From Mytilisepta virgata (taxonomy: Eukaryota > Mollusca > Bivalvia > Mytilida > Mytilidae): a DNA stretch of 64,000 nucleotides. A program made the position numbers and the translations under genes. The stretch is from assembly GCA_028015205.1 (NCBI GenBank), contig CM051510.1, positions 30,442,580 to 30,506,579 of the forward strand, in the 5' to 3' direction. Numbering within the stretch: the stretch's first letter is position 1; the number at the start of each line of letters is the position of its first letter. The notes under the pieces are model-generated. The model did no database searches. It was given only the letters and a program-made list of their open reading frames with translations, and was not told the DNA's origin. Positions 1 to 64,000 of this stretch are shown piece by piece.

Positions 1-771
1 TCACACCAACAGTATATTAAATGAAATAAATGATTCCATTTCAAATATATATTTACAAGTGTACATGTATATCAAGATTAATTAAAAGAACAATTGATAT
101 TAATATGGGTTTTGTAACCTTACGACTTATTCTCCATATATTTTAATAATATTATAGTTGGATACCATACTGATACGTCGTTAACCAGAATACTGAATTA
201 CTACAAATACTAGTCTCTGCTCAGTCTTTATGTAAGTGATAATTTGGTCCTAGTAAAATAAGTCTGGGTGGACTAATGTCCCTAGGGCGAAAGATCCATG
301 GTGTCAAATTTTCCTTGTAAAAATATTCCAACTAATAGTAATCGTAGTCCGAGGATCAATTTTACTAGGAAAAATTGTTGGAAAAAAATAACTAGGAAAA
401 AAAGTTTATCTTAAGTATGATGTATTATGAAAGAAATAAATAAGCAAATACTTCTAAACAAATTGGCAGAATTTTGTATAAAAATAGCCAGTAAAGATAA
501 AAATAAAAACCCCTGCTAGCCTTGATTTTTGTGGGAAAAAAATTGTATAGGCCTATTATGTTGTTTGCCCTTTTACCCACCTTTCCATCTAGTATATGGG
601 TCATTTTCAAAAATGTGCACTTTTAACATTGCAAGATCGAGAAAAAACAATTAGCTTGAATCATCGTATTTATTAAACATGCAAAATATATGATACTTCT
701 TGAACAAAATACTCAAATACGCAATCTTAATGACATAATATGAAAATATTATTGACACATTGAAATTGACA
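1..771. other. No gene seen, AT-rich
   Basis: AT-rich sequence with frequent stops in all frames. The short phrase GGGTCATTTTCAAAAA near 595 recurs near 2265, so part of this belongs to a dispersed repeat. I see no coding or RNA signal. Confidence 0.6.
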
Positions 772-1440
772 CGATGAAATTACAAACATGTTAGATTTTC
801 TCATAGACAACATATTCGTTGAATTTGGTGGTCTAATTGTTCAACAAACAATCGGCATTCCAATGGGAACCAACTGTGCTCCTCTCCTCGCCGATCTGTT
901 TCTGTACTCATATGAAGCGGACTTCATTCAAGGGTTACTACGTGAAAACAAAAAGAAGCTAGCCCAATCCTTTAATTTCTTTTTTCGTTATATAGATGAT
1001 GTGTTGTCGTTAAATAACATCTTATCTACCCAAGAGAACTTGAAATTAAGGATACTACAGATACACCAAAGTCCGCTTCATATTTGGATTTGTTTCTTGA
1101 AATAGACTATTAGGGACGTTTGAAGACAAAACTTTATGACAAACGTGATGACTTCAACTTTCCTATTGTTAATGTTCCCTTCTTGAGTAGCAATATACCA
1201 ACATCGCCTGCTTATGGCGTCTAAGTTTCTCAGCTTATCAGATTTTCAAGGGCATGCGTGAGTTACCCTGACTTTCGACAAAGAGGATTACTGCTGTCAC
1301 AAAAGCTTTTTAGCCAGGGTTTTATCAGGGATAAGTTGATGTCATCAGTTATGAAATTTTACGGTCGTCATCACGAATCGATTGACTATTACATTGTTCC
1401 AATATCTAAGATGATGTTGGACCTGTTCCCACTGTCGTAA
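772..1440 (+). pseudogene. Penelope-like element reverse transcriptase, 5'-truncated (copy 1)
   Basis: Fragment of a Penelope-like retroelement reverse transcriptase, the enzyme that copies the element RNA into DNA at a nicked target. Visible are motif B (GIPMGTNCAPLLADLF), motif C (RYIDDVLS, the two catalytic aspartates) and the thumb region ending MMLDLFPLS. Frameshifts or stops occur near 1105 and 1225, so it is not functional. The palm motif A and everything upstream are missing; homology starts at the same point as GATGAAATTACAAA in copy 2, marking 5' truncation. No GIY-YIG endonuclease domain is visible after the thumb. Related copies lie at 18160-19318 (minus), 50928-51466 and, more diverged, 43660-44330. 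Confidence 0.85.
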
Positions 1441-1705
1441 CCTTTCATGTGCCTCCACCGATTTGTGACTTCCCCAGGATTGACTTTGTTGACCTTCACG
1501 ATGTATGCCGTATACGGAGCAGAGAACTGCTTACCCTTCCGAGCACCTGGTTTTTATAGGATTTCGTGTTGTTCATTGTTTTTTAGTTTTCTGTGTTTAT
1601 TTGTTGTGCTTGTGGTTGTTCATTTGTCTTCCCGGGTTTGTCTGTCCAATGGATTACGTTTTTTTTTATTGCTTCTTAGGTATATTTGTCCTTTTTTTCG
1701 AATGA
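1441..1705 (+). repeat. 3' non-coding tail of Penelope-like copy 1
   Basis: Continues directly from the reverse-transcriptase stop and is shared base for base, with small differences, with copies 2 and 3: a segment containing CTTACCCTTCC, then T-rich sequence, ending in TTAGGTATATTTGTCCTTTT. The common end in three independent copies defines the 3' terminus of the element. Apparent small reading frames in it are not conserved between copies. Confidence 0.75.
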
Positions 1706-2849
1706 TGGTGCAAAATTTTGTCTATCCTGTTACAACATTTGTGAGATTTTTTTTACTATCAAAAGGAAAAATGTGAAAAGCATATTGTTTGTTTCTCAAA
1801 GATACGTTAGTGGTGCTTCAAAAAACACTAACAGAATATTTAATTTCTTTCGATTAACAAGATAAAAATATCATTTAATATTGCTGAAAAACTATCTAAA
1901 AATAGATTTTCAAATGCTGCAAAAACTACTACAATTACTACAGGAACGAACATCGAAGGTTTACAGATACATATTTGTCTATCATATTACCAAGTTCGGG
2001 TAACAGGACAGACATTAACAGGATAGACAAAATTATATGTTTTTTGATTCTATTGCAAAACAACAGCTCCCCTTGCATAGTTGTTTGTTTTTTCTTAAAG
2101 ATATGTAGAATATAAAATGTTTCATTTCATTTTCAAGTATTTCTTAAGGTCTATAGATACATAGTTGTTTATTCTTATACTTAAACTATCTTTCCTGTTA
2201 CTTTGTTCCAGGTAACAGAATAAACAGTAACAGGATGGACAAAATTATATGTTTATTGATTATATGGGTCATTTTCAAAAAAGTCCATTTTCCCGTCCAC
2301 CTATGTTAAAAAATATTCAGACACAATGGCATCATTTTTTTGTGCAATTTTTTTCCAATCGGCACATCTAGAATGAGGACGATTTTCTAATTGCAATCCA
2401 AAATAAATTGAATTTGAAGTTTAATATTGAGCAATTTCCGAGTGTCCGGATTGAGAGAACCATTTTTGCACATTATTTTTCAATGATTTTTTGTATGTTT
2501 TCACGTTGGCAAAATTAGTTTTTTGAATAGCATATAACTGAATTTTAACAAGAAAGTAGTCTTGAAGATATTTATATATCTGCTCGTAAAAAAGCAAATT
2601 ATCATGGCGTGATGAAAGGCATTTCTAATAATTTGGGAAATTTTAATTAGTTGCATTTTAAACATTCACAGATACAACAGTACGATGCAATGGTGTTTTC
2701 TTTTTGTGAGTATGAATGTAAAACATGTAACATTTAAGTAAGGAATTATCTTTTTGTTTATTTACAGTTTAATTTAATATATTTCAAAATATGAGTTACT
2801 ACTATATTTTATTCAACAGGGAATGCCCCATATATACATAATTTAAATA
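1706..2849. other. AT-rich interval with short inverted and direct repeats
   Basis: No gene. The phrase GGATAGACAAAATTATATG near 2020 is repeated with one change near 2235, and its inverse occurs at about 1712-1730, so this stretch can fold on itself and is probably a decayed non-autonomous repeat. Confidence 0.5.
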
Positions 2850-3770
2850 CAACTTCATACTAAATGTCTGAGACCTATGGTAAAATATTGGCGTGAAAAT
2901 GGTATAGATGTAGTCTTATATCTTGACGATGGGTTTGGTATGTGTACAGATAAACCTAAATGTATTGAGGATTCAAATTTTGTTAAGAAGTCCTTAGAAG
3001 ATGTTAGTTTTCTCGTAATTTTTTTCACCTGTACAGTCATTAGAATGGCTTGGTATTGTATGGAATGCTACCGAATTTTGTCTAGTTATTCCGGACAGAC
3101 ATGTCGATGATTTGTTTTTATCACTGAGAACGGTTATTGAAAAATATCCGAAAATAACTGCTAGGGGTCTAGCTCAAGTTGTAGGGAGAATAATGTCCAT
3201 GGCTGCTGTCATTGGAAATGTAGCTAGAATTATGACAAAATTGTGTCATATGGCAATAGAGTGTAGAACAGAATGGGATAAATGGTTACTGTTTTCATGT
3301 CCTATTAAAGTGTTGTCAGAATTACAGTTTAGGTTTAATAACATTACTAGTTTAAACGTTAAATTATTTGTTCATTACTCAATGCAAGCGGCTTAGGGAC
3401 TGGTGCATTTTCAGTAGAAGTCGACAAGAAAGTTTTTCGCGAGACCTGGAAGTCTTCCGAAGTGCTAGAAAGTTCAACATGGAGGGAGTTAAAAGCTGTA
3501 GAATTAGTAAACCAGTAATCAAACCAGTATTTGAAGGTAAAGTACTTAAATGGTTCACAGATAATCAAAACTGTCTGAAAATTGTTAACGCTGGTAGTAT
3601 GATTGATAAATTACAAATTATAGCTTTCTATTTTCAGTCTGTATTTCGATTGATATTCAATGGATTCCTAGGTCACAAAACTCACAAGCTGATTATATCC
3701 GTAGAATGGTCAATCACAAAGACTGGGGAGTATCAAATGAGTTTTTTCAACTTATGAACGACTATATAGA
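2850..3770 (+). pseudogene. DIRS-like retrotransposon reverse transcriptase-RNase H fragment
   Basis: Recognisable DIRS-type polyprotein remnant. The start reads KCLRPMVKYWRENGIDV followed by LYLDDGFG, the catalytic YLDD-type motif. The connection region (DLFLSLRTVIEKYP, RGLAQVVGRIMSMA) and RNase H pieces (KWFTDNQNC, then QADYI near 3690) follow in order. At least three frameshifts are needed to read through (near 3015-3110, 3395 and 3640). No tyrosine recombinase domain or split direct repeats typical of DIRS elements are visible downstream, so only the middle of the element is present. Family assignment rests on the YLDD context and the RNase H wording. Confidence 0.8.
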
Positions 3771-4818
3771 TATATATTTTTTTTTAGACATTTAATGTTA
3801 GGAATTTGTAGGTTATCTTTTAGAGTAATGTATCGACCTCTTTGGCTAATAAATTTTGATTTCCATATTTTGTCCCTTACGCGTTACTGATGAGACATAA
3901 ATAATGTACATTGTGGAAAAATATAAATATTATTCAAACAGATGGAAATCCAAGATTAAACGAAATGGTGTTGATGGGTATTGATTCATTGATTGTTGAT
4001 CTTTATCATTTACGTAATCAATCAACACAGGAATAAACATTGCAGTATATGTTTAGAGTGTTTGCTATCAATTGGTATTTCAAATATCGACAAAAAGCTA
4101 CAAAACAATGGAAAAGTCCACAAATTCGAAGTCCAAGGAAAAGACAAAGTCAGGAGCTCGAGAATGGAACACACCAAATAAACGCCACAAGGAAACAAGT
4201 ATAACTAGAAGAATAAAAAAACGTATAATTCTTAATAAACTAAACAAAACTAGAACAAGACAGCACAGAAACTAAAGCACTGGCAAAGTGAACCCCCATA
4301 AAAACGGGAGTGACATCAGGTGCCCCCGGAAGGGTAAGCTGTCCTGTCAAAAAGTTCATCTTTAACATTCTTCTGGTGTACTCAAGATCTAGAAAGAACT
4401 ACCAGACCGATTGTTTAATTACTTACTGTGTGAACTTTTTCAAACTGCAAGTGATTGTTTTGGTAATATCTAAACTTTTTCTTTTAAAATTAAAGTACAT
4501 AGCATTACACTACCTTTTGTTCCAATAATCGTAATGAATTATTGTTCTTTCCATTGCTGAAATGTCCTATATATAATTTTCCCACTTTTGTTTGTATTTC
4601 ATTGTTATCTACATCATATATGACGTCACCACACGCAAATGTAACGTAACAGAATATGTACAAGTTCTGTTCTCGAAGTTTGATCCATGGTGACTTTTAG
4701 AACATTCATAATTGTTATTTTAAACGTTCGGAAATCATATTGAAGTCTGGAGTTTTCATCAAAAAATCATTCGCCAAAGTTTGTGAGAAAGAAAGGAAAT
4801 TGTCAAGAAGACACCATC
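3771..4818. other. No gene; short dispersed repeat near 4290-4345
   Basis: AT-rich. Around 4290-4345 lies an antisense piece of the mussel repeat phrase (CCGGAAGGGTAAGC) that also forms the tail of the Penelope copies and recurs near 18300 and 48640. Short open frames at 3993-4275 are basic and low-complexity and have no recognisable domain. Confidence 0.5.
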
Positions 4819-5140
4819 AAATTTCCGAATTGAATAATCCATAAAACGACATCTAGTTGTCGCCACACGATCTTCAATGAGCAAAAGACACAGAATCATG
4901 TGGCGAGCTCTAAATCGCCCCGAAAAAATTTCCGAATTGAATAATCCATAAATAGATATCTAGTGGTCGCCATATGCTCTTTAATGAGCAAAAGACCGGG
5001 ATCATGTGGCGAGTTCTAAATGGTCCCGAAAAAAAATCCGAATTGACTAATCCATTAATAGACATTTAGTGGTCGCAACAAGATCTGCAATGAGCGAAAG
5101 ATTCAGAATCATGTGGCGACTTCCAAATGGCCCCGACAAA
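4819..5140. repeat. Tandem repeat, three units of about 107 bp
   Basis: The phrase TCCGAATTGA starts at 4824 and 4931, and TCCGAATTGACTAATCC at 5037, giving units of 107 and 106 bp. Each unit carries a GTCGC-type phrase and, about 45 bp later, ATGTGGCGA, an internal dyad. Units differ by roughly a fifth of positions, so the array is old. Confidence 0.85.
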
Positions 5141-7137
5141 ATAACCAAGTTACTGTATAAATAAGTGGAAACAAAACTATATCAAATCACAAAATAAGGT
5201 GGGAAAACTCAAATATTCTCTGATACCAATTTTGATACGCAGATCTTGGCGATGTATGACTTATTAGTTGTACTCAAGGGATAAAACAGAAATCCAAAAT
5301 ATAAAATTGACCAAAAGGGTAAAACCAAAACTACCTAAAAACAGGGATATGTCCGATTGAGATACTCTTTAGCTTACACATAATTTAAAATTTTGGAGTA
5401 GTAAATCTAAAGTACATGTATCAATTTCTGGCTAGTATCGAATTACTAGCAACTGAGCTAGTGATACCCTCGGGGACTTAGTGTAAACATATTTTATTAA
5501 TTAATTTAATAATACATTCAACAACTAAATGCAAGTAATATACAAAACAATTGAATAATCAATAAAGGATTCGGAAACAAAGTTTTGGGCTTACATAAAT
5601 CCGTATCCTCAAAAAATAATGTTCATAGTTAATTTTCTCGTAATTTTCCTTTGGGACTTGAGCAGTTTCGAGAATAAAAAAATCTCCACGTCTTAGATTT
5701 GAACATTTCGTCGATTTAGGACGCATCTGTTATACCAAAGCCCCACAAAAGTTGAACATTTTTTTTTAAATTTAGGAGTTCTGCTCAAATTGCGGTTCGG
5801 TTTAAGGATTCTTGTTCATTTCGAATAATATCTGATAAACATTCTATGATTTGTGTTTTGGTTATCCACATTCTTATGAGATATAATATCTTCAGATATT
5901 CATTGAAAGTGATATCAAGACATTTATTTATGTCACTGCTTTACACGTGATACATGTAACATCAATATCTGTTCGAGTCAGAAAGTACACATTTTATGAA
6001 TAAATGGAACAGCAGACTTCCGATATCAACAGTAGAAATTTTAAAATGATCTGTCGATATTTTGCTATATTTTGTGCATTTTATTGTTCTGATATACAAA
6101 AAAAATACAAACATGAACACACAAAGAGTCAGGACAGTCTGACTTGGTACAGACACTGAATAATGGTGGGATTAAAACGGTTTATGAAGTGCATATCAGG
6201 ACGAGAACATGTTGATGTAATATGAATATGATCCCTGCTCTGTATTAGACCGACACGCTATGTCAAATTTTTAACGTGCTAGCTCGAGTTAACTGTTTGC
6301 AGGAAGATGTATCACCTCACTCTGACACATTATACTGACCCGAGCGTACCAGTCCTTTGCCCTTACCCCTAAATGCCGCGTGCATGGTCGAGAGGAAACA
6401 AATACCAATTTTAATGTCTTTGTTTTGACCTGGTCCGTTTTGGTTTCGGAATGGATCAGGAAGAAGGAAGAAGCTTTTTGTGTGTAATCGTTTGCTTTAA
6501 ATGTTATCCCCCTGATCTTGTTTTGCTCTTGTTTTGAAAACAATTTATTAGTATGTCTAAGGTCCATATTAAAGAGTCTTAACTTTGACATTCGATTAAC
6601 CTGAAGGGTTTGCTGTACCTAATCCAAACCATCTACTGAGAAGGCTAGGATGCCAGGTAAAAAATATAACTGGTAACAATAAAATCGTACAATGCCATAC
6701 CAATCAATAAAACACATCAAGTCATCTGACCTTCAGATACAAAACACAAACATCAAAACAATAGAGAGTCAGGATAGTGCGACCTGGAACAGACACTTTG
6801 CAGTGGTGGAGTTAAACCGGTTTTATAACTCCCTCATGTATATGAAATAAATAATACCTAGTGTCGCTCTTCAGTGTATTCTTGTTCAAGAATAACCGCA
6901 AACCACACTTTGTCTGCAATATAAAATAATACAAAATTACTTGGACGAAATTACTCACCAAAGTTTACTACACACGCCTACTTGATTTTTTATTGAATAT
7001 TTGTTGGATTTTCAGAGAGTATATGTATCAGGGCACACAAAAGCACATTCGGATTTCCGATTAACGTTTTTCCATTGAAAGATATCTATCGGAATATGCA
7101 ATTTAATCTTATTTATCGATGTGTTTACAATTTACAG
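5141..7137. other. Intergenic; two copies of a dispersed repeat
   Basis: No gene recognised. About 6080-6190 and 6730-6845 are diverged direct copies of one repeat (AGAGTCAGGA...CTGG.ACAGACACT...GGTGG..TTAAA), about 650 bp apart. Near 5704 is one copy of the short dispersed phrase ACATTTCGTCGATTTA. The minus-strand open frame 6289-6591 shows no domain. Confidence 0.5.
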
Positions 7138-7212
7138 AGTCTGGTGCAACCTATACGATATGGGGTAAAGAACATTGTCCAAAAGTAAACGGAACAACTG
7201 AAATATATACAG
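7138..7212 (+). pseudogene. Internal exon, short-chain collagen C4-like protein
   Basis: Exon with clean splice sites: acceptor TTTACAATTTACAG before 7138 and donor ACAG|GTAGAA after 7212. It encodes SGATYTIWGKEHCPKVNGTT then EIYTG, the start of the cysteine-containing C-terminal domain of secreted mollusc and cnidarian proteins annotated as short-chain collagen C4-like. Its last base completes a GGT codon with the exon at 8740, so intron phase agrees. Upstream exons, including any collagen Gly-X-Y stretch, are not visible. It belongs with the exon at 8740-9069, which is broken. Confidence 0.75.
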
Positions 7213-8739
7213 GTAGAACAGTGTTTATCATTACATAAGTAGAAACAAAAAAGTTTTGATTTTGAAGAAAACGATTAATATGGTTTATGTTGAAACTGTA
7301 ATCTATAAAAATAAAATGGCTTTTTGCACATCATCAGAAGAAGGAGTACTTATTTGAGTTAACAGCTACACACGTTGATTTCTCTACCGAATTTTCCCTA
7401 TTAGAATACCATATTTGAAATAATACAATAGAAATAACTCATGGCTACGTTCAGTGTAAATTTCTTACAAAAATAAGGCGCACCCGTGGTAAAATCTCCA
7501 AACAAACCATTGTATACCATGAATTATTTCTTAAATACAAACTCCATGATCGTAGAAACGATAGAAATTAGTATCGCCAAGAAATATTATTCCATGGCAT
7601 TTTTCATATCAGATGCTTCATCAACCGAGAGCTGCCAGTGTGCTATATGTATTGATTTATTTTTATTAATGTAAAATTTTGTTTCTTTTTGTGTTTCCCC
7701 AAATTCATTTCTACAGTAGTAGAGCTGAAACAATATCACTACACGTCTACACCTAAATGAAAGGCATGTAAAAGTACATAATATTGTTTATATTTTATAA
7801 CAGTAACAATTTCTAATATCAAAAACGGAGATCCTGTCAAAGGATACATGTATAAGTGGAACATTTTCGTATCATGAAATTCAATACCAGAAAAAAGGGG
7901 ACCTTAATAGTATTATAATTCATTTTAATAATTTATTTAAAATGGATTAATGTAAACATTCTTATTCTGCCTTTTAATTGCTGCATCTTTCCCTTTCTGA
8001 AATGCCTCATATTGCGATAGCGGATTTCTAGTATTTTCTGTGTGCAATTCGTTGATTTTGCGTAAAATATGACGTCATCATAAACAAACGTTACGTTGTC
8101 GGATATCCATCTCAAGTGTCCAAAAGTTTATATCATGTACCGCATTATATCAAATGCATTCTTCTCTGTCATTGTTGATTTTTTTTTCCGGAAATTGACG
8201 AACAGGTATGTAAAGGGGTGTAATATTACGCGACATTTATATATGCCCGCCAATGCAAAATCGACGGCTTATCGCAGGGTAATATTTTTACTTTATTATT
8301 AGTAATTATATGATCAAATGAATTTTTAATATTATTTTTCCTATTCTTGACGTGTTTAATCGGTGGCATAAAAATACATAATGTTTTTAACCACTTCCCG
8401 GTGCATGAGAATTCCCGCCGTCTTTTACGTTTATTGGAAAGATAAACTAGAGAAGTTCCGAAATGGTGCTCATGTAAACAAAATGCGTAGCAACAGCATT
8501 TTCTTGAGGTTTTTGTTGAAAATCATAGGAGAAACAGATTTTTCTTCAATTTAGATTATAGAATTCAAGTTATAGAATTCAAGTTATAGAATTTCTCCAG
8601 CCTCGATATTTAAATTTTAGATTTTAACAAACAAGCTTAAGCTCATCTCGATCGGGTGGAGAAATTCCATAACTCAATCGTACCTGAAGGAGAATCTATA
8701 TAAACATGATTAGTTAATAATATCAGTACAATTTTAAAG
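7213..8739 (+). other. Intron of the collagen-C4-like gene
   Basis: Begins GTAGAA and ends TTTTAAAG. AT-rich. Near 8555-8675 it holds a short tandem repeat of TATAGAATTCAAGT (about 2.5 units) and a hairpin whose arms are GTTATAGAATTTCTCC and GGAGAAATTCCATAAC, about 50 bp apart. TATGACGTCA occurs near 8068. Confidence 0.6.
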
Positions 8740-9069
8740 GTTACGCTGCTGGAAGCTATTATTCAGACACAGGATGTTCCTTGTGCAGTTTGTCATAAAG
8801 TATTTGCGTCATCTGTTCTTATGATACAGGGACGCAATAAGTGTTACCCTGGTCGGAACGTGGAATACAATGGCTATATTGCATCTGAGTACTTTAATTA
8901 TCAATCGTCGTCCTATGCCTGCGTTGAAATATCACCCGAATATTTGAATGGTGGAGAAACTAAAGAAAACGGAAAACTGTTCTATCCTGTTGTGGTCAAA
9001 TGTAATCCTCTGCAATGCCCGCCATACCATGCTGATTATCCTTTAACGTGTGTGGTTTGTTCAAAATAA
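8740..9069 (+). pseudogene. Terminal exon, short-chain collagen C4-like protein, internally deleted
   Basis: Starts GT TAC GCT, completing TGYAAGSYYSDTG from the previous exon. After about 35 bases the homologous frame jumps: the next conserved words, DVPCAVCHK, MIQGRNKCYPG and the C-terminus LTCVVCSK, lie in another frame. In the family the two stretches are normally separated by several dozen residues, so this copy has lost an internal segment with a frameshift, probably by deletion between CAGG repeats near 8770. The spliced product would stop near 8790. The second half is otherwise well conserved to the stop at 9067-9069, where AATAAA overlaps (9065-9070). Secreted structural or lectin-like function is known only by annotation of relatives. 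Confidence 0.72.
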
Positions 9070-9692
9070 ATATTTAGCCTTTGGTCTTTAGTTTTTTTTG
9101 TATATTTTCGTACACCTATTTTTCAAATTCAAATAAATTAAAACATAGATGCATCATGTACATCAATAACCATGCACTTAGTCTAACTTACTATTAAATT
9201 AAATCATAAAATATGAATTTGTCTTTTTTATACAATGTTCTACGAAGGTAAATGTACTTCATTTTTAAATTAAGTTTCCTAGTCTGCAAAGATTTCAATA
9301 ATTTGTAGATTTCCTCATTCTCAAACTGTAATATGTAAACAATCTTGCAAAAACACACGCTTGTTTTTTCCCAAACAAACTCTATTTTTCGATAGATTTT
9401 TTAGACCTGTTCTATGAAAATCTTACGAAGAAGCTGGTAAGACAGTATATTATCAAAAATACTAGGTATTTATATATGTAGCTATAGATGAATTGCATTA
9501 CTCTTATAAATATAATATATGTATGCGTTCATTTTTTTATTCTTATGTTCGTAAATAATGGTTTTATAGATGTGTTTGGAAACTTTGAGTTCGGTATGAA
9601 ATGACGTCAAACGGCAAATTAGCTTGGGCCGAGGGAAGTCAGAGCGCACCTCATAAATAAAACCGTGAATAGCTCGATCTTCACTTTAACGA
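9070..9692. other. No gene seen
   Basis: AT-rich 3' flank of the collagen-C4-like pseudogene. An ATGACGTCA word lies at about 9602. Nothing else recognisable. Confidence 0.5.
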
Positions 9693-9815
9693 CAAAGTGA
9701 AACGACAAAAGTGATGACTTCACTTTTCAAATTGTCAACTTCCCGTTCATTATTCCCAACATTCAAACATTCCAGTAGCACCGCCGCATGGTGTATACAT
9801 TTCCCAACTGGCTGC
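9693..9815 (+). pseudogene. Small Penelope-like fragment
   Basis: Reads KSDDFTFQIVNFPF then, after a shift, a GVYISQL-like piece near 9790. This is the thumb region (RDDF.FPIVNFPF...YGVYVSQL) seen in the other Penelope copies in the window, but in a different subfamily. About 40 codons remain. Confidence 0.55.
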
Positions 9816-9905
9816 GTTGAAGACCCATTGGTAGCCATGAGCTGTGTTCTGCTTTTTGGTCGGGTTGTTGTCTCTTTGACACATTCCCCGTTTCTATTCT
9901 ATCTC
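9811..9905 (+). repeat. Dispersed mussel repeat tail
   Basis: GACCCATTGGTAGCC ... GGTTGTTGTCTCTTTGAC ... CATTCCCCGTTTC. The same tail occurs at about 27015-27095 and 27455-27535, attached to different upstream sequence. Confidence 0.7.
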
Positions 9906-10059
9906 GTATGTTCTTTCCTTTTTTTCTATGGCAGCTCATATTTTTTAGTTTAGTGCTGTCTTGTTCAGATCCTGTTCGATTTGCCGCGTGTGTTTTTTTT
10001 TTTACTCCTTGTACTCTTTGCTCGGAAAGTGGATCAGGAATTCTAGTCTTTAGGTCAGT

Positions 10060-10184
10060 TGCCGACAGATGGCTCTACAGAGTGTTATTTATTGTCTGTA
10101 AGCAGACCCCACTGGGACTGCCTAAGACGTAAAACAAACTTTAAAATCAGAATACGTCACTGAAATATTAGTTATGGGGTCATA
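10060..10184 (-). pseudogene. Non-LTR retrotransposon ORF2 C-terminal piece (left of insertion)
   Basis: On the minus strand this reads TNISVTYSDFKVCFTS, then in another frame a WQ-type stretch (SQWGLLTDNK, HSVEPSVGN). This is the post-RNase H region of I-type non-LTR elements, where conserved words such as YSDF, WQ..W and NKLH occur. It is the direct continuation of the RNase H fragment at 14859-15300, from which it is separated by the 4.67-kb composite insertion. Confidence 0.75.
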
Positions 10185-10645
10185 TGGGTCAAGCCGCGCA
10201 ATTGATTTCCTGTTATAGAAGTCATTCTATTTTATGCTGTCATTAAGTCTGTAAGTTTCGTTGAGACATGGGAGATGGCTCAAAACGATCGCCATACACT
10301 AATACATATCCAGTTAAAATCTCGGGGTTTGATGTCAGTCTACTTTTTTCGTAATTTGACAAATCACGAGCCATGGTAAAAAATTCTCCTTCCGCAAAGC
10401 AAAATGTACCTCTTTCATGCTCCCCATGTAGAATAAAAATTTTCTTGGTTTTCTTTATTTCATCCTTTCAAACTTTTTATGACAAATGTCTCAGATAAAT
10501 ACAGTTTTAAAACAATACTAGTTATTCTGTTATCATGTTTGGTTTTTTTACAGTAGGTCTATATATCATGGTGCAATAAAAAAATTTTTGATGGACTTCT
10601 TTTGTATCCCTCAGGTCAAAGTTCATTGCAGGTCTTGATCCATAT
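10185..10645 (+). repeat. 461-bp terminal direct repeat, left copy
   Basis: From TGGGTCAAGCCGCGC to GGTCTTGATCCATAT. Compared base by base with 14398-14858 it is the same length; the one difference I find is in the A/T run (A7T5 here, A8T4 there, near 10580). It holds no conserved open frame. It does not start TG and end CA with a 4-6 bp duplication as an LTR would. Its own ends are imperfectly inverted, so alone it would resemble a short non-autonomous element. Confidence 0.9.
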
Positions 10646-11288
10646 TGAAAGATGACATATAAATTTTCACTTATTTCTAGTTTCCTATTTGTGCGGATAT
10701 ATCTTCTGATGAAATCTGTGCAATATTTTCCAGATCGGACTGAAAATAAGAAAGAATAAGCATAAATTTTGACATACAGCAATTCCTTTCATTTTACATT
10801 TTAGAACACAAAAACAGTAAAAAATCTAACCTTCATTAATGGCATATTTTGAGCATAAATTAACATTGCTAAATTATTACCTTATAATTAAATTATCAAT
10901 AACATTTATATTTATCATTAAACCTGAAAAAAGGCATATGAAATAATTTTTTTCTATTTTATACATAAAAATAATGCAAATTTTGAAGAAAAAAAAAGAT
11001 TTTTACATCATTTTCATCTCATTTTTTTTCAACTGTTCAAAAAAGGTTAATTTTTTAAAACTGAAGGCTAGATTTGAATAAGACGATTCTAAAATGGGTT
11101 TACTTTTTAAAATCCACCAAGTATTAACATTTCTATAGCCGTTTTAATATTCCCTCTTCCTGTTTACCAGAAATGTGTAAATCTGAAAGGCGCAATAGTA
11201 GGGACTTCATATGAATTATGACGTCACTGCTTTATGACGTCATCTATTATTGCGGTACACAACTAATTTTTCAAAACACATTTCAAAG
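10646..11288 (+). promoter_or_regulatory. 5' region of the Mutator-like transposase with two TGACGTCA sites
   Basis: Non-coding, very AT-rich. Two CRE-type palindromes TGACGTCA lie at 11219-11226 and 11235-11242, 47-70 bp before the first ATG of the transposase; a third lies at 14387-14394, upstream of the endonuclease gene. ATGACGTCA also occurs elsewhere in the window (near 4620, 8068, 9602, 16694), so a promoter role is only suggestive. Confidence 0.4.
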
Positions 11289-13356
11289 ATGAAGGGTGAA
11301 AGAAAAAAACACAAGTTTAAGAAAGGTAACCAAGCCAATCCATTGACGAAACGGTGCTTGGTGACCAAAATTGAAAATCCGGATTTTAGTGTGGAAAATG
11401 AGTTTGCTCCATCTACACAGGTATCTAATGATTCATCTTATCCATCTACAGAATCACCTAGGCAGTCCATTTGGTTGCCTCGCCTTGATTCAAAAGAATT
11501 TAAACTTTATTCAAGACAAAGCTATGACGGTATGTCCTATACTGACCCTCAAATTGAAAATTGTTCAAATTCAGTTAAATTACTGAGACCGAAAAAACCA
11601 GATTGTAATTATCTTGATGAGTTTGTTAATGATGAAAGTATAGAATACAGAACAGTAGATAGGGATTTAACTGTTGTTATGATAAATAAACTGTTTATGA
11701 CTCACAAAGAAGAAAGTCCCTATTGTGAAATACCCAATTTTGAACTTGATAATGAAAAGAAATGGGGTCTTGGTTGGACATGGACGATGAAATGTAGTCG
11801 ATGTTTATTTGTATCAGAAAGTTACAAGCTTTTTCACGAAATAGACAAAAGTGGTCCTGGTCGTAAGGCAGCTACAATAAATCATGCCTTTCAAGTCGGT
11901 ATAACAAATACAAATATTGGTAATGATAGTGCAAGATTAATTTTGTCGTGTGCAGGTATTCCCCCATTAGCAAGAAGTTCTATGCAAAGAATTGCTAATA
12001 AAGTATGTGATAAAATAGTAAATATTGCAGATGATGAAACAAAAAAAGTCGTGCAAAATATGCAAAAAAGAAATGTTACATTAGGTTTAAAAAAATCCCA
12101 TGCAATAAAATTACAAATGGATGGTTCATATCAAAGTTTAAGTATTAAGAGTAGGCATAAAATGGGTCAAAATGCTTCACAGGTTATAGGTATAGCGTGC
12201 GAAAATGAAACTGATGACCATGATGTTATCAGTTACCATTTAATTAATAAGATATGCTGGGTTGGTGCATGGTTGCGAGGAAAAGGTTATAATGTTGAAT
12301 GTCCAGACCATGAAAACTGTACTGCAAACACAGATCCAAGTGATCCATTAAGTGAAAGGGATCTTGGATATGAAACTTGATTTATTAGTAGATTACTGCA
12401 CCACTGATGGAGATGCAAAAAGTGTGTCTGGCCTTCAGGACGCAATGCAATTATTATTTGGTCCACTCTGGTCTGTAAAAAGATTGGCCGACACTGTACA
12501 TCGTGGACAAAGTCAGTTTCGTCAGGGTCTTAAGGCAAAATTTAGTGAAGGTATGTTTCCCGGTGCAACAAAAGCAAAGAAAAATGATATAAAAACAGCT
12601 TTGTCAAACGATATAAAATTGCGGTCATATGGTATAATGAAGGCATTATTTTCTAAATACAATGGTGACAATGAACAAATTTCAAAATGTTTACCCCGTA
12701 TTGTAAAAAAGGTTGTAAATTGTTATAGTGGTAAATGCGGTGATTCATGTAGATGGAGCATAACTCTATGTAGGGGTGGTAAAACAACAAGCTGGTGGTA
12801 CAAATCTATAGGCCTTAGTAGTCATGGCTTAAAAAATGGCTCTTTGATGCCCAATGAGGCAGACAAACTGCTCATAGCAGAATTACTAGAAATGAAACTG
12901 TCTGTCTATGCTCTAGAGCAAATGAAATTTTTCAGCAATACAAATAAATGTGAGTCTGTAAATAGAACAATTTCAACATACCTGCCAAAAAATAAGATAT
13001 TCTCACGCAATGCAATTGGTCGCACTGCTGCAGCAGTTTTAAAGGTTAACAATAATCGGGATGTTGCACTGGTTAGAACACTGAGAGCAGTTGGATGTCC
13101 TCTCGGTAAAAAATCCTCAGCTCTTGAGGCTCTAAAAAAAATACGTAGAATGGAGCTTTATGATAAAGCATATCAAAAGAAATTGGTCGTAAAATTGAGA
13201 AGGTTACAAGCTAGCAAAAAACAGGCAATTAAATATTTGCTTCATAAAGCACGACATAATTATGGGTATTGTAAACACCAGTTAGAACCAAAATTGCATG
13301 ATGAACATTATTCTAAGAAAACTTTTATTCCTCAGCCAGGATGTAGTTATTCTTAA
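11289..13356 (+). pseudogene. Mutator-like DDE transposase, one frameshift
   Basis: Enzyme of the Mutator-like transposase type found in many marine invertebrate genomes; it would cut and join element ends. The first ATG is 11289; the frame stays open upstream to a TTG at 11250. The N-terminus is lysine-rich. A possible zinc-binding region follows (MKCSRCLFVSE), then PGRKAATINHAFQVG and SSMQRIANKV. Catalytic candidates are D278 in LQMDGSYQ (12120-12122), D in TTDGDAK (12406-12408) and E in KCESVNR (12952-12954). CPDHENC precedes the break. A single +1 frameshift between about 12335 and 12380 splits it into pieces of about 363 and 334 codons; both sides are otherwise free of stops, so the lesion is recent. 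It is intronless and ends at TAA 13354-13356. Confidence 0.88.
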
Positions 13357-13413
13357 CATGTTTTTTGTTTCAGGATACAGAAGCATGTTTATGTATTTTA
13401 ATGTTTGAATTTT

Positions 13414-13419
13414 AATAAA
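13414..13419 (+). other. Polyadenylation signal of the transposase gene
   Basis: AATAAA, 58 bp after the transposase stop, followed by T-rich sequence. Position and spacing fit a real 3' end. Confidence 0.55.
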
Positions 13420-13864
13420 GCATGATTGTTTATTTTGTTTCTACTGGAAATGGGATATTGGTACAAGACTTTGGCATAAACACCATCCATTTTTTTTTTT
13501 AAATATTTGTTTTCAGTTTTTCTTATATTGATTTAATTCTGTTTTATTTATTTGCTAGTTTGTTTTATTTATTTGATTATTTTTTCATTTGTTAGGTAAA
13601 TTTCCTTAAGAATTACCTCCCCTACACCATTACAAAATAAAACTCCAGTGTTTCAAAAACTTATGCCAGTTTATCACAAAGTCTTGTACTAAAGGAGCAT
13701 GTGGGTGTGTGGGTGGGCTTTTATCCCATTTTCAGTTTATTTTGATTAAAATATTGTAGAAAGGTTGTATTCTAATTCAGTCACCACGTGGTGTTACATC
13801 ACACATTTTCACGTGGGTATGAACATTTTTTAATCAGATTAAATTGTGATAATGGGAATACATA
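13420..13864. other. Interval between convergent genes
   Basis: Non-coding, T-rich. It contains a near-palindromic ACCACGTGGT at about 13791. It separates the 3' ends of the transposase and the endonuclease gene. Nothing else seen. Confidence 0.5.
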
Positions 13865-14396
13865 CTATATTCTGAGAGACAGCTTGCAGTCTGGAAAAGT
13901 TTCTCCATTAAATTTATGACCTGTGCATTTTTCTGATGATACACAGAACCTACGTGTATTATTGACAGTGTGAGGCTCAATATTTATGTGTTCCGGTATG
14001 ATTCACAAGGGGTTATGACACAGGTGGGATGTGTCTAAATTTTCATTTATAATTAAATTTTTTAATTCCAAAATTTTAGAAAGACGTGCCACATTTAATT
14101 TTGTTCTTCTTCCATTTGGAAAGGTTACATTTAATACCCCATATACATAATTTCTGAATTTTTTTGTCCCACCAGTCCAAATCTGACAAACCCCATTTTC
14201 CCCCAATCTGCTATTTTGACACAATATATCAGAATATTTTCCATAAAAAAGTTGCATGGAGGCAGCCATATTTTTTTCTTATGACAGAAAAAATACTAAA
14301 GAGTTTTACTGACCTCAGTTTCTTCAGCATTTGTTGACAAAATGGATCTACATCACAAATATTCCTGTACCCACTGTTTGAAATCATGACGTCAAA
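13865..14396 (-). pseudogene. His-Me finger (HNH-like) endonuclease with zinc-binding loop, broken
   Basis: Minus-strand gene facing the transposase. From 14269 it reads GVCQIWTGGTKKFRNYVYGV, then NVTFPNGRRTKL and DTSHLCHNPL, then continues in the same frame after a TGA at 14003-14005 (HINIEPHTVNNTRRFC, EKCTGHKFNGETFPDC) to TAG at 13865-13867. The pattern W-TGG...SHLCHNPLC.NP.H...NN.R..C...H matches the zinc-binding loop of His-Me finger homing-type endonucleases; the catalytic His would be in SHLC. The TGA replaces the Cys expected after HNPL, a one-base change. Upstream, DVDPFCQQMLKKLR lies in another frame (14438-14229), separated at an A7 run near 14269-14275, either an indel or a very short intron. 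Role inferred: a nuclease carried by the element. Confidence 0.72.
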
Positions 14397-14397
14397 T

Positions 14398-14858
14398 TGG
14401 GTCAAGCCGCGCAATTGATTTCCTGTTATAGAAGTCATTCTATTTTATGCTGTCATTAAGTCTGTAAGTTTCGTTGAGACATGGGAGATGGCTCAAAACG
14501 ATCGCCATACACTAATACATATCCAGTTAAAATCTCGGGGTTTGATGTCAGTCTACTTTTTTCGTAATTTGACAAATCACGAGCCATGGTAAAAAATTCT
14601 CCTTCCGCAAAGCAAAATGTACCTCTTTCATGCTCCCCATGTAGAATAAAAATTTTCTTGGTTTTCTTTATTTCATCCTTTCAAACTTTTTATGACAAAT
14701 GTCTCAGATAAATACAGTTTTAAAACAATACTAGTTATTCTGTTATCATGTTTGGTTTTTTTACAGTAGGTCTATATATCATGGTGCAATAAAAAAAATT
14801 TTGATGGACTTCTTTTGTATCCCTCAGGTCAAAGTTCATTGCAGGTCTTGATCCATAT
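14398..14858 (+). repeat. 461-bp terminal direct repeat, right copy
   Basis: Same sequence as 10185-10645 apart from one substitution in the A/T run near 14793. The right end CCATAT abuts the non-LTR RNase H fragment at a TA. The left end is preceded by GTCAAAT rather than TA, so this copy by itself does not have matching TA flanks; only the outer ends of the pair do. Confidence 0.9.
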
Positions 14859-15300
14859 AAAGCATACTTTAATATACTTTCTACGACTGTGTTTCCCTTT
14901 ATACCAACATGACTTGGTATCCAGAGAAAAAATATTTCTTTGACCATTTGAACAAGTATTTTATAAAAATCGATAATATAGGAAACCAAGGGATTTTTAT
15001 ATTTCTGACCTTCTATAGCCAGTAAACAAGAAAGAGAATCTGAACAAATAAGAAATTTCAGTTTTTCAGACGTTCTTGAAACTCTTAAAGCAAGAATTAT
15101 GGCTTTGGCTTCAGCAGTAAATACTTAAGTGGAGGATGGAGGAGGCTAGTTGATGCTTGCTGTCCATAGACTGTAGAGGTAGCCACTTTGTCCCCGTCCT
15201 TCGATCCATCAGTATAAAAAGAGTAATGAAATTCAAAGTTTGATTTTATTTCAGCAAAATGCAAAACATCCAATAAATTTCTTGTTTAAATAAGATTTGT
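14859..15300 (-). pseudogene. Non-LTR retrotransposon RNase H domain (right of insertion)
   Basis: Minus strand, reading from about 15290: NFEFHYSFYTDGSKDGDKVA (first catalytic Asp), a frameshift near 15115, then AEAKAI (catalytic Glu), CSDSLSCLLAI (second Asp), and FLWIPSHVGIKGN with the conserved His, ending SILKYALY at the insertion junction. These are the ordered motifs of the RNase H domain in I-clade and related non-LTR ORF2 proteins. The reverse transcriptase proper is not found further upstream on this strand, so the element is 5'-truncated. It continues at 10060-10184. Confidence 0.82.
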
Positions 15301-17624
15301 CTTCAGAGACTGAAGAGTTTTTTTTCTATGCAACAAAGCTGATTGAAAAAAAATGGTAAATCACATAAAGTGTAAATATATTTTTACCTTATAATTTCCT
15401 ATACAAGGACACTCATACATTGTGTAACGAAATGGTTTCTGTCAGATAATGTATTCTAATTTCCGTTGTTTAATATTACTTTTTTGTTCGTATTTTTTTA
15501 ATAACAGGATGTACGTTATACACAAACAAGATAACGCCCTTGAATACAACAGATATATCGGAATAAAATAATGCTAATATAATTTCGAGTTTGTTTAACA
15601 TTATTCCAATTTTAGATAAAAATTACCATCAATGTTAGCTATGAAAGGTCATGAAACTTGACAATCACTGTATAATGTTGCATTGTAAGTTTTTGAACGT
15701 TTTTCTTTGAAACAGTTTAGTCATTGTAATTAAGTGTCGTAAGTATGGTTTGGATGTACCAGTCAGAATAGCACACATATCATCTGTGTGATGTAATTTG
15801 TAAAAGGCATCCATGGTAATTGTTCTGAATGTTATATATTACAGTCTATATAGCAAATCTGATTACTTGTGATTGTGAAATTTAATTTTCAGTATAAATA
15901 ATGCCAGTTTTATTTCAACACGGTCATTTTCCATTTATATTTAAAAAGAAATTATTTGTAGAACAGTTGCTTACATAAATGAAGAAATCCATTCACAAAC
16001 AGAATCTGAATCAATTTCCATTTTTTCAATCATTACATTTTCATTTATTACAATTATTTGATACAAATTATGATGCAAAAGATGTGCACATTTCGTCGAT
16101 TTGACGTTGCGCTTGATATTGGTACTACATTATCACGTCCCGATGTCGGTGTATTCGGTAGCAACGCGATTGAAATTTATTTGTACACTTAATCAAAACT
16201 ATGCATTGAATAAATAATAAACATCAATTTTTTTCTCATAAACACATATTTCATTTGAAAATAAATTATTTTCTACACATAAGCTTGAGAACACTCAGAA
16301 AAAAAAATGTTTTTTAGCTGTAGAAGCCTAACTAAAATCTCACATATGCCTTTACATTTAACTCCCGGAAAAATTGGTTAATCGAAAAATTACCATTATT
16401 GGTGAATTACATCACTTGGTAATAGAAAATAATTATTTCATATAAGATACAACGCCATTAGCGTATTTTACGGAAAAGAACCGACGAAATCGAAGGAATC
16501 AAGAGAACCATGTAGAGAATAGAAAACGTCGGTAAAATGGAGAAAAATTGATAATGATAATCTTCAGAAAAGCTAGAAAACAATAATTGTATTTCTTATG
16601 ATTTTTACATAATTTAATATTGGATGTAACGCCTCATTTGATTGGTCATATTTTTTTCGTCTATCATATCATAGACTAAATTTTCTACTCTACTATGACG
16701 TCATTAAAGGAAATCCCATAGTTTTAGACGTCAAAACAACAGTTGGAATTAAATTATAAGGATCGACTATAATTGTTTCCGTCTATTCGAAATAACCTCA
16801 ATGCACATGGTGCACAGTTTCAAATAACACCACATGATTGAGGTTATTTCTTCATAGACCGAATTACAATCATATCAATGTTCAACTTAGCAACATATAG
16901 TAAAATTCTCATTTATATTGGAAATGTGCCTTCATTTCTGATTTTAATAGAACTTAATTTTTTGTCTCTTCTGCAATTTTATGACTAAACATCCATTTCT
17001 GCGATTTCGCAACTAAATGTCACACAGAGCCGAAAATGAACAAATTAACGTTTGACGAACATCACATTCAAATTTTAACAGAACATGAACAGAATCTGTG
17101 TTCTTAAAATCAGATTTGAAAAATATATTCGAAATGTGCATTTGCTTGGCATTTTTATCCAGATCAACCTGTATTGATGCATTTAGAATTACGAGAATTA
17201 TACGAAATTTGCGATTTCTCAGTAAAATGTCACACACTCAGAAAATGACTTCGGAGGTCCAATTTCACGTTAAAAAGAGTAGCGGGCTTATCAGGATTTT
17301 ATTTCTTAAATGAATGTCGTTGTTACACATATACCATATATGCAGAATATAATTTTCGATATTTTAGACATGGTAGAAAGATAAATTCAAAGACCACAAA
17401 AAAAAATTTAAAAGACTTCTAAAAATGGTTAATAGATAAACAAAACAACAAACAACAAACAACATGGATTACATTTGTAAAAGAAGTTAATTTCTCAATA
17501 ACAAAATTTTGAAAAATTCTAAATGATCACCCTTCAAAGTGGTAACAAAAAAAAAATTTTCTGAAACAAAATAAATAGCATAGTAAAACACCTCGCATAA
17601 ATCTAGCGTATTTTTACCTCAGAA
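15301..17624. other. AT-rich intergenic region
   Basis: No gene recognised. It holds a hairpin (16757-16880, listed separately), the dispersed phrase GCACATTTCGTCGATTTGAC at about 16085, ATGACGTCA at about 16694, and a diverged direct repeat (GCGATTTC.CA..AAATGTCACAC) at about 17000 and 17210. Open frames at 17013-17313 lie in the latter and look fortuitous. Confidence 0.5.
16757..16880. repeat. Imperfect hairpin, MITE-like
   Basis: GAAATAACCTCAATGCACATG (16789 on) is answered by ATGATTGAGGTTATTTC; flanking bases extend the arms to about 45 nt each around a short centre. No clear target duplication seen. Confidence 0.6.
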
Positions 17625-18159
17625 CGTTACAAATTGACGTTACGTTTAATGATACCAACATCTTGCACGACGTCTTTACGACTCATCAGTTGCGTTCAAG
17701 GCCTAAATGTTGAAAAACCAAAACAATTCAAACGTTCAAGAGCAAATTCAAAAATGCAAGACTGGCCAAAGGCTGTAAAGCCAAAACAATATAAGTACAG
17801 AGCTATGTACTCATTAGCCTTTTTCACAATTCGAAAAAAAAATGTGAAAACATTTTTAAGAATTGAATATGACATTTAGTGCTTTCCAATAAAATGAGCA
17901 GCTGACTTTCATTTTAGTTTAATTATAGAACAAAAAGATAGGTTTCACTGATGTCATACATTCGGTAGTATATTTATAGAAATATTCGCTTAGATGAAAT
18001 AGCACAATGCATGCCCATAAGACAAGGCATTGAACAAAAATGAACACAATTTCGATTACAACATAATTTTTCATTAGTTCTATCATACAGAAAACAGTAT
18101 AAATTTTCAATGGAAAGTAATACATTGCCGTTTTCGCAATCACGTGATTCTCAAGTAAT
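17625..18159. repeat. Dispersed 'ACGACTCATCAG' repeat and flank
   Basis: GTCTTTACGACTCATCAGTTGC..TCAAGGCCTAAA near 17675 matches, with changes, phrases near 16095, 19700 and 63095, where ATTTCGTCGATTTATGACTCATCAG-type wording recurs. It is a short mussel repeat of unknown class. The remaining bases show no gene. Confidence 0.5.
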
Positions 18160-19318
18160 GAAAAGGACAAATATACCTAAGGAGCAATAAAAAAAACGTA
18201 ACCCATTGGAAAGACAAACCCGGGAAGACAAATAAACAACCACAAGCACAACAAATAAACAGAAAACTAAAAAACAATGAACAACATGAAAAACCAGGAG
18301 TGACCCCAGGTGCTTCGGAAGGGTAAGCAGTTCCTACTCCGTATACGGCACCCGTCGTGAAGTTCAATCCGGTGGAAGTCACAAGTCGGTGGAGGCACAT
18401 GAAATGTCACGACAGAGGGAACAGGTCCAACACCATCTTAGATATTGGAACACTGTAACGGTCAATCAATTCGTGATGACGACCGTAAAATTTCCTAAAT
18501 GATGACTTAATGATGACATCAACTTATCCCTGATAAAACCCTGCTTACGAAGCGTTTGTGACAGCAGTTATCCTCTTTGTCGAAAGCCAATGTAACTCAC
18601 GCATGTCCTAGAAAATCGGATAAGCTGAGAAACGTAGACGCCATAGGCAGGCGATGCTGGTATATTGCTACTCAAGAAGGGAAAGTTAACAATAGGAAAG
18701 TCATCACGTTTGTCTTAAAGTTTTGTCTTCAAATGTCCCTCATTGTCTATTTCAAGAAACAAATCCAAATATGAAGCGGACTTTGGTGTATCTGTAGTAT
18801 CCTTAATTTCAAGCTCACTGGGGTAGATTTGATGTAGAAAGTCTTGGATTTTATCTTAATTTAATGACAACACGTCATCTATATAAGGAAAAGTGAAATT
18901 AAAGGATTGGGATAGTTTCTTTTTGTTTTCACGTAGTAACCCTTGAATGAAGTCCGCTTCATATGAATACAGAAACAGGTTGGCGAGCAGAGGAACACAG
19001 TTGGTTCCTATTGGAATGCCGATTGTTTGTTGAACAATTAGACCGCCAAATTCAACAAATATGTTGTCTATGAGAATTACATATTTGTAATTTCATCTTC
19101 ACAATACTTTTTGTCAGAATCAGAGTGGTTCTTCACGAAATAAGCCTTTTCTCTGCCTAGAACTAGGAATTTATACCTGCGTGTGCCATTTTTCTGGAAA
19201 AAACATTGATGAACTAGTTGCTTTAAGCGTTCTTTTAATTGAGAATGTGGTATGGTAGTGTAGAGTGTAGAGAAGTCGAATGTTTTTATGCTGTTGCATG
19301 AAACCATGGGCATTTCCA
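18160..19318 (-). pseudogene. Penelope-like element, longest copy (copy 2)
   Basis: Minus-strand copy running from about 19318 to the common 3' end AAAGGACAAATATACCTAA near 18165. It keeps motif A (KTFDFSTLYTTIPH), the following helix region to CEDEITNM, motif B (GIPIGTNCVPLLANLF), motif C (PYIDDVLSL), the thumb (SNIPASPAYGVYVSQL) and the 3' tail. At least four lesions are present, including a small deletion at 19070, stops near 18850 and 18730, and frameshifts between 18400 and 18580. It is 5'-truncated before the fingers domain. No GIY-YIG domain is visible. It is the only copy here with the motif A aspartate. Confidence 0.85.
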
Positions 19319-19692
19319 AGCGCGGATCCAGGATTATATGTTAGGAAGCACAGTACTCCGGCGGCGAAGAGTTTGGAGCCGTTTAAGGCTCCCAGGGGCC
19401 AGGGAGTAAAGCCCCGGAGAAGCCCAACAGATATGAGCAAATATATGCCAAGTTTCAAACAAAAGAAGCCTAGTATGATTTTCATAACGCGTTTTTTTTT
19501 TTTTTTTTTTTTTTTTTTTGGTGTTTTGTTTTGTTCTTCCGCACATGCATATCTTGTGCCAAAAAATTGATATCAAAGAATTTATAAATGTAATACACTT
19601 TTTGTGCTAAATGGCAAAAAATCAGTTTTTGTGCATGGTCATGATTGGAAATTAAAATGTTTGGTTTTGAATGCTCAGTTTGTGTAAATATA
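19319..19692. repeat. GC-richer repeat fragment and poly(T) tract
   Basis: 19319-19475 (GCGCGGATCCAGGATTATAT ... GCTCCCAGGGGCCAGGGAG) is locally GC-rich against its surroundings and contains wording of a common mussel repeat. It is followed by an uninterrupted run of about 27 T at 19493-19519, consistent with the reverse-oriented poly(A) of an inserted transcript-derived piece. Confidence 0.5.
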
Positions 19693-20180
19693 ATTGTGCA
19701 CATTTCGTCGATTTATGACTCATCAGCTGTACCGAAGACCTAAAATGTTGGAAAAAAAACAATCCATAAGGTTAAAGAGCAAATTCAAGATACCAAAATT
19801 TATTTCTTTAGGTAAGTAGCATATCCCTCATATTGTACTAAAATGTCATATTTTTACCTGGTGAATTACATGCTTATGGTGAGTCTCTGTTTTATTCTTC
19901 TTCCGTGTCAGTGTACAGGTTTTAATCATCTGAATTAACGCAAAAGAAAGATAACCGACAGACATGGTCCTGTATATATATATACCCGCATTTTTTATAA
20001 TCTTGAACTTTCTACTTTTAAATGTTGTCACCATCGGCGCAGTCGCAATTTTGTACTCAACGTCTGCCGTCATACTGATGAAGGGGTATCCGTTATCCGA
20101 AATCATGGAAATATTAGTTTGGTGATGTTGTACTCTTTTATATATATATATACGCCTAAATGCTAACACAACAATTTTTT
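19693..20180. other. Short dispersed repeat, then non-coding sequence
   Basis: 19695-19745 is the clearest copy of the short repeat GCACATTTCGTCGATTTATG followed by ACTCATCAGCTGTACCGAAG. The minus-strand open frame 19846-20208 (120 codons) overlaps TATATATA tracts and the SINE head; I do not regard it as a gene. Confidence 0.5.
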
Positions 20181-20283
20181 GTCCGCCTGTGGCAGGACTC
20201 GAACTCAAACGGTTGAGACACTATGGCACGTATTCTCCTAGCACCATGTCCCGCGCCCTAGACCGCTCGGCCAAATCCTCTAT
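20181..20283 (-). repeat. tRNA-derived SINE head (Leu/Ser-like), copy 1
   Basis: On the minus strand: TTTGGCCGAGCGGTCTAGGG (A-box and D-arm) and, 60 bp on, TTGAGTTCGAGTCCTGCC (B-box). A long middle segment resembles the variable arm of class II tRNAs. The presumed acceptor strands (GGATTTG and CAGGCGG) do not pair, so this is not a functional tRNA gene but a tRNA-derived promoter of a SINE. Confidence 0.6.
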
Positions 20284-20529
20284 ATAAAAATAAAGCTTCA
20301 GTGACCGAGGTGAATCTTGGGATGAACATAGTACATGTGTATATGCGTGTGGAGATGGAATTTTATTACCTCTCTGGCATTTATTTGGCAGCAATCTGAT
20401 TTAGCCTTTTTTTAATACATTATATGGGAGGATAATATTTTATTATCATACAGTCACAGTACATACATTATTTAACTAATCGTCTTAATATTGTGACAAC
20501 TACATAATGTACTTAACCAGTGGATTTCC

Positions 20530-20690
20530 GGAGCATTGTCGGAGATACATAGTAGTCCTATATATTCATATATGCCCAAATACTAACCAAACACTGTTAA
20601 AATCAGATTTTAATACTGTCATATTTTTGTCCGCCTGTGGCGGGACTCGGAACTAACACCTTTGAGACCTAGCACCACGTCAAGCGAAAC
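20530..20690 (-). repeat. tRNA-derived SINE head, copy 2 (decayed)
   Basis: TTTTTGTCCGCCTGTGGCGGGACTCG matches copy 1 and is likewise preceded by a TATATA..GCCYAAATRCTAAC stretch. The B-box remains, but the A-box region is lost after about 50 bp. Copies 1 and 2 are about 450 bp apart in the same orientation. Confidence 0.5.
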
Positions 20691-20875
20691 AAACCCCTGA
20701 ACAATATGAAAACAAAATAATATACGACAAATTATAATGCAAGAAGGAAGAATTCGGGGCTTTCATTGCATTCTGTATACAGCTTATGTTTCTGTTTTGT
20801 TTTTATTTTCGTATAAAATTGTCACAAGTGCTAGAAAAGAAATTTTCATAGTTCTTTCATTCTTTTCATTCTTCA

Positions 20876-21171
20876 GATGTCATACCGTCTGTACTTCATA
20901 AACAGAAACAAGAAGGGTGATTTTACCAAACATTTATGACAAACCTTATGATCTTACATTTAGCTGTGAAATATTTAACTTCTCCGTTATTATAGCAGTA
21001 ATATACCAAGACCTCCAGGAAATGAAGTCTACATTGAAATGTTCTAACACGCGACAGGTTCTCAGCAGAGCGAAATTATTATTACAAAAACCTTCAACAG
21101 AGGATTACATGTATGATAAGCCTTCAACTGACGTCGTCTCGATCGATATGATTGACAATCAAAGTGCTTAA
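20876..21171 (+). CDS. Possible 3'-terminal exons of an unidentified host gene
   Basis: A pyrimidine-rich acceptor (TTCATTCTTTTCATTCTTCAG) precedes 20876, then an open stretch DVIPSVLHKQKQEG to a possible donor G|GTGATT at 20919. A second acceptor-like site (CTCCGTTATTATAG) near 20997 precedes a long open frame ending TEDYMYDKPSTDVVSIDMID and a stop at 21171. The tail is hydrophilic and Ser/Asp-rich, like a receptor cytoplasmic end, but I recognise no family. If the two pieces are spliced at the sites named, the frame instead ends at GNEVYIEMF. Only one reading, or neither, can be right. Confidence 0.28.
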
Positions 21172-21656
21172 AGCACCGAGGAAAGTGGTCGTTTGAAATC
21201 TTAAGAAATTTATCTGGCATAATGAAATACAGTTGTCAAAAAGATCATGACGTGTTCTCAGGATTCCGAAAATTTTGTTTTTGCATGAAAGCATTAAAAG
21301 GTTGCATTCAAATATAACTACGGAATTTATCTTGTGTCTGATCCGTTTTTCCTCTCTGTCTATCCAAGATCTATAGTTATGTTTTTTCTACAATGTCCAA
21401 GAACTATATAGTTAATTATCCTGCAATCAAGCCATTTCCGGTCCAAGGGGTAGAATAAACTTTAGTCGTATTAGATCAATTACCTAATAAAGTCTACTGG
21501 TACTTGTTTACATGGAGAGCGCGAGGAGCCTTGCGAATGTACCAGATGACGTCGTGGCGTTTCTCGCGTTTTCACTGCAGTTGAATTTCAACTTCAAACG
21601 TAATTTTAAGGCATTTTACGAATCTAAAGGAGATTGCAGGATAAAGACAATACAAA
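21172..21656. other. No gene seen
   Basis: AT-rich. Near 21355-21420 two loose copies of the CCAAGATCTATA phrase foreshadow the minisatellite at 21805. Nothing else. Confidence 0.45.
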
Positions 21657-21783
21657 GTCATTATCGGAAAATATAAAATTTATTTGGGCTCGTTGCGAAA
21701 CATGGGGAAAAGGCTCATTAAAGCTCGCCTTTTCTCATGTTTCTAAAGTTCGCCCAAATAAATTTTATATTTTCCGACAATGA
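21657..21783. repeat. 127-bp hairpin
   Basis: Arms of about 58 nt: GTCATTATCGGAAAATATAA ... GGGAAAAGGC against its near-exact inverse ending TTATATTTTCCGACAATGAC, with a loop of about 10 nt. It is probably a MITE-like insertion. No matching flank duplication is evident. Confidence 0.75.
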
Positions 21784-21804
21784 CTATGTATTGTATATAT
21801 GTAA

Positions 21805-22050
21805 ATTCTAATCAAGATCTATATTATGTTTATTCTATCAAAGATCCATACTGTTGTGTAAATTCTGTCCAAGATCTATTTACTTGTATAAATTCTATCC
21901 CGAAGATCTATGTTTTGTAAATTCTATCCAAGATCTATATTATGTAAATTCTATCCAATATCTATATTATTTTAATTCTATCCAAGATCTATATTATGTT
22001 AATTCTATGCAAGATCTACTATAATAATGAAAATTCTATCTAAGATATGT
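21805..22050. repeat. Minisatellite, about 31-bp unit
   Basis: Seven to eight variable copies of ATTCTATCCAAGATCTATAT with TATGTAA-type spacers. Most copies contain an AGATCT palindrome. Confidence 0.8.
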
Positions 22051-22759
22051 AATTCAATAAAACATAATTTTATGTTTATTCAACAGACTGAGACGCTGAT
22101 TAACGAGCTTGTTTTGCTAATACAAGCCTAACACGCTCGGGCTTATTCAACGGGATTTTGGAATATTTTATAGTTACATAACTGTGGGCATGCGCAATGC
22201 TTGTTCAAATGTTTGTAAACAAAGACACGCCAGAGTACGTTATGATGCGAGTGACCTCCCGATTACATTTTAAACAAAGAAATATAACTAACTGAAGCAA
22301 ATGATTACATTCTAAACAACGAACAAATTTCAAAAACGTAATAAAGTTCAAAATTTCACCAGTAGCAAGGCAGAAAGACAACGAGTCAAACATCAGAACT
22401 GAAAATCATTGTGTTTAGTTTCACATGGATTACCTTCTTACTTAAATACTAACCTAAGAGCTGAAAATGTCTTTGATTTTACAGTGGTCGCGGTAGGTTT
22501 TTTATTTTTGCGTGAAAAAAACGCAAAGACCCGAACATTTTGTGTGAAACTGTGTAATGTTTGCGTGAAGTATGCTTTTTATTGGATTAATGAATAGCAT
22601 CTTTATGGGGAATTCTCTATGGTTTCTGTCAATTTTTAAGAAGGCAGCCACAAGATATTTTCAAATCAGTTTCAATTAACAGGGTGAAGGACATGAACAG
22701 CAAAGCGAATTCTGATTGGTTAGATTAATTTTATTATAGAAGGGACTGTCTCAGAAAGG
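22051..22759. other. No gene seen
   Basis: AT-rich with scattered short frames. GAGACGCTGATTAACGAGCTTG (22088) and CACGCTCGGGCTTATTC (22132) are a little GC-richer but not recognised. Confidence 0.45.
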
Positions 22760-23041
22760 ATTTAAATAGAAAAGGATGAATCTTTGTGTCTCTCGCACAC
22801 AGTACAAAACATCAAAACTCCATTGTCAGAATTTTCATTTATCAGCCAAAGAAATTCCCTTTTCCAATTTCAACGAATTCTTGATTTTTTAGTTTTTTTA
22901 GATGGTGGTTCTGTTACATCATTTTGGGACTCTCCCTCCGTATTTTCAACCACTTCTTCGTTATTTTTAGATTCAGTATTCCAATTCTTTATAAAATCAA
23001 ACTTTGATTCCACGATGCCAAAATTAAAGACTAGACGATGT
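22760..23041 (-). pseudogene. N-terminal fragment of a hAT-like transposase or ZNF862-like protein
   Basis: Minus strand from 23041: an acidic stretch (NNEEVVENTEGESQNDV), a basic SKKTKKSRIR, a TGA at 22870-22872, then NWKREFLWLINENSDNGVLM and FCTVCERHK. A Trp-containing word followed by MFC..C..H is typical of the TTF/BED-type zinc finger opening many hAT-derived transposases and ZNF862-like proteins. The frame ends a few codons later, so only the first 90 or so codons survive. Assignment is from motif wording only. Confidence 0.45.
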
Positions 23042-23526
23042 TAAACAGCCAATCAGATGACTTTTCACTGAGAAGAATTTAATAATCCGTACCTAGCGAG
23101 TGATTTTTCACTTTCTGTATTACTCCGCAAAATACAACAAATCAATAAATATTTGTAAAGCCGTTCAAAATAAACGTGAATGAAGATAAAAATGTTTAAT
23201 GAGCAATTTTGATATAGAGTAGCACTGCAAACTTTTAGCTATTTTCGTGTACTAAAAGTAATTCGTGAAAGTAACTATTTTCAAAACCGGAAACTACCGA
23301 AGCCAAATTAAGCGGAAATGACCAAACGCGTACAATTTTCATGTCGTTCGTGTTCGCCGAACACCACCGAAAACACAGTAAGTTCATAGTTCACAGGCTT
23401 AATCACAAGATTGGAATAAAACAAGATAGAAATGTATAAAATTGTTTATTACATTGATGATGGTGATTTATCGTAATTTCCAGTGACAATAAATTCGATA
23501 TTTTCACCCTGGAAAGATCCGTTTTT
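23042..23526. other. No gene seen
   Basis: AT-rich and unremarkable. Confidence 0.4.
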
Positions 23527-24780
23527 AGCTCACCTGGCCTATTCGTATTCGTCTGTCACCTTTAACGATTTTTCAAACATCTTCTCCTCTGGAACTACTC
23601 AATGGATTTAGATAAAACTTAGCATGATTGTTCCTTAGGGTATCCTGCACAAACTGTATGCTTGGATTTTTGATCCGTCGAAAAACATGGCCACTGTTAC
23701 TAAAAATAGAACATAGGGGTCAAACAACAGTTTTTCGCAAATATCTCAAAAATCATTAGGTTACGGCAAATTCTGGCCGGTTGAAAGTGTTCAGCATGAT
23801 GAGGGCTACCTGTGTGCTAATTTTCGTGAAAATCTGTTAACTGATGTTAGAGTTATTACCATTTTTTGACATTTTTGGCTTTTTTTATGTTATTATTTCA
23901 AAAATCTTCTTCTCTGAAACTACTATTCAAAAACAATTGAAACTTGGTAAGATTGTTCCTTAGGGTATCCTGCAAAAAGTTCATGCTTGGATTTTTGATT
24001 GATCGAAAAACATTTCCGCCCTTACTAAAAATAGAACATAGGGGTCAAAATGCTGTTTTTTGCTATTTTTTCCTGCATTATAGAAAGAAAATGAAGATGA
24101 AAGCTACTTTCAAGGTAAACATGGTATCCCGAGTTGAATGGTGATGATGCATGAAAGTTTGTTTTGGACGGTTATTTTTTACAATTGCTTGGATTTTAAA
24201 AATATTTGATTTTTAAAGTAAACATGGTATCCTTAGTGAATGGTGATGATGAGAATGTTGTATAACAATGATTAAACTTCATAATATGTGAGCTTTTACT
24301 TGCCATCACTTGGTGTCCGTCATCATCGTTGTACCTGTACTGGCTACAAAATGACAGACGAGTTAAGAAATGGTTTATTGGATAAAACCCAACAGCTTAG
24401 TCAATATGATCAAAGATGAAGCATAATAGAAAATAAAATGCCTTAACCCACAATTTTTACATAACGTCTTTCAAACATTTTAAAAACGAAGACAACATAC
24501 AGACCAAAAGATTTATACTTGTATTTGAAGACGAATTAAAACTTGTATTTTGTATTGTGAATCATCAGATTGACCATGACTGTATCTTAATCAAGCGTAG
24601 GGAGAACTCATGCCCATTTCTTTCCAGAGGTTCTTGAAAGGCTTTTAAAGGTATTTTCAGCATTTTACATTACCTTTAATACTCAGTTTAATTTACAACA
24701 AACATTAATATATTAATTTAGTTTATAGTGCATTGTTCGTCAGATGAGCGATTCAGGCTCTTGAGAGCCTCTTGTTTTAT
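23527..24780 (-). mobile_element. Bivalve interspersed element with terminal hairpins ('CTAGAGGCTC...GTGAGCTAAA' family), copy a
   Basis: The family is defined by a 5' end of the type CTAGAGGCTCTCAAGAGCCT, then CGCTCACCTG, and a 3' end GCCAGGTGAGCTAAAA with dyad symmetry, often preceded by GACGACGG repeats. Here it is inverted: TTTTAGCTCACCTGGCC opens at 23527 and GAGCGATTCAGGCTCTTGAG closes near 24770. Inside are two loose repeats of about 250 bp carrying GGTTCCTTAGGGTATCCTGC and a duplicated AAACATGGTATCC..AGT..GAATGGTGATGATG. Non-coding. It resembles pearl/HINE-type non-autonomous elements of molluscs. Confidence 0.65.
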
Positions 24781-24904
24781 TTAACGTCGTCAGGGCGTTG
24801 CTGACAAATGACGTTTGTGACGTCGAAAGATTGAGGATCTTACGAAAAAATGACACTTTCGAAGGATTTTTTGTCTATTTTATCAATGTAATAAACAGTA
24901 TAAA

Positions 24905-25030
24905 TAATTCAAGAATTTGAATATCGAAAATATATAACTCGTGATCGGAAAACACTGCGCGCATTCGTGACTAAAGGTGTTTTTCGGCCACTCGTTGAAT
25001 ATTTTGCGATATTCAAATTCTTGAATTAGT
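24905..25030. repeat. Hairpin of about 125 bp
   Basis: AATTCAAGAATTTGAATATCG...ATCGGAAAACAC is answered by GTGTTTTTCGGCC...CGATATTCAAATTCTTGAATT, with a loop of about 25 nt. It is similar in design to the hairpin at 21657. Confidence 0.7.
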
Positions 25031-25344
25031 TATCCTATAATTATTTTTATCTATTTCATTTATAAATGTATGTGAGAATATTCATATCCTTGATAATTTG
25101 TTAAAATGTTATGGACAATATATTACAAAATGAAAAAAATAAGTAACACAGTAGTCTTCTCGTTTGCAATGGGTGATTTGATACAGAACAGTTATGAAGA
25201 ATCCAACAGAATGGGCAGTAGCAATCAAAGATGGCCGTACACTCCCACTTTAAATATATACGAAGAGAAGTTGGATATCTTCGATTAGATTTCAACTCAG
25301 AACTGACACTTGAGACTATTTTAAAAACTTGCAATTTGACAAAT

Positions 25345-25695
25345 GTTGATAACGGAGAAAGAACTTCTCACAGATTCTGAGCACTTGATAGAAATAACAT
25401 GCGTAGGATGAACAAAAGGCTCCCAAGAGCCTGAATCGCTCACCTGTTACCTTTTGTGTACCAGTACATCTTGAATCAATGATTATTTTTGCTATTTAAT
25501 GTATACCGCCACAATGTTCTCCTTATTATTGACCTGTACAGCTAAAATATAGAATCCTGAACTCAAATAGATATGGTTGCTAGGGAGTTTTCATCCGTTG
25601 CAATGGACTTTTTCAATGGCATTGACTCTTGACCTTCAATTTTGACTTGATAACGGAGAAAGAACTTCTTACCGATTCTGAGCACTTGATATCAG
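25345..25695 (+). repeat. Direct repeats flanking a 5'-end fragment of the interspersed family, copy b
   Basis: TTGATAACGGAGAAAGAACT...GATTCTGAGCACTTGATA occurs at 25345-25390 and again at 25645-25692 with two or three differences. Between them, from about 25408, lies the family's 5' end (GGCTCCCAAGAGCCTGAATCGCTCACCTG) followed by unrelated-looking sequence. The 45-bp flank is far longer than a normal target duplication, so local duplication is more likely. Confidence 0.55.
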
Positions 25696-26214
25696 TTCAG
25701 ATCTTTGCATTTCGAATAACCAATTTTTTCCACTTTCTTTATCTCTGTATCTTTATTTATATCTACAAGCTGTGGCTGTTCCAAATGTTCTTGTTCTCTA
25801 GCGTCCTTCTTTTCGGATTTATTCACGCTTTTATTATGACTGGTGTTGTTACCAGAACAGAGGAAATTAGATCACTACCTTAAATTCAGTTTCTTTTAGA
25901 TTGGCACATATGCCCACGGCCAAAATAAAAATATTGTTTGTTTCCCCTCGCCCGACCGACTCAATTGAAAACCCCGCCGACTCAAAAGTTTTTATTCCGT
26001 TTTGTTCGTAACATTTTTTTTTATTTCCGGATCAATTTCGGAGTCAATCCCGGACGAGATTTGCGCTTTATTGTGACCAGAAGTTTTTTTTTATTTTTCA
26101 TTGGATTCTATCTAAAATCAAGAAAGTTTCATGGTGCGGAAGTTCTTTACAGGCTATGTTTTACAGCTTATTGTATCCGAACAGTGGACATATGCAAAGA
26201 TACAGATCATGGCC
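25696..26214. other. No gene recognised
   Basis: Open frames at 25629-25883 and 25938-26222 are hydrophobic or low-complexity translations of T-rich DNA without a domain. Confidence 0.45.
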
Positions 26215-26640
26215 TAGATTAATGAAACATAGATTCGAGATATCTTTACAACCTAAGAAAATTATGCTTGTCAATGACATAATTAATTTAATTCTTCAGA
26301 ACAACGAATTCGAATTCAATAGTAGAATGTTCAGACAAAATATAATGGTACCAATGGTTGCTCCAACCTCTCCCAGTCTTACTGATTTACGTATGTTTGA
26401 AATAATAACACATATAATTGAACTAAACATACTTTTAAACAAAATAATCTTGCTGTCCATGTATCGAGACGACGGTTTCATTATATTTATCGGTAATAGA
26501 GGAATTACGTAATTTTTTGGAAAAAGGAAAACTGTTCATTCGTTACTAAAGTTTACATTTAAAATATCAGATAGCATGAATTCATAGATTTAACAGTATT
26601 TAAAGGATAAAGGTTTCTATATGATAAAGACATAATCTTT
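26215..26640 (+). pseudogene. Neptune-like Penelope reverse transcriptase, 5' part
   Basis: Encodes motif B (QNIMVPMVAPTSPSLTDLRM) and motif C (MYRDDGFIIF), wording typical of the Neptune-type Penelope clade rather than the YIDD copies elsewhere in the window. After the stop at 26512 homology continues in other frames (LLKFTFKISDSMNS, then IDLTVFKG-like) to about 26620, where a dispersed repeat interrupts it. The Gly usual in 'PMGA' is replaced by Val, so it was probably dead before the interruption. It continues at 27549. Confidence 0.72.
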
Positions 26641-27113
26641 CGATCAGTTAATTGAGGTCTGGAGCTGGCATGTTAACTGCTGGTAGTCCTTTGTTAATAT
26701 ATATTGATTATTTTCATTTTGCTTAGTTTCTTCTGTTACCTTTTTTAACATCGGACTCGGACATCTTTTGAACTGAATATTACTGTCTGTATCGCTGTGT
26801 GTGTTTATTCCACATCAGCTTACAAAACATGTTTAACCCCGTCGCATTTTTTGCGCCTGTCCCAAGTCAGGAACCTCTAGCCTTTGTTAGTCTTGTTTTT
26901 TTTAATTGTGGTTCATTTGTGTATATTTCAGAGTTTTGGTGCCGTATTTTGCTGAACTAGTATGCATTTTTGTTTAGGGGCCAGCTGAAACCCACCTCCT
27001 TTCGACCATTCAGCGTTAAAGACCAATTGGTAGCTTTGAGCTCTTTGGTCGGGTAGTTGTCTCTTTGACCCATTCCCTGTTTCCATTCTCTTTTCTATTC
27101 AAAATACACATCG
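26617..27113 (+). repeat. Dispersed mussel repeat A, first copy
   Basis: Begins TATATGATAAAGACATAATC, runs through GGTCTGGAGCTGGCATGT and AACCCCGTCGCATTTTTTGC (low-copy CpG-bearing core) and ends in the CATTCCCTGTTTCCATTC tail. A second, 5'-shorter copy is at 27263-27548, and another, interrupted, is at 49835-50905. Confidence 0.75.
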
Positions 27114-27262
27114 TGATGAAGAGAGCAACAGAATCTTTAAAAGGCTGCTTATTATTGCATATAAAATACATCAAAATATAAAAGATTATCTCACATCAGC
27201 TACACTTAAATAAAATTATATAAAAGTACAATTCTTTTAAATGAAACAAATGCAAGACACTT
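27114..27262 (+). repeat. Duplicate of Neptune 3' flank (B1)
   Basis: GATGAAGAGAGCAACAGAATC ... AAGACACTTTTTAAT is repeated at 27900-28060. With the doubled repeat A it shows a tandem duplication of an A-to-B block, with about 350 bp of Neptune sequence lost from the first copy. Confidence 0.7.
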
Positions 27263-27548
27263 TTTAATTTAACCCCGTCGCATTTTTGCGCCTGTTCCAA
27301 GTCAGGAACCTCTAGCCTTTGTTAGTCTTCTGTTTTTTTTAAATTGTGGTTCATTTGTGTATGTTTCAGAGTTTGGGTGCCGTCCATTTTGCTGAACTAG
27401 TATGCATTTTTGTTTAGGGGCCAGCTGAAACCCACCTCCTTTCGACCATTCAGCGTTGAAGACCCATTGGTAGCCTTGAGCACTTTAGTCGGGTTGTTGT
27501 CTCTTTGACCCATTCCCTGTTTCCATTCACTTTTCTATTCAAAATACA
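27263..27548 (+). repeat. Dispersed mussel repeat A, second copy
   Basis: AACCCCGTCGCATTTTTGCG to CTATTCAAAATACACAT, about 95% like 26826-27113 by eye. It ends exactly where Neptune coding sequence resumes. Confidence 0.75.
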
Positions 27549-28065
27549 CATACTTTAGATTTAACGTTATGTATAAAACCTACGGAAAACTTTCAGTACT
27601 TACATAACTCATCAGCACACCCCTCTTCAGTGTTTAAAGGATTTATATTGGGAGAAATAACTAGATTGATTAGACTTACCAACAAAAAGGACCTCATATC
27701 TCAAGTTGAAATATTTATTATAAATCTAATCAAAAGGGTTTATAAACGACGCAAAATTGAACCTTCAATAACGCGAAAAACTTAACATTGACAGAGAAAG
27801 AACAATTCAATATAAAAAACAAATCCAAGATAAACACCCCACTTGTATTTACAGCAAAATATAACCAGACTCTTTAAGAAGCATTGGTATTATATCCAAC
27901 ATGATGAAGAGAGCAACAGAATCTTTAAAAGTCTGTTTATTATTGCATATAAAATACATAAAAATATAAGAGATTATCTCACATCAGCTACACTTAAATA
28001 AATTTATATAAAATTAAAATTCTTTTCAATGAAATAAATGAAAGACACTTTTTAATGGAATGAGA
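27549..28065 (+). pseudogene. Neptune-like Penelope, 3' part and flank
   Basis: Reads LDLTLCIKPTENFQYLHN, AHPSSVFKGFILGEITRLIR and TNKKDLISQVEIF, the conserved 'KPT..FQYLH..S.HP..VFKGFI.GE..R' block after the palm, then stops near 27785. LFKKHWYYIQ near 27870 may be a trailing piece. No GIY-YIG domain is seen. B2, the second copy of the duplicated flank, occupies 27900-28060. Confidence 0.72.
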
Positions 28066-28460
28066 CCACCAGTGTCGTAGCTCATTCCTCTTCAATTAAA
28101 ATATATAAGTTTTGTGATTGGCAGCAACACGTTTTCAAGTCGTCTTTATAAACAAAAGGCTTGAAGTGCCTGATGAGGATAGACATTGGTTCATAAAATC
28201 TAAGCCGCAACACTGAACAACTACGTGGTGATTTTCTCGACTAATAGTTTTGGAATTATAAATTATAAATGATACAATTGGTAATTGATTTAGAAATTAT
28301 CTGTTAATGGTGAGCTTAATTGGATATTTGTTTGGATTGGTAGTGGACACGTACTTTAACAAGTTTGATGTCATGCCTGACTAAGCAGGAACCAAACCTT
28401 ATAGCATTAGGTCTTTTTCACTATGTTGGTCTTGGAAACTAAAAATAATATAAAATTCTG
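28066..28460. other. No gene seen
   Basis: AT-rich, unremarkable. Confidence 0.4.
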
Positions 28461-28898
28461 TTGAAAAAAAAGACGTTTAACCTACCTACCTACCCTCCTC
28501 TGAACTGTAGGATCGGGAGAGGGGAATTAAACATATTTTTAAATGTGGCCCAAAGTTTTGAAAAGCAAAATTCTAAAACCTCATTGATCTTCATACAGTG
28601 CGTGTCGTTTCGCTATGAAAATAACATGCGTAGAATGAAAAATGAAAGAACAGTTAAGGTCAAAAGCTTTTATTCACAATTTTCGAAATTCGACAGTATA
28701 GAAATAAAATACATAAAGAGAGTTTATGTAACAAGCTTAACTTCACAATTCTTAAAATTTGACCGCCGTGTACAAAATCAAATTCTAAAACCTTATTGCG
28801 CACCAACAGATAGAATCCAACCGTTTGATGAAGAAATGATATCCCCAAACGCAAAAGTGAAGGAGGAATTGATGTGCAGGAATGAATTACTATTTTAA
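28461..28898 (+). CDS. Hypothetical 145-codon open frame
   Basis: The longest simple open frame in this stretch. The product is basic, has no signal peptide, membrane segment or motif I recognise, and contains internal nucleotide echoes (AAATTCTAAAACCT at 28571 and 28782; CACAATT.T.AAA near 28675 and 28745), suggesting an ancient duplication rather than protein constraint. It may be chance. Confidence 0.15.
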   Translation: MKKKTFNLPTYPPLNCRIGRGELNIFLNVAQSFEKQNSKTSLIFIQCVSFRYENNMRRMKNERTVKVKSFYSQFSKFDSIEIKYIKRVYVTSLTSQFLKFDRRVQNQILKPYCAPTDRIQPFDEEMISPNAKVKEELMCRNELLF

Positions 28899-30031
28899 TA
28901 GACTATCCTGGCCCTCTGTACATTCTCTTTGTTTTTTCTGTGCTGTTTCATTTTGCTTTTGGTTCCAAGGGTGTTAACTCTATGTTATCCAATTGTCGGC
29001 ATTTCCAATAATCTGAATCCATTTTATTTTTAATTATTATGTAATTACAAAAAATACATTTAATATTAAACACTACGTTATTAGAAAAACATTTCATATC
29101 TTTATATTAGCATTCATACATATTTCCGTAATTACAATTTTACGATTACTTTTGACATTATCTATCTAAAAAACATTCATTGTACTGTGGATTTAACACC
29201 CATAATTAAAGTCTTGTTTAATTCCACAAACCTTGAGGAATTTAACAGAAAATAAATAAATAAATATATATTATTATTTCTCTGGATAATGCACTCCTGC
29301 GCTAAATTGTACACCGAAAGATGAACGCCTCAGGAACATGAAGCCACGACGTTTATCGGTGACAATGCTTTAAAATTAATATTTGAATTATTCATTTAAA
29401 GAGAATTAGGTACAGGATAAACAAAATTAATCTCTTTCCACTTTGAGTGTACAAAACATGTATCTGAATCTTCAGTGGAGATTTTAACTAAATACGTTAC
29501 ACTCTTTTCACAGCTGCAGGGAATTTTTCGTCCGCATCCGTAATCGATACGCATTTTACTAAAGATCCGTATGTCTTTGACAGCAAATATGTCATGGTAG
29601 CATGATTTTTTCACTTCGAGGTTTGCTTTATGTGTTTATGTCCGGCATCTACATTTGGGACTGTAACTACATGTATATGTAAGTACTTTACTCTTTTGTC
29701 ACAAAGGAAGGGCAGCAATCGTCCCCATACGTAACTGACACGCATTTTACTGAAGATCCGTTGCTTGGACTTTGCAAAAAAGAAATTTGTGTCACTGACT
29801 TCATCACAGCCAAACTTCGAATTTTTTTTATGCGATATCTTGCATATCACCAACTCTAATAAAATACCCTCGTCATTTAGTCTCATTGGATGATATTTAT
29901 CGGTATAAAGGTTAAATGATAACTGGAATTATGTCTTTTATGATGAATATTTCATGGCAAAACGATTTTTTCATTCTGAAGTCTGCTTTGTAAGCTTCAG
30001 CTTACACCATCGAGCAAACTGACTGGCATCA
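28899..30031. repeat. Intergenic with diverged direct repeats
   Basis: A block CGCATTTTACTRAAGATCCG...GTCTTTGA occurs at about 29550 and 29740, and ATGATTTTTTCAC-TTCGAGGTTTGCTTT at about 29600 has a relative near 29965. These diverged repeats explain the open frames 29396-29614 and 29611-29886. No gene. Confidence 0.45.
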
Positions 30032-30314
30032 TTAGAAAGGAAGGAAATTGAGGGAATCCGACGCATCATAAAATTCATCTTCTGAGAAGTTATCGACATC
30101 TCGATTATCATTTTTTGCCAGGCTACTTGTTTCACCCATATCTTCTAACACATCATCAAGTGTACTTGATTTCGATAGTAGAGAATTTAGCTTTTCCACT
30201 TCTTTCTGAAATTCCTGATGTAACAGTCGACGAACTGTGATGTGGGATGGGCATCTTTGCAAAAATTCCGGCGGAAGTTTAAAGTTTCCTGTTTGTTCTT
30301 CGTTTTCACCTTCC
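30032..30314 (-). CDS. Terminal exon of an unidentified host gene
   Basis: A good acceptor (CAAATCTATCGTTGCAG) precedes 30314 on the minus strand. The exon then stays open for 94 codons to a stop at 30032. It encodes EGENEEQTGNFKLPPEFLQR, a helical basic stretch (HQEFQKEVEKLNSLLSKS) and an acidic C-terminus (VDNFSEDEFYDASDSLNFLP). Amphipathic heptads suggest a short coiled coil. Composition and codon variety differ from the AT-rich background. No family recognised; the upstream exon would lie to the right and I cannot place it. Confidence 0.5.
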
Positions 30315-31479
30315 CTGCAACGATAGATTTGATTGTGGGAGATATTCAATGCATATGTAACGCTTAAGCATTAGAGAGGCATATTTAGTGAAGAAAGAGT
30401 AAAAGACGGGGGTTACTGGTCGTATTACTTTGATAAATTGAAAAGCTGATTTTCATGTTGTATTGGTTGATATGAAGGCATAAATTCATGTGAGTATTTG
30501 TCTTAAGAAAATATCTAGAATAAATTCATCAATTTTTAAATAATTCATGATGCAAGACCACTTTAACAGAATTACATTTTATATAAAGTATACACCCGAA
30601 AATATCCGCAGACGTATTATGGTATGAGCCTGTCGTCTTCGGTGTCGGCGCCCGTAGACAGTTAAGTTTCCGCAAATTTACTTTTGTTCTATTGAACATA
30701 TTCTTACAATATTTTACCACATTGGTCTCTAATAAGAAATACAGGTTGGGATTTATTTTGCAAAATCTGGCCCCACCATTTTTGTCTGGGGGTCATTTAA
30801 GTTTTTGTTTTATACTTTTGGTGTAACTTTTATTTTTTGTCAATTTTTTACTATTTCTTACCGTATTCGAGATATAGGCGGTCGAAATAGGGATACACCT
30901 TAATTTCTAAACTTTTTTATTCCTTTTTCTATTAAGATGGGTTTTTTTCATGTTTCGTCATAAGAAATACAGTAAATGTTACGCTAGGCATTTTGTGTAA
31001 CTTTTGTTATTACAGAGATAAAAGGAATTAAAGGGACCAAAATTAGCCATTGTGCGGGACACCTAAAAATTTATTTTTCATCCGATTTTAATGGCGATAT
31101 TATACACCTATTTACTGACTATGAGGACAATAGCAAGTTTATTGTCCCCCGAAGCAACGAATTTATCTGTAGTTCATTTTATATAGATTATACATACTAA
31201 GATATAATCATTTCTTTTAATTCATCTGAATGAGTGCTGCCTTGTGGTATGTCAACATATTTCTTCTATCGTTGATGGTTTTTGACATATTAGGGGCTAA
31301 ACAGGCCGAAAAATGAATGTGGCTTGATATGTAATTGTTTTTTAATTTTTCATCCAATCCTTATGAGATTTCTTCTTATTTCACCTTGAGAGAGCTTTCA
31401 TTATGTCAACAAATTACTTCCAATTTATTTTTTCAGAGATATAATTTCTCTGTAAAATGCGGCCAAAAAAATTTCAAAT
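30315..31479. repeat. Intergenic with diverged tandem units
   Basis: A phrase GAGATATA.GCGGTC.AAA..GGG near 30870, a related one near 31015, and TTTAATTCATCTGAATGAGTGCTG...GTATGTCAACATATTTC at 31219 recur beyond the next AT-rich block at about 34240-34330. They flank the 31.5-34.1 kb inverted arrays as direct repeats. Confidence 0.5.
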
Positions 31480-31654
31480 GTTATCTAAAAATTGAAAAAT
31501 GGAATTCAGCACTTGCTTTTTCAATATTAATTTGAAAATTGAAAAATGAAATTTTCAACTTGCCTTTTCATTTTTGAATTTTAATTTGAAAATAAAAAAA
31601 TGAAATTTGCAACTTGCTTTTTCATTTTTCTTTTTTATAATTTTGATTTGAATA

Positions 31655-32607
31655 TTGAATAAAATGCTCCGCTGGGCGCAGCTAGATACGACCGCAGATG
31701 TCGAACCCTGAATAGTTGGGGCAATTATGAACACAACATTCAAGCTTGATACAATACTGAATTTGGATTGTGAATAAATATTTGACACAGCATAGGTTTC
31801 TGACACATAAAAAATTTCCAATGGAATTTGTTAATAATAAAGTTTTGATAACAGGGCACACATATCAATTTCTTGCTATTGCGCAATACTGTGCAATTGA
31901 AGATTTCTTGCTATTGCACAATACTGTGCAATTGAAATTTCTTCAAATATTTGACACATAATAGGTTTCTGACACAGAATAACTGAAATAAAAGAACTTA
32001 GAATTGGTCATATGATTTGAATTTATATTCAATTTTTTGCTTCTTGTGCAATACAATATGCTGTGGAGAATTGGCCCCCCCCCAAAAAAAAAAAATAATT
32101 TACCCCTTTTTTAGCTTTAATTTTGGACCCCGATTTGGACCAACTTGAAAACTAGGCCCATAATAAAAAAACTAAGTACATGTTTAGATTCAGCATATCA
32201 AAGAACCCAAAGAATTCAATTTTTGTTAAAATCAAACTACGTTTAATTTTGGACCCTTTGGACCTTAATGTAGACCAATTTGAAAACGGGACCAAAAATT
32301 AAGAATCTAAATGCACGGTTAGATTCGGCATATCAAAGAACCCCAATAGTTCAATTTTCGATGAAATCAAACAAAGTTTAATTTTGGATCCTTTTGGCCC
32401 TAATTCTTAAACTGTTGGGACCAAAACTCCCAAAATCAATCCCAACCTTCCTTTTGTGGTCATAAACCTTGTGTTTAAATTTCATAGATTTCCATTAACT
32501 TATACTAAAGTTATAGTGCGAAAACCAAATGTCTTCGGACGACGACGGACGACGACGACGCCAACGTCATACCAATATACGACCGCAAAAATTTTGCGGT
32601 CGTATAA
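31655..32607 (+). mobile_element. 'TACGACCGC' bivalve repeat with terminal 31-bp palindrome
   Basis: Begins near GATACGACCGCAGATGTCGA (31684) and ends at a perfect 31-bp palindrome, 32577-32607, with half-site TATACGACCGCAAAA. Inside are a duplicated 40-bp unit with GCAATACTGTGCAATTGAA (31880-31945), three copies of a TTTAATTTTGGACC segment (about 32110-32400), and GGACGACGACGGACGACGAC just before the end. Non-coding. The terminal palindrome and subterminal repeats resemble Helitron-like non-autonomous elements, but the class is not proven. Confidence 0.6.
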
Positions 32608-33164
32608 AAATGAAATTTACAACTTGCCTTCTCAATTTTCATTATTTAATTTTGATTTGAAATTTGAAAAATGAAAGTTGAAATTAAGACGTTTAAATTT
32701 CATTTTTCATTTGATGAATATACATACCATTTTATATTCATAAAATCATATGTGCACTGAAGTGAATAAATTGTGTGCTACGTAAATTTTAGAAGATGAC
32801 TATTTACCAGTTAATCGACCAACATGTGTGTAAAAGAATTACAACTGTTAAAAGTTTTAGAGATTATAAAAATGAGAAGTGCATATCTCTCAATATAATA
32901 TATTTTTTAAAACAATATTTTTAATAATTGTTATGTTGTACTATATATTATGAATAAATGTGTTTCTGGACGACGGTATCAGCGGGAATAGAGAATAGAT
33001 TACTATTATTGTTTGAAAATCATGTCAACCCTTCGGAAGCTTGATTAAAGAATTAACAGAAGAAAGAAAAACACATGGTCGGTTAGCTAGTAGTTGGTCA
33101 TCTTCTAAAAAATTAACAAAGCACACAATTTATTCACTCCGCTGCATACATGATGGTATAAATA

Positions 33165-33840
33165 TTACTAGAGGCTCCCAGGAGCCTGTATCACCCACCT
33201 GGACTATGCTCGTCTTGAATGACAGCCTGTACCACTGATGTCAAGTTATAATTGACTCACTGGTTTCAAACAAGAAGATCTTTCAGTGAACTTTTCTATT
33301 AGGTCCTATGTTTAACTAAGTACCACTCTGGCAGCCATCTTCAATCGGATATAATTCTGAAAGAGGACCAACTAATGACCATTGCTGCTAACTTTTGTTC
33401 CAATTAGCCAAGTGGTTTCAAACAAGATTTCTAACTAAATTGCTCATAGGGTCCTATGTTCATCTATGTTCGGCTCTGGCAGCCATCTTTGAGGATTGGG
33501 CGGGTCATCGGATATACATCTAAAAGAGGACAACCTGAGGACGATTACTGCCACGTTTTGTTCCAACTAACCAATTGATTTCAGACAAGAAGATCTTTTA
33601 GTAAATTTCCCATATGGTCCTATGTTAAACTATGTTCGGCTGTGGTGGCCATCTTGGATGACGGACCGAGTCATCGGATATAATTCTGAAAGAGGACCAC
33701 CTAAGGACCATTGCTTCCAAGGTTTGTTCTAATTGGCCCAGTGGCTTCAGAAGTGAAATTCTTTAAAGGAAATATTACGACGACGGACGTCAAGTCATTA
33801 CCATTGCTCATCTGGCCCTCTTTGCCAGGTAAGCTAAAAA
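33165..33840 (+). mobile_element. Interspersed 'CTAGAGGCTC' family, copy c, with 166-bp units
   Basis: From CTAGAGGCTCCCAGGAGCCT at 33169 to GCCAGGTAAGCTAAAAA at about 33838, with GACGACGGACGTCAAG before the end. Three core units carry GCCATCTT at 33333, 33482 and 33648: spacings 149 (a 17-bp deletion) and 166. The unit (GGGTCCTATGTT..ACTA, then CATCGGATATAATTCTGAAA) is homologous to the array at 46985. Confidence 0.75.
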
Positions 33841-34140
33841 GATATGTATACTTATTAAAGAAAAATGAAATTTGAACGTCTTAATTTCAAATTTCATTTT
33901 TCAATTTTCAAATAAAATTTTAATTATGAACAATGAAAAAGCACGTTGTAAATTTAATTTTTCAATTTTCAAATCAAATTACATTTTTCAATTTTTAAAA
34001 TAAAATTGAAAAATTAAAAATGGAAAAGCAAGTTGCAAATTTCATTTTTCAATTTTCAAATTAAAAATTTAAAAATGAAAAATGAAAAAGGCAAGTGGTA
34101 AATTTCATTTTTCAATTTTAAGATAAAAATTGAAAAAATG

Positions 34141-34444
34141 ATTGACCGCTTTATACACGGACGATATAAGGCGTCATATATATTACGTTAGTAATTTTGG
34201 AGAAAGCACAACATTTCTATTATTAATCATATTTTTTAATTCATCTTGATCAGTGCTTTCAGTAGTATGTCAGCATATTTTCGTACCTTTTACAGTTTTT
34301 GAGATATACGCGGTTAAAAGGGCCAAAACAGCAAAGTCACTGGAATTCTAAATTTGTTTTGTTTTTCATCTGGTTTTTGTGGTATGTCCAATATTTCTGT
34401 GTAATGTATATTATATTATCCAACACTTTATTGTGTAAGTATAA
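34141..34444. other. Right flank of inverted arrays
   Basis: Contains TTTAATTCATCTTGATCAGTG and GAGATATACGCGGTTAAAAG, direct copies of phrases at 31219 and 30870. Confidence 0.5.
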
Positions 34445-35145
34445 TATTAGCAGTGATGGGTACGATCTACCATCAAACCGAAATATGCGCCCTTTATAGA
34501 CTATAGCAATCAATCAGTATTTGTTCTGTTAAATGGCAGTCATGCAATTCTCCTTACAAATACATGTCTATTTCATACAAATGTTAACAAAATGGATATA
34601 TGATTAACTTACATGAGAACCTTACAAGACTTACTAGCACATATCCCAAAAGTAATCGAATACATGTATTGCTTTTGTTTCTATCTATTCCCTTCAAAAA
34701 CTAGTTAGGGGCCTCGGTGGCCGAGTGGTCTAGGTAGTTCATCATGACTACTAATGATCACTACCCTGTCAACGCTGGGGTTGTGAGTTCGAATCTCACC
34801 TGTGGCGGGTGTGTTCGATTCCAATCTTAATTGACAAGGATTGCCAATTTTCCTACCGAAGGTCGGTGGTTCTCTCCGGGTAGTCCGGCTTCCTCCACCA
34901 ATAAAAACTGACCGCCGCGAAATGGTCAAAATGTGCTAAAAACGGCGTTAAACCCCAACTAAACAAACAAAAAACAATAAAAAAATAGTTCAAATATGAA
35001 ATATTAAAATTTTCCTAGTCAGTTAGGATTTACGTAAGAAAGATTTGATCAAAAGACTTTTTTTCAAATTTCATCAGTTTTCTAACAGAACAAAACTTTC
35101 TTTACTGATAGAACAATGTCATCACAATACGACGTTGTCTATATT
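34445..35145 (+). repeat. Segmental duplication, SINE-containing copy
   Basis: ATTAGCAGTGATGGGTACGA through ATGTCATCACAATAC matches 36567-36930 along its length apart from the SINE. Divergence is roughly 15-20%. The two copies are about 2.1 kb apart. Confidence 0.85.
34708..34987 (+). mobile_element. tRNA-derived SINE with conserved central core
   Basis: tRNA-like head with A-box GGTGGCCGAGTGG and B-box TGTGAGTTCGAATCTCACC. A core region GGTTCTCTCCGGGTAGTCCG followed by CTTCCTCCACCAATAAAAAC is shared by widespread mollusc SINEs (MetaSINE-type core), and an A-rich tail with AACAAACAAAAAA follows. It is transcribed by RNA polymerase III when active and mobilised by a LINE. It is absent from the paralogous site at about 36805, where TTTCTATCTTTTCAATTTAA runs uninterrupted, so insertion followed the duplication. 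Confidence 0.82.
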
Positions 35146-35840
35146 TCGACTCTATCTGTTAAATTCACACAAATTGGCATTAAAGAAACATTGATAGAGT
35201 ACATGTGTGAATCCCTAAAAATACTACATATTCCATGGAACTAGTTTTGATTAGTTCTTAGAGAATTGTATATGTAATGGTGTGACAATTTATATGTGAT
35301 ACAGGTGGACCCAGCCCCTTAAATTGTTACTGCGATTAAAAACATACTAGTATCACTCAGGATTATCTCTCTCTTAACAATTGATAATGTAAAATATTTT
35401 CATTATTATCTTTTATTTAAAAAATCCCAAGAATGTGATTTGCTGTAATATTATTTCCTTGCTGTGTTTGTTTAATTTTATTAAATGAAATACCACACTC
35501 TTATTATATCTGTAAAATCCACTCTGGACTAAATCTTAATCTATTTCATAGTCGACTTCGCAATCGATTTTTTAACCATAATCAAATGTATGTAAATGGG
35601 GTACTCATACACATCAAACGGAAAATATTTCATTGAATCACATTCCAAAAATTTAGAAATTTCCCTGAATATTGTAAAGAATTGACAAAAACAATCGTTA
35701 TGCATTGGAGAGATAAGTTGTCATGGTACTGGTCACTTTTGTATCTACCTATCAAGTTTTCGTCATATAGAAGAAATAGGAATATTGATAAAAATCATAA
35801 GATGTTCCAACAAAGCAGATACATTGTATGATACAAATGC
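35146..35840. other. No gene seen
   Basis: AT-rich, unremarkable. Confidence 0.4.
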
Positions 35841-36168
35841 TTACATTTTTTGTTCTTGGAAAATTTCATCTTTTTCCACGTCGGAATTTGCATTCTCTAT
35901 ATCTGTCCCTACGTCTGCTTGTTTTTGGTTCACTTTTTCAGCAGAATCAGATTCTACACTTTCATTTAATGAAGGATCTGTCATATTTATTTCATCTGCA
36001 CTAGATTTGTGTAATGAAATATCTTTTTCTCTACCTTCATTTTCATCATCTGAGGTAAAGGTGACCGACTTTGTTGATTTCGCTTCCGTATCTTGAGTTA
36101 TACCAGAAATCGGTTCTTTCTCTTCTCCTAAATTCATTTTGTCAATAAATACAAGCATCCGTTTATAT
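35841..36168 (-). CDS. Terminal exon of an unidentified host gene, acidic tail
   Basis: Acceptor TTTTAACTGATTTCAG precedes 36168; the frame is open for about 108 codons to a stop at 35841. The product runs RMLVFIDKMNLGEEKEPISG, then Ser/Asp/Glu-rich (TFTSDDENEGREKD, ESVESDSAEKVNQKQADVG) to KDEIFQEQKM. No hydrophobic segment. Low-complexity acidic tails are common in regulatory proteins, so no function can be named. Sense codon use is less AT-biased than in neighbouring DNA, supporting a real exon. It lies between the two halves of a segmental duplication and is not itself duplicated. Confidence 0.5.
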
Positions 36169-36299
36169 CTGAAATCAGTTAAAAGTGAAATCTAAGATCT
36201 GTCAATCTGTGTTGGTTCATACAATCCCTCCGAAAATGGACTGTTGAAATCAGTTCTAATCTCTCAATTATTCTGTCAACGAAGACTGTCCAAGAACAT

Positions 36300-36566
36300 T
36301 TCTACAACGGATTCTAGGGTAGATAGAGCCAACCCTGTTGTAAATGGTTCTAAGGTAGATCTGCTATAAATGGTTCTGGTTAGAAATATTATATATGGTT
36401 ATAGGCTGGAACTGTCATAAATGGTTCTAGGGTAGAACCGTTCAGAATGGTTCTAGGGTAGAACTGTCATAAATGGTTCTACAGGAGAACCGTCCAGAAT
36501 GGCTCTTAGTTAATAACTGCCATAAATGGTTCAAGGATAGACCAGTCAAGAAAGATTCTAGTATTC
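36300..36566. repeat. Minisatellite, about 26-bp unit
   Basis: Variable copies of AATGGTTCTAGGGTAGAAC, alternating TGTCATA and CGTTCAG endings. An isolated relative (GTAGAACTGTCATAAATGG) sits at about 40911. Confidence 0.8.
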
Positions 36567-36930
36567 ATTAGCAGTGATGGGTACGATCTGCCATGACAAA
36601 GAAATACCCTTTAAATACTGTGGCAGTTAATCATGATCTGTATTTGTTAAATGGCAGTCACGAAATTCTCTTTCCAAAAAACATGATTATTTCATGAAAA
36701 TGTTAACATTTGGATATATAATTAACACACATGAGAACCTCCCAAGAATTACTAGCACATATCCCAAAAAGGAAGGAAATAGTGCTTTTGTTTCTATCTT
36801 TTCAATTTAAAAAAAAATTAAATATGAAATATTAAAATTTTCCTGGTAAGTTAGGATTTAGATTTCTTGCAGTAAAAAAACGTTATTTACTGATCGCAAA
36901 ATGTCATCACAATACCACATTGTACGTCTC
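36567..36930 (+). repeat. Segmental duplication, SINE-free copy
   Basis: Partner of 34445-35145 (GATGGGTACGATCTGCCAT ... ATGTCATCACAATACCACAT). It represents the pre-insertion site of the SINE. Confidence 0.85.
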
Positions 36931-36939
36931 CATCAGTTT

Positions 36940-37560
36940 TGTGCTCTTTAACGTTATTTTTTCCCCGAGTTGTCAGTTGGCTTACTTTTCAGACCGAAAA
37001 CTGTCAAATTGCTAATTTTGCCTTGGTCTGGAACTACTCATTCATTTTTTGTTTCAGTGGGTTTGTTTGTTATTTAATATTGTTTAATATTGTTCTTTCT
37101 TATGTGTAAGTTTCGAATTTTAAAATTCGTTTAAGGGGTCCAATTTTCGGACAGAAATTGGTCAAATTGCAAATTTGGCCTTGTCTCCGGAAGAACTCAT
37201 TCATTTTTTGTTTCAGAAAAATTGTTTTTATATACATTGTAGTATTGTTCCTTATTATGTGTAGATCTGCAATAAGGTTTTGAATTTTGAAATTCGTTTA
37301 AGTTGTCTAATTTTCGGACTGAAAAATGGTCAAATTGCTAATTTGGCCTTGTCTCTGGAACTACTCATTCATATTTTGTTTCAGTGGTTTTGTTTGTTTA
37401 TACTATTGTTCTTCACTATGTCAATGTATGTGTACACGTGCATTAAGGTTTTCAGTTTTGAAATTTGATTCAGGATTCCAATTTTCGGACTGAAAATGGT
37501 CAAACTGCTATTTTGGCCTTGTATCCAGAACTCCTCATTCATTTTTGTCGAGCCTGCGAC
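36940..37560. repeat. Tandem repeat, four units of about 165 bp
   Basis: TCAAATTGC..ATTTGGCC recurs near 37000, 37157, 37326 and 37497, each followed by CT..GGAACTACTCATTCAT, TTTTGTTTCAG, GTATTGTTCTT and AAATTCGTTTAAG. Unit spacing is 157-171 bp. No relation to the 166-bp family by sequence. Confidence 0.75.
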
Positions 37561-38279
37561 TTTTGTCGCGGAAGCGAGATATAGCGATTCTACATTCCGG
37601 CGTCGGCGTCAACATTTACATTCACTCTGTGGTTAAAGTTTTTAAACATTAATTACTTTCTTAAACTTTCCTGGATTTTTACCAGACTTGAACAGAAGCT
37701 TGTTCATGATCAAAAAATAGTATCCAGAGCAAAATTTTGTAATAATTTTTTCCCCATTTTTCAATATGTTACTTATAGATAAACTTCGATTTTTTGGAGC
37801 GGAGTTAAAGTTTAAATACATTCTAAGCTGCACGTTTTTAAAATATTTAGAAATTTATCAAACATATATATGCAATTATGTATATTATTCTAAAAATCTT
37901 CATAATTTTTTTGACAAATGTCATTAATTAATTTATATCTTCACAGTACAACTTTTACATAAGTGATTGTTATCAATAAGGTTTATTTCCCGTACGACTA
38001 ATGGGCTGAAACATCTTTTTAAATGAGGGGTTAAAAAATAAAATGACAATAACGGCCTACCTAATCCTATATTTTTTTTGGATGGTGTAACCTTAAATAG
38101 ACAAACATGTTTTATGGCCTAAGATCAAGTGTCAATATATTCTCTTTTTACTATTTTGTAAATCAAGTAGACATTGTAAATTTGTTATCACTAATACAGG
38201 AAAAAAATACTATACATATTGTTATTTTAAAGGATATCTATAGAATTATAATATTTCTATAATTCTTTATTTCAGAAAT
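37561..38279. repeat. Dispersed repeat start, then no gene
   Basis: 37555-37640 (GTCGAGCCTGCGACTTTTGT, GGCGTCGGCGTCAACATT) is the beginning of a common mussel repeat. The rest to 38279 is AT-rich without features. Confidence 0.45.
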
Positions 38280-40140
38280 ATAATGAAGCTGAATCATTAT
38301 TATTTAATTGGCAACAAAGGAGTACATTTATATAACGGAAATATTAGTTATGAATGTACAAACTGTAAAAGAGAATACAAATAAGAAAAAAAACATTGCT
38401 CAGACATAAATGTCCACATTGCATTACTTGCAACAAATCTTTCTCATTATTCCAGAATTTTAATAGCCAGAAATGCAATTGAACATCATATACATGTAAT
38501 GATTGTCAAAAGAAAGTTAAAGACATAGAGCATCAGAATCAACATAAGTGTATTGGATCAGTTGGAGTACATGTATACATTGGGGATGAAATAATCCTTA
38601 TATTGGCTATATGGCACCAAATTAGATTCATTATACTATTGACAATACAAATCTACCACCACATCCACCTGCAACTCATTCAATAAACAAACATCATATC
38701 CGTATAATTAACCATTGGCTCGCTTCTGTGTATGAACCTGTAGCATCTCAAATATATATCTATGACTCTCATACAATGCCTTCACCTTTACATGCACTTA
38801 CACCACAGGTTCAATTATTTTATTGCAATAGTAAAAATGACAGTTTGTGTCAGTCACACAACCAGGAACTGATCCAGCATGTAGTGCATTTGCGGTGGTT
38901 TTTGCATTTTCATATACATTAGGAGTTTTTCCACAAACACAACAGTTTATGAAGCCATATATGAGAGAGCATTTAAGACATTGTATTAGAAACTCAGTAT
39001 TGGAGCTTTTCCCCGCAACACAAATTCAAGGTCCAAGTATATTAAGCAATATAAAAATGAACTCTCCAAAAAAAAAACTAGACGACAAGATCCTTTTTTC
39101 CGACAAAGTGAATGCAATCAGAGGAAAGGTAAACGACAGCCTAAATTGCAGCCGAAAAGAACCAAAAGACAAAGCCCTAATTTCAAGCAGAAGGAAAGGA
39201 ATCAGAAAACAACCAGAACACAACGCCCTAATTTCAAGCAGAAGAAAACAAGGAGACAATGCCCTGGTTTCAAGCAGAAGGAGCTGAATCAGAAAACAAC
39301 CAGAAGACAAAGCCCTTGTTCCAAGCAGAAAGAATTGAATCAAAAAAACAATTAGAAGACAAAGCCCTGGTTTCAAGCAGAAAGAATTGAATCAGAAAAG
39401 AACCAGAAGACAATGCTCTGATTTCAAGCAGAAAAAAATAATAAATCACAAAAGAACAAGACGAAAAGGTCCTATTTTCCGACAAAGTGAATGCAATCAG
39501 AGGTAAACGAAAGCCTGACTTGCAGCAGAAAAGAACTTTCACTTTTAGACAGAATGAAGGAAACAGAAGAGAAGAAGATCTAGCCAAAATACCATTCCTC
39601 TGAAATTATCAGAGACAGAATTTATCAGCAGAAAAGAAAACAAGATTGGGCAGCTGAAACAATAGATGAAGCATTCAATTTATCTCATCAGCACGGATGT
39701 ATCAATGTATGTTGATTATGACAACGTTGGTTTAAAGAATCTGTGGTTTCTGCATCTAAGTATAAAGATGAAGTTGGAGATGTCACACTTGTGCGAATGC
39801 TTTGAAAAAAAGGTAAAATATCATGATTATCCACTAAAAATATCATGTGTTTTCCAACAATCCACCTGCATTGAATTTGAATAAACTAGAGGAGAGATTG
39901 GTTTCTCCAATCAATGTCTTTCTGGAACTGCGTGAATTACCAAGGGGCTGTCAATATATGATTAACGGCAATGTCGTAAATGTCCCTTCTGACAACATTT
40001 GTACGGTTAGATCCTTGCAGTTTGTGTCTTATATCTCAAAAACTAAAGCATTTAGAGCAACACTGACATGGGTTAATATGTTCATCAAATTTTATCTACC
40101 TGCCATGAAATTTTCAGAGGAATTGGTCAACCCTTTGTAG
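38280..40140 (+). pseudogene. Helitron-like N-terminal region with Cys-rich, ULP1-like protease and repeat domains
   Basis: Decayed long ORF spread over several frames. In order: Cys/His words (YECTNCKREYK, CPHCITCNKSFS, TCNDCQKKV, QNQHKC) at 38340-38560; a ULP1/C48-type cysteine protease remnant with INHWLASVYEP (His 38713-38715), YIYDS (Asp 38764-38766) and, one frame over, GTDPACSAFAVVFAFS (Cys 38880-38882) to LELFPATQ; a Lys/Arg/Gln repeat region (39075-39440); then WFKESVVSASKYKDEVGDVT, NLNKLEERLVSPINVF and LRELPRGCQYMINGNVVNVP. The last block is the conserved opening of Helitron Rep-helicase proteins (DUF6570-like). Rep and helicase motifs are absent: the copy ends about 40140. At least five frameshifts or stops. 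Confidence 0.68.
39150..39440 (+). repeat. Coding minisatellite, 51-bp (17-codon) unit
   Basis: Five to six copies of AGAAGACAAAGCCCTGGTTT, CAAGCAGAAAGAATTGAATC, AGAAAACAACC, encoding RRQSPxFKQKELNQKTT. One unit is shortened by 18 bp. Such 'RQ.P.FKQKE' repeats also precede the conserved block of other Helitron proteins, so the array belongs to the ORF. Confidence 0.75.
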
Positions 40141-40289
40141 AATTATTGCCCCTGAATTGTTAATTTTAAGGACATTTTGCAGTTTTAGGTTATTATATTG
40201 AATATTATCATACATAAAGACAAACTGTAACGTGCAAAAATGTTCAACAAACTAAGATCTGCAAAATAAATCAACATGATTTGGCGTAA
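40141..40289. other. Spacer
   Basis: AT-rich, no feature. Confidence 0.4.
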
Positions 40290-40872
40290 ATTTTCTTTTA
40301 CTCTTCTCCTCTGAAACCACTGAGCCAATTGGGTCCAAATTTTGATGGAATGGTCATTGGGTGGCCCTCGTCCAAACTTATGTCCGGCATCCTCGACTTC
40401 CGACGGATATGGCTAAAAATAGAGTAAAAGGGGAATGATCTTTAAAATGTATGAAACCGCATGGTTAATTGGTACCAGATTTTGCAGCAATTGTCCTGAG
40501 AGGGTCCTCTTTTAGATTTTGTCTGATGACCCAGCCTGTCTACCAAGATGGCCCCAGAGCTGAATAAAGTTTAACATCGGACCCTATGGGAAAATTTATT
40601 GAAAAATCTTATTGTCTGAAACCAATGGGCCAATTGAAACTAAACTTGGTAGCAATGGTCCTTAGATTGCCCTCTTTCATAATTGTGTCTGATGACATGG
40701 ACTGTCAACCGAGATAACTGCCACAGTCGAACTTAATTTAATACAGGACCCTATGGGAAAACTAGCCAAATGGACTGTTACACTTAGATTTTTAGTCATG
40801 CTTACACGTTAAATGATGGACAAGTTAAATTCATGTGAGCGATACAGGCTCTTATGAGTCTCTGGTTTAATA
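40290..40872 (-). mobile_element. Interspersed 'CTAGAGGCTC' family, copy d
   Basis: Inverted copy: GAGCGATACAGGCTCTTATG ends it on the right. Inside, CTGAAACC recurs at about 40311, 40451 and 40616, and GACCCTATGGG at 40580 and 40747, a period of 165-167 bp with one shorter unit. The usual GCCAGGTGAGCT end is missing on the left, so it is truncated. Confidence 0.65.
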
Positions 40873-41074
40873 TATAACAACTCTCGCAATTTAATATTTT
40901 TTTTTTTGGAGTAGAACTGTCATAAATGGTTCAATGGTATAACAACCTAAAGGTAAAGCCAGAATTATCTACGGACAGAACTATGCATTTAAGTACATAC
41001 CTCTCGAATTAGAGGATACAAAAAAGACATTTTAGCCAACAAAATCGACAATCTTTATATCGTTTTTTCACGTT
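40873..41074. other. Spacer with stray minisatellite unit
   Basis: Contains GGAGTAGAACTGTCATAAATGG, as in the array at 36300. Otherwise AT-rich. Confidence 0.45.
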
Positions 41075-41530
41075 TTGTTAATATCTTTGTTAACAGTTCC
41101 GGTCATCTGACATAATTCTGAAAGAGGACCACCTAAGCACCATTTCTGTCATGTTTGGTTCCAACTGGCAAAGTAGTTTCAGACAAGAAGAGTTTTAATA
41201 AATTTTTCCTTAGGGTCCTATGTGAAACTACGTTCGGCCATCTTTTTTGACAGTCTGGCTCATCTGACACAATTCTGAATAAAGATCACCTAAGGACCAT
41301 TTCTGCCGAGTTTGGTTCCACAGAAGATTTTTAAAATTCACCCCTCCCTTTTTCTATTTTTAATGATAGCAGCCATGTTGGTTGGAAGTCGTGGATGCCA
41401 GACACAATTTTGGAAGGGGGCCACCCAAAGACCATTCCATCAAAGTTTTGTTCCAATTTCCGAGTGGTTTTACACGAGAAGATTGACGAAGGATGCAAAG
41501 TTATGGCAATACCTCACATGGACCGATTAG
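41075..41530 (+). mobile_element. Interspersed family fragment, copy e
   Basis: Two and a half diverged core units (CATAATTCTGAAAGAGGACC, GGGTCCTATG, GTTCGGCCATCTT) without either terminal hairpin. The open frame 41312-41530 is part of it. Confidence 0.55.
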
Positions 41531-43659
41531 TCTGACAATTTCTTTCGACTTTCGATTTACCACTTTCGTGTAATATTGGAGTTTTCTGTTATAACTTTCA
41601 TCATTAAGGAAAATCAGAAACCGCTTATACCGCGGAACGGCGCTAATTGACAATAATTGTGCATTTCTCCCGATTGCCATTTGCAAAAACATACCCTGTT
41701 CACGACAGTTACTAAATGTATGGCCATACGACAGCAAACAATAAAAATATATGCTAGCTATCCTCAACTAAATGCGACAATTTATTTTTAAAAAAATACT
41801 AGACTAAATGAATAAATGTGTACTAGAGATTACTTGAATATAGAGAAAGAAAATTTTTATTGACTATTTACATCTGTATTTTAAGCATAAGGATACAGGA
41901 GATACATGGGCTTATGCATTTAAGAAACTAGCTATCTAATGTCGGAATCTACACACCCCCTGGTCTTAACTCCTCCTCCGCCTTTTCCACGAGAGTTTAA
42001 GGTCAAATATCACAATTGAAATGATTATTTCTGCAAAAGAATATCATGAATCCGGGATTTGAAAGATTTCGCTCAGTTATTAATCACAACTTAGCAAAAA
42101 ACTGTCGAAAAGGTAGACCGAAAGTTTGAATTATTAAAAAATCCTTTATACGGATTAGAGCTACCCAAAATCGACATGCAGAAATATTAAAAGCTGAAAA
42201 GGGACACCACCATGAGAAAGAACGACTGGTAACGTTTCATTCATGTTCTGTTGTATAGGATAATATTCATACACAGGCTTTATATGTATCTTGTCACTCA
42301 ATTAATGGAACTTGGATGAAAGAGATCTGATCAAAATTCATCAATAGTGAAACTGAGGGAAAGACCTTTTCTTTTGTTTTTCACGAGTAACCCTTGCAAA
42401 AATTCATATGCATGAAAAGATTTCAAAACGATCGACTGGGTGCCAATGCAATGTTATACGCCAGGTGATTCAGTCTGACGTTATCTGATAATTTCACGTG
42501 ATTTTATTCTACGAATGTAAAACACTCTTTTACTTACAGTTGTTCAAACTCCTCGTTTAGAAAATCTATAAAAAAAAAGTAAGATGTATATACATGTAAC
42601 AAAACTTAAACAGTACATTCTGTTTTAAAATTGATATTGTGTTAATTTAAATTATTCGGAATAAAGTTTTCACGAATACAAAGGTTTGATCCACAAGTGT
42701 GAAATAGCTGGTGATATTATCTTCCAAGCCATAATGCGCGCGATCGGTAGAAAGTTCGAGTTCCCGCTTTTTTCTGATTGCGAAAAAGCTGTTTATTAAA
42801 TATGACCACTAGCTGCCTGACATTGACAGCACTTTAATCAGTAGCTTTAAGTGTGTAGCTAAATTGACTACCTGTCTAGTAGTGCAAAATTTTAAACTTA
42901 ATCCTCGATAGGTGTTAATTTCAAATTGAAATGTGTCACATGGCTCGGAATTTGATATTATGGTCTAGCTTTTCGTCAGTTTATAAGGATTTATTGTTTG
43001 CTCTGTCCGTCAGCTAAATGTCAGTGAAACTGACCATATCCACACGTCATTTTTATCTGAAGAATTACAATTAGGTCAAGAATGATTATTCAACATGTTC
43101 AACATTAGGCAAAATATGTGTAATATATAAAACATATTGCCGTAATATCATTCTATAGTATATAATTGCTTTCATATTACTTGAGGGTAGAATTTTTTGT
43201 TTTTAAATGAAAGCTTGTGACCTAAAATCCTCTTTCAGTTTTCACTTTATGCTTTTTTTATTTTCATACGGTATTGTAATGGCACTGCACTGCATGCAGA
43301 TGTGAAGGTAGGTCTTAGAAGTTTGATTTTTCGAAACTGGGGTCCACTAGGATGGATTTTTTAATTCCAAATTTAAGCTTGTGGACTAAATTCCTCTTTT
43401 ATTTTACATGGTATTTCTATACAGTATTGTCATACACTATACGTAAATACACAGTAAGGTTTTATAGGGCTGATATTGATAGCTATTGATTGTCGTTTTC
43501 AGCTGTCTCCATCCAATTATTAAAATTTTGTCCTGCATATATTTATGTATATAAAAACCAATATCAAATTATCTTTAGAAAGACAAATCTATCAGGTATT
43601 AGGTAAAGATAAGACTTGTTTGTTAAAAAAACATTGATTCTAAAGAAAACTTTTCTGAG
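41531..43659. other. Intergenic; small antisense Penelope piece
   Basis: No gene recognised. About 42360-42420 (TTTTTCACGAGTAACCCTTG, then ATTCATATGCATGAAAAG) is a fragment of the Penelope thumb on the minus strand (LLRENKKK region). A tRNA B-box-like AGTTCGAGTTCCCGC lies at about 42747 without an A-box I can trust. Confidence 0.45.
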
Positions 43660-44330
43660 ACAGATCTGTTAATGTACTGGAAATTCTCATCGACAACATT
43701 TTGATTGAGTTTGGAGGACAAATATTATTTCAGCAGTCGATCACTATTCCAATAGGGACAAACTGTGTGCAAGTTTTAGTGGATCTGTTCTTGATTTTAT
43801 ATAAGGCTACAGGAGCTACCACAGAGAAAAGAATTCCCGCTAAATAGATGATGTTCTGTTTCTTAATAATCATAACGTTAATTAACGTTAAAATTATACA
43901 GACAACAGACAAACTCAATTTTGCTTCATATCCAGGTACATAGATAATAATGGGCGATCCAAATCAAAACCTATGCCAAACGTAATGATTATAGGACTCC
44001 AGCCTACGCGTACATTTCAAAACTGTTTCGTTACTGTCATGCAAGTAATCAATCGGACAAATTTTTCGAGATTGCTTTCATATAAACGTTTATGATAATC
44101 TTATGTTCAGTCTTTATTAATTTCATCCCTCCAAATATCTGACGGTCTTTATCACGAGTTGCTTGGCCGGCACGAAGTATCTTTCTTACATGAGACTAAT
44201 ATATTCAGCTAGATTTCACAGCCTTCTGGATTGTACTCACTGGAAGTGTGACGGGATATATTTACCTTTCCGGAGTACCTGATGTTACTACTGTTTCTTA
44301 GTGAGAGTCCAAATTGATAGTTCTTTAGTT
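43660..44330 (+). pseudogene. Diverged Penelope-like reverse transcriptase fragment
   Basis: Reads EILIDNILIEFGGQI, then TIPIGTNCVQVLVDLF (motif B), an RIPAK*MMF stretch where motif C would be (the YIDD aspartates are not intact), and a thumb remnant RTPAYAYISKLFRYCHASNQ. Tail wording (CTTTCCGGAGTACCTGATG) follows at about 44265. It is more diverged than copies 1-3, so an older insertion or a different subfamily. Confidence 0.68.
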
Positions 44331-44989
44331 CCTCTGCTGTTCTGTTTTAATTCTGTTTATTCTTTTATGTAATATATGACATTCGTTTCTTGTGTTCCGT
44401 TCCCGTGAGTTTGTCTTGTCTTTGCATTTCAATTTTACGGACTTTCCCCATCAAAATTCTTTTGCCGATATTTCACCCTCAAAAATTACATTTAGTAAAA
44501 AAAATATTAAAAAATTGTATTTGTATAATTTGTCTTAAGGATTTCTATAAGGATAACTGTTGTGTTCGTCGCTTTTAGATTTGTTGTTATTTGAGAGTAT
44601 GTGACACCTGGTTCCACCTAGTACCTACAGAGAGTATTTAAGACATTCTTTGACAATTCATGATCTTATTCTGATCACTGTATTAATCATAGGAGGAGGT
44701 CTGAGCATGCCATAGTACAAAAGCCTTGATTTGTAGACTTGGAGTTTTGAATAATGCAAAATAATTAAATCGTATATCAATTAAGTTATTCTTTAAAAGA
44801 AGATCAGCTGTATAAATTCCATTTGATAAAAAAGACAAAATTTCTAGATAATCATATAGTTTCCATTTGCAAGGTTGTCTTCCGAAATTAGGCATACACA
44901 GACCTCGTGTACAGTGTGCACCTTGAATCGACTAAATTACTTATTAAGGGATACGAATTAAGTTATACTAGGGCTAATGCTTTGTTAAA
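44331..44989. other. No gene seen
   Basis: AT-rich; short frames only. Confidence 0.4.
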
Positions 44990-46345
44990 ATAATTGTTCA
45001 CGGTTAATAATTTGATATTATCTATTAAATGTTATAAGACATAATATTCATTTTGTTAGTTTTTATTCTCCTTGCTGTTGTTAGAATTTTCTCGTAACGT
45101 TTGTTAGAGAAAAATGACCTCTCCCTAAAATTGAAAGAAATTACAGACAAATGACATATCACTGATTTTTTATTATGCATCTTAATTTTATTCGATATGT
45201 TCCTTGAACATTGAATCCAAGTTATGTCTGAAAGGATTTTTATTAGGATTTTCCATAAATCTTTAATTTTGTTTCAAAACGGCAATTCACACCCACCCTC
45301 CCCCTACCCCAAAAACTGATTTAAGTACATTATAATGTCACACTAATGGCGATGGTCATGGTTTAATTTATAATTATTTTAAGCAACATGTTCTGTATTG
45401 TTTTCATTTATATTACGTTTGATAGAATTGATATAATTTTCAAGATTTAAAAATGCGTTTTCCCAAAACAAATCTGATTAAATACATTATGTTCTCAAAT
45501 TAATGATTTGTTATTATCAATCATAATATTTTGAGGCCCGTTCCATATGGTTACCAATTATTTTATGTTTCCTAGGAGTTTTGTTTGAATTTTCCAGAAA
45601 TCAGTACTTTTGTTTCTAAAAGTACAATTCTTTCTCCTTAAAACCTGATTTAAGCATACATGTATTATGAAAATTAAATGACTTGGTATTATTTATCATA
45701 GTTTTATGTGATATTTTCTGTATGGTTTTCATTTATTTTATATTAACTAGGATACATACATTGTGATAGAATGTTCAAGAAATCTGTAACTTTTGTTTAA
45801 AAAGTGCATCTTTTTCTCAACAATTCCTGATTAAGTACATAATATTGTCAAACATATGATTTGAGATTATTTTTCTGAATACTATGTGACCTGTATTGTA
45901 AGGTATTCATTTATGTTATATTTCATAGGATTTTTGTTATAATTTCTCAGAAATCTATAGTTCTTCTCAAAAAATGCCTTTTCCCATTAAGTACATAATG
46001 TTATCGAAATATAAATCATCATGTTGTTGGACATGTTTCCCATGCTTTTCGAAAAGATAGTTTCCTCCCGAAAACTCTGATTTATGTACATTAAATTGAC
46101 AAATTTATGATTTGATGTTATCAATTTGGTATCATCAGTTATGTGACATGTTTTCTATCGTTTCCATTCATGCTATCTTATTATTGTTAGGATTTGTGTT
46201 AGAATTTTCTATGAATTTTTTTCCAAAAAACTATGTTGCATGTGTAATATTATCAAATTAATGATTTGTCATTAATTATCTAAATATGATATAAAACATT
46301 CATTGTTGGTATAAATACTGTAGTGCTGTGTTGGATTGTTATTAA
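44990..46345 (+). repeat. Degenerate tandem repeat, about 160-180 bp unit
   Basis: Seven or more units, each with CTGATTTAAGTACATAAT, ATGATTTG.TATTAT, GTGACATGTT.TGTAT, TCATTTATGTTATATT, AGGATTTTTGTTAGAATTTTC and CAGAAATC. The same family forms 54115-54661 plus 57416-57690. Position 46051-46055 (GAAAA) is the uninterrupted equivalent of the insertion site of the 54667-57410 element. Confidence 0.75.
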
Positions 46346-46732
46346 AATCTTCAAAAAAATATCAGTTTTTTTTTTTTTTTTTTTGGTCATATTTAACATT
46401 TTTTACCCAATACCAATACGAAGTTAAGATAATTGTCAAAAAAGCTACAGAATAAAACAGACCAGTTTAATATAACATAAACAACTAAAAGGTTTGGTTT
46501 TTGAGGCCCCTAGTGCACGCAATCCTTTGCTCTTGTTTTAAACACGTAAGACCTCGAATGCAACTGACGAGTTGTATCAACAGTGAATGCTCGCAGTTTC
46601 TAAATTACGCTCCTGAAAATCACCAGGCTAATTGCTATATCAGTCGCAATAAGTTCTAGTTTTTTTTATATTGCAACATCATTGACAATGTTGGTCAAGC
46701 AAGATGGTACGCAAAGCCACAACAGTACTAAA
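46346..46732. other. Poly(T) tract and spacer
   Basis: A run of about 22 T at 46363-46384, then unremarkable sequence. Confidence 0.45.
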
Positions 46733-48010
46733 CTAGAGGCTCTCAAGAGCCTGTGTCGCTCACCTGTATCTAATGTGATTTTGGAAATTATGTAAAATTA
46801 TATAATGATTGAGACCAAGATTGGTTTAATTTGACACAGTATTTAAAATTAAAAACAGGCCATCTTAGTGTAGTCTTACAATAGCTACTGAAGATATCTT
46901 ATCATTATTATTTTTGAATATGTGGTCAAGTTGTGACCATTCAGAATTTTTTTTACAATTTTCTGATAGACTTCTAAACATCTTGGATGATGGATCGGCA
47001 ACAAAGTAACAACACTTGGTCAGCTCCTCATAAGGAACATTCATGCTATGTTTTGTTAGATTCCATTCAGTGGTTCTCTAAAAGAAGTCATTTGTATGCA
47101 TTTCCCATAGGGTCCAATGTTAAACTTAGTCCCCCGCTGGCGGCCATCGTGGATGATGGATCGGCTACAAAGTAACACAACTTGGTCAGCACCTCATAAG
47201 GAACATTCATGCCAGATTTAGTTTCATTCCATTCAGTGGTTCTCTAAAAGAAGTCATTTGTATGCATTTCCCATAGGGTCCTATGTTAAACTAAGTTCCC
47301 CGCTGGCGGCCATCTTGGATGATGGATCAGCTACAAAGTAACAACACTTGGTCAGCACTTCATAAGGAACATTCATGCCAGATTTAGTTTCATTCCATTC
47401 AGTGGTTCTCTAAAAGAAGTCATTTGTATGCATTTCCCATAGGGTCCTATGTTAAACTAAGTTCCCCGCTGGCGGCCATCTTGGATGATGGATCAGCTAC
47501 AAAGTAACAACACTTGGTCAGCACTTCATAAGGAATATTCATGCCATGTTTGGTTTCATTCCATTAAGTGGGTCACTAAAAGAAGTCATTTGTATGCATT
47601 TCCCATAGGGTTCTATGTTAAACTAAGTCCCCCGCTGGCGGCCATCTTGGATTATGGATCGGCTACAAAGTAACAATACTTGGTCAGCACCTCATAAGGA
47701 ACATTCATGCCATGTTTGGTTTCATTCCATTCAACAGTTCTCTAAAAGAAGTCATTTGTATGCATTTCCCATAGGGTTCTATGTTAAACTAAGTCCCACG
47801 CTGGCGGCCATCTTGGATTATGGATCGGCTACAAAGTAACAACACTTGGTCAGCACCTCATAAGGAACATTCATGCCATGTTTGGTTTCATTCCATTCAG
47901 TGGTTCTCTAGAAGAAGTTCAAAATGTAAAATGTTCACGACGACGACGGACGACGACGGACGCCAAGTGATGAGAAAAGCTCACTTGGCCCTTCGGGCCA
48001 GGTGAGCTAA
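46733..48010 (+). mobile_element. Interspersed 'CTAGAGGCTC...GTGAGCTAAA' family, best copy (f)
   Basis: Complete by its ends: CTAGAGGCTCTCAAGAGCCT followed by GTGTCGCTCACCTG at the left; GACGACGGACGACGACGGAC, then GCTCACTTGGCCCTTCGGGC and CAGGTGAGCTAAA at the right. Both termini contain strong dyads. TAAA flanks both sides, a possible short duplication. The centre is the 166-bp array (next entry). No protein is encoded; the open frames of about 61 codons in it are translations of the array. Confidence 0.75.
46985..47925 (+). repeat. 166-bp tandem array, six units
   Basis: GGAT at the unit start (GGATGATGGATCGGCTACAA) occurs at 46985, 47151, 47317, 47483, 47649 and 47815: every spacing is exactly 166 bp, with the last unit cut short. 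Unit landmarks are AACACTTGGTCAGCACCTCA, CATTCATGCCATGTTTGGTT and CCCATAGGGTCCTATGTTAA. Units differ by a few percent. Confidence 0.92.
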
Positions 48011-49834
48011 ACATATACATAAAAATCTGATAAGCGAATCAACATTTTCAATGTTTTCATTTATCAATCTAGATGCAGATAATAAAGTGGTCGAGTAAAC
48101 TATACATGTGCAGTCCAAATGTAGAGAACCGACAGATTCTTTCAAATCAGTGATTCAAATTTTTTCCTGACTTTATTCATGTTATCTTTTTCTCATACAT
48201 TGTACCTGTCATATTCAGTAGCGAAAACGGTGATCATTAAGTTTAAATTTGGAAATCAAAAGTTTTATTTTTATTTAAGGTCATACGATACAATACGATC
48301 CTACTGATTTTTTTCTGACATTTTACCATATTGTCAATTTTTATGCACACTTTTCATATATGCAAAGAAAAACATACCTTCATAACTTAGTTTTAAAGAT
48401 ATTTGACCCTGATTGTGGTATATTTGTACCAAAAACCTTAATTTTTTTCAATTTTCCAAACTTCAAACAAAAAACTGTACAAATGCTCCTGTTGGATGTC
48501 ATCCTTATTGCAGTTTTATGGACGTCATCTACTTCGTTGACAGGTATGAAAAACCGTTCCCAAAATGAAAATGGACCTGTTCCATTAATTTTGTCCCTTC
48601 CTCATACAGGATTTGACATGGGCAGCATGGGGGTTATCATGCAAGAAGCGGAGACTGCTTACTCTTCCGGAGCACCGGAGTCTACACCGATTTTTTGGTG
48701 GGGTCCATGTTGTTCATAAGTTTTTAGTTTTTAATTGTAGTGCTTGTATTGCCTTGGTTGATGAATAAATGGTGGCAAATATCAATAAACTTATAAGAAA
48801 AATATGCAAATTTTGACTAAATAAGGAATACTGAGATTATTTGTCAACTTTAGATGCATTTAGATACAAATTCCTGTACTGAGTTTTCTTCAAATTTAAG
48901 TACAGTTTTCTTGAAGCAATAGACATCTTTTTGCAAAAGAAAAAATTAAGGGTCTATGTCTTTTTATGGAGAAATTATAAGAAAAGCCTCGAATTTTAGG
49001 ATATTATCAGTGTTTTTCCTGAGAAATACAATAAGTATCGTATTCCCTTATAACGTTTCAAAAATATTTCTGCGAACAAAATTGAATTCAATTATCTAAA
49101 AATTATGTCGAAGTATTTTATGAAATCACTTATTCACTTTACTTAACATGCCTCTTAAATCAAATAATGTTACCATAGAATGGAGGATATGCCTCGAGAA
49201 AAAGTTTTTTTTTCATAAGCACATGAAGCATTTTACACAGAAAAGCGTAATTTAAAAATCTTACCGCTTAATTGTTCTTTATACATTTCTCTTTTCTGCA
49301 ATTCTGATTCTAAAAAAGAACGTCAAAATTTCTTGCTAAAATTTCTGTTTAATTTCCTTAAATTATGTTCAGGAATCGGGCATGTATGTACATGTAACAA
49401 CGTATTTCATCTTAACGAAAGAAATCTCTGTATTACTGAAAAGTTATTACACCATGGATTTCGATATCATAAACTTGTCAAAACTTTTAAAAGGACCTCA
49501 TTCGTAAATATAAATATGAACGTGCAAACATCTTATATTTTCATGTATGTCACATCACATCTTATATGGTAATATTCCATACAAAGCACAAAAATATCGT
49601 CATACATCTGAATAGCTAGCCAAACCTTTAAACAGACTTATCAATAAGGGATATAGTTAGGATACTGTTGTCAAGTCATTAAAGATGGCATTTTTTGTAA
49701 TTCATATTGATTCACTCATAGGGTCTTTGCATTCGAAATAGACACATTTATTCTAAAACCAGTTGTTGGCATATGTTCTTCTCGTATAATTTATGATGGC
49801 ATGATACTAAATCCCTAACGGGGGGGGATTGTAG
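48011..49834. other. Intergenic; one Penelope-tail-like repeat
   Basis: 48600-48760 (GAGACTGCTTACTCTTCCGG, AGCACCGGAGT, GGGTCCATGTTGTTCAT) matches the 3' tail wording of the Penelope copies in diverged form. The 119-codon frame 48360-48719 overlaps it and has no domain. Otherwise no gene. Confidence 0.45.
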
Positions 49835-50905
49835 CTGATTTTCTATATGATAAAGACATAATCTTTCGATCAGTTTCATTATGGTCTGGAGCTGGCATGT
49901 CAGTAACTTTGTTAATATATATTGATCATTGTCATTTTGCTTCCGTTTCATTTTTAGGTCATCTGACCAAAGACCATGTGAGCTTTTGTCATCACTTGGC
50001 GCCCTTCGTCCGTCCGTCGTCTGTCGTCCGTTAACTTTTCACATTTTAATGTTCTCCTCTGAAACCACCAGGCCAAATGGAATTAAATTTGGCAGGAAGG
50101 ATCTATGTAAGGTCCTTCATAAAGAATGCTCATTTCGTCCCGATTTGACAACAAACATGGCCGCCATGAGCAATTATTGTTTCTGATTGGCTGAGTTTCA
50201 AAAATCTTCTCCTCTGAAATTGCTGGGCCAAATGGAACAAAACTTGACAGGAAGCATATATGGGACGTCCTATGTAAAGTTTCCTCATTTTGTCTCGATC
50301 AGGCAACACACATGGCCGTCATGGGCAGTTTTTGTCTTTCATCAGTTGATAATCTTCTTTGAAACCGCTTGGCCAAATGGAACAAGACTTGACAGGAAGA
50401 ATCTGTTTGAGGTTTCACAAAGTTTCCTCCTTTTGTCCAGTTCAGGCGACAAACATGGCCGCCATGGGCAATTCTTGTTTCTGATTTGGTTGATGGCCTT
50501 CAGCAGAGGACTTAGGTTAACATAAACCCTATGGGAAAATACATGCAAAAATCTTCTGGAGAACTGCCAAATTTTAGAATATGCTGACCTGCAAGTTACA
50601 TAAGAAGGACCTTGAAGAAAAATTTGGTTCCTACAAGGTTTACCACACTTCATAATGATAGGGAGAAGTGACTTCTCTCTTTGAGGTACATCAATAAAAA
50701 TGGCTTTTATGAGCCTCTAGTTTAACATCGGACTCGGACATCTTTTGAACATTTTTACTGTGTGTATCGCCGTCTGTTTGTTTATTCCACATTGACTAGG
50801 GGTGTAAAGGGACGGTTGAGATCTCACAAAACATGTTTAACCCCGCTGCATTTTTACGCCGTCCCAAGTCAGGAGCCTCTAGCCTTTGTTAGTCTTGTGT
50901 GTTTT
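49835..50905 (+). repeat. Repeat A, third copy, split by an interspersed element
   Basis: 49835-49945 matches 26617-26730 (TATATGATAAAGACATAATC, GGTCTGGAGCTGGCATGT); 50724-50905 continues it (AACATCGGACTCGGACATCT, AACCCCGCTGCATTTTTACG). The interval between holds the element below. Confidence 0.78.
49957..50722 (-). mobile_element. Interspersed family, copy g, nested in repeat A
   Basis: Inverted: GACCATGTGAGCTTTTGTC with CGTCCGTCGTCTGTCGTCCG at the left, CTTTTATGAGCCTCTAGTTT at the right. Core units (CTGAAA..., GGCCAAATGGAACAAAACTT, AACATGGCCGCCATG) recur near 50075, 50225 and 50370, about 150 bp apart. The frames at 49929-50525 are translations of these units. Confidence 0.7.
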
Positions 50906-50927
50906 TTAAATTTTTCCTATTGTTAAT

Positions 50928-51466
50928 TTTCCCTTCTTAGGTAGCAATATACCAGCATCGCCTGCATATGGCGTCTACGTTTCTCAGCTTATCCGATTTT
51001 CAAGGGCATGCGTGAGTTACCCTGACTTTCGACAAAGAGGATTACTGCTGTCACAAAAGCTTCTTAACCAGGGTTTTATCAGGGATAAGTTGATGTCATC
51101 ACTTAAGAAATTTTACGGTCGTCATCATGAATTGATTGACCATTACAGTGTTCCAATATCTAAGATGATGTTGGACCTGTTCCCACTGTCGTAACCTTTC
51201 ATGTGCCTCCTACGATTTGTGACTTCCACCGGATTGACTTTGTTGAACTTCACGACGGGTGCCGTATACGGAGCAGGAACTGCTTACCCTTCCGGAGCAC
51301 CTGGGTTCACTCCTGGTTTTTATAGGAGTTCGTGTTGTTCATTGTTTTTAGTTTTCTGTGTTTATTTGTTGTGCTTGTGGTTGTTCGTTTGTCTTCCCGG
51401 GTTTGTCTGTCCAATGGATTACGTTTTATTGATTGCTCCTTAGGTATATTTGTCCTTTTTACAATA
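50928..51466 (+). pseudogene. Penelope-like element, short 3' copy (copy 3)
   Basis: Starts at TATTGTTAATTTTCCCTTCT within the thumb, reads SNIPASPAYGVYVSQL and SRACVSYPDFRQRGLLLSQK through MMLDLFPLS, then the tail to TTAGGTATATTTGTCCTTTT. Apart from one shift near 50945 the remaining 80 codons are open. It joins directly to the 3' end of repeat A. It is close to copy 1. Confidence 0.85.
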
Positions 51467-52524
51467 GGCTGTGGGCTGGAATAGCGCAACGTGCACGTCC
51501 ACACTTCTATGAGACCAACTTTTTTGTCGTCGAATACACCCTTTCAGAAAAAAAACCATGTAAATATTTTAAAAAATGTCGGAATGCTTCTCAGATTTGG
51601 GGGTCATTTTTGTAGTCACATGGACTTTTCCGGGTATTTTCTTGGTTGATGGCGTGATATCCTTTTGCTCCTGAAGAAATATTCTACTTAAAGTTAAAAT
51701 TCAAGTAGGTATGATTAGAAAGCTAAATGTTCAATATTTAAACTTAACATATGGCATGCCTAGAATTTTCAGTATATAGGACCATAGAAGGGCACCCAAC
51801 AAACATATGGTAAAAATATGTAAATGTTCCCTTTTACATTTTATGTTTCACCGCATACAGCAAAGAATTGACTGAAATATTACAAAATCCAATACAATGT
51901 ATTCATTTAGGTTGATAAAATAGAAAAAATCTCCACAGTTCATGTCATAAAGCGGAACAGAGAGGAGAAATTTACAGGTGGCGGTTTTCAAATTTTTTTC
52001 ATGATTTTGATCTGACATTACGACAACTTTGAACTTTCCACTCTTTGACACTTATGCCTTGTGCTGTGAACTTAAATCGATAAAAATTATTTCATTTGTA
52101 GCCCTCCACTACAAATAATACCTTTATCCCATCATACCCGAGTCTATCTGGAACCAGGCGGAACTGGAGGCAGTATGAGGTTAATTAAACTCAGTTTTTA
52201 TCAGACGTGGCGAAAACTTGTTTTACCATTACTATATGATTTTCATATCTTACTTGTTGGCTCCAAATGAGCGAGGTGGGGGAGACGTTGTGAAAACATG
52301 TTTAACCAGCACTGGGTCTTCAATTTGTGTTATGAGTGGGAATCATTACAGAGGGGAACGCATTGCCATAAAACATTGCTGGGGGCATTAGAGAGATTGC
52401 TCCTTGAGGAATTCATGGTTTCAATAGAATAGGACTTTCCACTTTGATACATTGTATGTCGTCAATTTCTAAAATTTAGACTGGACACAAGAGAGGTTTT
52501 CTCGGAAAAATTGGTCAGTTTTGG
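51467..52524. other. No gene seen
   Basis: AT-rich. GAGCGAGGTGGGGGAGACG near 52270 is locally GC-richer but not recognised. Confidence 0.4.
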
Positions 52525-54112
52525 TTGTCTTATATGAATCACATAAAGCTGGTGCTACAGTTAACCAAAGCTGTCAAAAGCAATAAATTCTTCTTGGGTG
52601 GTAGATATCTTTTTCTTATTTGTAACTTGTTCTTCAGCTTTGGGGGTCAGAACTATGCCAGATATTTACAATTCTCTGTTTATTTAGCCAAAATTGAAAA
52701 TTCCCATCCCGGAGCAACAGAAATGTTATCACGTGGCGCCATCATTGTTCCCAGATCCTTTATCCATGACAACCATTGTCCAGTTGATAAAACGATACAA
52801 GAGACATTCATGAAACATTCAAAGTCCCACGGAGGTTCAAGTCGCAGCAGTTCAGGTCTAACAGGTCTACTCAGCAACTGCCATTCCTATTAAAGATGGG
52901 CTCGGGTTGCTCAAGAACGTGCACAATTTGCCATAGGCACATTAGGAATCACTGATATGCTGACAGATAAAACAAGTGAAGACACCCATCGGGATCTTCG
53001 TTCGTCAGAAATGTTGATGATGTTAGGGACACTGTCAAGGGCTTCATCAACACTTTTGATATGGACGAGAAAGATAAGCTGTCGTGTTTATCATCTGTTG
53101 CTTTTGCAGATGATATTGTTGAAAATGATGTGCTTAATGCAGAGAAATAGATAACACTGTAAAAATTGTATTTATTAAAGACAGGCTTGAGAAAGACAAA
53201 GTATTTTGACCCGATCAAACATCTGAATTTTAAAACCCTCTAAAAAAACATCTGTAAAGTCTTTAAAGAATAAAGTTTTATAGAACAGACAACAGAATAA
53301 AATTGCTTTCCAATTGTAGATTAGAACCCAGTGTGAAGACCTAAAATTAGATCTCGAAGAACTAATGTCTTATCCATCGACCTCAGTGCCGTACAGCATT
53401 GCTACACCCAACGGTTTTCTAAACAAAACTGATAAATTAAAGGGATATCACCATCTTGTCCAAAATATAGAAAATGTTCTCTCTCCTCCTGATGACTGAA
53501 GATGGAAATGCCGTCTTGTATTACTTGAATGAATGTAATCAGCACGGATATGTATATTGAAAATTCAGTTAAATCAATTGAGGGGAAGTCTAGAGGGGAC
53601 AGCGAAAGTCATACTTAGAGGTGAAAATACCAAAAAGCTATAGATTGGAAGAAATACCCCAGCAATGAAGAGAACAAGAAATCGTTTATACAAACTTTAC
53701 ATCGGGTATGGGAAATTGATGATGTTAGTGAAAGATTTCATGGGAGAAAATGAATTGCAGTCAACACAATAAGAAACTGACACACGGGTGGTTCTTTACT
53801 GTTTCTATGGTAAGCAGCAAGGCTATAGATATCTCAGGGTTAAAAGTCCAGACACTGATATCTTCTTAATTTTTCTCAATTATGCTTTATCTTTGAAAGA
53901 TTCCACAATTTTATATGATACTTTAGTATGAAATAACAAAGTATTGATCAATATAACCAAACTTGCTGAGGAATACGGACAAAAACACAGCACGGCACCC
54001 GCTGTGATAGTACAAGTGCTTTTAAAGGTATTGGTAATGTTAAACCTATTAATGTCCCGCTGACAAACCCCTGATTTTGGAATGCTTTGCCTACATGGTA
54101 AATTCTGGGGAT
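52525..54112 (+). pseudogene. Remnant of an uncharacterised multicopy bivalve protein with nuclease-like motifs
   Basis: Words in order, spread over all three frames: FFSFGGQNYARYL, HPGATEMLSRGA, VDKTIQETFMKHSKSHGGSS, DEKDKLSCLSSVAF, TSVPYSIATPNGFLNKTDKL, DGNAVLYYLNE, VVLYCFYGKQQGYRYLRVKS, SPDTDIF, INITKLAEEYGQKHS and RCDSTSAFKGIGNVKPI. I know this order from uncharacterised proteins repeated in bivalve and cnidarian genomes. Acidic pairs in SPDTDIF and CDSTSAFKGIG resemble a FEN/XPG-type (PIN-like) nuclease, but this is inference. More than ten frameshifts or stops; no terminal repeats seen. The tandem repeat of 44990 type begins right after it. Confidence 0.6.
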
Positions 54113-54661
54113 CTATTCATTATGTTCTCAAATTAATGATTGGTTATATGGTTATCGATTATTTCATGTTTGCTTGGCGTTTTGTTTGATTTTTCCAGAA
54201 ATCAGTACTTTTTGTTTCAAAAAGTACAATTTTTGCTCCAAAAAAAAAAACTGATTTAAGCACATTTTGAAAATTAAGTGACTTGGTATTTATCATAATT
54301 TTATGTGTTATGTTCTGTATGGTTTTCATTTATTTTATATTAAGTAGGATACATACATTGTGATAGAATGTTCTAAAAATCCGTAACTTTGTTTATAAAG
54401 TGCATCTTTTTCTCAACAATTCCCGATTAAGTACATAATATTGTCAAACATATGATTTGAGATTATTTATCTGAATACTATGTGACCCGTATTGTATGGT
54501 TTTCATTTATGTTATATTTCATAGGATTTTTGTTATAATTTCCCAGAAATATGTCGTTCATTTAAAAAATACATGCATTTTTAGCCAATAAACCTGATTA
54601 AGTACATAATGTTGTCAAAATATTAATCATCATGTTGTTGGATATGTTTCCCATGCTTTTC
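54113..54661 (+). repeat. Tandem repeat as at 44990, left part
   Basis: Units with ATTCATTATGTTCTCAAATT, TTTCATTTATTTTATATTAA and CTGATTAAGTACATAATGTT, collinear with 45470-46050. Interrupted at GAAAA 54662-54666. Confidence 0.78.
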
Positions 54662-55213
54662 GAAAACACGGTGTGGAATGGTAACGGACTTATCGGGTTT
54701 TTTCGGCGTTTCCGCACTTATCGGGTTCAGCAACGGACTTATCGCGTTTTTAGATGACAACATTTGGCGTAAGTAGTTATTTCTTTCAACTTGTATTAAA
54801 GCAGCATAGACATTTCTAAATCAGCTTAATGTCACGGAATGGGGAAATTATTTATTTTGTTGGATATCTAATCATATATTCATAGCAAGATACGATTTAT
54901 TTCAAATTGTTTCCACCAACGTGGTACCTGGACTTGGAAACAAAAATTTTTCATGAAAAAATGTCCAATTGAAGCGTGTTGTAAGCATGCTGTTTTCTTT
55001 TCCAAGTAAATTTTTGGTGATTATTTATTAAATGTAGACATCTTCCCTTTCGGAACTGTTTCATGCACTATTAAGGTCTTAAATGATGGTTAATTTGGAA
55101 AATTTTTGGCACCGGACTTTTTGTGTTATTGGCATCGGACTTTTTGTGTTATTGGCATCAGACTTTTTGTGCGAAAATGAATAAGACTCATATCTTCTAG
55201 GTCAGTCTATCTA

Positions 55214-56723
55214 TACTCTCTCAAAAAAGAAACGCAACATCAGATTATCTTTTTGAAATATTATTTTTCCGGACAAATAACCAATAAATATCAAAATATA
55301 TGTACACATGATCATAATTACACCTTCATAAAAAGTTTCCAGGTACAATCATTTAAATTCATCCACCCGTAAACGACTTTGGTCGCAATCTGGGACACCC
55401 TACGATTTACGCATTGCCAAAAACTGGGTCGACTTTCACGTGCAAATCATGGGTTATTTTTTAGCTCAGTCAGTCGGTATAAAAACCCGGTATTTCTTGT
55501 CATGAATGCATTCGTAAAATAAAATTCTGATGAGGTGACGCTATGCCAAGGTTAGACGCTGCTACCCGGAATATCGCTATCGGACGACTAGAGGCCGGAG
55601 AATCACAGAATGCTGTTGCTGTAACGTACAATGTTCATCGTAGCACAATTTCACGCCTTTGGGGACGCTACCTGCAGCTTGGTACTACGACAGATCGGCC
55701 ACGTTCAGGGCGCCCGCGTGTTACAACCAGGGCGCAAGATCGTTACATCAGACTTTTCCATCTGCGGAATAGGACTATTGCTGCAACAGAAACAGCTGTA
55801 AACGTCCCTGGGTTGCGCCGTATATCAGCACAGACAGTACGCAATCGGTTACGTTCTCATGGATTGAGGGCAAGAAGACCTTACTTTGGAGCAACACTGA
55901 GACGCCAACACCGCCGAGATGGTGTACTACAGTTCGTGCATGGAATTTACAGAACTGGAGAAGAGTATGGTTCAGCGATGAGTCACGTTTTCAACTGGAA
56001 AAGCGAGATGGTCGCATACGTGTGTATAGGCGCCGAAACGAACGTTTTGCGCAAAACTGTGTTGTGGAGAGAGACAATTTTGGCGGAGGCAGTGTTATGA
56101 TGTGGGCCGCTATTTCTTATGCCAGAAACACACAGCTGATACATATCCAAGGCAATCTGAACGCTGTTATGTATAGAGACGAAATTTTACGACCTCATTT
56201 ATTGCCCGTAATTGACATTCGGAGAGAAATTTTTCAGCACGACAATGCCCGACCACATACAGCACGTGTAACAGTAGACTTTTTAGAACAACAGAATGTC
56301 AATGTGATCCGTTGGCCGTCACGATCACCCGATCTTAATCCAATTGAACATTTGTGGGATGAAGTGGATCGGCGCGTGCGCCAACAACCACCACCGCAAA
56401 ATCTGCAACAATTACAGCAGGCACTTCAGTTTGAGTGGCAAAGGATACCGCGTGTTCGAACTCAGCGTTTAATTCAATCTATGCCAAGAAGAGTCGGGGC
56501 TGTGTTACAAGCAAATGTTGGACATACCAGATATTGACAATTGATGAGTGATTTATTGACAATATGTGACAAACTGTGATATTCCAAGGTAAAAGAACTC
56601 ATGAACAAGAAGTGTGCCAATTTTTGCATTCCTGTGTAAATTATTTATATCATAAATTATGAAAATAATATATGAAGTAAATTTCCTATTTTCTGTATGT
56701 TGCGTTTCTTTTTTGAGAGAGTA
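55214..56723 (+). mobile_element. Tc1-like transposon, complete, nested
   Basis: A 1.5-kb element with 27-bp exact terminal inverted repeats TACTCTCTCAAAAAAGAAAC plus GCAACAT, flanked by TA duplications (55212-55213, 56724-56725). It contains one transposase gene with a frameshift. It lies inside the CACGGTG element, so it is the younger of the two. Confidence 0.93.
55543..56537 (+). pseudogene. Tc1-like DD34E transposase, one frameshift
   Basis: Cut-and-paste transposase. The N-terminal helix-turn-helix domains read NAVAVTYNVHRSTISRLWGR, the GRPR hook SGRPRVTT, then ISAQTVRNRLRSHGLRARRP. A one-base loss near 55905-55925 moves the frame; on the new frame follow VWFSDESRF (D at 55977-55979), GGGSVMMWAAI, QHDNARPHTA (D at 56241-56243) and SPDLNPIEHLWDE (E at 56346-56348). 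The second Asp and the Glu are separated by 34 residues, the Tc1 spacing. Total about 331 codons, the usual length. ATG 55543 is the only reasonable start. With otherwise complete motifs and perfect ends the copy is young but not autonomous. Confidence 0.92.
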
Positions 56724-57415
56724 TATTTACTCCTCCCGTGTTGTTCAACACTTCTTTCTTTATACATTAATCACACAATAATACACTTTATTAATCCACA
56801 CAAAAATGTGTGGGATTCTATCAGTATCTCGTCCTTATAGCAGGTAGCATTCTAGTCCAAATAATTATGACGTCTAGGAAGGCAAATCTAAATTTTTGCT
56901 TTTTACCCAGGTAAAACAATAAAAAACACGATAAGTCCTGTGCTCAATAAACCCCAACAGTTCGGTGCCAAAAACCCCTCGTTTTTTGGAAACCCGATTA
57001 GTCCGCTGCCAAAGAATTTTGAAAAAGCTTTGATATGTGATATTTTAAGTCTTTAAATGCACATAAGTGGTTCTAATATGTATTTTGCATAAAATTAAGG
57101 AGCCCAAAAAGTCCACATTCTAATATACTGCGTATCTGAACGGAAACCACACCATCAGCAACAGTGTTCGGCTGGTTGTCCTGTTTAGTGTGGAGCTCTT
57201 TGAAAAAACCATGAGTTGTACCGAAGAAAATGAAAAATTTCGCAAACTTAGATCATCGGTGCCTTCCGTGATCATATAAAAATAAACACTTAGGACTTCT
57301 TTTCGTTTATTTGGTTCATTTATGTGACACAATGTCTGGAAACAAAGCACGATAAGTCCGTTGCCGAACCCGAAAAAAACCCGATAAGTCCGTTACCATT
57401 CTACACCGTGGAAAA

Positions 57416-57690
57416 GGTAGTTTCCTCCCGAAACCTCTGATTTAAGTACCTCACATTGACAATAATGATTTGATGTTGTCATCAGTTATGTGACATGTTT
57501 TGTATCGTTTCCATTCATGCTATATTATTATTATTATTATTATTAGGATTTGTGTTAGAATTTTCTATGAATCCATAATTTGCATTTTTTCTCCCAAAAA
57601 CTAAGTTGCATGCATAATATTATCACATTAATGATTTTTCATTAATTATCCAAATATGATACATGTACAAGATATTCATTGTTCATCAGA
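57416..57690 (+). repeat. Tandem repeat as at 44990, right part, with (TTA)n
   Basis: Collinear with 46056-46330 (GGTAGTTTCCTCCCGAAACC, TTGATGTTGTCATCAGTTATG). Contains a (TTA)7 microsatellite at about 57525-57545. Confidence 0.78.
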
Positions 57691-60600
57691 GTGCATAACT
57701 GGCCCTTGCAGCCACGTTTTTGAATTTCGGATCGGCACCAAAAAACATCCATTTTATTAAGGACCATTATCTGATCATTCAGACATAATATTACTTCCAT
57801 CTGTCAAACGGTTTCTGACTAGAAGATGTTAATATGTATTTCCAATAGTAGCCTATGTTAAATGTGTCCCGCAATGGAGGCCATCTTGGATTCCAGATCG
57901 ACACAAAAACATAAACTTTGTAGAGGATCATGAGATGATCATTCCTACAATATTATGGAAGGGAATTACCGCCATAATGATAACGATATATTCTTGTTGT
58001 ATTATTCATATTCTTATTCCTATTATTGTAATTTTCAGCTGTATTATGATAAATCTTATTTTCTAATTTCATAAACATCTAATTTCTATTTTATATTATT
58101 AAATTTCTAAATTGTTACAGGCCGATTATTAATTTTTTATTGTAACTTTTCTACTTTCATGCCTAAATTTTTTAATTTTATTTTCCAAAATTGTACCTGT
58201 AAACTTTACACCTTCAAGCTTGTCAAACTCCTGAAATGATAAAAATCAAATATCCCGTTTCCATAAAAATACATGAATAAGATCTTAGAACTTAGACGAA
58301 TAGCAATCAGCATATTGGAATTTAGAACTTAGAACTTAGAACTTAGACGAATGCGAGTTAGCATAATTTAATGTCACATTATGACGATCAGTGGCGCTGT
58401 CGTCTGATGAATCTCCCCCATCACGTGACCTTGTTTACGTAGAACGATATATGAGGGTCCTAAAGAGGGGGTATGAGAAAGGACAACGTGAAATAAAACA
58501 TCTTCGCTGAAACCTAATCACGAATAATAAGCAACGTTCTGAGGAAAAGAAAGGGGACATATACATTGTTTTAGATAATATTCACTTCTTAATTACACTG
58601 AATAATGATGGTACTAAATATTGATATAATTTACATATGTATTTCTAAAATTAACGTATATCAAAATTTTCCGTATCTTCAATACCGTAACACGTAAAAT
58701 AAGGAATCACGGCCAATAAAAAGAACTGGAAACGCAAAAAGACCGAAAACACGAGAAATAAAATGGGGAAAACGCAGCACGATAAATAAAAAAGTTCAAA
58801 CACGCTGTACGTTACCTCCCTCATAACTGGTGCGCTGCGGTTGACTGTTTATACAAGGTAAGTTTTAAAAGAAATATTGGATGGACACTGGTGGATTTAG
58901 AGTAGAGGAAAGGCCCGCCCCTTTTAAGCCGAGACCATATATAAAATTATGTATAAAAGTCACATTAAATTATCCCGGGTCTCCTGTTGTCTTCGGGGTC
59001 TGTATACGATATTAACTGTGGGCAGGCCTACTCACAATAACTATCGTATTTTACAGGCCCTACGCTTTTTCACTAAAAATTGTCAGATGCCGTGTCCCAA
59101 CGTTTCGAAAACCTAGATCTGACACTGATCACAGGGGCTCGTACCAATATAGTCTTTCGATCGCCAATCATTACTGGTTGATACTGGGGAAAGGGGAGGG
59201 GGCTCTCCATAAAACTTTTCATATTGAATCCTTGAAGTCCTCAATTGGTCCAGGGCGAAGCCGTTTTGGATATCCAAGATGTGAAGCCCCCGGAATTTCC
59301 TGGATTTTCTGAGATAAATTTTGACAAAAAAAAATGGGTGTGGGGGGGGGATATGCCGCTTTGTTCGTCCGTCTGTCTGTCTGTCCCATTTCCAGATGAT
59401 TATTCAAGTTTCCTTTGACCAATCCTTCTGATATTTGAACACAATGTTACTTATAAAAAACACAGGTCAATTTCTGTTATAAAAATGCTATGAGAAAACA
59501 GGGGTGAGGTTTAAATTTTGGGATCCTTGCTCCTCCCATAATAGAACTTGACCTGTATTTTAATATAAGCCAGTAACGTTGTGTTCAAATATCAGAATGA
59601 TTGGTTAAAGGAAACTTGAGTAATCATCTGGAAACGATTTGCTTTGGGTCAGACAGACAGACGGACGAACAAAGCGGCATATACACCCACCCCACCCCCA
59701 ATTTTTTGTCAGGGGGCATAAAACTTTTATTTTTATGCTAAAATTTATCTCAGAAAATCCAGGAAATTCCGGGGGCTTCACATCACCCACTGAGGACTTC
59801 AAGGATTCAATATGAAAAGTTTTATGAAAAGCCTCCCCCTTCCCTCGTATCAACCAGTAATGATTGGTGATCGAAAGACTATATTGATACGAGCCCTGTG
59901 ATCAGTGTCGGATCCGGGTCACGGCATCTGACAATTCTTTAGTGAAAAAGCATAGGGCCTGTAAAATACGATAGTTATTGTGAGTAGGCCTACCCACAAT
60001 AAATATCGTATACAGGCCCCGAAGACAACAGGAGACCCGGGATAATTTTATGGGACTTTTATACATAATATATGGTCTCGGCTAAAAAGGGGCGGGCCCT
60101 TCCACTTCTCTAAATCCACCAGTGTCCATCCAATATTTCTTTTAAAACTTACTGGGTAAACAGTGAACCACAGCCGTAAATCTGACGGCCCCAGAGTTAT
60201 GAGGGAGGTAACGTACAGCGTGTTTATCGTGCTGCGTTTTCCCCATTTCATTTCTCGTGTTTTCGATCTTTGGGCGTTTCCAGTTCTTTTTATTGCCCGC
60301 GATTCGTTATTTTACGTGTTACGGTATTGAAGATACGGGAAATTCTGATATAGGCTAATCAGTTCCATCAATATTCAATTTAATAAAGAAGTGAATATTA
60401 AAAAAAAAAATTGTATATGTCCGTTTTCTTTTCCTTAGAACGTTGCTTATTATTCGTGATTCGATTTCAGCGAAAATGTTTTTATTTCACGTTGTTCGTT
60501 CTCATACCCCCTCTTTAAGACCCTCAGCTATCGTTCTAGTTGTCGTAAACAAGGTCACATGATGAGGGAGATTCATTGTACAGACGACAGCGCCACTGAT

Positions 60601-61330
60601 CGTCATAATGTGACATTAAATTATGCCAACTCAATTATGCTAACTCGCATTCGTCTAAATTCCAATTCGTAAGTTCTAAATTCCAATATGCTGATTGCTA
60701 TTCGTCTAAGTTCTAAGTTCTAAATTCTAATTCGTGTATTTTTTATGGAAACGGGATATTTGATCTTTTTCATTTCAGGATTTGACAAGCTTGAGGTTGT
60801 AAAGTTTAAAAGTATAATTTTGGAAAATAAAATTTAAAAATTTATGCATGAAAGTAGAAAAGTTACAATAAAAAATTAATAATCGGCCTGTAACAATTTA
60901 GAAATTTAATAATATAAAATAGAAATTAGATGTTTATGAAATTAGAAAATAAGATTTATCATAATACAGCTGACAATTACAATAATAGGAATAAGAATAG
61001 TAATAATACAACAAGAATATATCGTTATCATTATGGCGGTAATTCCCTTCCATACAATATAACAATTCAATTGCTTTTGTAGTTTCAGAGAAGATTTTTT
61101 TTTTAAATTTCAGCCAATCAGAGTGCAGCCAAGATGAATTTTGGATCAGAATCAAAAGCATGAACTGTGTACATGACCATCCAATGAACATCCCCACCAA
61201 GTTTAGTGTCAATTGGCCAGTGGATTTAGGAGAAGAAGATTGAAATGTGAAAAGTTAACGGATGGACGGACGACGGACACCAAGTGATGGCAATAGCTCA
61301 CATGGTCTTTTAGGCCAGGTGAGCTAAAAA
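57691..61330 (+). mobile_element. Interspersed family, copy h, split by a palindrome
   Basis: Left part 57691-57955 has core-unit wording (GGATCGGCACCAAAAAAC, GAGGCCATCTTGGATTCCAG). Right part 61061-61330 has CCAATCAGAGTGCAGCCAAG and ends GACGGACGACGGACACCAAG ... GGCCAGGTGAGCTAAAA, the family 3' end. The 5' hairpin end is not seen. A second level of nesting is given next. Confidence 0.68.
57956..61052. mobile_element. 3.1-kb foldback (near-palindromic) element
   Basis: Two arms of about 1.5 kb (57956-59470 and 59548-61052) are inverse copies of each other with scattered differences, around a 77-bp centre. Ends are TGGAAGGGAATTACCGCC. TACAATAT flanks both sides (57946-57953, 61053-61060), extendable to 10 bp with one mismatch. 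Internal features mirrored in both arms include TTCTAAGTTCTAA iterations, TCCGTCTGTCTGTCTGTCCC and a GC-rich AGGGGCGGGCC-type block. No transposase. Very long inverted ends and an 8-10 bp duplication fit foldback or Mutator-type elements. Confidence 0.85.
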
Positions 61331-62731
61331 AGAATAACAACCTACAATGGAGCGTAAAAAACAGAGCAATAACAACGAAAATGCCACAAAGTTATTAAGT
61401 AAAAACATGTGTTGATCAATGCAACTTCATAATCTAAGTGGATAAAAGCCAGCAAAGTTGTCAAATGTCAAGTTAAGAAAGGTACATTTTGTAAGAGGTA
61501 ATAGTGATACATGTAAAAACTTTGGTCTGATCAATCATGAAGACGACATAACATACTTGCAGACGTGCAAAGACAGAACATAATCCTAGCCGTCTGAGAA
61601 GTTTCCGAGACAGTTGTTTCATTCTCTTGAGATTCTCGTATATATCGCATTCATGAGAGTATCAAATCGACGCAGGGATTTAGACGCAAAAGATTATCGT
61701 TAAGATACTATTTGGAATGTAAATGGGGAATTAATACATGTCAATCAATAGGAGATTAGTTAAAACCTTTGTTAAAGTTGTTATTTTTTTGTATGTAGAA
61801 GTCTGAATATAACATAGAAGAGGTTATACCAATGGTCACTTATTTCAAGCTATAGATTGTACTTAATAAAGTTAAAACACGTATAAAGAAATGTACATTA
61901 AAAAAATGAAATATACGAGTTTATTTCACTACCCAAATCGAAAAACAGTTTGTTGATTCCTCCTACATTTATACTTTTATTATTAGAATGCTGTTTAAGA
62001 ATACAAAGTACCCATTCGGTTTCTATGTTAATCTCCATATGGGGGTACCAAGATATTAAAGAACATTTCATAAAAATAATTATTAATTTCTTGAAAAATA
62101 ACAGCACCTCAATTAAGTGGAAATGTATCCAATTAATTTAATGCAACGAAAAGGGTACGTTCCCATGGCTTTTCATACCGACAAATGAGACTCAAAAAGG
62201 GGTATAAATCGGGGGGTACCCACTTAAATCATTGAAATTGTTTTATCTCATATGTTTCAAAGGGAGAACAACTGCCGTTTAAAATTATTTATTATTTAAT
62301 TTAATATTGACCAATGGGCAGCGAGTCTCACATTCATTTCACCGCTAAATGTTCCCTTCACAAGATGTCTGCGCCCAGTATTTTATGAATTGGTACATTG
62401 TATCCTTAAGCTAAGCAATAAAATCTCAACAAAGTACAATTTTTTAAACAATTAGAGCGTTTTCAAAATCAACAGTCACAAATAATGAATAATGTCATTT
62501 CATACAACGAAATGAGCTCAAATATCAGACTACAATTTATTCTGCAAATAACACTTACCAATTCATTACTCTTTTTTGTGCTTTGTTCCAGTTTGGATAT
62601 CGAAAAATGTGCCCAGTGGTAATTAAATATTAAAAGCCATTTCTTGTTTATAAAAAAAAGCGTAAAACATAAACTATTTAAGGAAAACAATAAAGCAATT
62701 AAAAGAAAAACAAACAAAACACGAAAAAAAC
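61331..62731. other. No gene seen (possible intron in part)
   Basis: AT-rich. If the minus-strand exons at 62732-63620 are real, the next exon or intron of that gene lies here but I cannot identify it. Reading on from 62732 without splicing gives a hydrophobic stretch (RVLFVFLLIALLFSL) that could be a membrane segment or translated T-rich intron. Confidence 0.4.
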
Positions 62732-62866
62732 CTGTCTCATCTTGGCTGATGTCTTCTTTCCTGCTAGTGCTATATATTGTAGGTTGTTTTAACTTCACCT
62801 CAGCAATTGTGTTTCTTATGGGACTGCTTGACTGTGTAAAAACCTCATATACTACTTTGTTTTCCT
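62732..62866 (-). CDS. Internal exon of an unidentified host gene
   Basis: Acceptor TTATTTTTCAG before 62866 and donor GACAG|GTTTTT after 62732. Encodes ENKVVYEVFTQSSSPIRNTI, AEVKLKQPTIYSTSRKEDIS and QDETG. Joined to the exon ending at 63298 the split codon is G|AG (Glu) and the frame continues without a stop. No family recognised. If the donor is not used, a hydrophobic segment follows. Confidence 0.5.
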
Positions 62867-63297
62867 CTGAAAAATAAAAGGCAAATGGATAATTTGATTG
62901 TTCGAATTTTTTATTTGTATTAACAAAAATCAATTTAAAAAAAATCACTTCCAGTTTGTAAGACGAAAGGAAATTTATATAAAAAATAAAGACAGAATTT
63001 GACGTCCAAAGGCCTTTTCGAAAATCCATTCAAATTAATGAAATAAGCTCAAAATAAATACATAATGTTTTGATTCTAATTTTGATCCACAAGATGTCGA
63101 TTTACGACTCGTCAGTGAACCTGAAGCAAACCAAAGAAAACCAAACAATTATCCAAAACGTCTACGTTTCTACCATTTATCTGTTAAATTTTGTGAATAG
63201 AATATACTGATCTTATACCTAAATATTTTCTCTCTCCGTCTGATATTTCGTTTTCTGAATATTGGTAACTACTCCTTTTATTATACTAAATAATTAC
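62867..63297 (-). other. Intron between the two minus-strand exons
   Basis: Starts GTAATT (63297) and ends TTTTCAG (62867), AT-rich, 431 bp. It contains one diverged copy of the GATGTCGATTTACGACTCGTC short repeat near 63095. Confidence 0.45.
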
Positions 63298-63620
63298 CTT
63301 CAGTAAGAGGAGTTTTGACAGTTATTTCTATCTTTATTGTTCCAGCCTTATTTGTATCCACTTCTCCAGCTTTTAATAATCGCAGGGTTAAGTTTCTAAG
63401 CGCAGAGTGAAGTTTTTCTGGGCTTTTGAAAACATCAGGGTGAGCGCTCAATTCTAGTTGTATGCATCTATTCTCAACTGATTGTATGTAAATATTTCTA
63501 GGGTCATCATTTGTGTTAGGTTCTACTTCAGATGTCGATGTCAGATTTTGTAGTGCCCTTTCCTCATTCCAGTAATCAGATGTAACTGTGGATACCATAT
63601 CTATCTTTCTGTCTTCTTTT
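63298..63620 (-). CDS. Exon of an unidentified host gene
   Basis: Open frame from a T-rich acceptor region near 63620-63640 to a donor ACTGAAG|GTAATT at 63298. Contains SDYWNEERALQNLTSTSEVE, ENRCIQLELSAHPDVFKSPE and LHSALRNLTLRLLKAGEVDT, with two NLT glycosylation sequons, then IKIEITVKTPLTE. It looks like part of an extracellular or secreted domain, but I cannot name it. The exact 5' edge is uncertain; ATG 63598 is internal to the open frame and need not be a start. Confidence 0.55.
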
Positions 63621-63861
63621 TGGATATTAAAAAAAGAAATACCATATTTGTCATTATTAATTATTAATTACAATAATACCATGTTATCAAACATTTTCGT
63701 TCTTTAAAATCTAGAGGATACCCTATTACTGATGAGCTTATCTGTTTATCCTCTTATCGAAAAGATTGCTCATATGTTGAGCCGCTAATAATTTTCTAAT
63801 CACTAATTTCATCATAAATTTTCAAAAAATGTACGGTTTAAAAAGTTTTTTTTAACAAACT
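63621..63861. other. No gene seen
   Basis: AT-rich, presumably intronic if the minus-strand gene extends to the right. Confidence 0.4.
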
Positions 63862-64000
63862 AGAGGTTATCAAGAGCCTGTATCGCTCACCTGATTTAAC
63901 TTTTTACCTTGAGCAGACCTATAAATTTAAGTTTTGCAGTCAATTTGGCTGGTTTTTCTATAGGACTCTATGTTAAACTAATTTCAGCTGTGGCAGTCAT
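63862..64000 (+). mobile_element. Interspersed family, copy i, cut by window edge
   Basis: CTAGAGGTTATCAAGAGCCT, then GTATCGCTCACCTG marks the family 5' end; GGACTCTATGTTAAACTAAT belongs to the first core unit. The rest lies outside. Confidence 0.7.

Follow-up and report, generated by a model that had tools for sequence, protein, structure and literature searches.

DNA transposons of the Kolobok superfamily include a lineage, KolobokP, that was described in 2022 and has been reported in seven phyla, the molluscs among them (Kojima and Bao 2022, Mob DNA 13:24, PMC9587614). According to that paper, a KolobokP element consists of an internal region (INT) between two long terminal direct repeats (LTDRs) of about 450 or 660 bp, with LTDR ends of the form 5'-RR..YY-3', inverted ends of up to 18 bp (11–18 bp in oyster families) and target site duplications of 3–4 or 4–5 bp. 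The same source places MuDR and Kolobok together among the superfamilies with a C/DxxH motif.

Here, we analysed a 64,000-nucleotide stretch of the genome of the mussel Mytilisepta virgata (hereafter, the window) in which a pair of genes is flanked by long direct repeats. On the basis of its layout, ends, target site duplication and transposase motifs, we assign this unit to KolobokP, so that the architecture, which the initial annotation thought might be undescribed, belongs to a kind of element already published (PMC9587614). We consider it almost certain that positions 10186–14854 represent a single KolobokP copy with two convergent genes and a 4-bp ATAT duplication; on this reading, the transposase is predicted to mobilise either the entire unit or an LTDR alone, and exchange between LTDRs is likely triggered by the nuclease. 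This settles a striking repeat-flanked gene pair as a member of a lineage published in 2022 and fixes its true ends.

The likeness to the published description (PMC9587614) covers the LTDR-INT-LTDR layout, with GG..CC ends and LTDRs (456 bp here) of the ~450-bp class; a DDD/E transposase on the forward strand, with a His-Me nuclease downstream on the complementary strand; and the occurrence of solo LTDRs, (LTDR-INT)n-LTDR arrays, non-autonomous versions and short duplications. However, the mussel family is separate, its readable duplications are all ANNT and its inverted ends (8 of 12 positions) are weaker than the 11–18 bp of the oyster families.

Ends of the unit and its target site

Comparison of window positions 10185–10645 with 14398–14858 bore out the initial report of two 461-bp direct repeats with one difference: the single mismatch (T/A) lies at repeat position 401 and the match stops at both sides, with no extension beyond either end. 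The ends of the repeats proper, each 456 bp, were set by comparison with other copies in the genome (Table 1). The GG..CC termini agree with the 5'-RR..YY-3' form of KolobokP; the inverted ends span few bases and pair imperfectly, matching at seven of the outermost eight positions and at eight of the first 12.

Table 1. Features of the KolobokP copy and its insertion site, in window coordinates.
Feature	Position	Strand	Remarks
Left target site duplication, ATAT	10182..10185	.	Equal to 14855–14858
Left LTDR, 456 bp, GGGTCAAG..CTTGATCC	10186..10641	+	Solo copies elsewhere carry their own duplications
INT, 3757 bp, start ATATTGAAA, end GTCAAATT	10642..14398	+	Inner junctions as in L031 and L032
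Kolobok-type DDD/E transposase gene (PF20700)	11289..13356	+	Profile match; in L031, open over 712 codons (stop to stop)
I-PpoI-like His-Me (His-Cys box) nuclease gene	13868..14278	-	Convergent with transposase
Right LTDR, 456 bp	14399..14854	+	1 mismatch vs left LTDR
Right target site duplication, ATAT	14855..14858	.	
RNase H part of the non-LTR retroelement hit by the insertion	14859..15124	-	PF00075 E=0.0055, below PF00075 cut-off

The TA noted initially on both outer flanks is indeed common to them, but forms only the middle of a longer shared flank, ATAT. Of 29 insertions looked at, four were without both outer ends in the sequence retrieved; all 25 remaining carry an exact 4-bp ANNT duplication, never the TTAA expected of classical Kolobok elements. 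A 4-bp ANNT duplication, rather than the 2-bp TA duplication first proposed, is thus the best reading; if the element ends were T..A, the same letters could also be read as a 2-bp NN duplication, yet 4 bp is favoured because it needs no coincidence and agrees with Kolobok.

The insertion interrupts a non-LTR retroelement, which resumes to the left of 10182. With the insert removed and one ATAT kept, a minus-strand non-LTR frame crosses the junction (...ILKYALYDPITNISVTYSDFKVCFTS), in keeping with the earlier claim that deletion restores this frame, and ends at a stop 19 residues past the junction Y. Among 39 other scored matches to this retroelement in the genome (87–89%), the three that were read, L081–L083, encode ...AKDALDDPIT[N/I]MSVPYSDFK uninterrupted; all three represent empty sites, where one 4-bp ATCT occupies the position of the duplication.

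An LTR-type element would be expected to carry a reverse transcriptase between its repeats; a frame-length survey of three long copies found none, the only frames >106 codons being those of the transposase and the nuclease. A 74-codon minus-strand frame within the LTDR was rejected as a hidden gene, as stops are present in the non-autonomous LTDR.

The transposase and nuclease genes

The convergent gene pair seen initially between the repeats was recovered, with the transposase matching PF20700. In the window, the transposase is split over two overlapping forward frames (11238–12380 and 12352–13356) and frameshifted within the overlap, 12352–12380, where 20 nt are missing relative to copies L031 and L032. 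In L031, both transposase and nuclease frames are open. An alignment of the L031 transposase with 13 relatives, hand-chosen from 86 matches, revealed 13 invariant residues: D295, C340, C355, H358, C361, D397, D399, D425, H428, C502, C511, C518 and E579. Read by the description in PMC9587614, these would represent a DDD/E triad with C/DxxH, a CCHC motif following the first D and a zinc finger that precedes the last E. Full-length named relatives come from Mytilus edulis (65–68% identity over 88–92% of the query).

Pfam labels PF20700 (E=5.9e-60) ‘Mutator-like transposase’, and the initial annotation had named the enzyme accordingly. This shared name would suit a MuDR/MULE element that moves by its canonical mechanism and in which the direct repeats are incidental. 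Mutator/MuDR elements have long inverted ends and 8–11 bp duplications; neither feature was found in the copies examined, and a search for copies with other boundaries and 8–11 bp duplications, the outcome that the initial annotation had named as decisive against it, found none. The 4-bp duplications in 25/25 readable insertions and the occurrence of the same CCHC and zinc motifs in a lineage placed in Kolobok (PMC9587614) also argue against a MuDR/MULE element, which we regard as very improbable; despite its Pfam name, the enzyme bears the Kolobok signature given in that paper.

The window copy of the nuclease gene has an in-frame TGA at 14003–14005, where L031 and the homologue P0001 have Cys. 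Against PF05551, the frame before this stop (14278–14006) on its own reaches E=0.11, which misses the cut-off; its open counterpart in L031 reaches E=1.3e-12. This domain is common to the His-Cys box homing endonuclease I-PpoI, which is encoded in a group I intron, whereas the nuclease here is encoded in a transposon. A PDB sequence search returned I-PpoI at a non-significant E=0.48, behind an unrelated protein (E=0.46); the alignment, not significant alone, covers a SHLCHN..C..P.H....E....N stretch. An AlphaFold2 model built from two sequences reached a pLDDT of only 35 and was set aside; a search for the nuclease target as a semi-palindrome inside the LTDR found none above shuffled sequences. 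Of 24 nuclease loci in this genome, 18 lie no more than 2.5 kb from a transposase match, and all 18 of these pairs are convergent. With both genes broken, the window copy would be predicted to need enzymes supplied by another copy in order to move.

Copies elsewhere in the genome

The search for other loci proposed initially proved productive: all 17 multi-LTDR insertions with both ends visible share the same element ends, each between matching flanks of its own. The repeats therefore cannot be put down to chance or to misassembly at a single locus. That the right repeat in the window is an assembly artefact also appears unlikely, because independent copies have the same layout. The outer flanks of the copies differ from each other, which argues against segmental duplicates. 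These copies thus uphold the initial view of a non-LTR element hit by a mobile unit that has long direct terminal repeats and encodes two enzymes.

The 38 LTDR places read trace back to 26 insertions, five of which are solo LTDRs, each flanked by a 4-bp duplication of its own. As LTDRs can stand alone, two solo 456-bp elements might have inserted independently around a gene pair in a one-off capture, a composite of the sort that the initial annotation had entertained. We give this almost no credence: the inner junctions (CC followed by ATATTGAAA, and CAA[A/G]TT followed by GGG) recur in other copies, constant save for one or two bases between families, whereas the outer duplications vary from copy to copy yet match each other, which excludes independent capture at the window locus. 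Bacterial composite transposons also have two copies of an end-unit that flank cargo and occur alone or together (PMC9587614), but in the KolobokP copies described here the enzymes sit mid-element rather than in the end-units and the layout is family-wide.

Tandem (LTDR-INT)n-LTDR arrays with common LTDRs were found at L033 and L035, with L041 forming part of one; a longer candidate, from match spacing alone, lies at C3:24828163-24838220. A related non-autonomous family, which may number some hundred copies, yielded 352 first-look candidates, of which 40 were scored. No excision footprint could be read at L045, whose INT is truncated at 1500, or at L049, whose INT is interrupted.

Similarity of LTDRs within copies

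In 16 LTDR pairs from the non-autonomous family, six variants appear on both sides of the copy that carries them; no variant is common to different copies on one side only (permutation p about 5e-5 for within-copy sharing, 16 pairs). This pattern suggests that LTDR pairs are homogenised, via a single-LTDR intermediate or gene conversion, which goes beyond the account of KolobokP in the available sections of PMC9587614 and provides a new test for the published model: both LTDRs of a copy evolve together. One pair, C11a, is an exception, with two deletions in the right LTDR and 28 columns different from the left. As 13 of the 16 copies were drawn from the best-scoring LTDR matches, low LTDR relative to INT variation was left uninterpreted.

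On the mechanism that we envisage, the short inverted termini (GGGTCAAG/CTTGATCC) that the transposase would act on belong either to the outer LTDRs or to a single LTDR. The nuclease may cut within one LTDR or where LTDR ends abut; the pair would then be kept alike by repair copied from its other member or by a one-LTDR circle, and the same route could yield arrays and solo LTDRs. We tentatively propose, at clearly less than an even chance, that in each round KolobokP rebuilds both LTDRs from just one, by way of a one-LTDR circle or nuclease-induced repair. It would then be a DNA transposon that, although it lacks reverse transcriptase, retains identical ends like those of LTR elements and also an LTR-like age clock. 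LTDR differences were tried as such a clock and dropped, since they showed no significant correlation with INT divergence (Spearman 0.34, p 0.26, 13 copies).

Neighbouring repeats undergo conversion in most genomes, and LTDR likeness in KolobokP could stem from ordinary gene conversion or unequal crossing-over, without any special single-LTDR intermediate or involvement of the nuclease. This account fits the same pair data, and non-autonomous copies, in which no nuclease matches were found, still show LTDR likeness; however, it leaves the conserved gene pair (18/24 nuclease loci) without a role. We judge it a serious contender, only a little short of an even chance. For probing the part that a homing-type nuclease may play in a KolobokP transposon, this genome is well suited, combining an open-frame copy, a non-autonomous family and arrays.

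Arrays point both ways. In the one at L033, the three LTDRs vary at two of eight informative columns, and the two INTs differ at five positions, no closer than to those of L038 and L039 (4–5). Elsewhere array units are alike: the L035 array contains two INTs (lengths 1708 and 1712) that are identical over 1543 gap-free columns but differ at 11 or more from every other INT in a set of 17, and a piece of INT (500 bases) lying upstream of L041 has 0 differences, versus at least eight to others.

Layout, ends and target site of the KolobokP copy

The initial annotation had described a unit bounded by 461-bp direct repeats, which were recovered at 10185-10645 and 14398-14858 with a single mismatch; between them, as proposed, lie a transposase on the plus strand and a His-Me nuclease on the minus strand. 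The unit splits a non-LTR element, again in agreement with the annotation; the part hit is the RNase H region, on the minus strand. The joined non-LTR frame is indeed open over the junction in the window, with a stop 19 residues past junction Y. Empty sites were sought using the right flank as query (the window itself and 39 others scored, of 1520 first-look candidates): all three non-LTR matches fetched from these 39 are uninterrupted, with a single ATCT at the place of the window's ATAT pair and a reading frame continuous through the site.

A check for other repeat loci was run against the assembly that contains the window (1.03 Gb, 109 contigs), and all 40 candidates scored, of 1461 first-look candidates, were matches. 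The 38 places read (excluding C7:13333302 and C5:21436264) represent 26 insertions, to which three chosen via the internal region (INT) between long terminal direct repeats (LTDRs) were added, giving 29 in total. An exact 4-bp ANNT duplication adjoins GGG..CC in 25/25 insertions with both outer ends fetched. Of the remaining four, L041 belongs to an array, the INT is truncated in L045 and interrupted in L049, and for L029 a single end was fetched. Inner junctions do not change with the target. The borders of the window copy (4669 bp) were therefore placed as tabulated, and the TA flanks of the annotation, while present, are the middle of the 4-bp duplication. The same letters would fit a 2-bp NN duplication with element ends T..A, but the match of the flanking A and T to the element ends would then be coincidence. 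With the 4-bp duplication, all 25 readable cases fit ANNT, a preference that is symmetric; the available text on KolobokP states no strong target preference (Kojima & Bao, 2022; PMC9587614).

Features of the KolobokP copy and tandem arrays in the window
Feature	Position	Detail
Left LTDR of window copy	10186-10641	
INT of window copy	10642-14398	
Right LTDR of window copy	14399-14854	
Target duplication of window copy		ATAT on either side
Tandem array	33344-33729	period 166 bp
Tandem array	36986-37546	period 168 bp
Tandem array	46979-47918	period 166 bp

Placement, gene integrity and arrays

The architecture, offered in the annotation as undescribed, is already published for KolobokP: the available text reports this layout and order of genes, LTDRs of such lengths, and both solo LTDRs and arrays, and it proposes transposition plus nuclease-induced unequal crossover as the mechanism (Kojima & Bao, 2022; PMC9587614). 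Named full-length protein relatives come from Mytilus edulis (65-68% identity). On account of this published layout and these relatives, we file the element as a new KolobokP member.

A long INT occurs in three of the copies read: the window copy, L031 (C12, 4693 bp) and L032 (C1, 4693 bp). Both L031 frames are open from stop to stop (transposase, 712 codons; nuclease, 137 codons) and both L032 genes are broken; in the window copy, 20 absent nucleotides shift the transposase frame and TGA replaces a nuclease cysteine found in L031 and the relative P0001. The LTDRs of a non-autonomous family are ~91% identical to those of the window copy and enclose an INT of ~1.7 kb; a query with this INT gave 40 matches from 40 scored of 352 first-look candidates. 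A 74-codon minus-strand frame in the LTDR (window 10246-10467) is open in the three long copies and contains stops in the non-autonomous LTDR.

Two loci, L033 and L035, are (LTDR-INT)2-LTDR arrays with matching outer duplications. The two L035 INTs (1708 and 1712 bp) show no differences in 1543 gap-free columns, against at least 11 to every other INT among the 17 compared; likewise, 500 bases of INT lying upstream of L041 show none to the neighbouring INT and 8 or more to others. The L033 comparison was not informative on likeness within the array. INT likeness within arrays is consistent with local duplication, as proposed in the published text (PMC9587614). Matches ~2160 bp apart at C3:24828163-24838220 suggest, from their spacing, a longer array.

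Likeness of LTDR pairs

Sixteen non-autonomous LTDR pairs were compared, 13 found via the LTDR search, one of which (L041) closes an array, and three via the INT search; not included were two arrays, L033 and L035, and two incomplete copies, L045 and L049. Six variants are carried by the left and the right LTDR of a copy alike (three of them in two copies each), and 11 substitutions and two deletions are confined to a single LTDR of a single copy, numbers from which we interpret no rates because 13/16 pairs were chosen by LTDR score. If left and right LTDRs were inherited faithfully and separately, one-sided shared variants would be expected; among the 16 pairs, no variant common to several copies was confined to one side. 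When left and right LTDRs were re-paired at random, 0/20000 shuffles gave a difference sum as small, and the three long copies point the same way (1, 1 and 6 differences within copies, 3 to 15 between). Two cases run contrary: the L033 array LTDRs differ at 2/8 informative columns, and the two LTDRs of C11a differ at 28 columns, of which two deletions account for 26. Taken together, these sequence comparisons suggest that the two LTDRs of a copy are homogenised. The main text of Kojima & Bao (PMC9587614) contains neither 'homogen-' nor 'concerted', and 'conversion' once, about homing enzymes.

Convergent gene pairs and another transposase

Searching the genome with the window's C-terminal transposase frame gave 44 matches at 31 loci, and 26 nuclease matches merged into 24 loci. 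A transposase match lies ≤2.5 kb from 18/24 nuclease loci, convergent in all 18, with 6 nuclease and 13 transposase loci lacking a partner match. Judging by divergence, the pairing is likely old, since paired transposases fall to 26% identity to the query. Among these 18, two C11 pairs (45.25 and 45.33 Mb) lie 76 kb apart and two C70 pairs, with equal scores, 79 kb apart; the latter may be second assemblies of the former, from the alternate haplotype, so that independent pairs possibly number 16. This region, with two KolobokP-type gene pairs each at C11:45253706-45331094 and C70:3543192-3623265, could provide allelic comparisons if assembled twice.

Elsewhere in the window, a Tc1/mariner-like transposase at 55534-56537 (PF01498, E=1.2e-6, just under its cut-off; PF13358, E=7.8e-17) is likely broken, as it lies in two overlapping frames.
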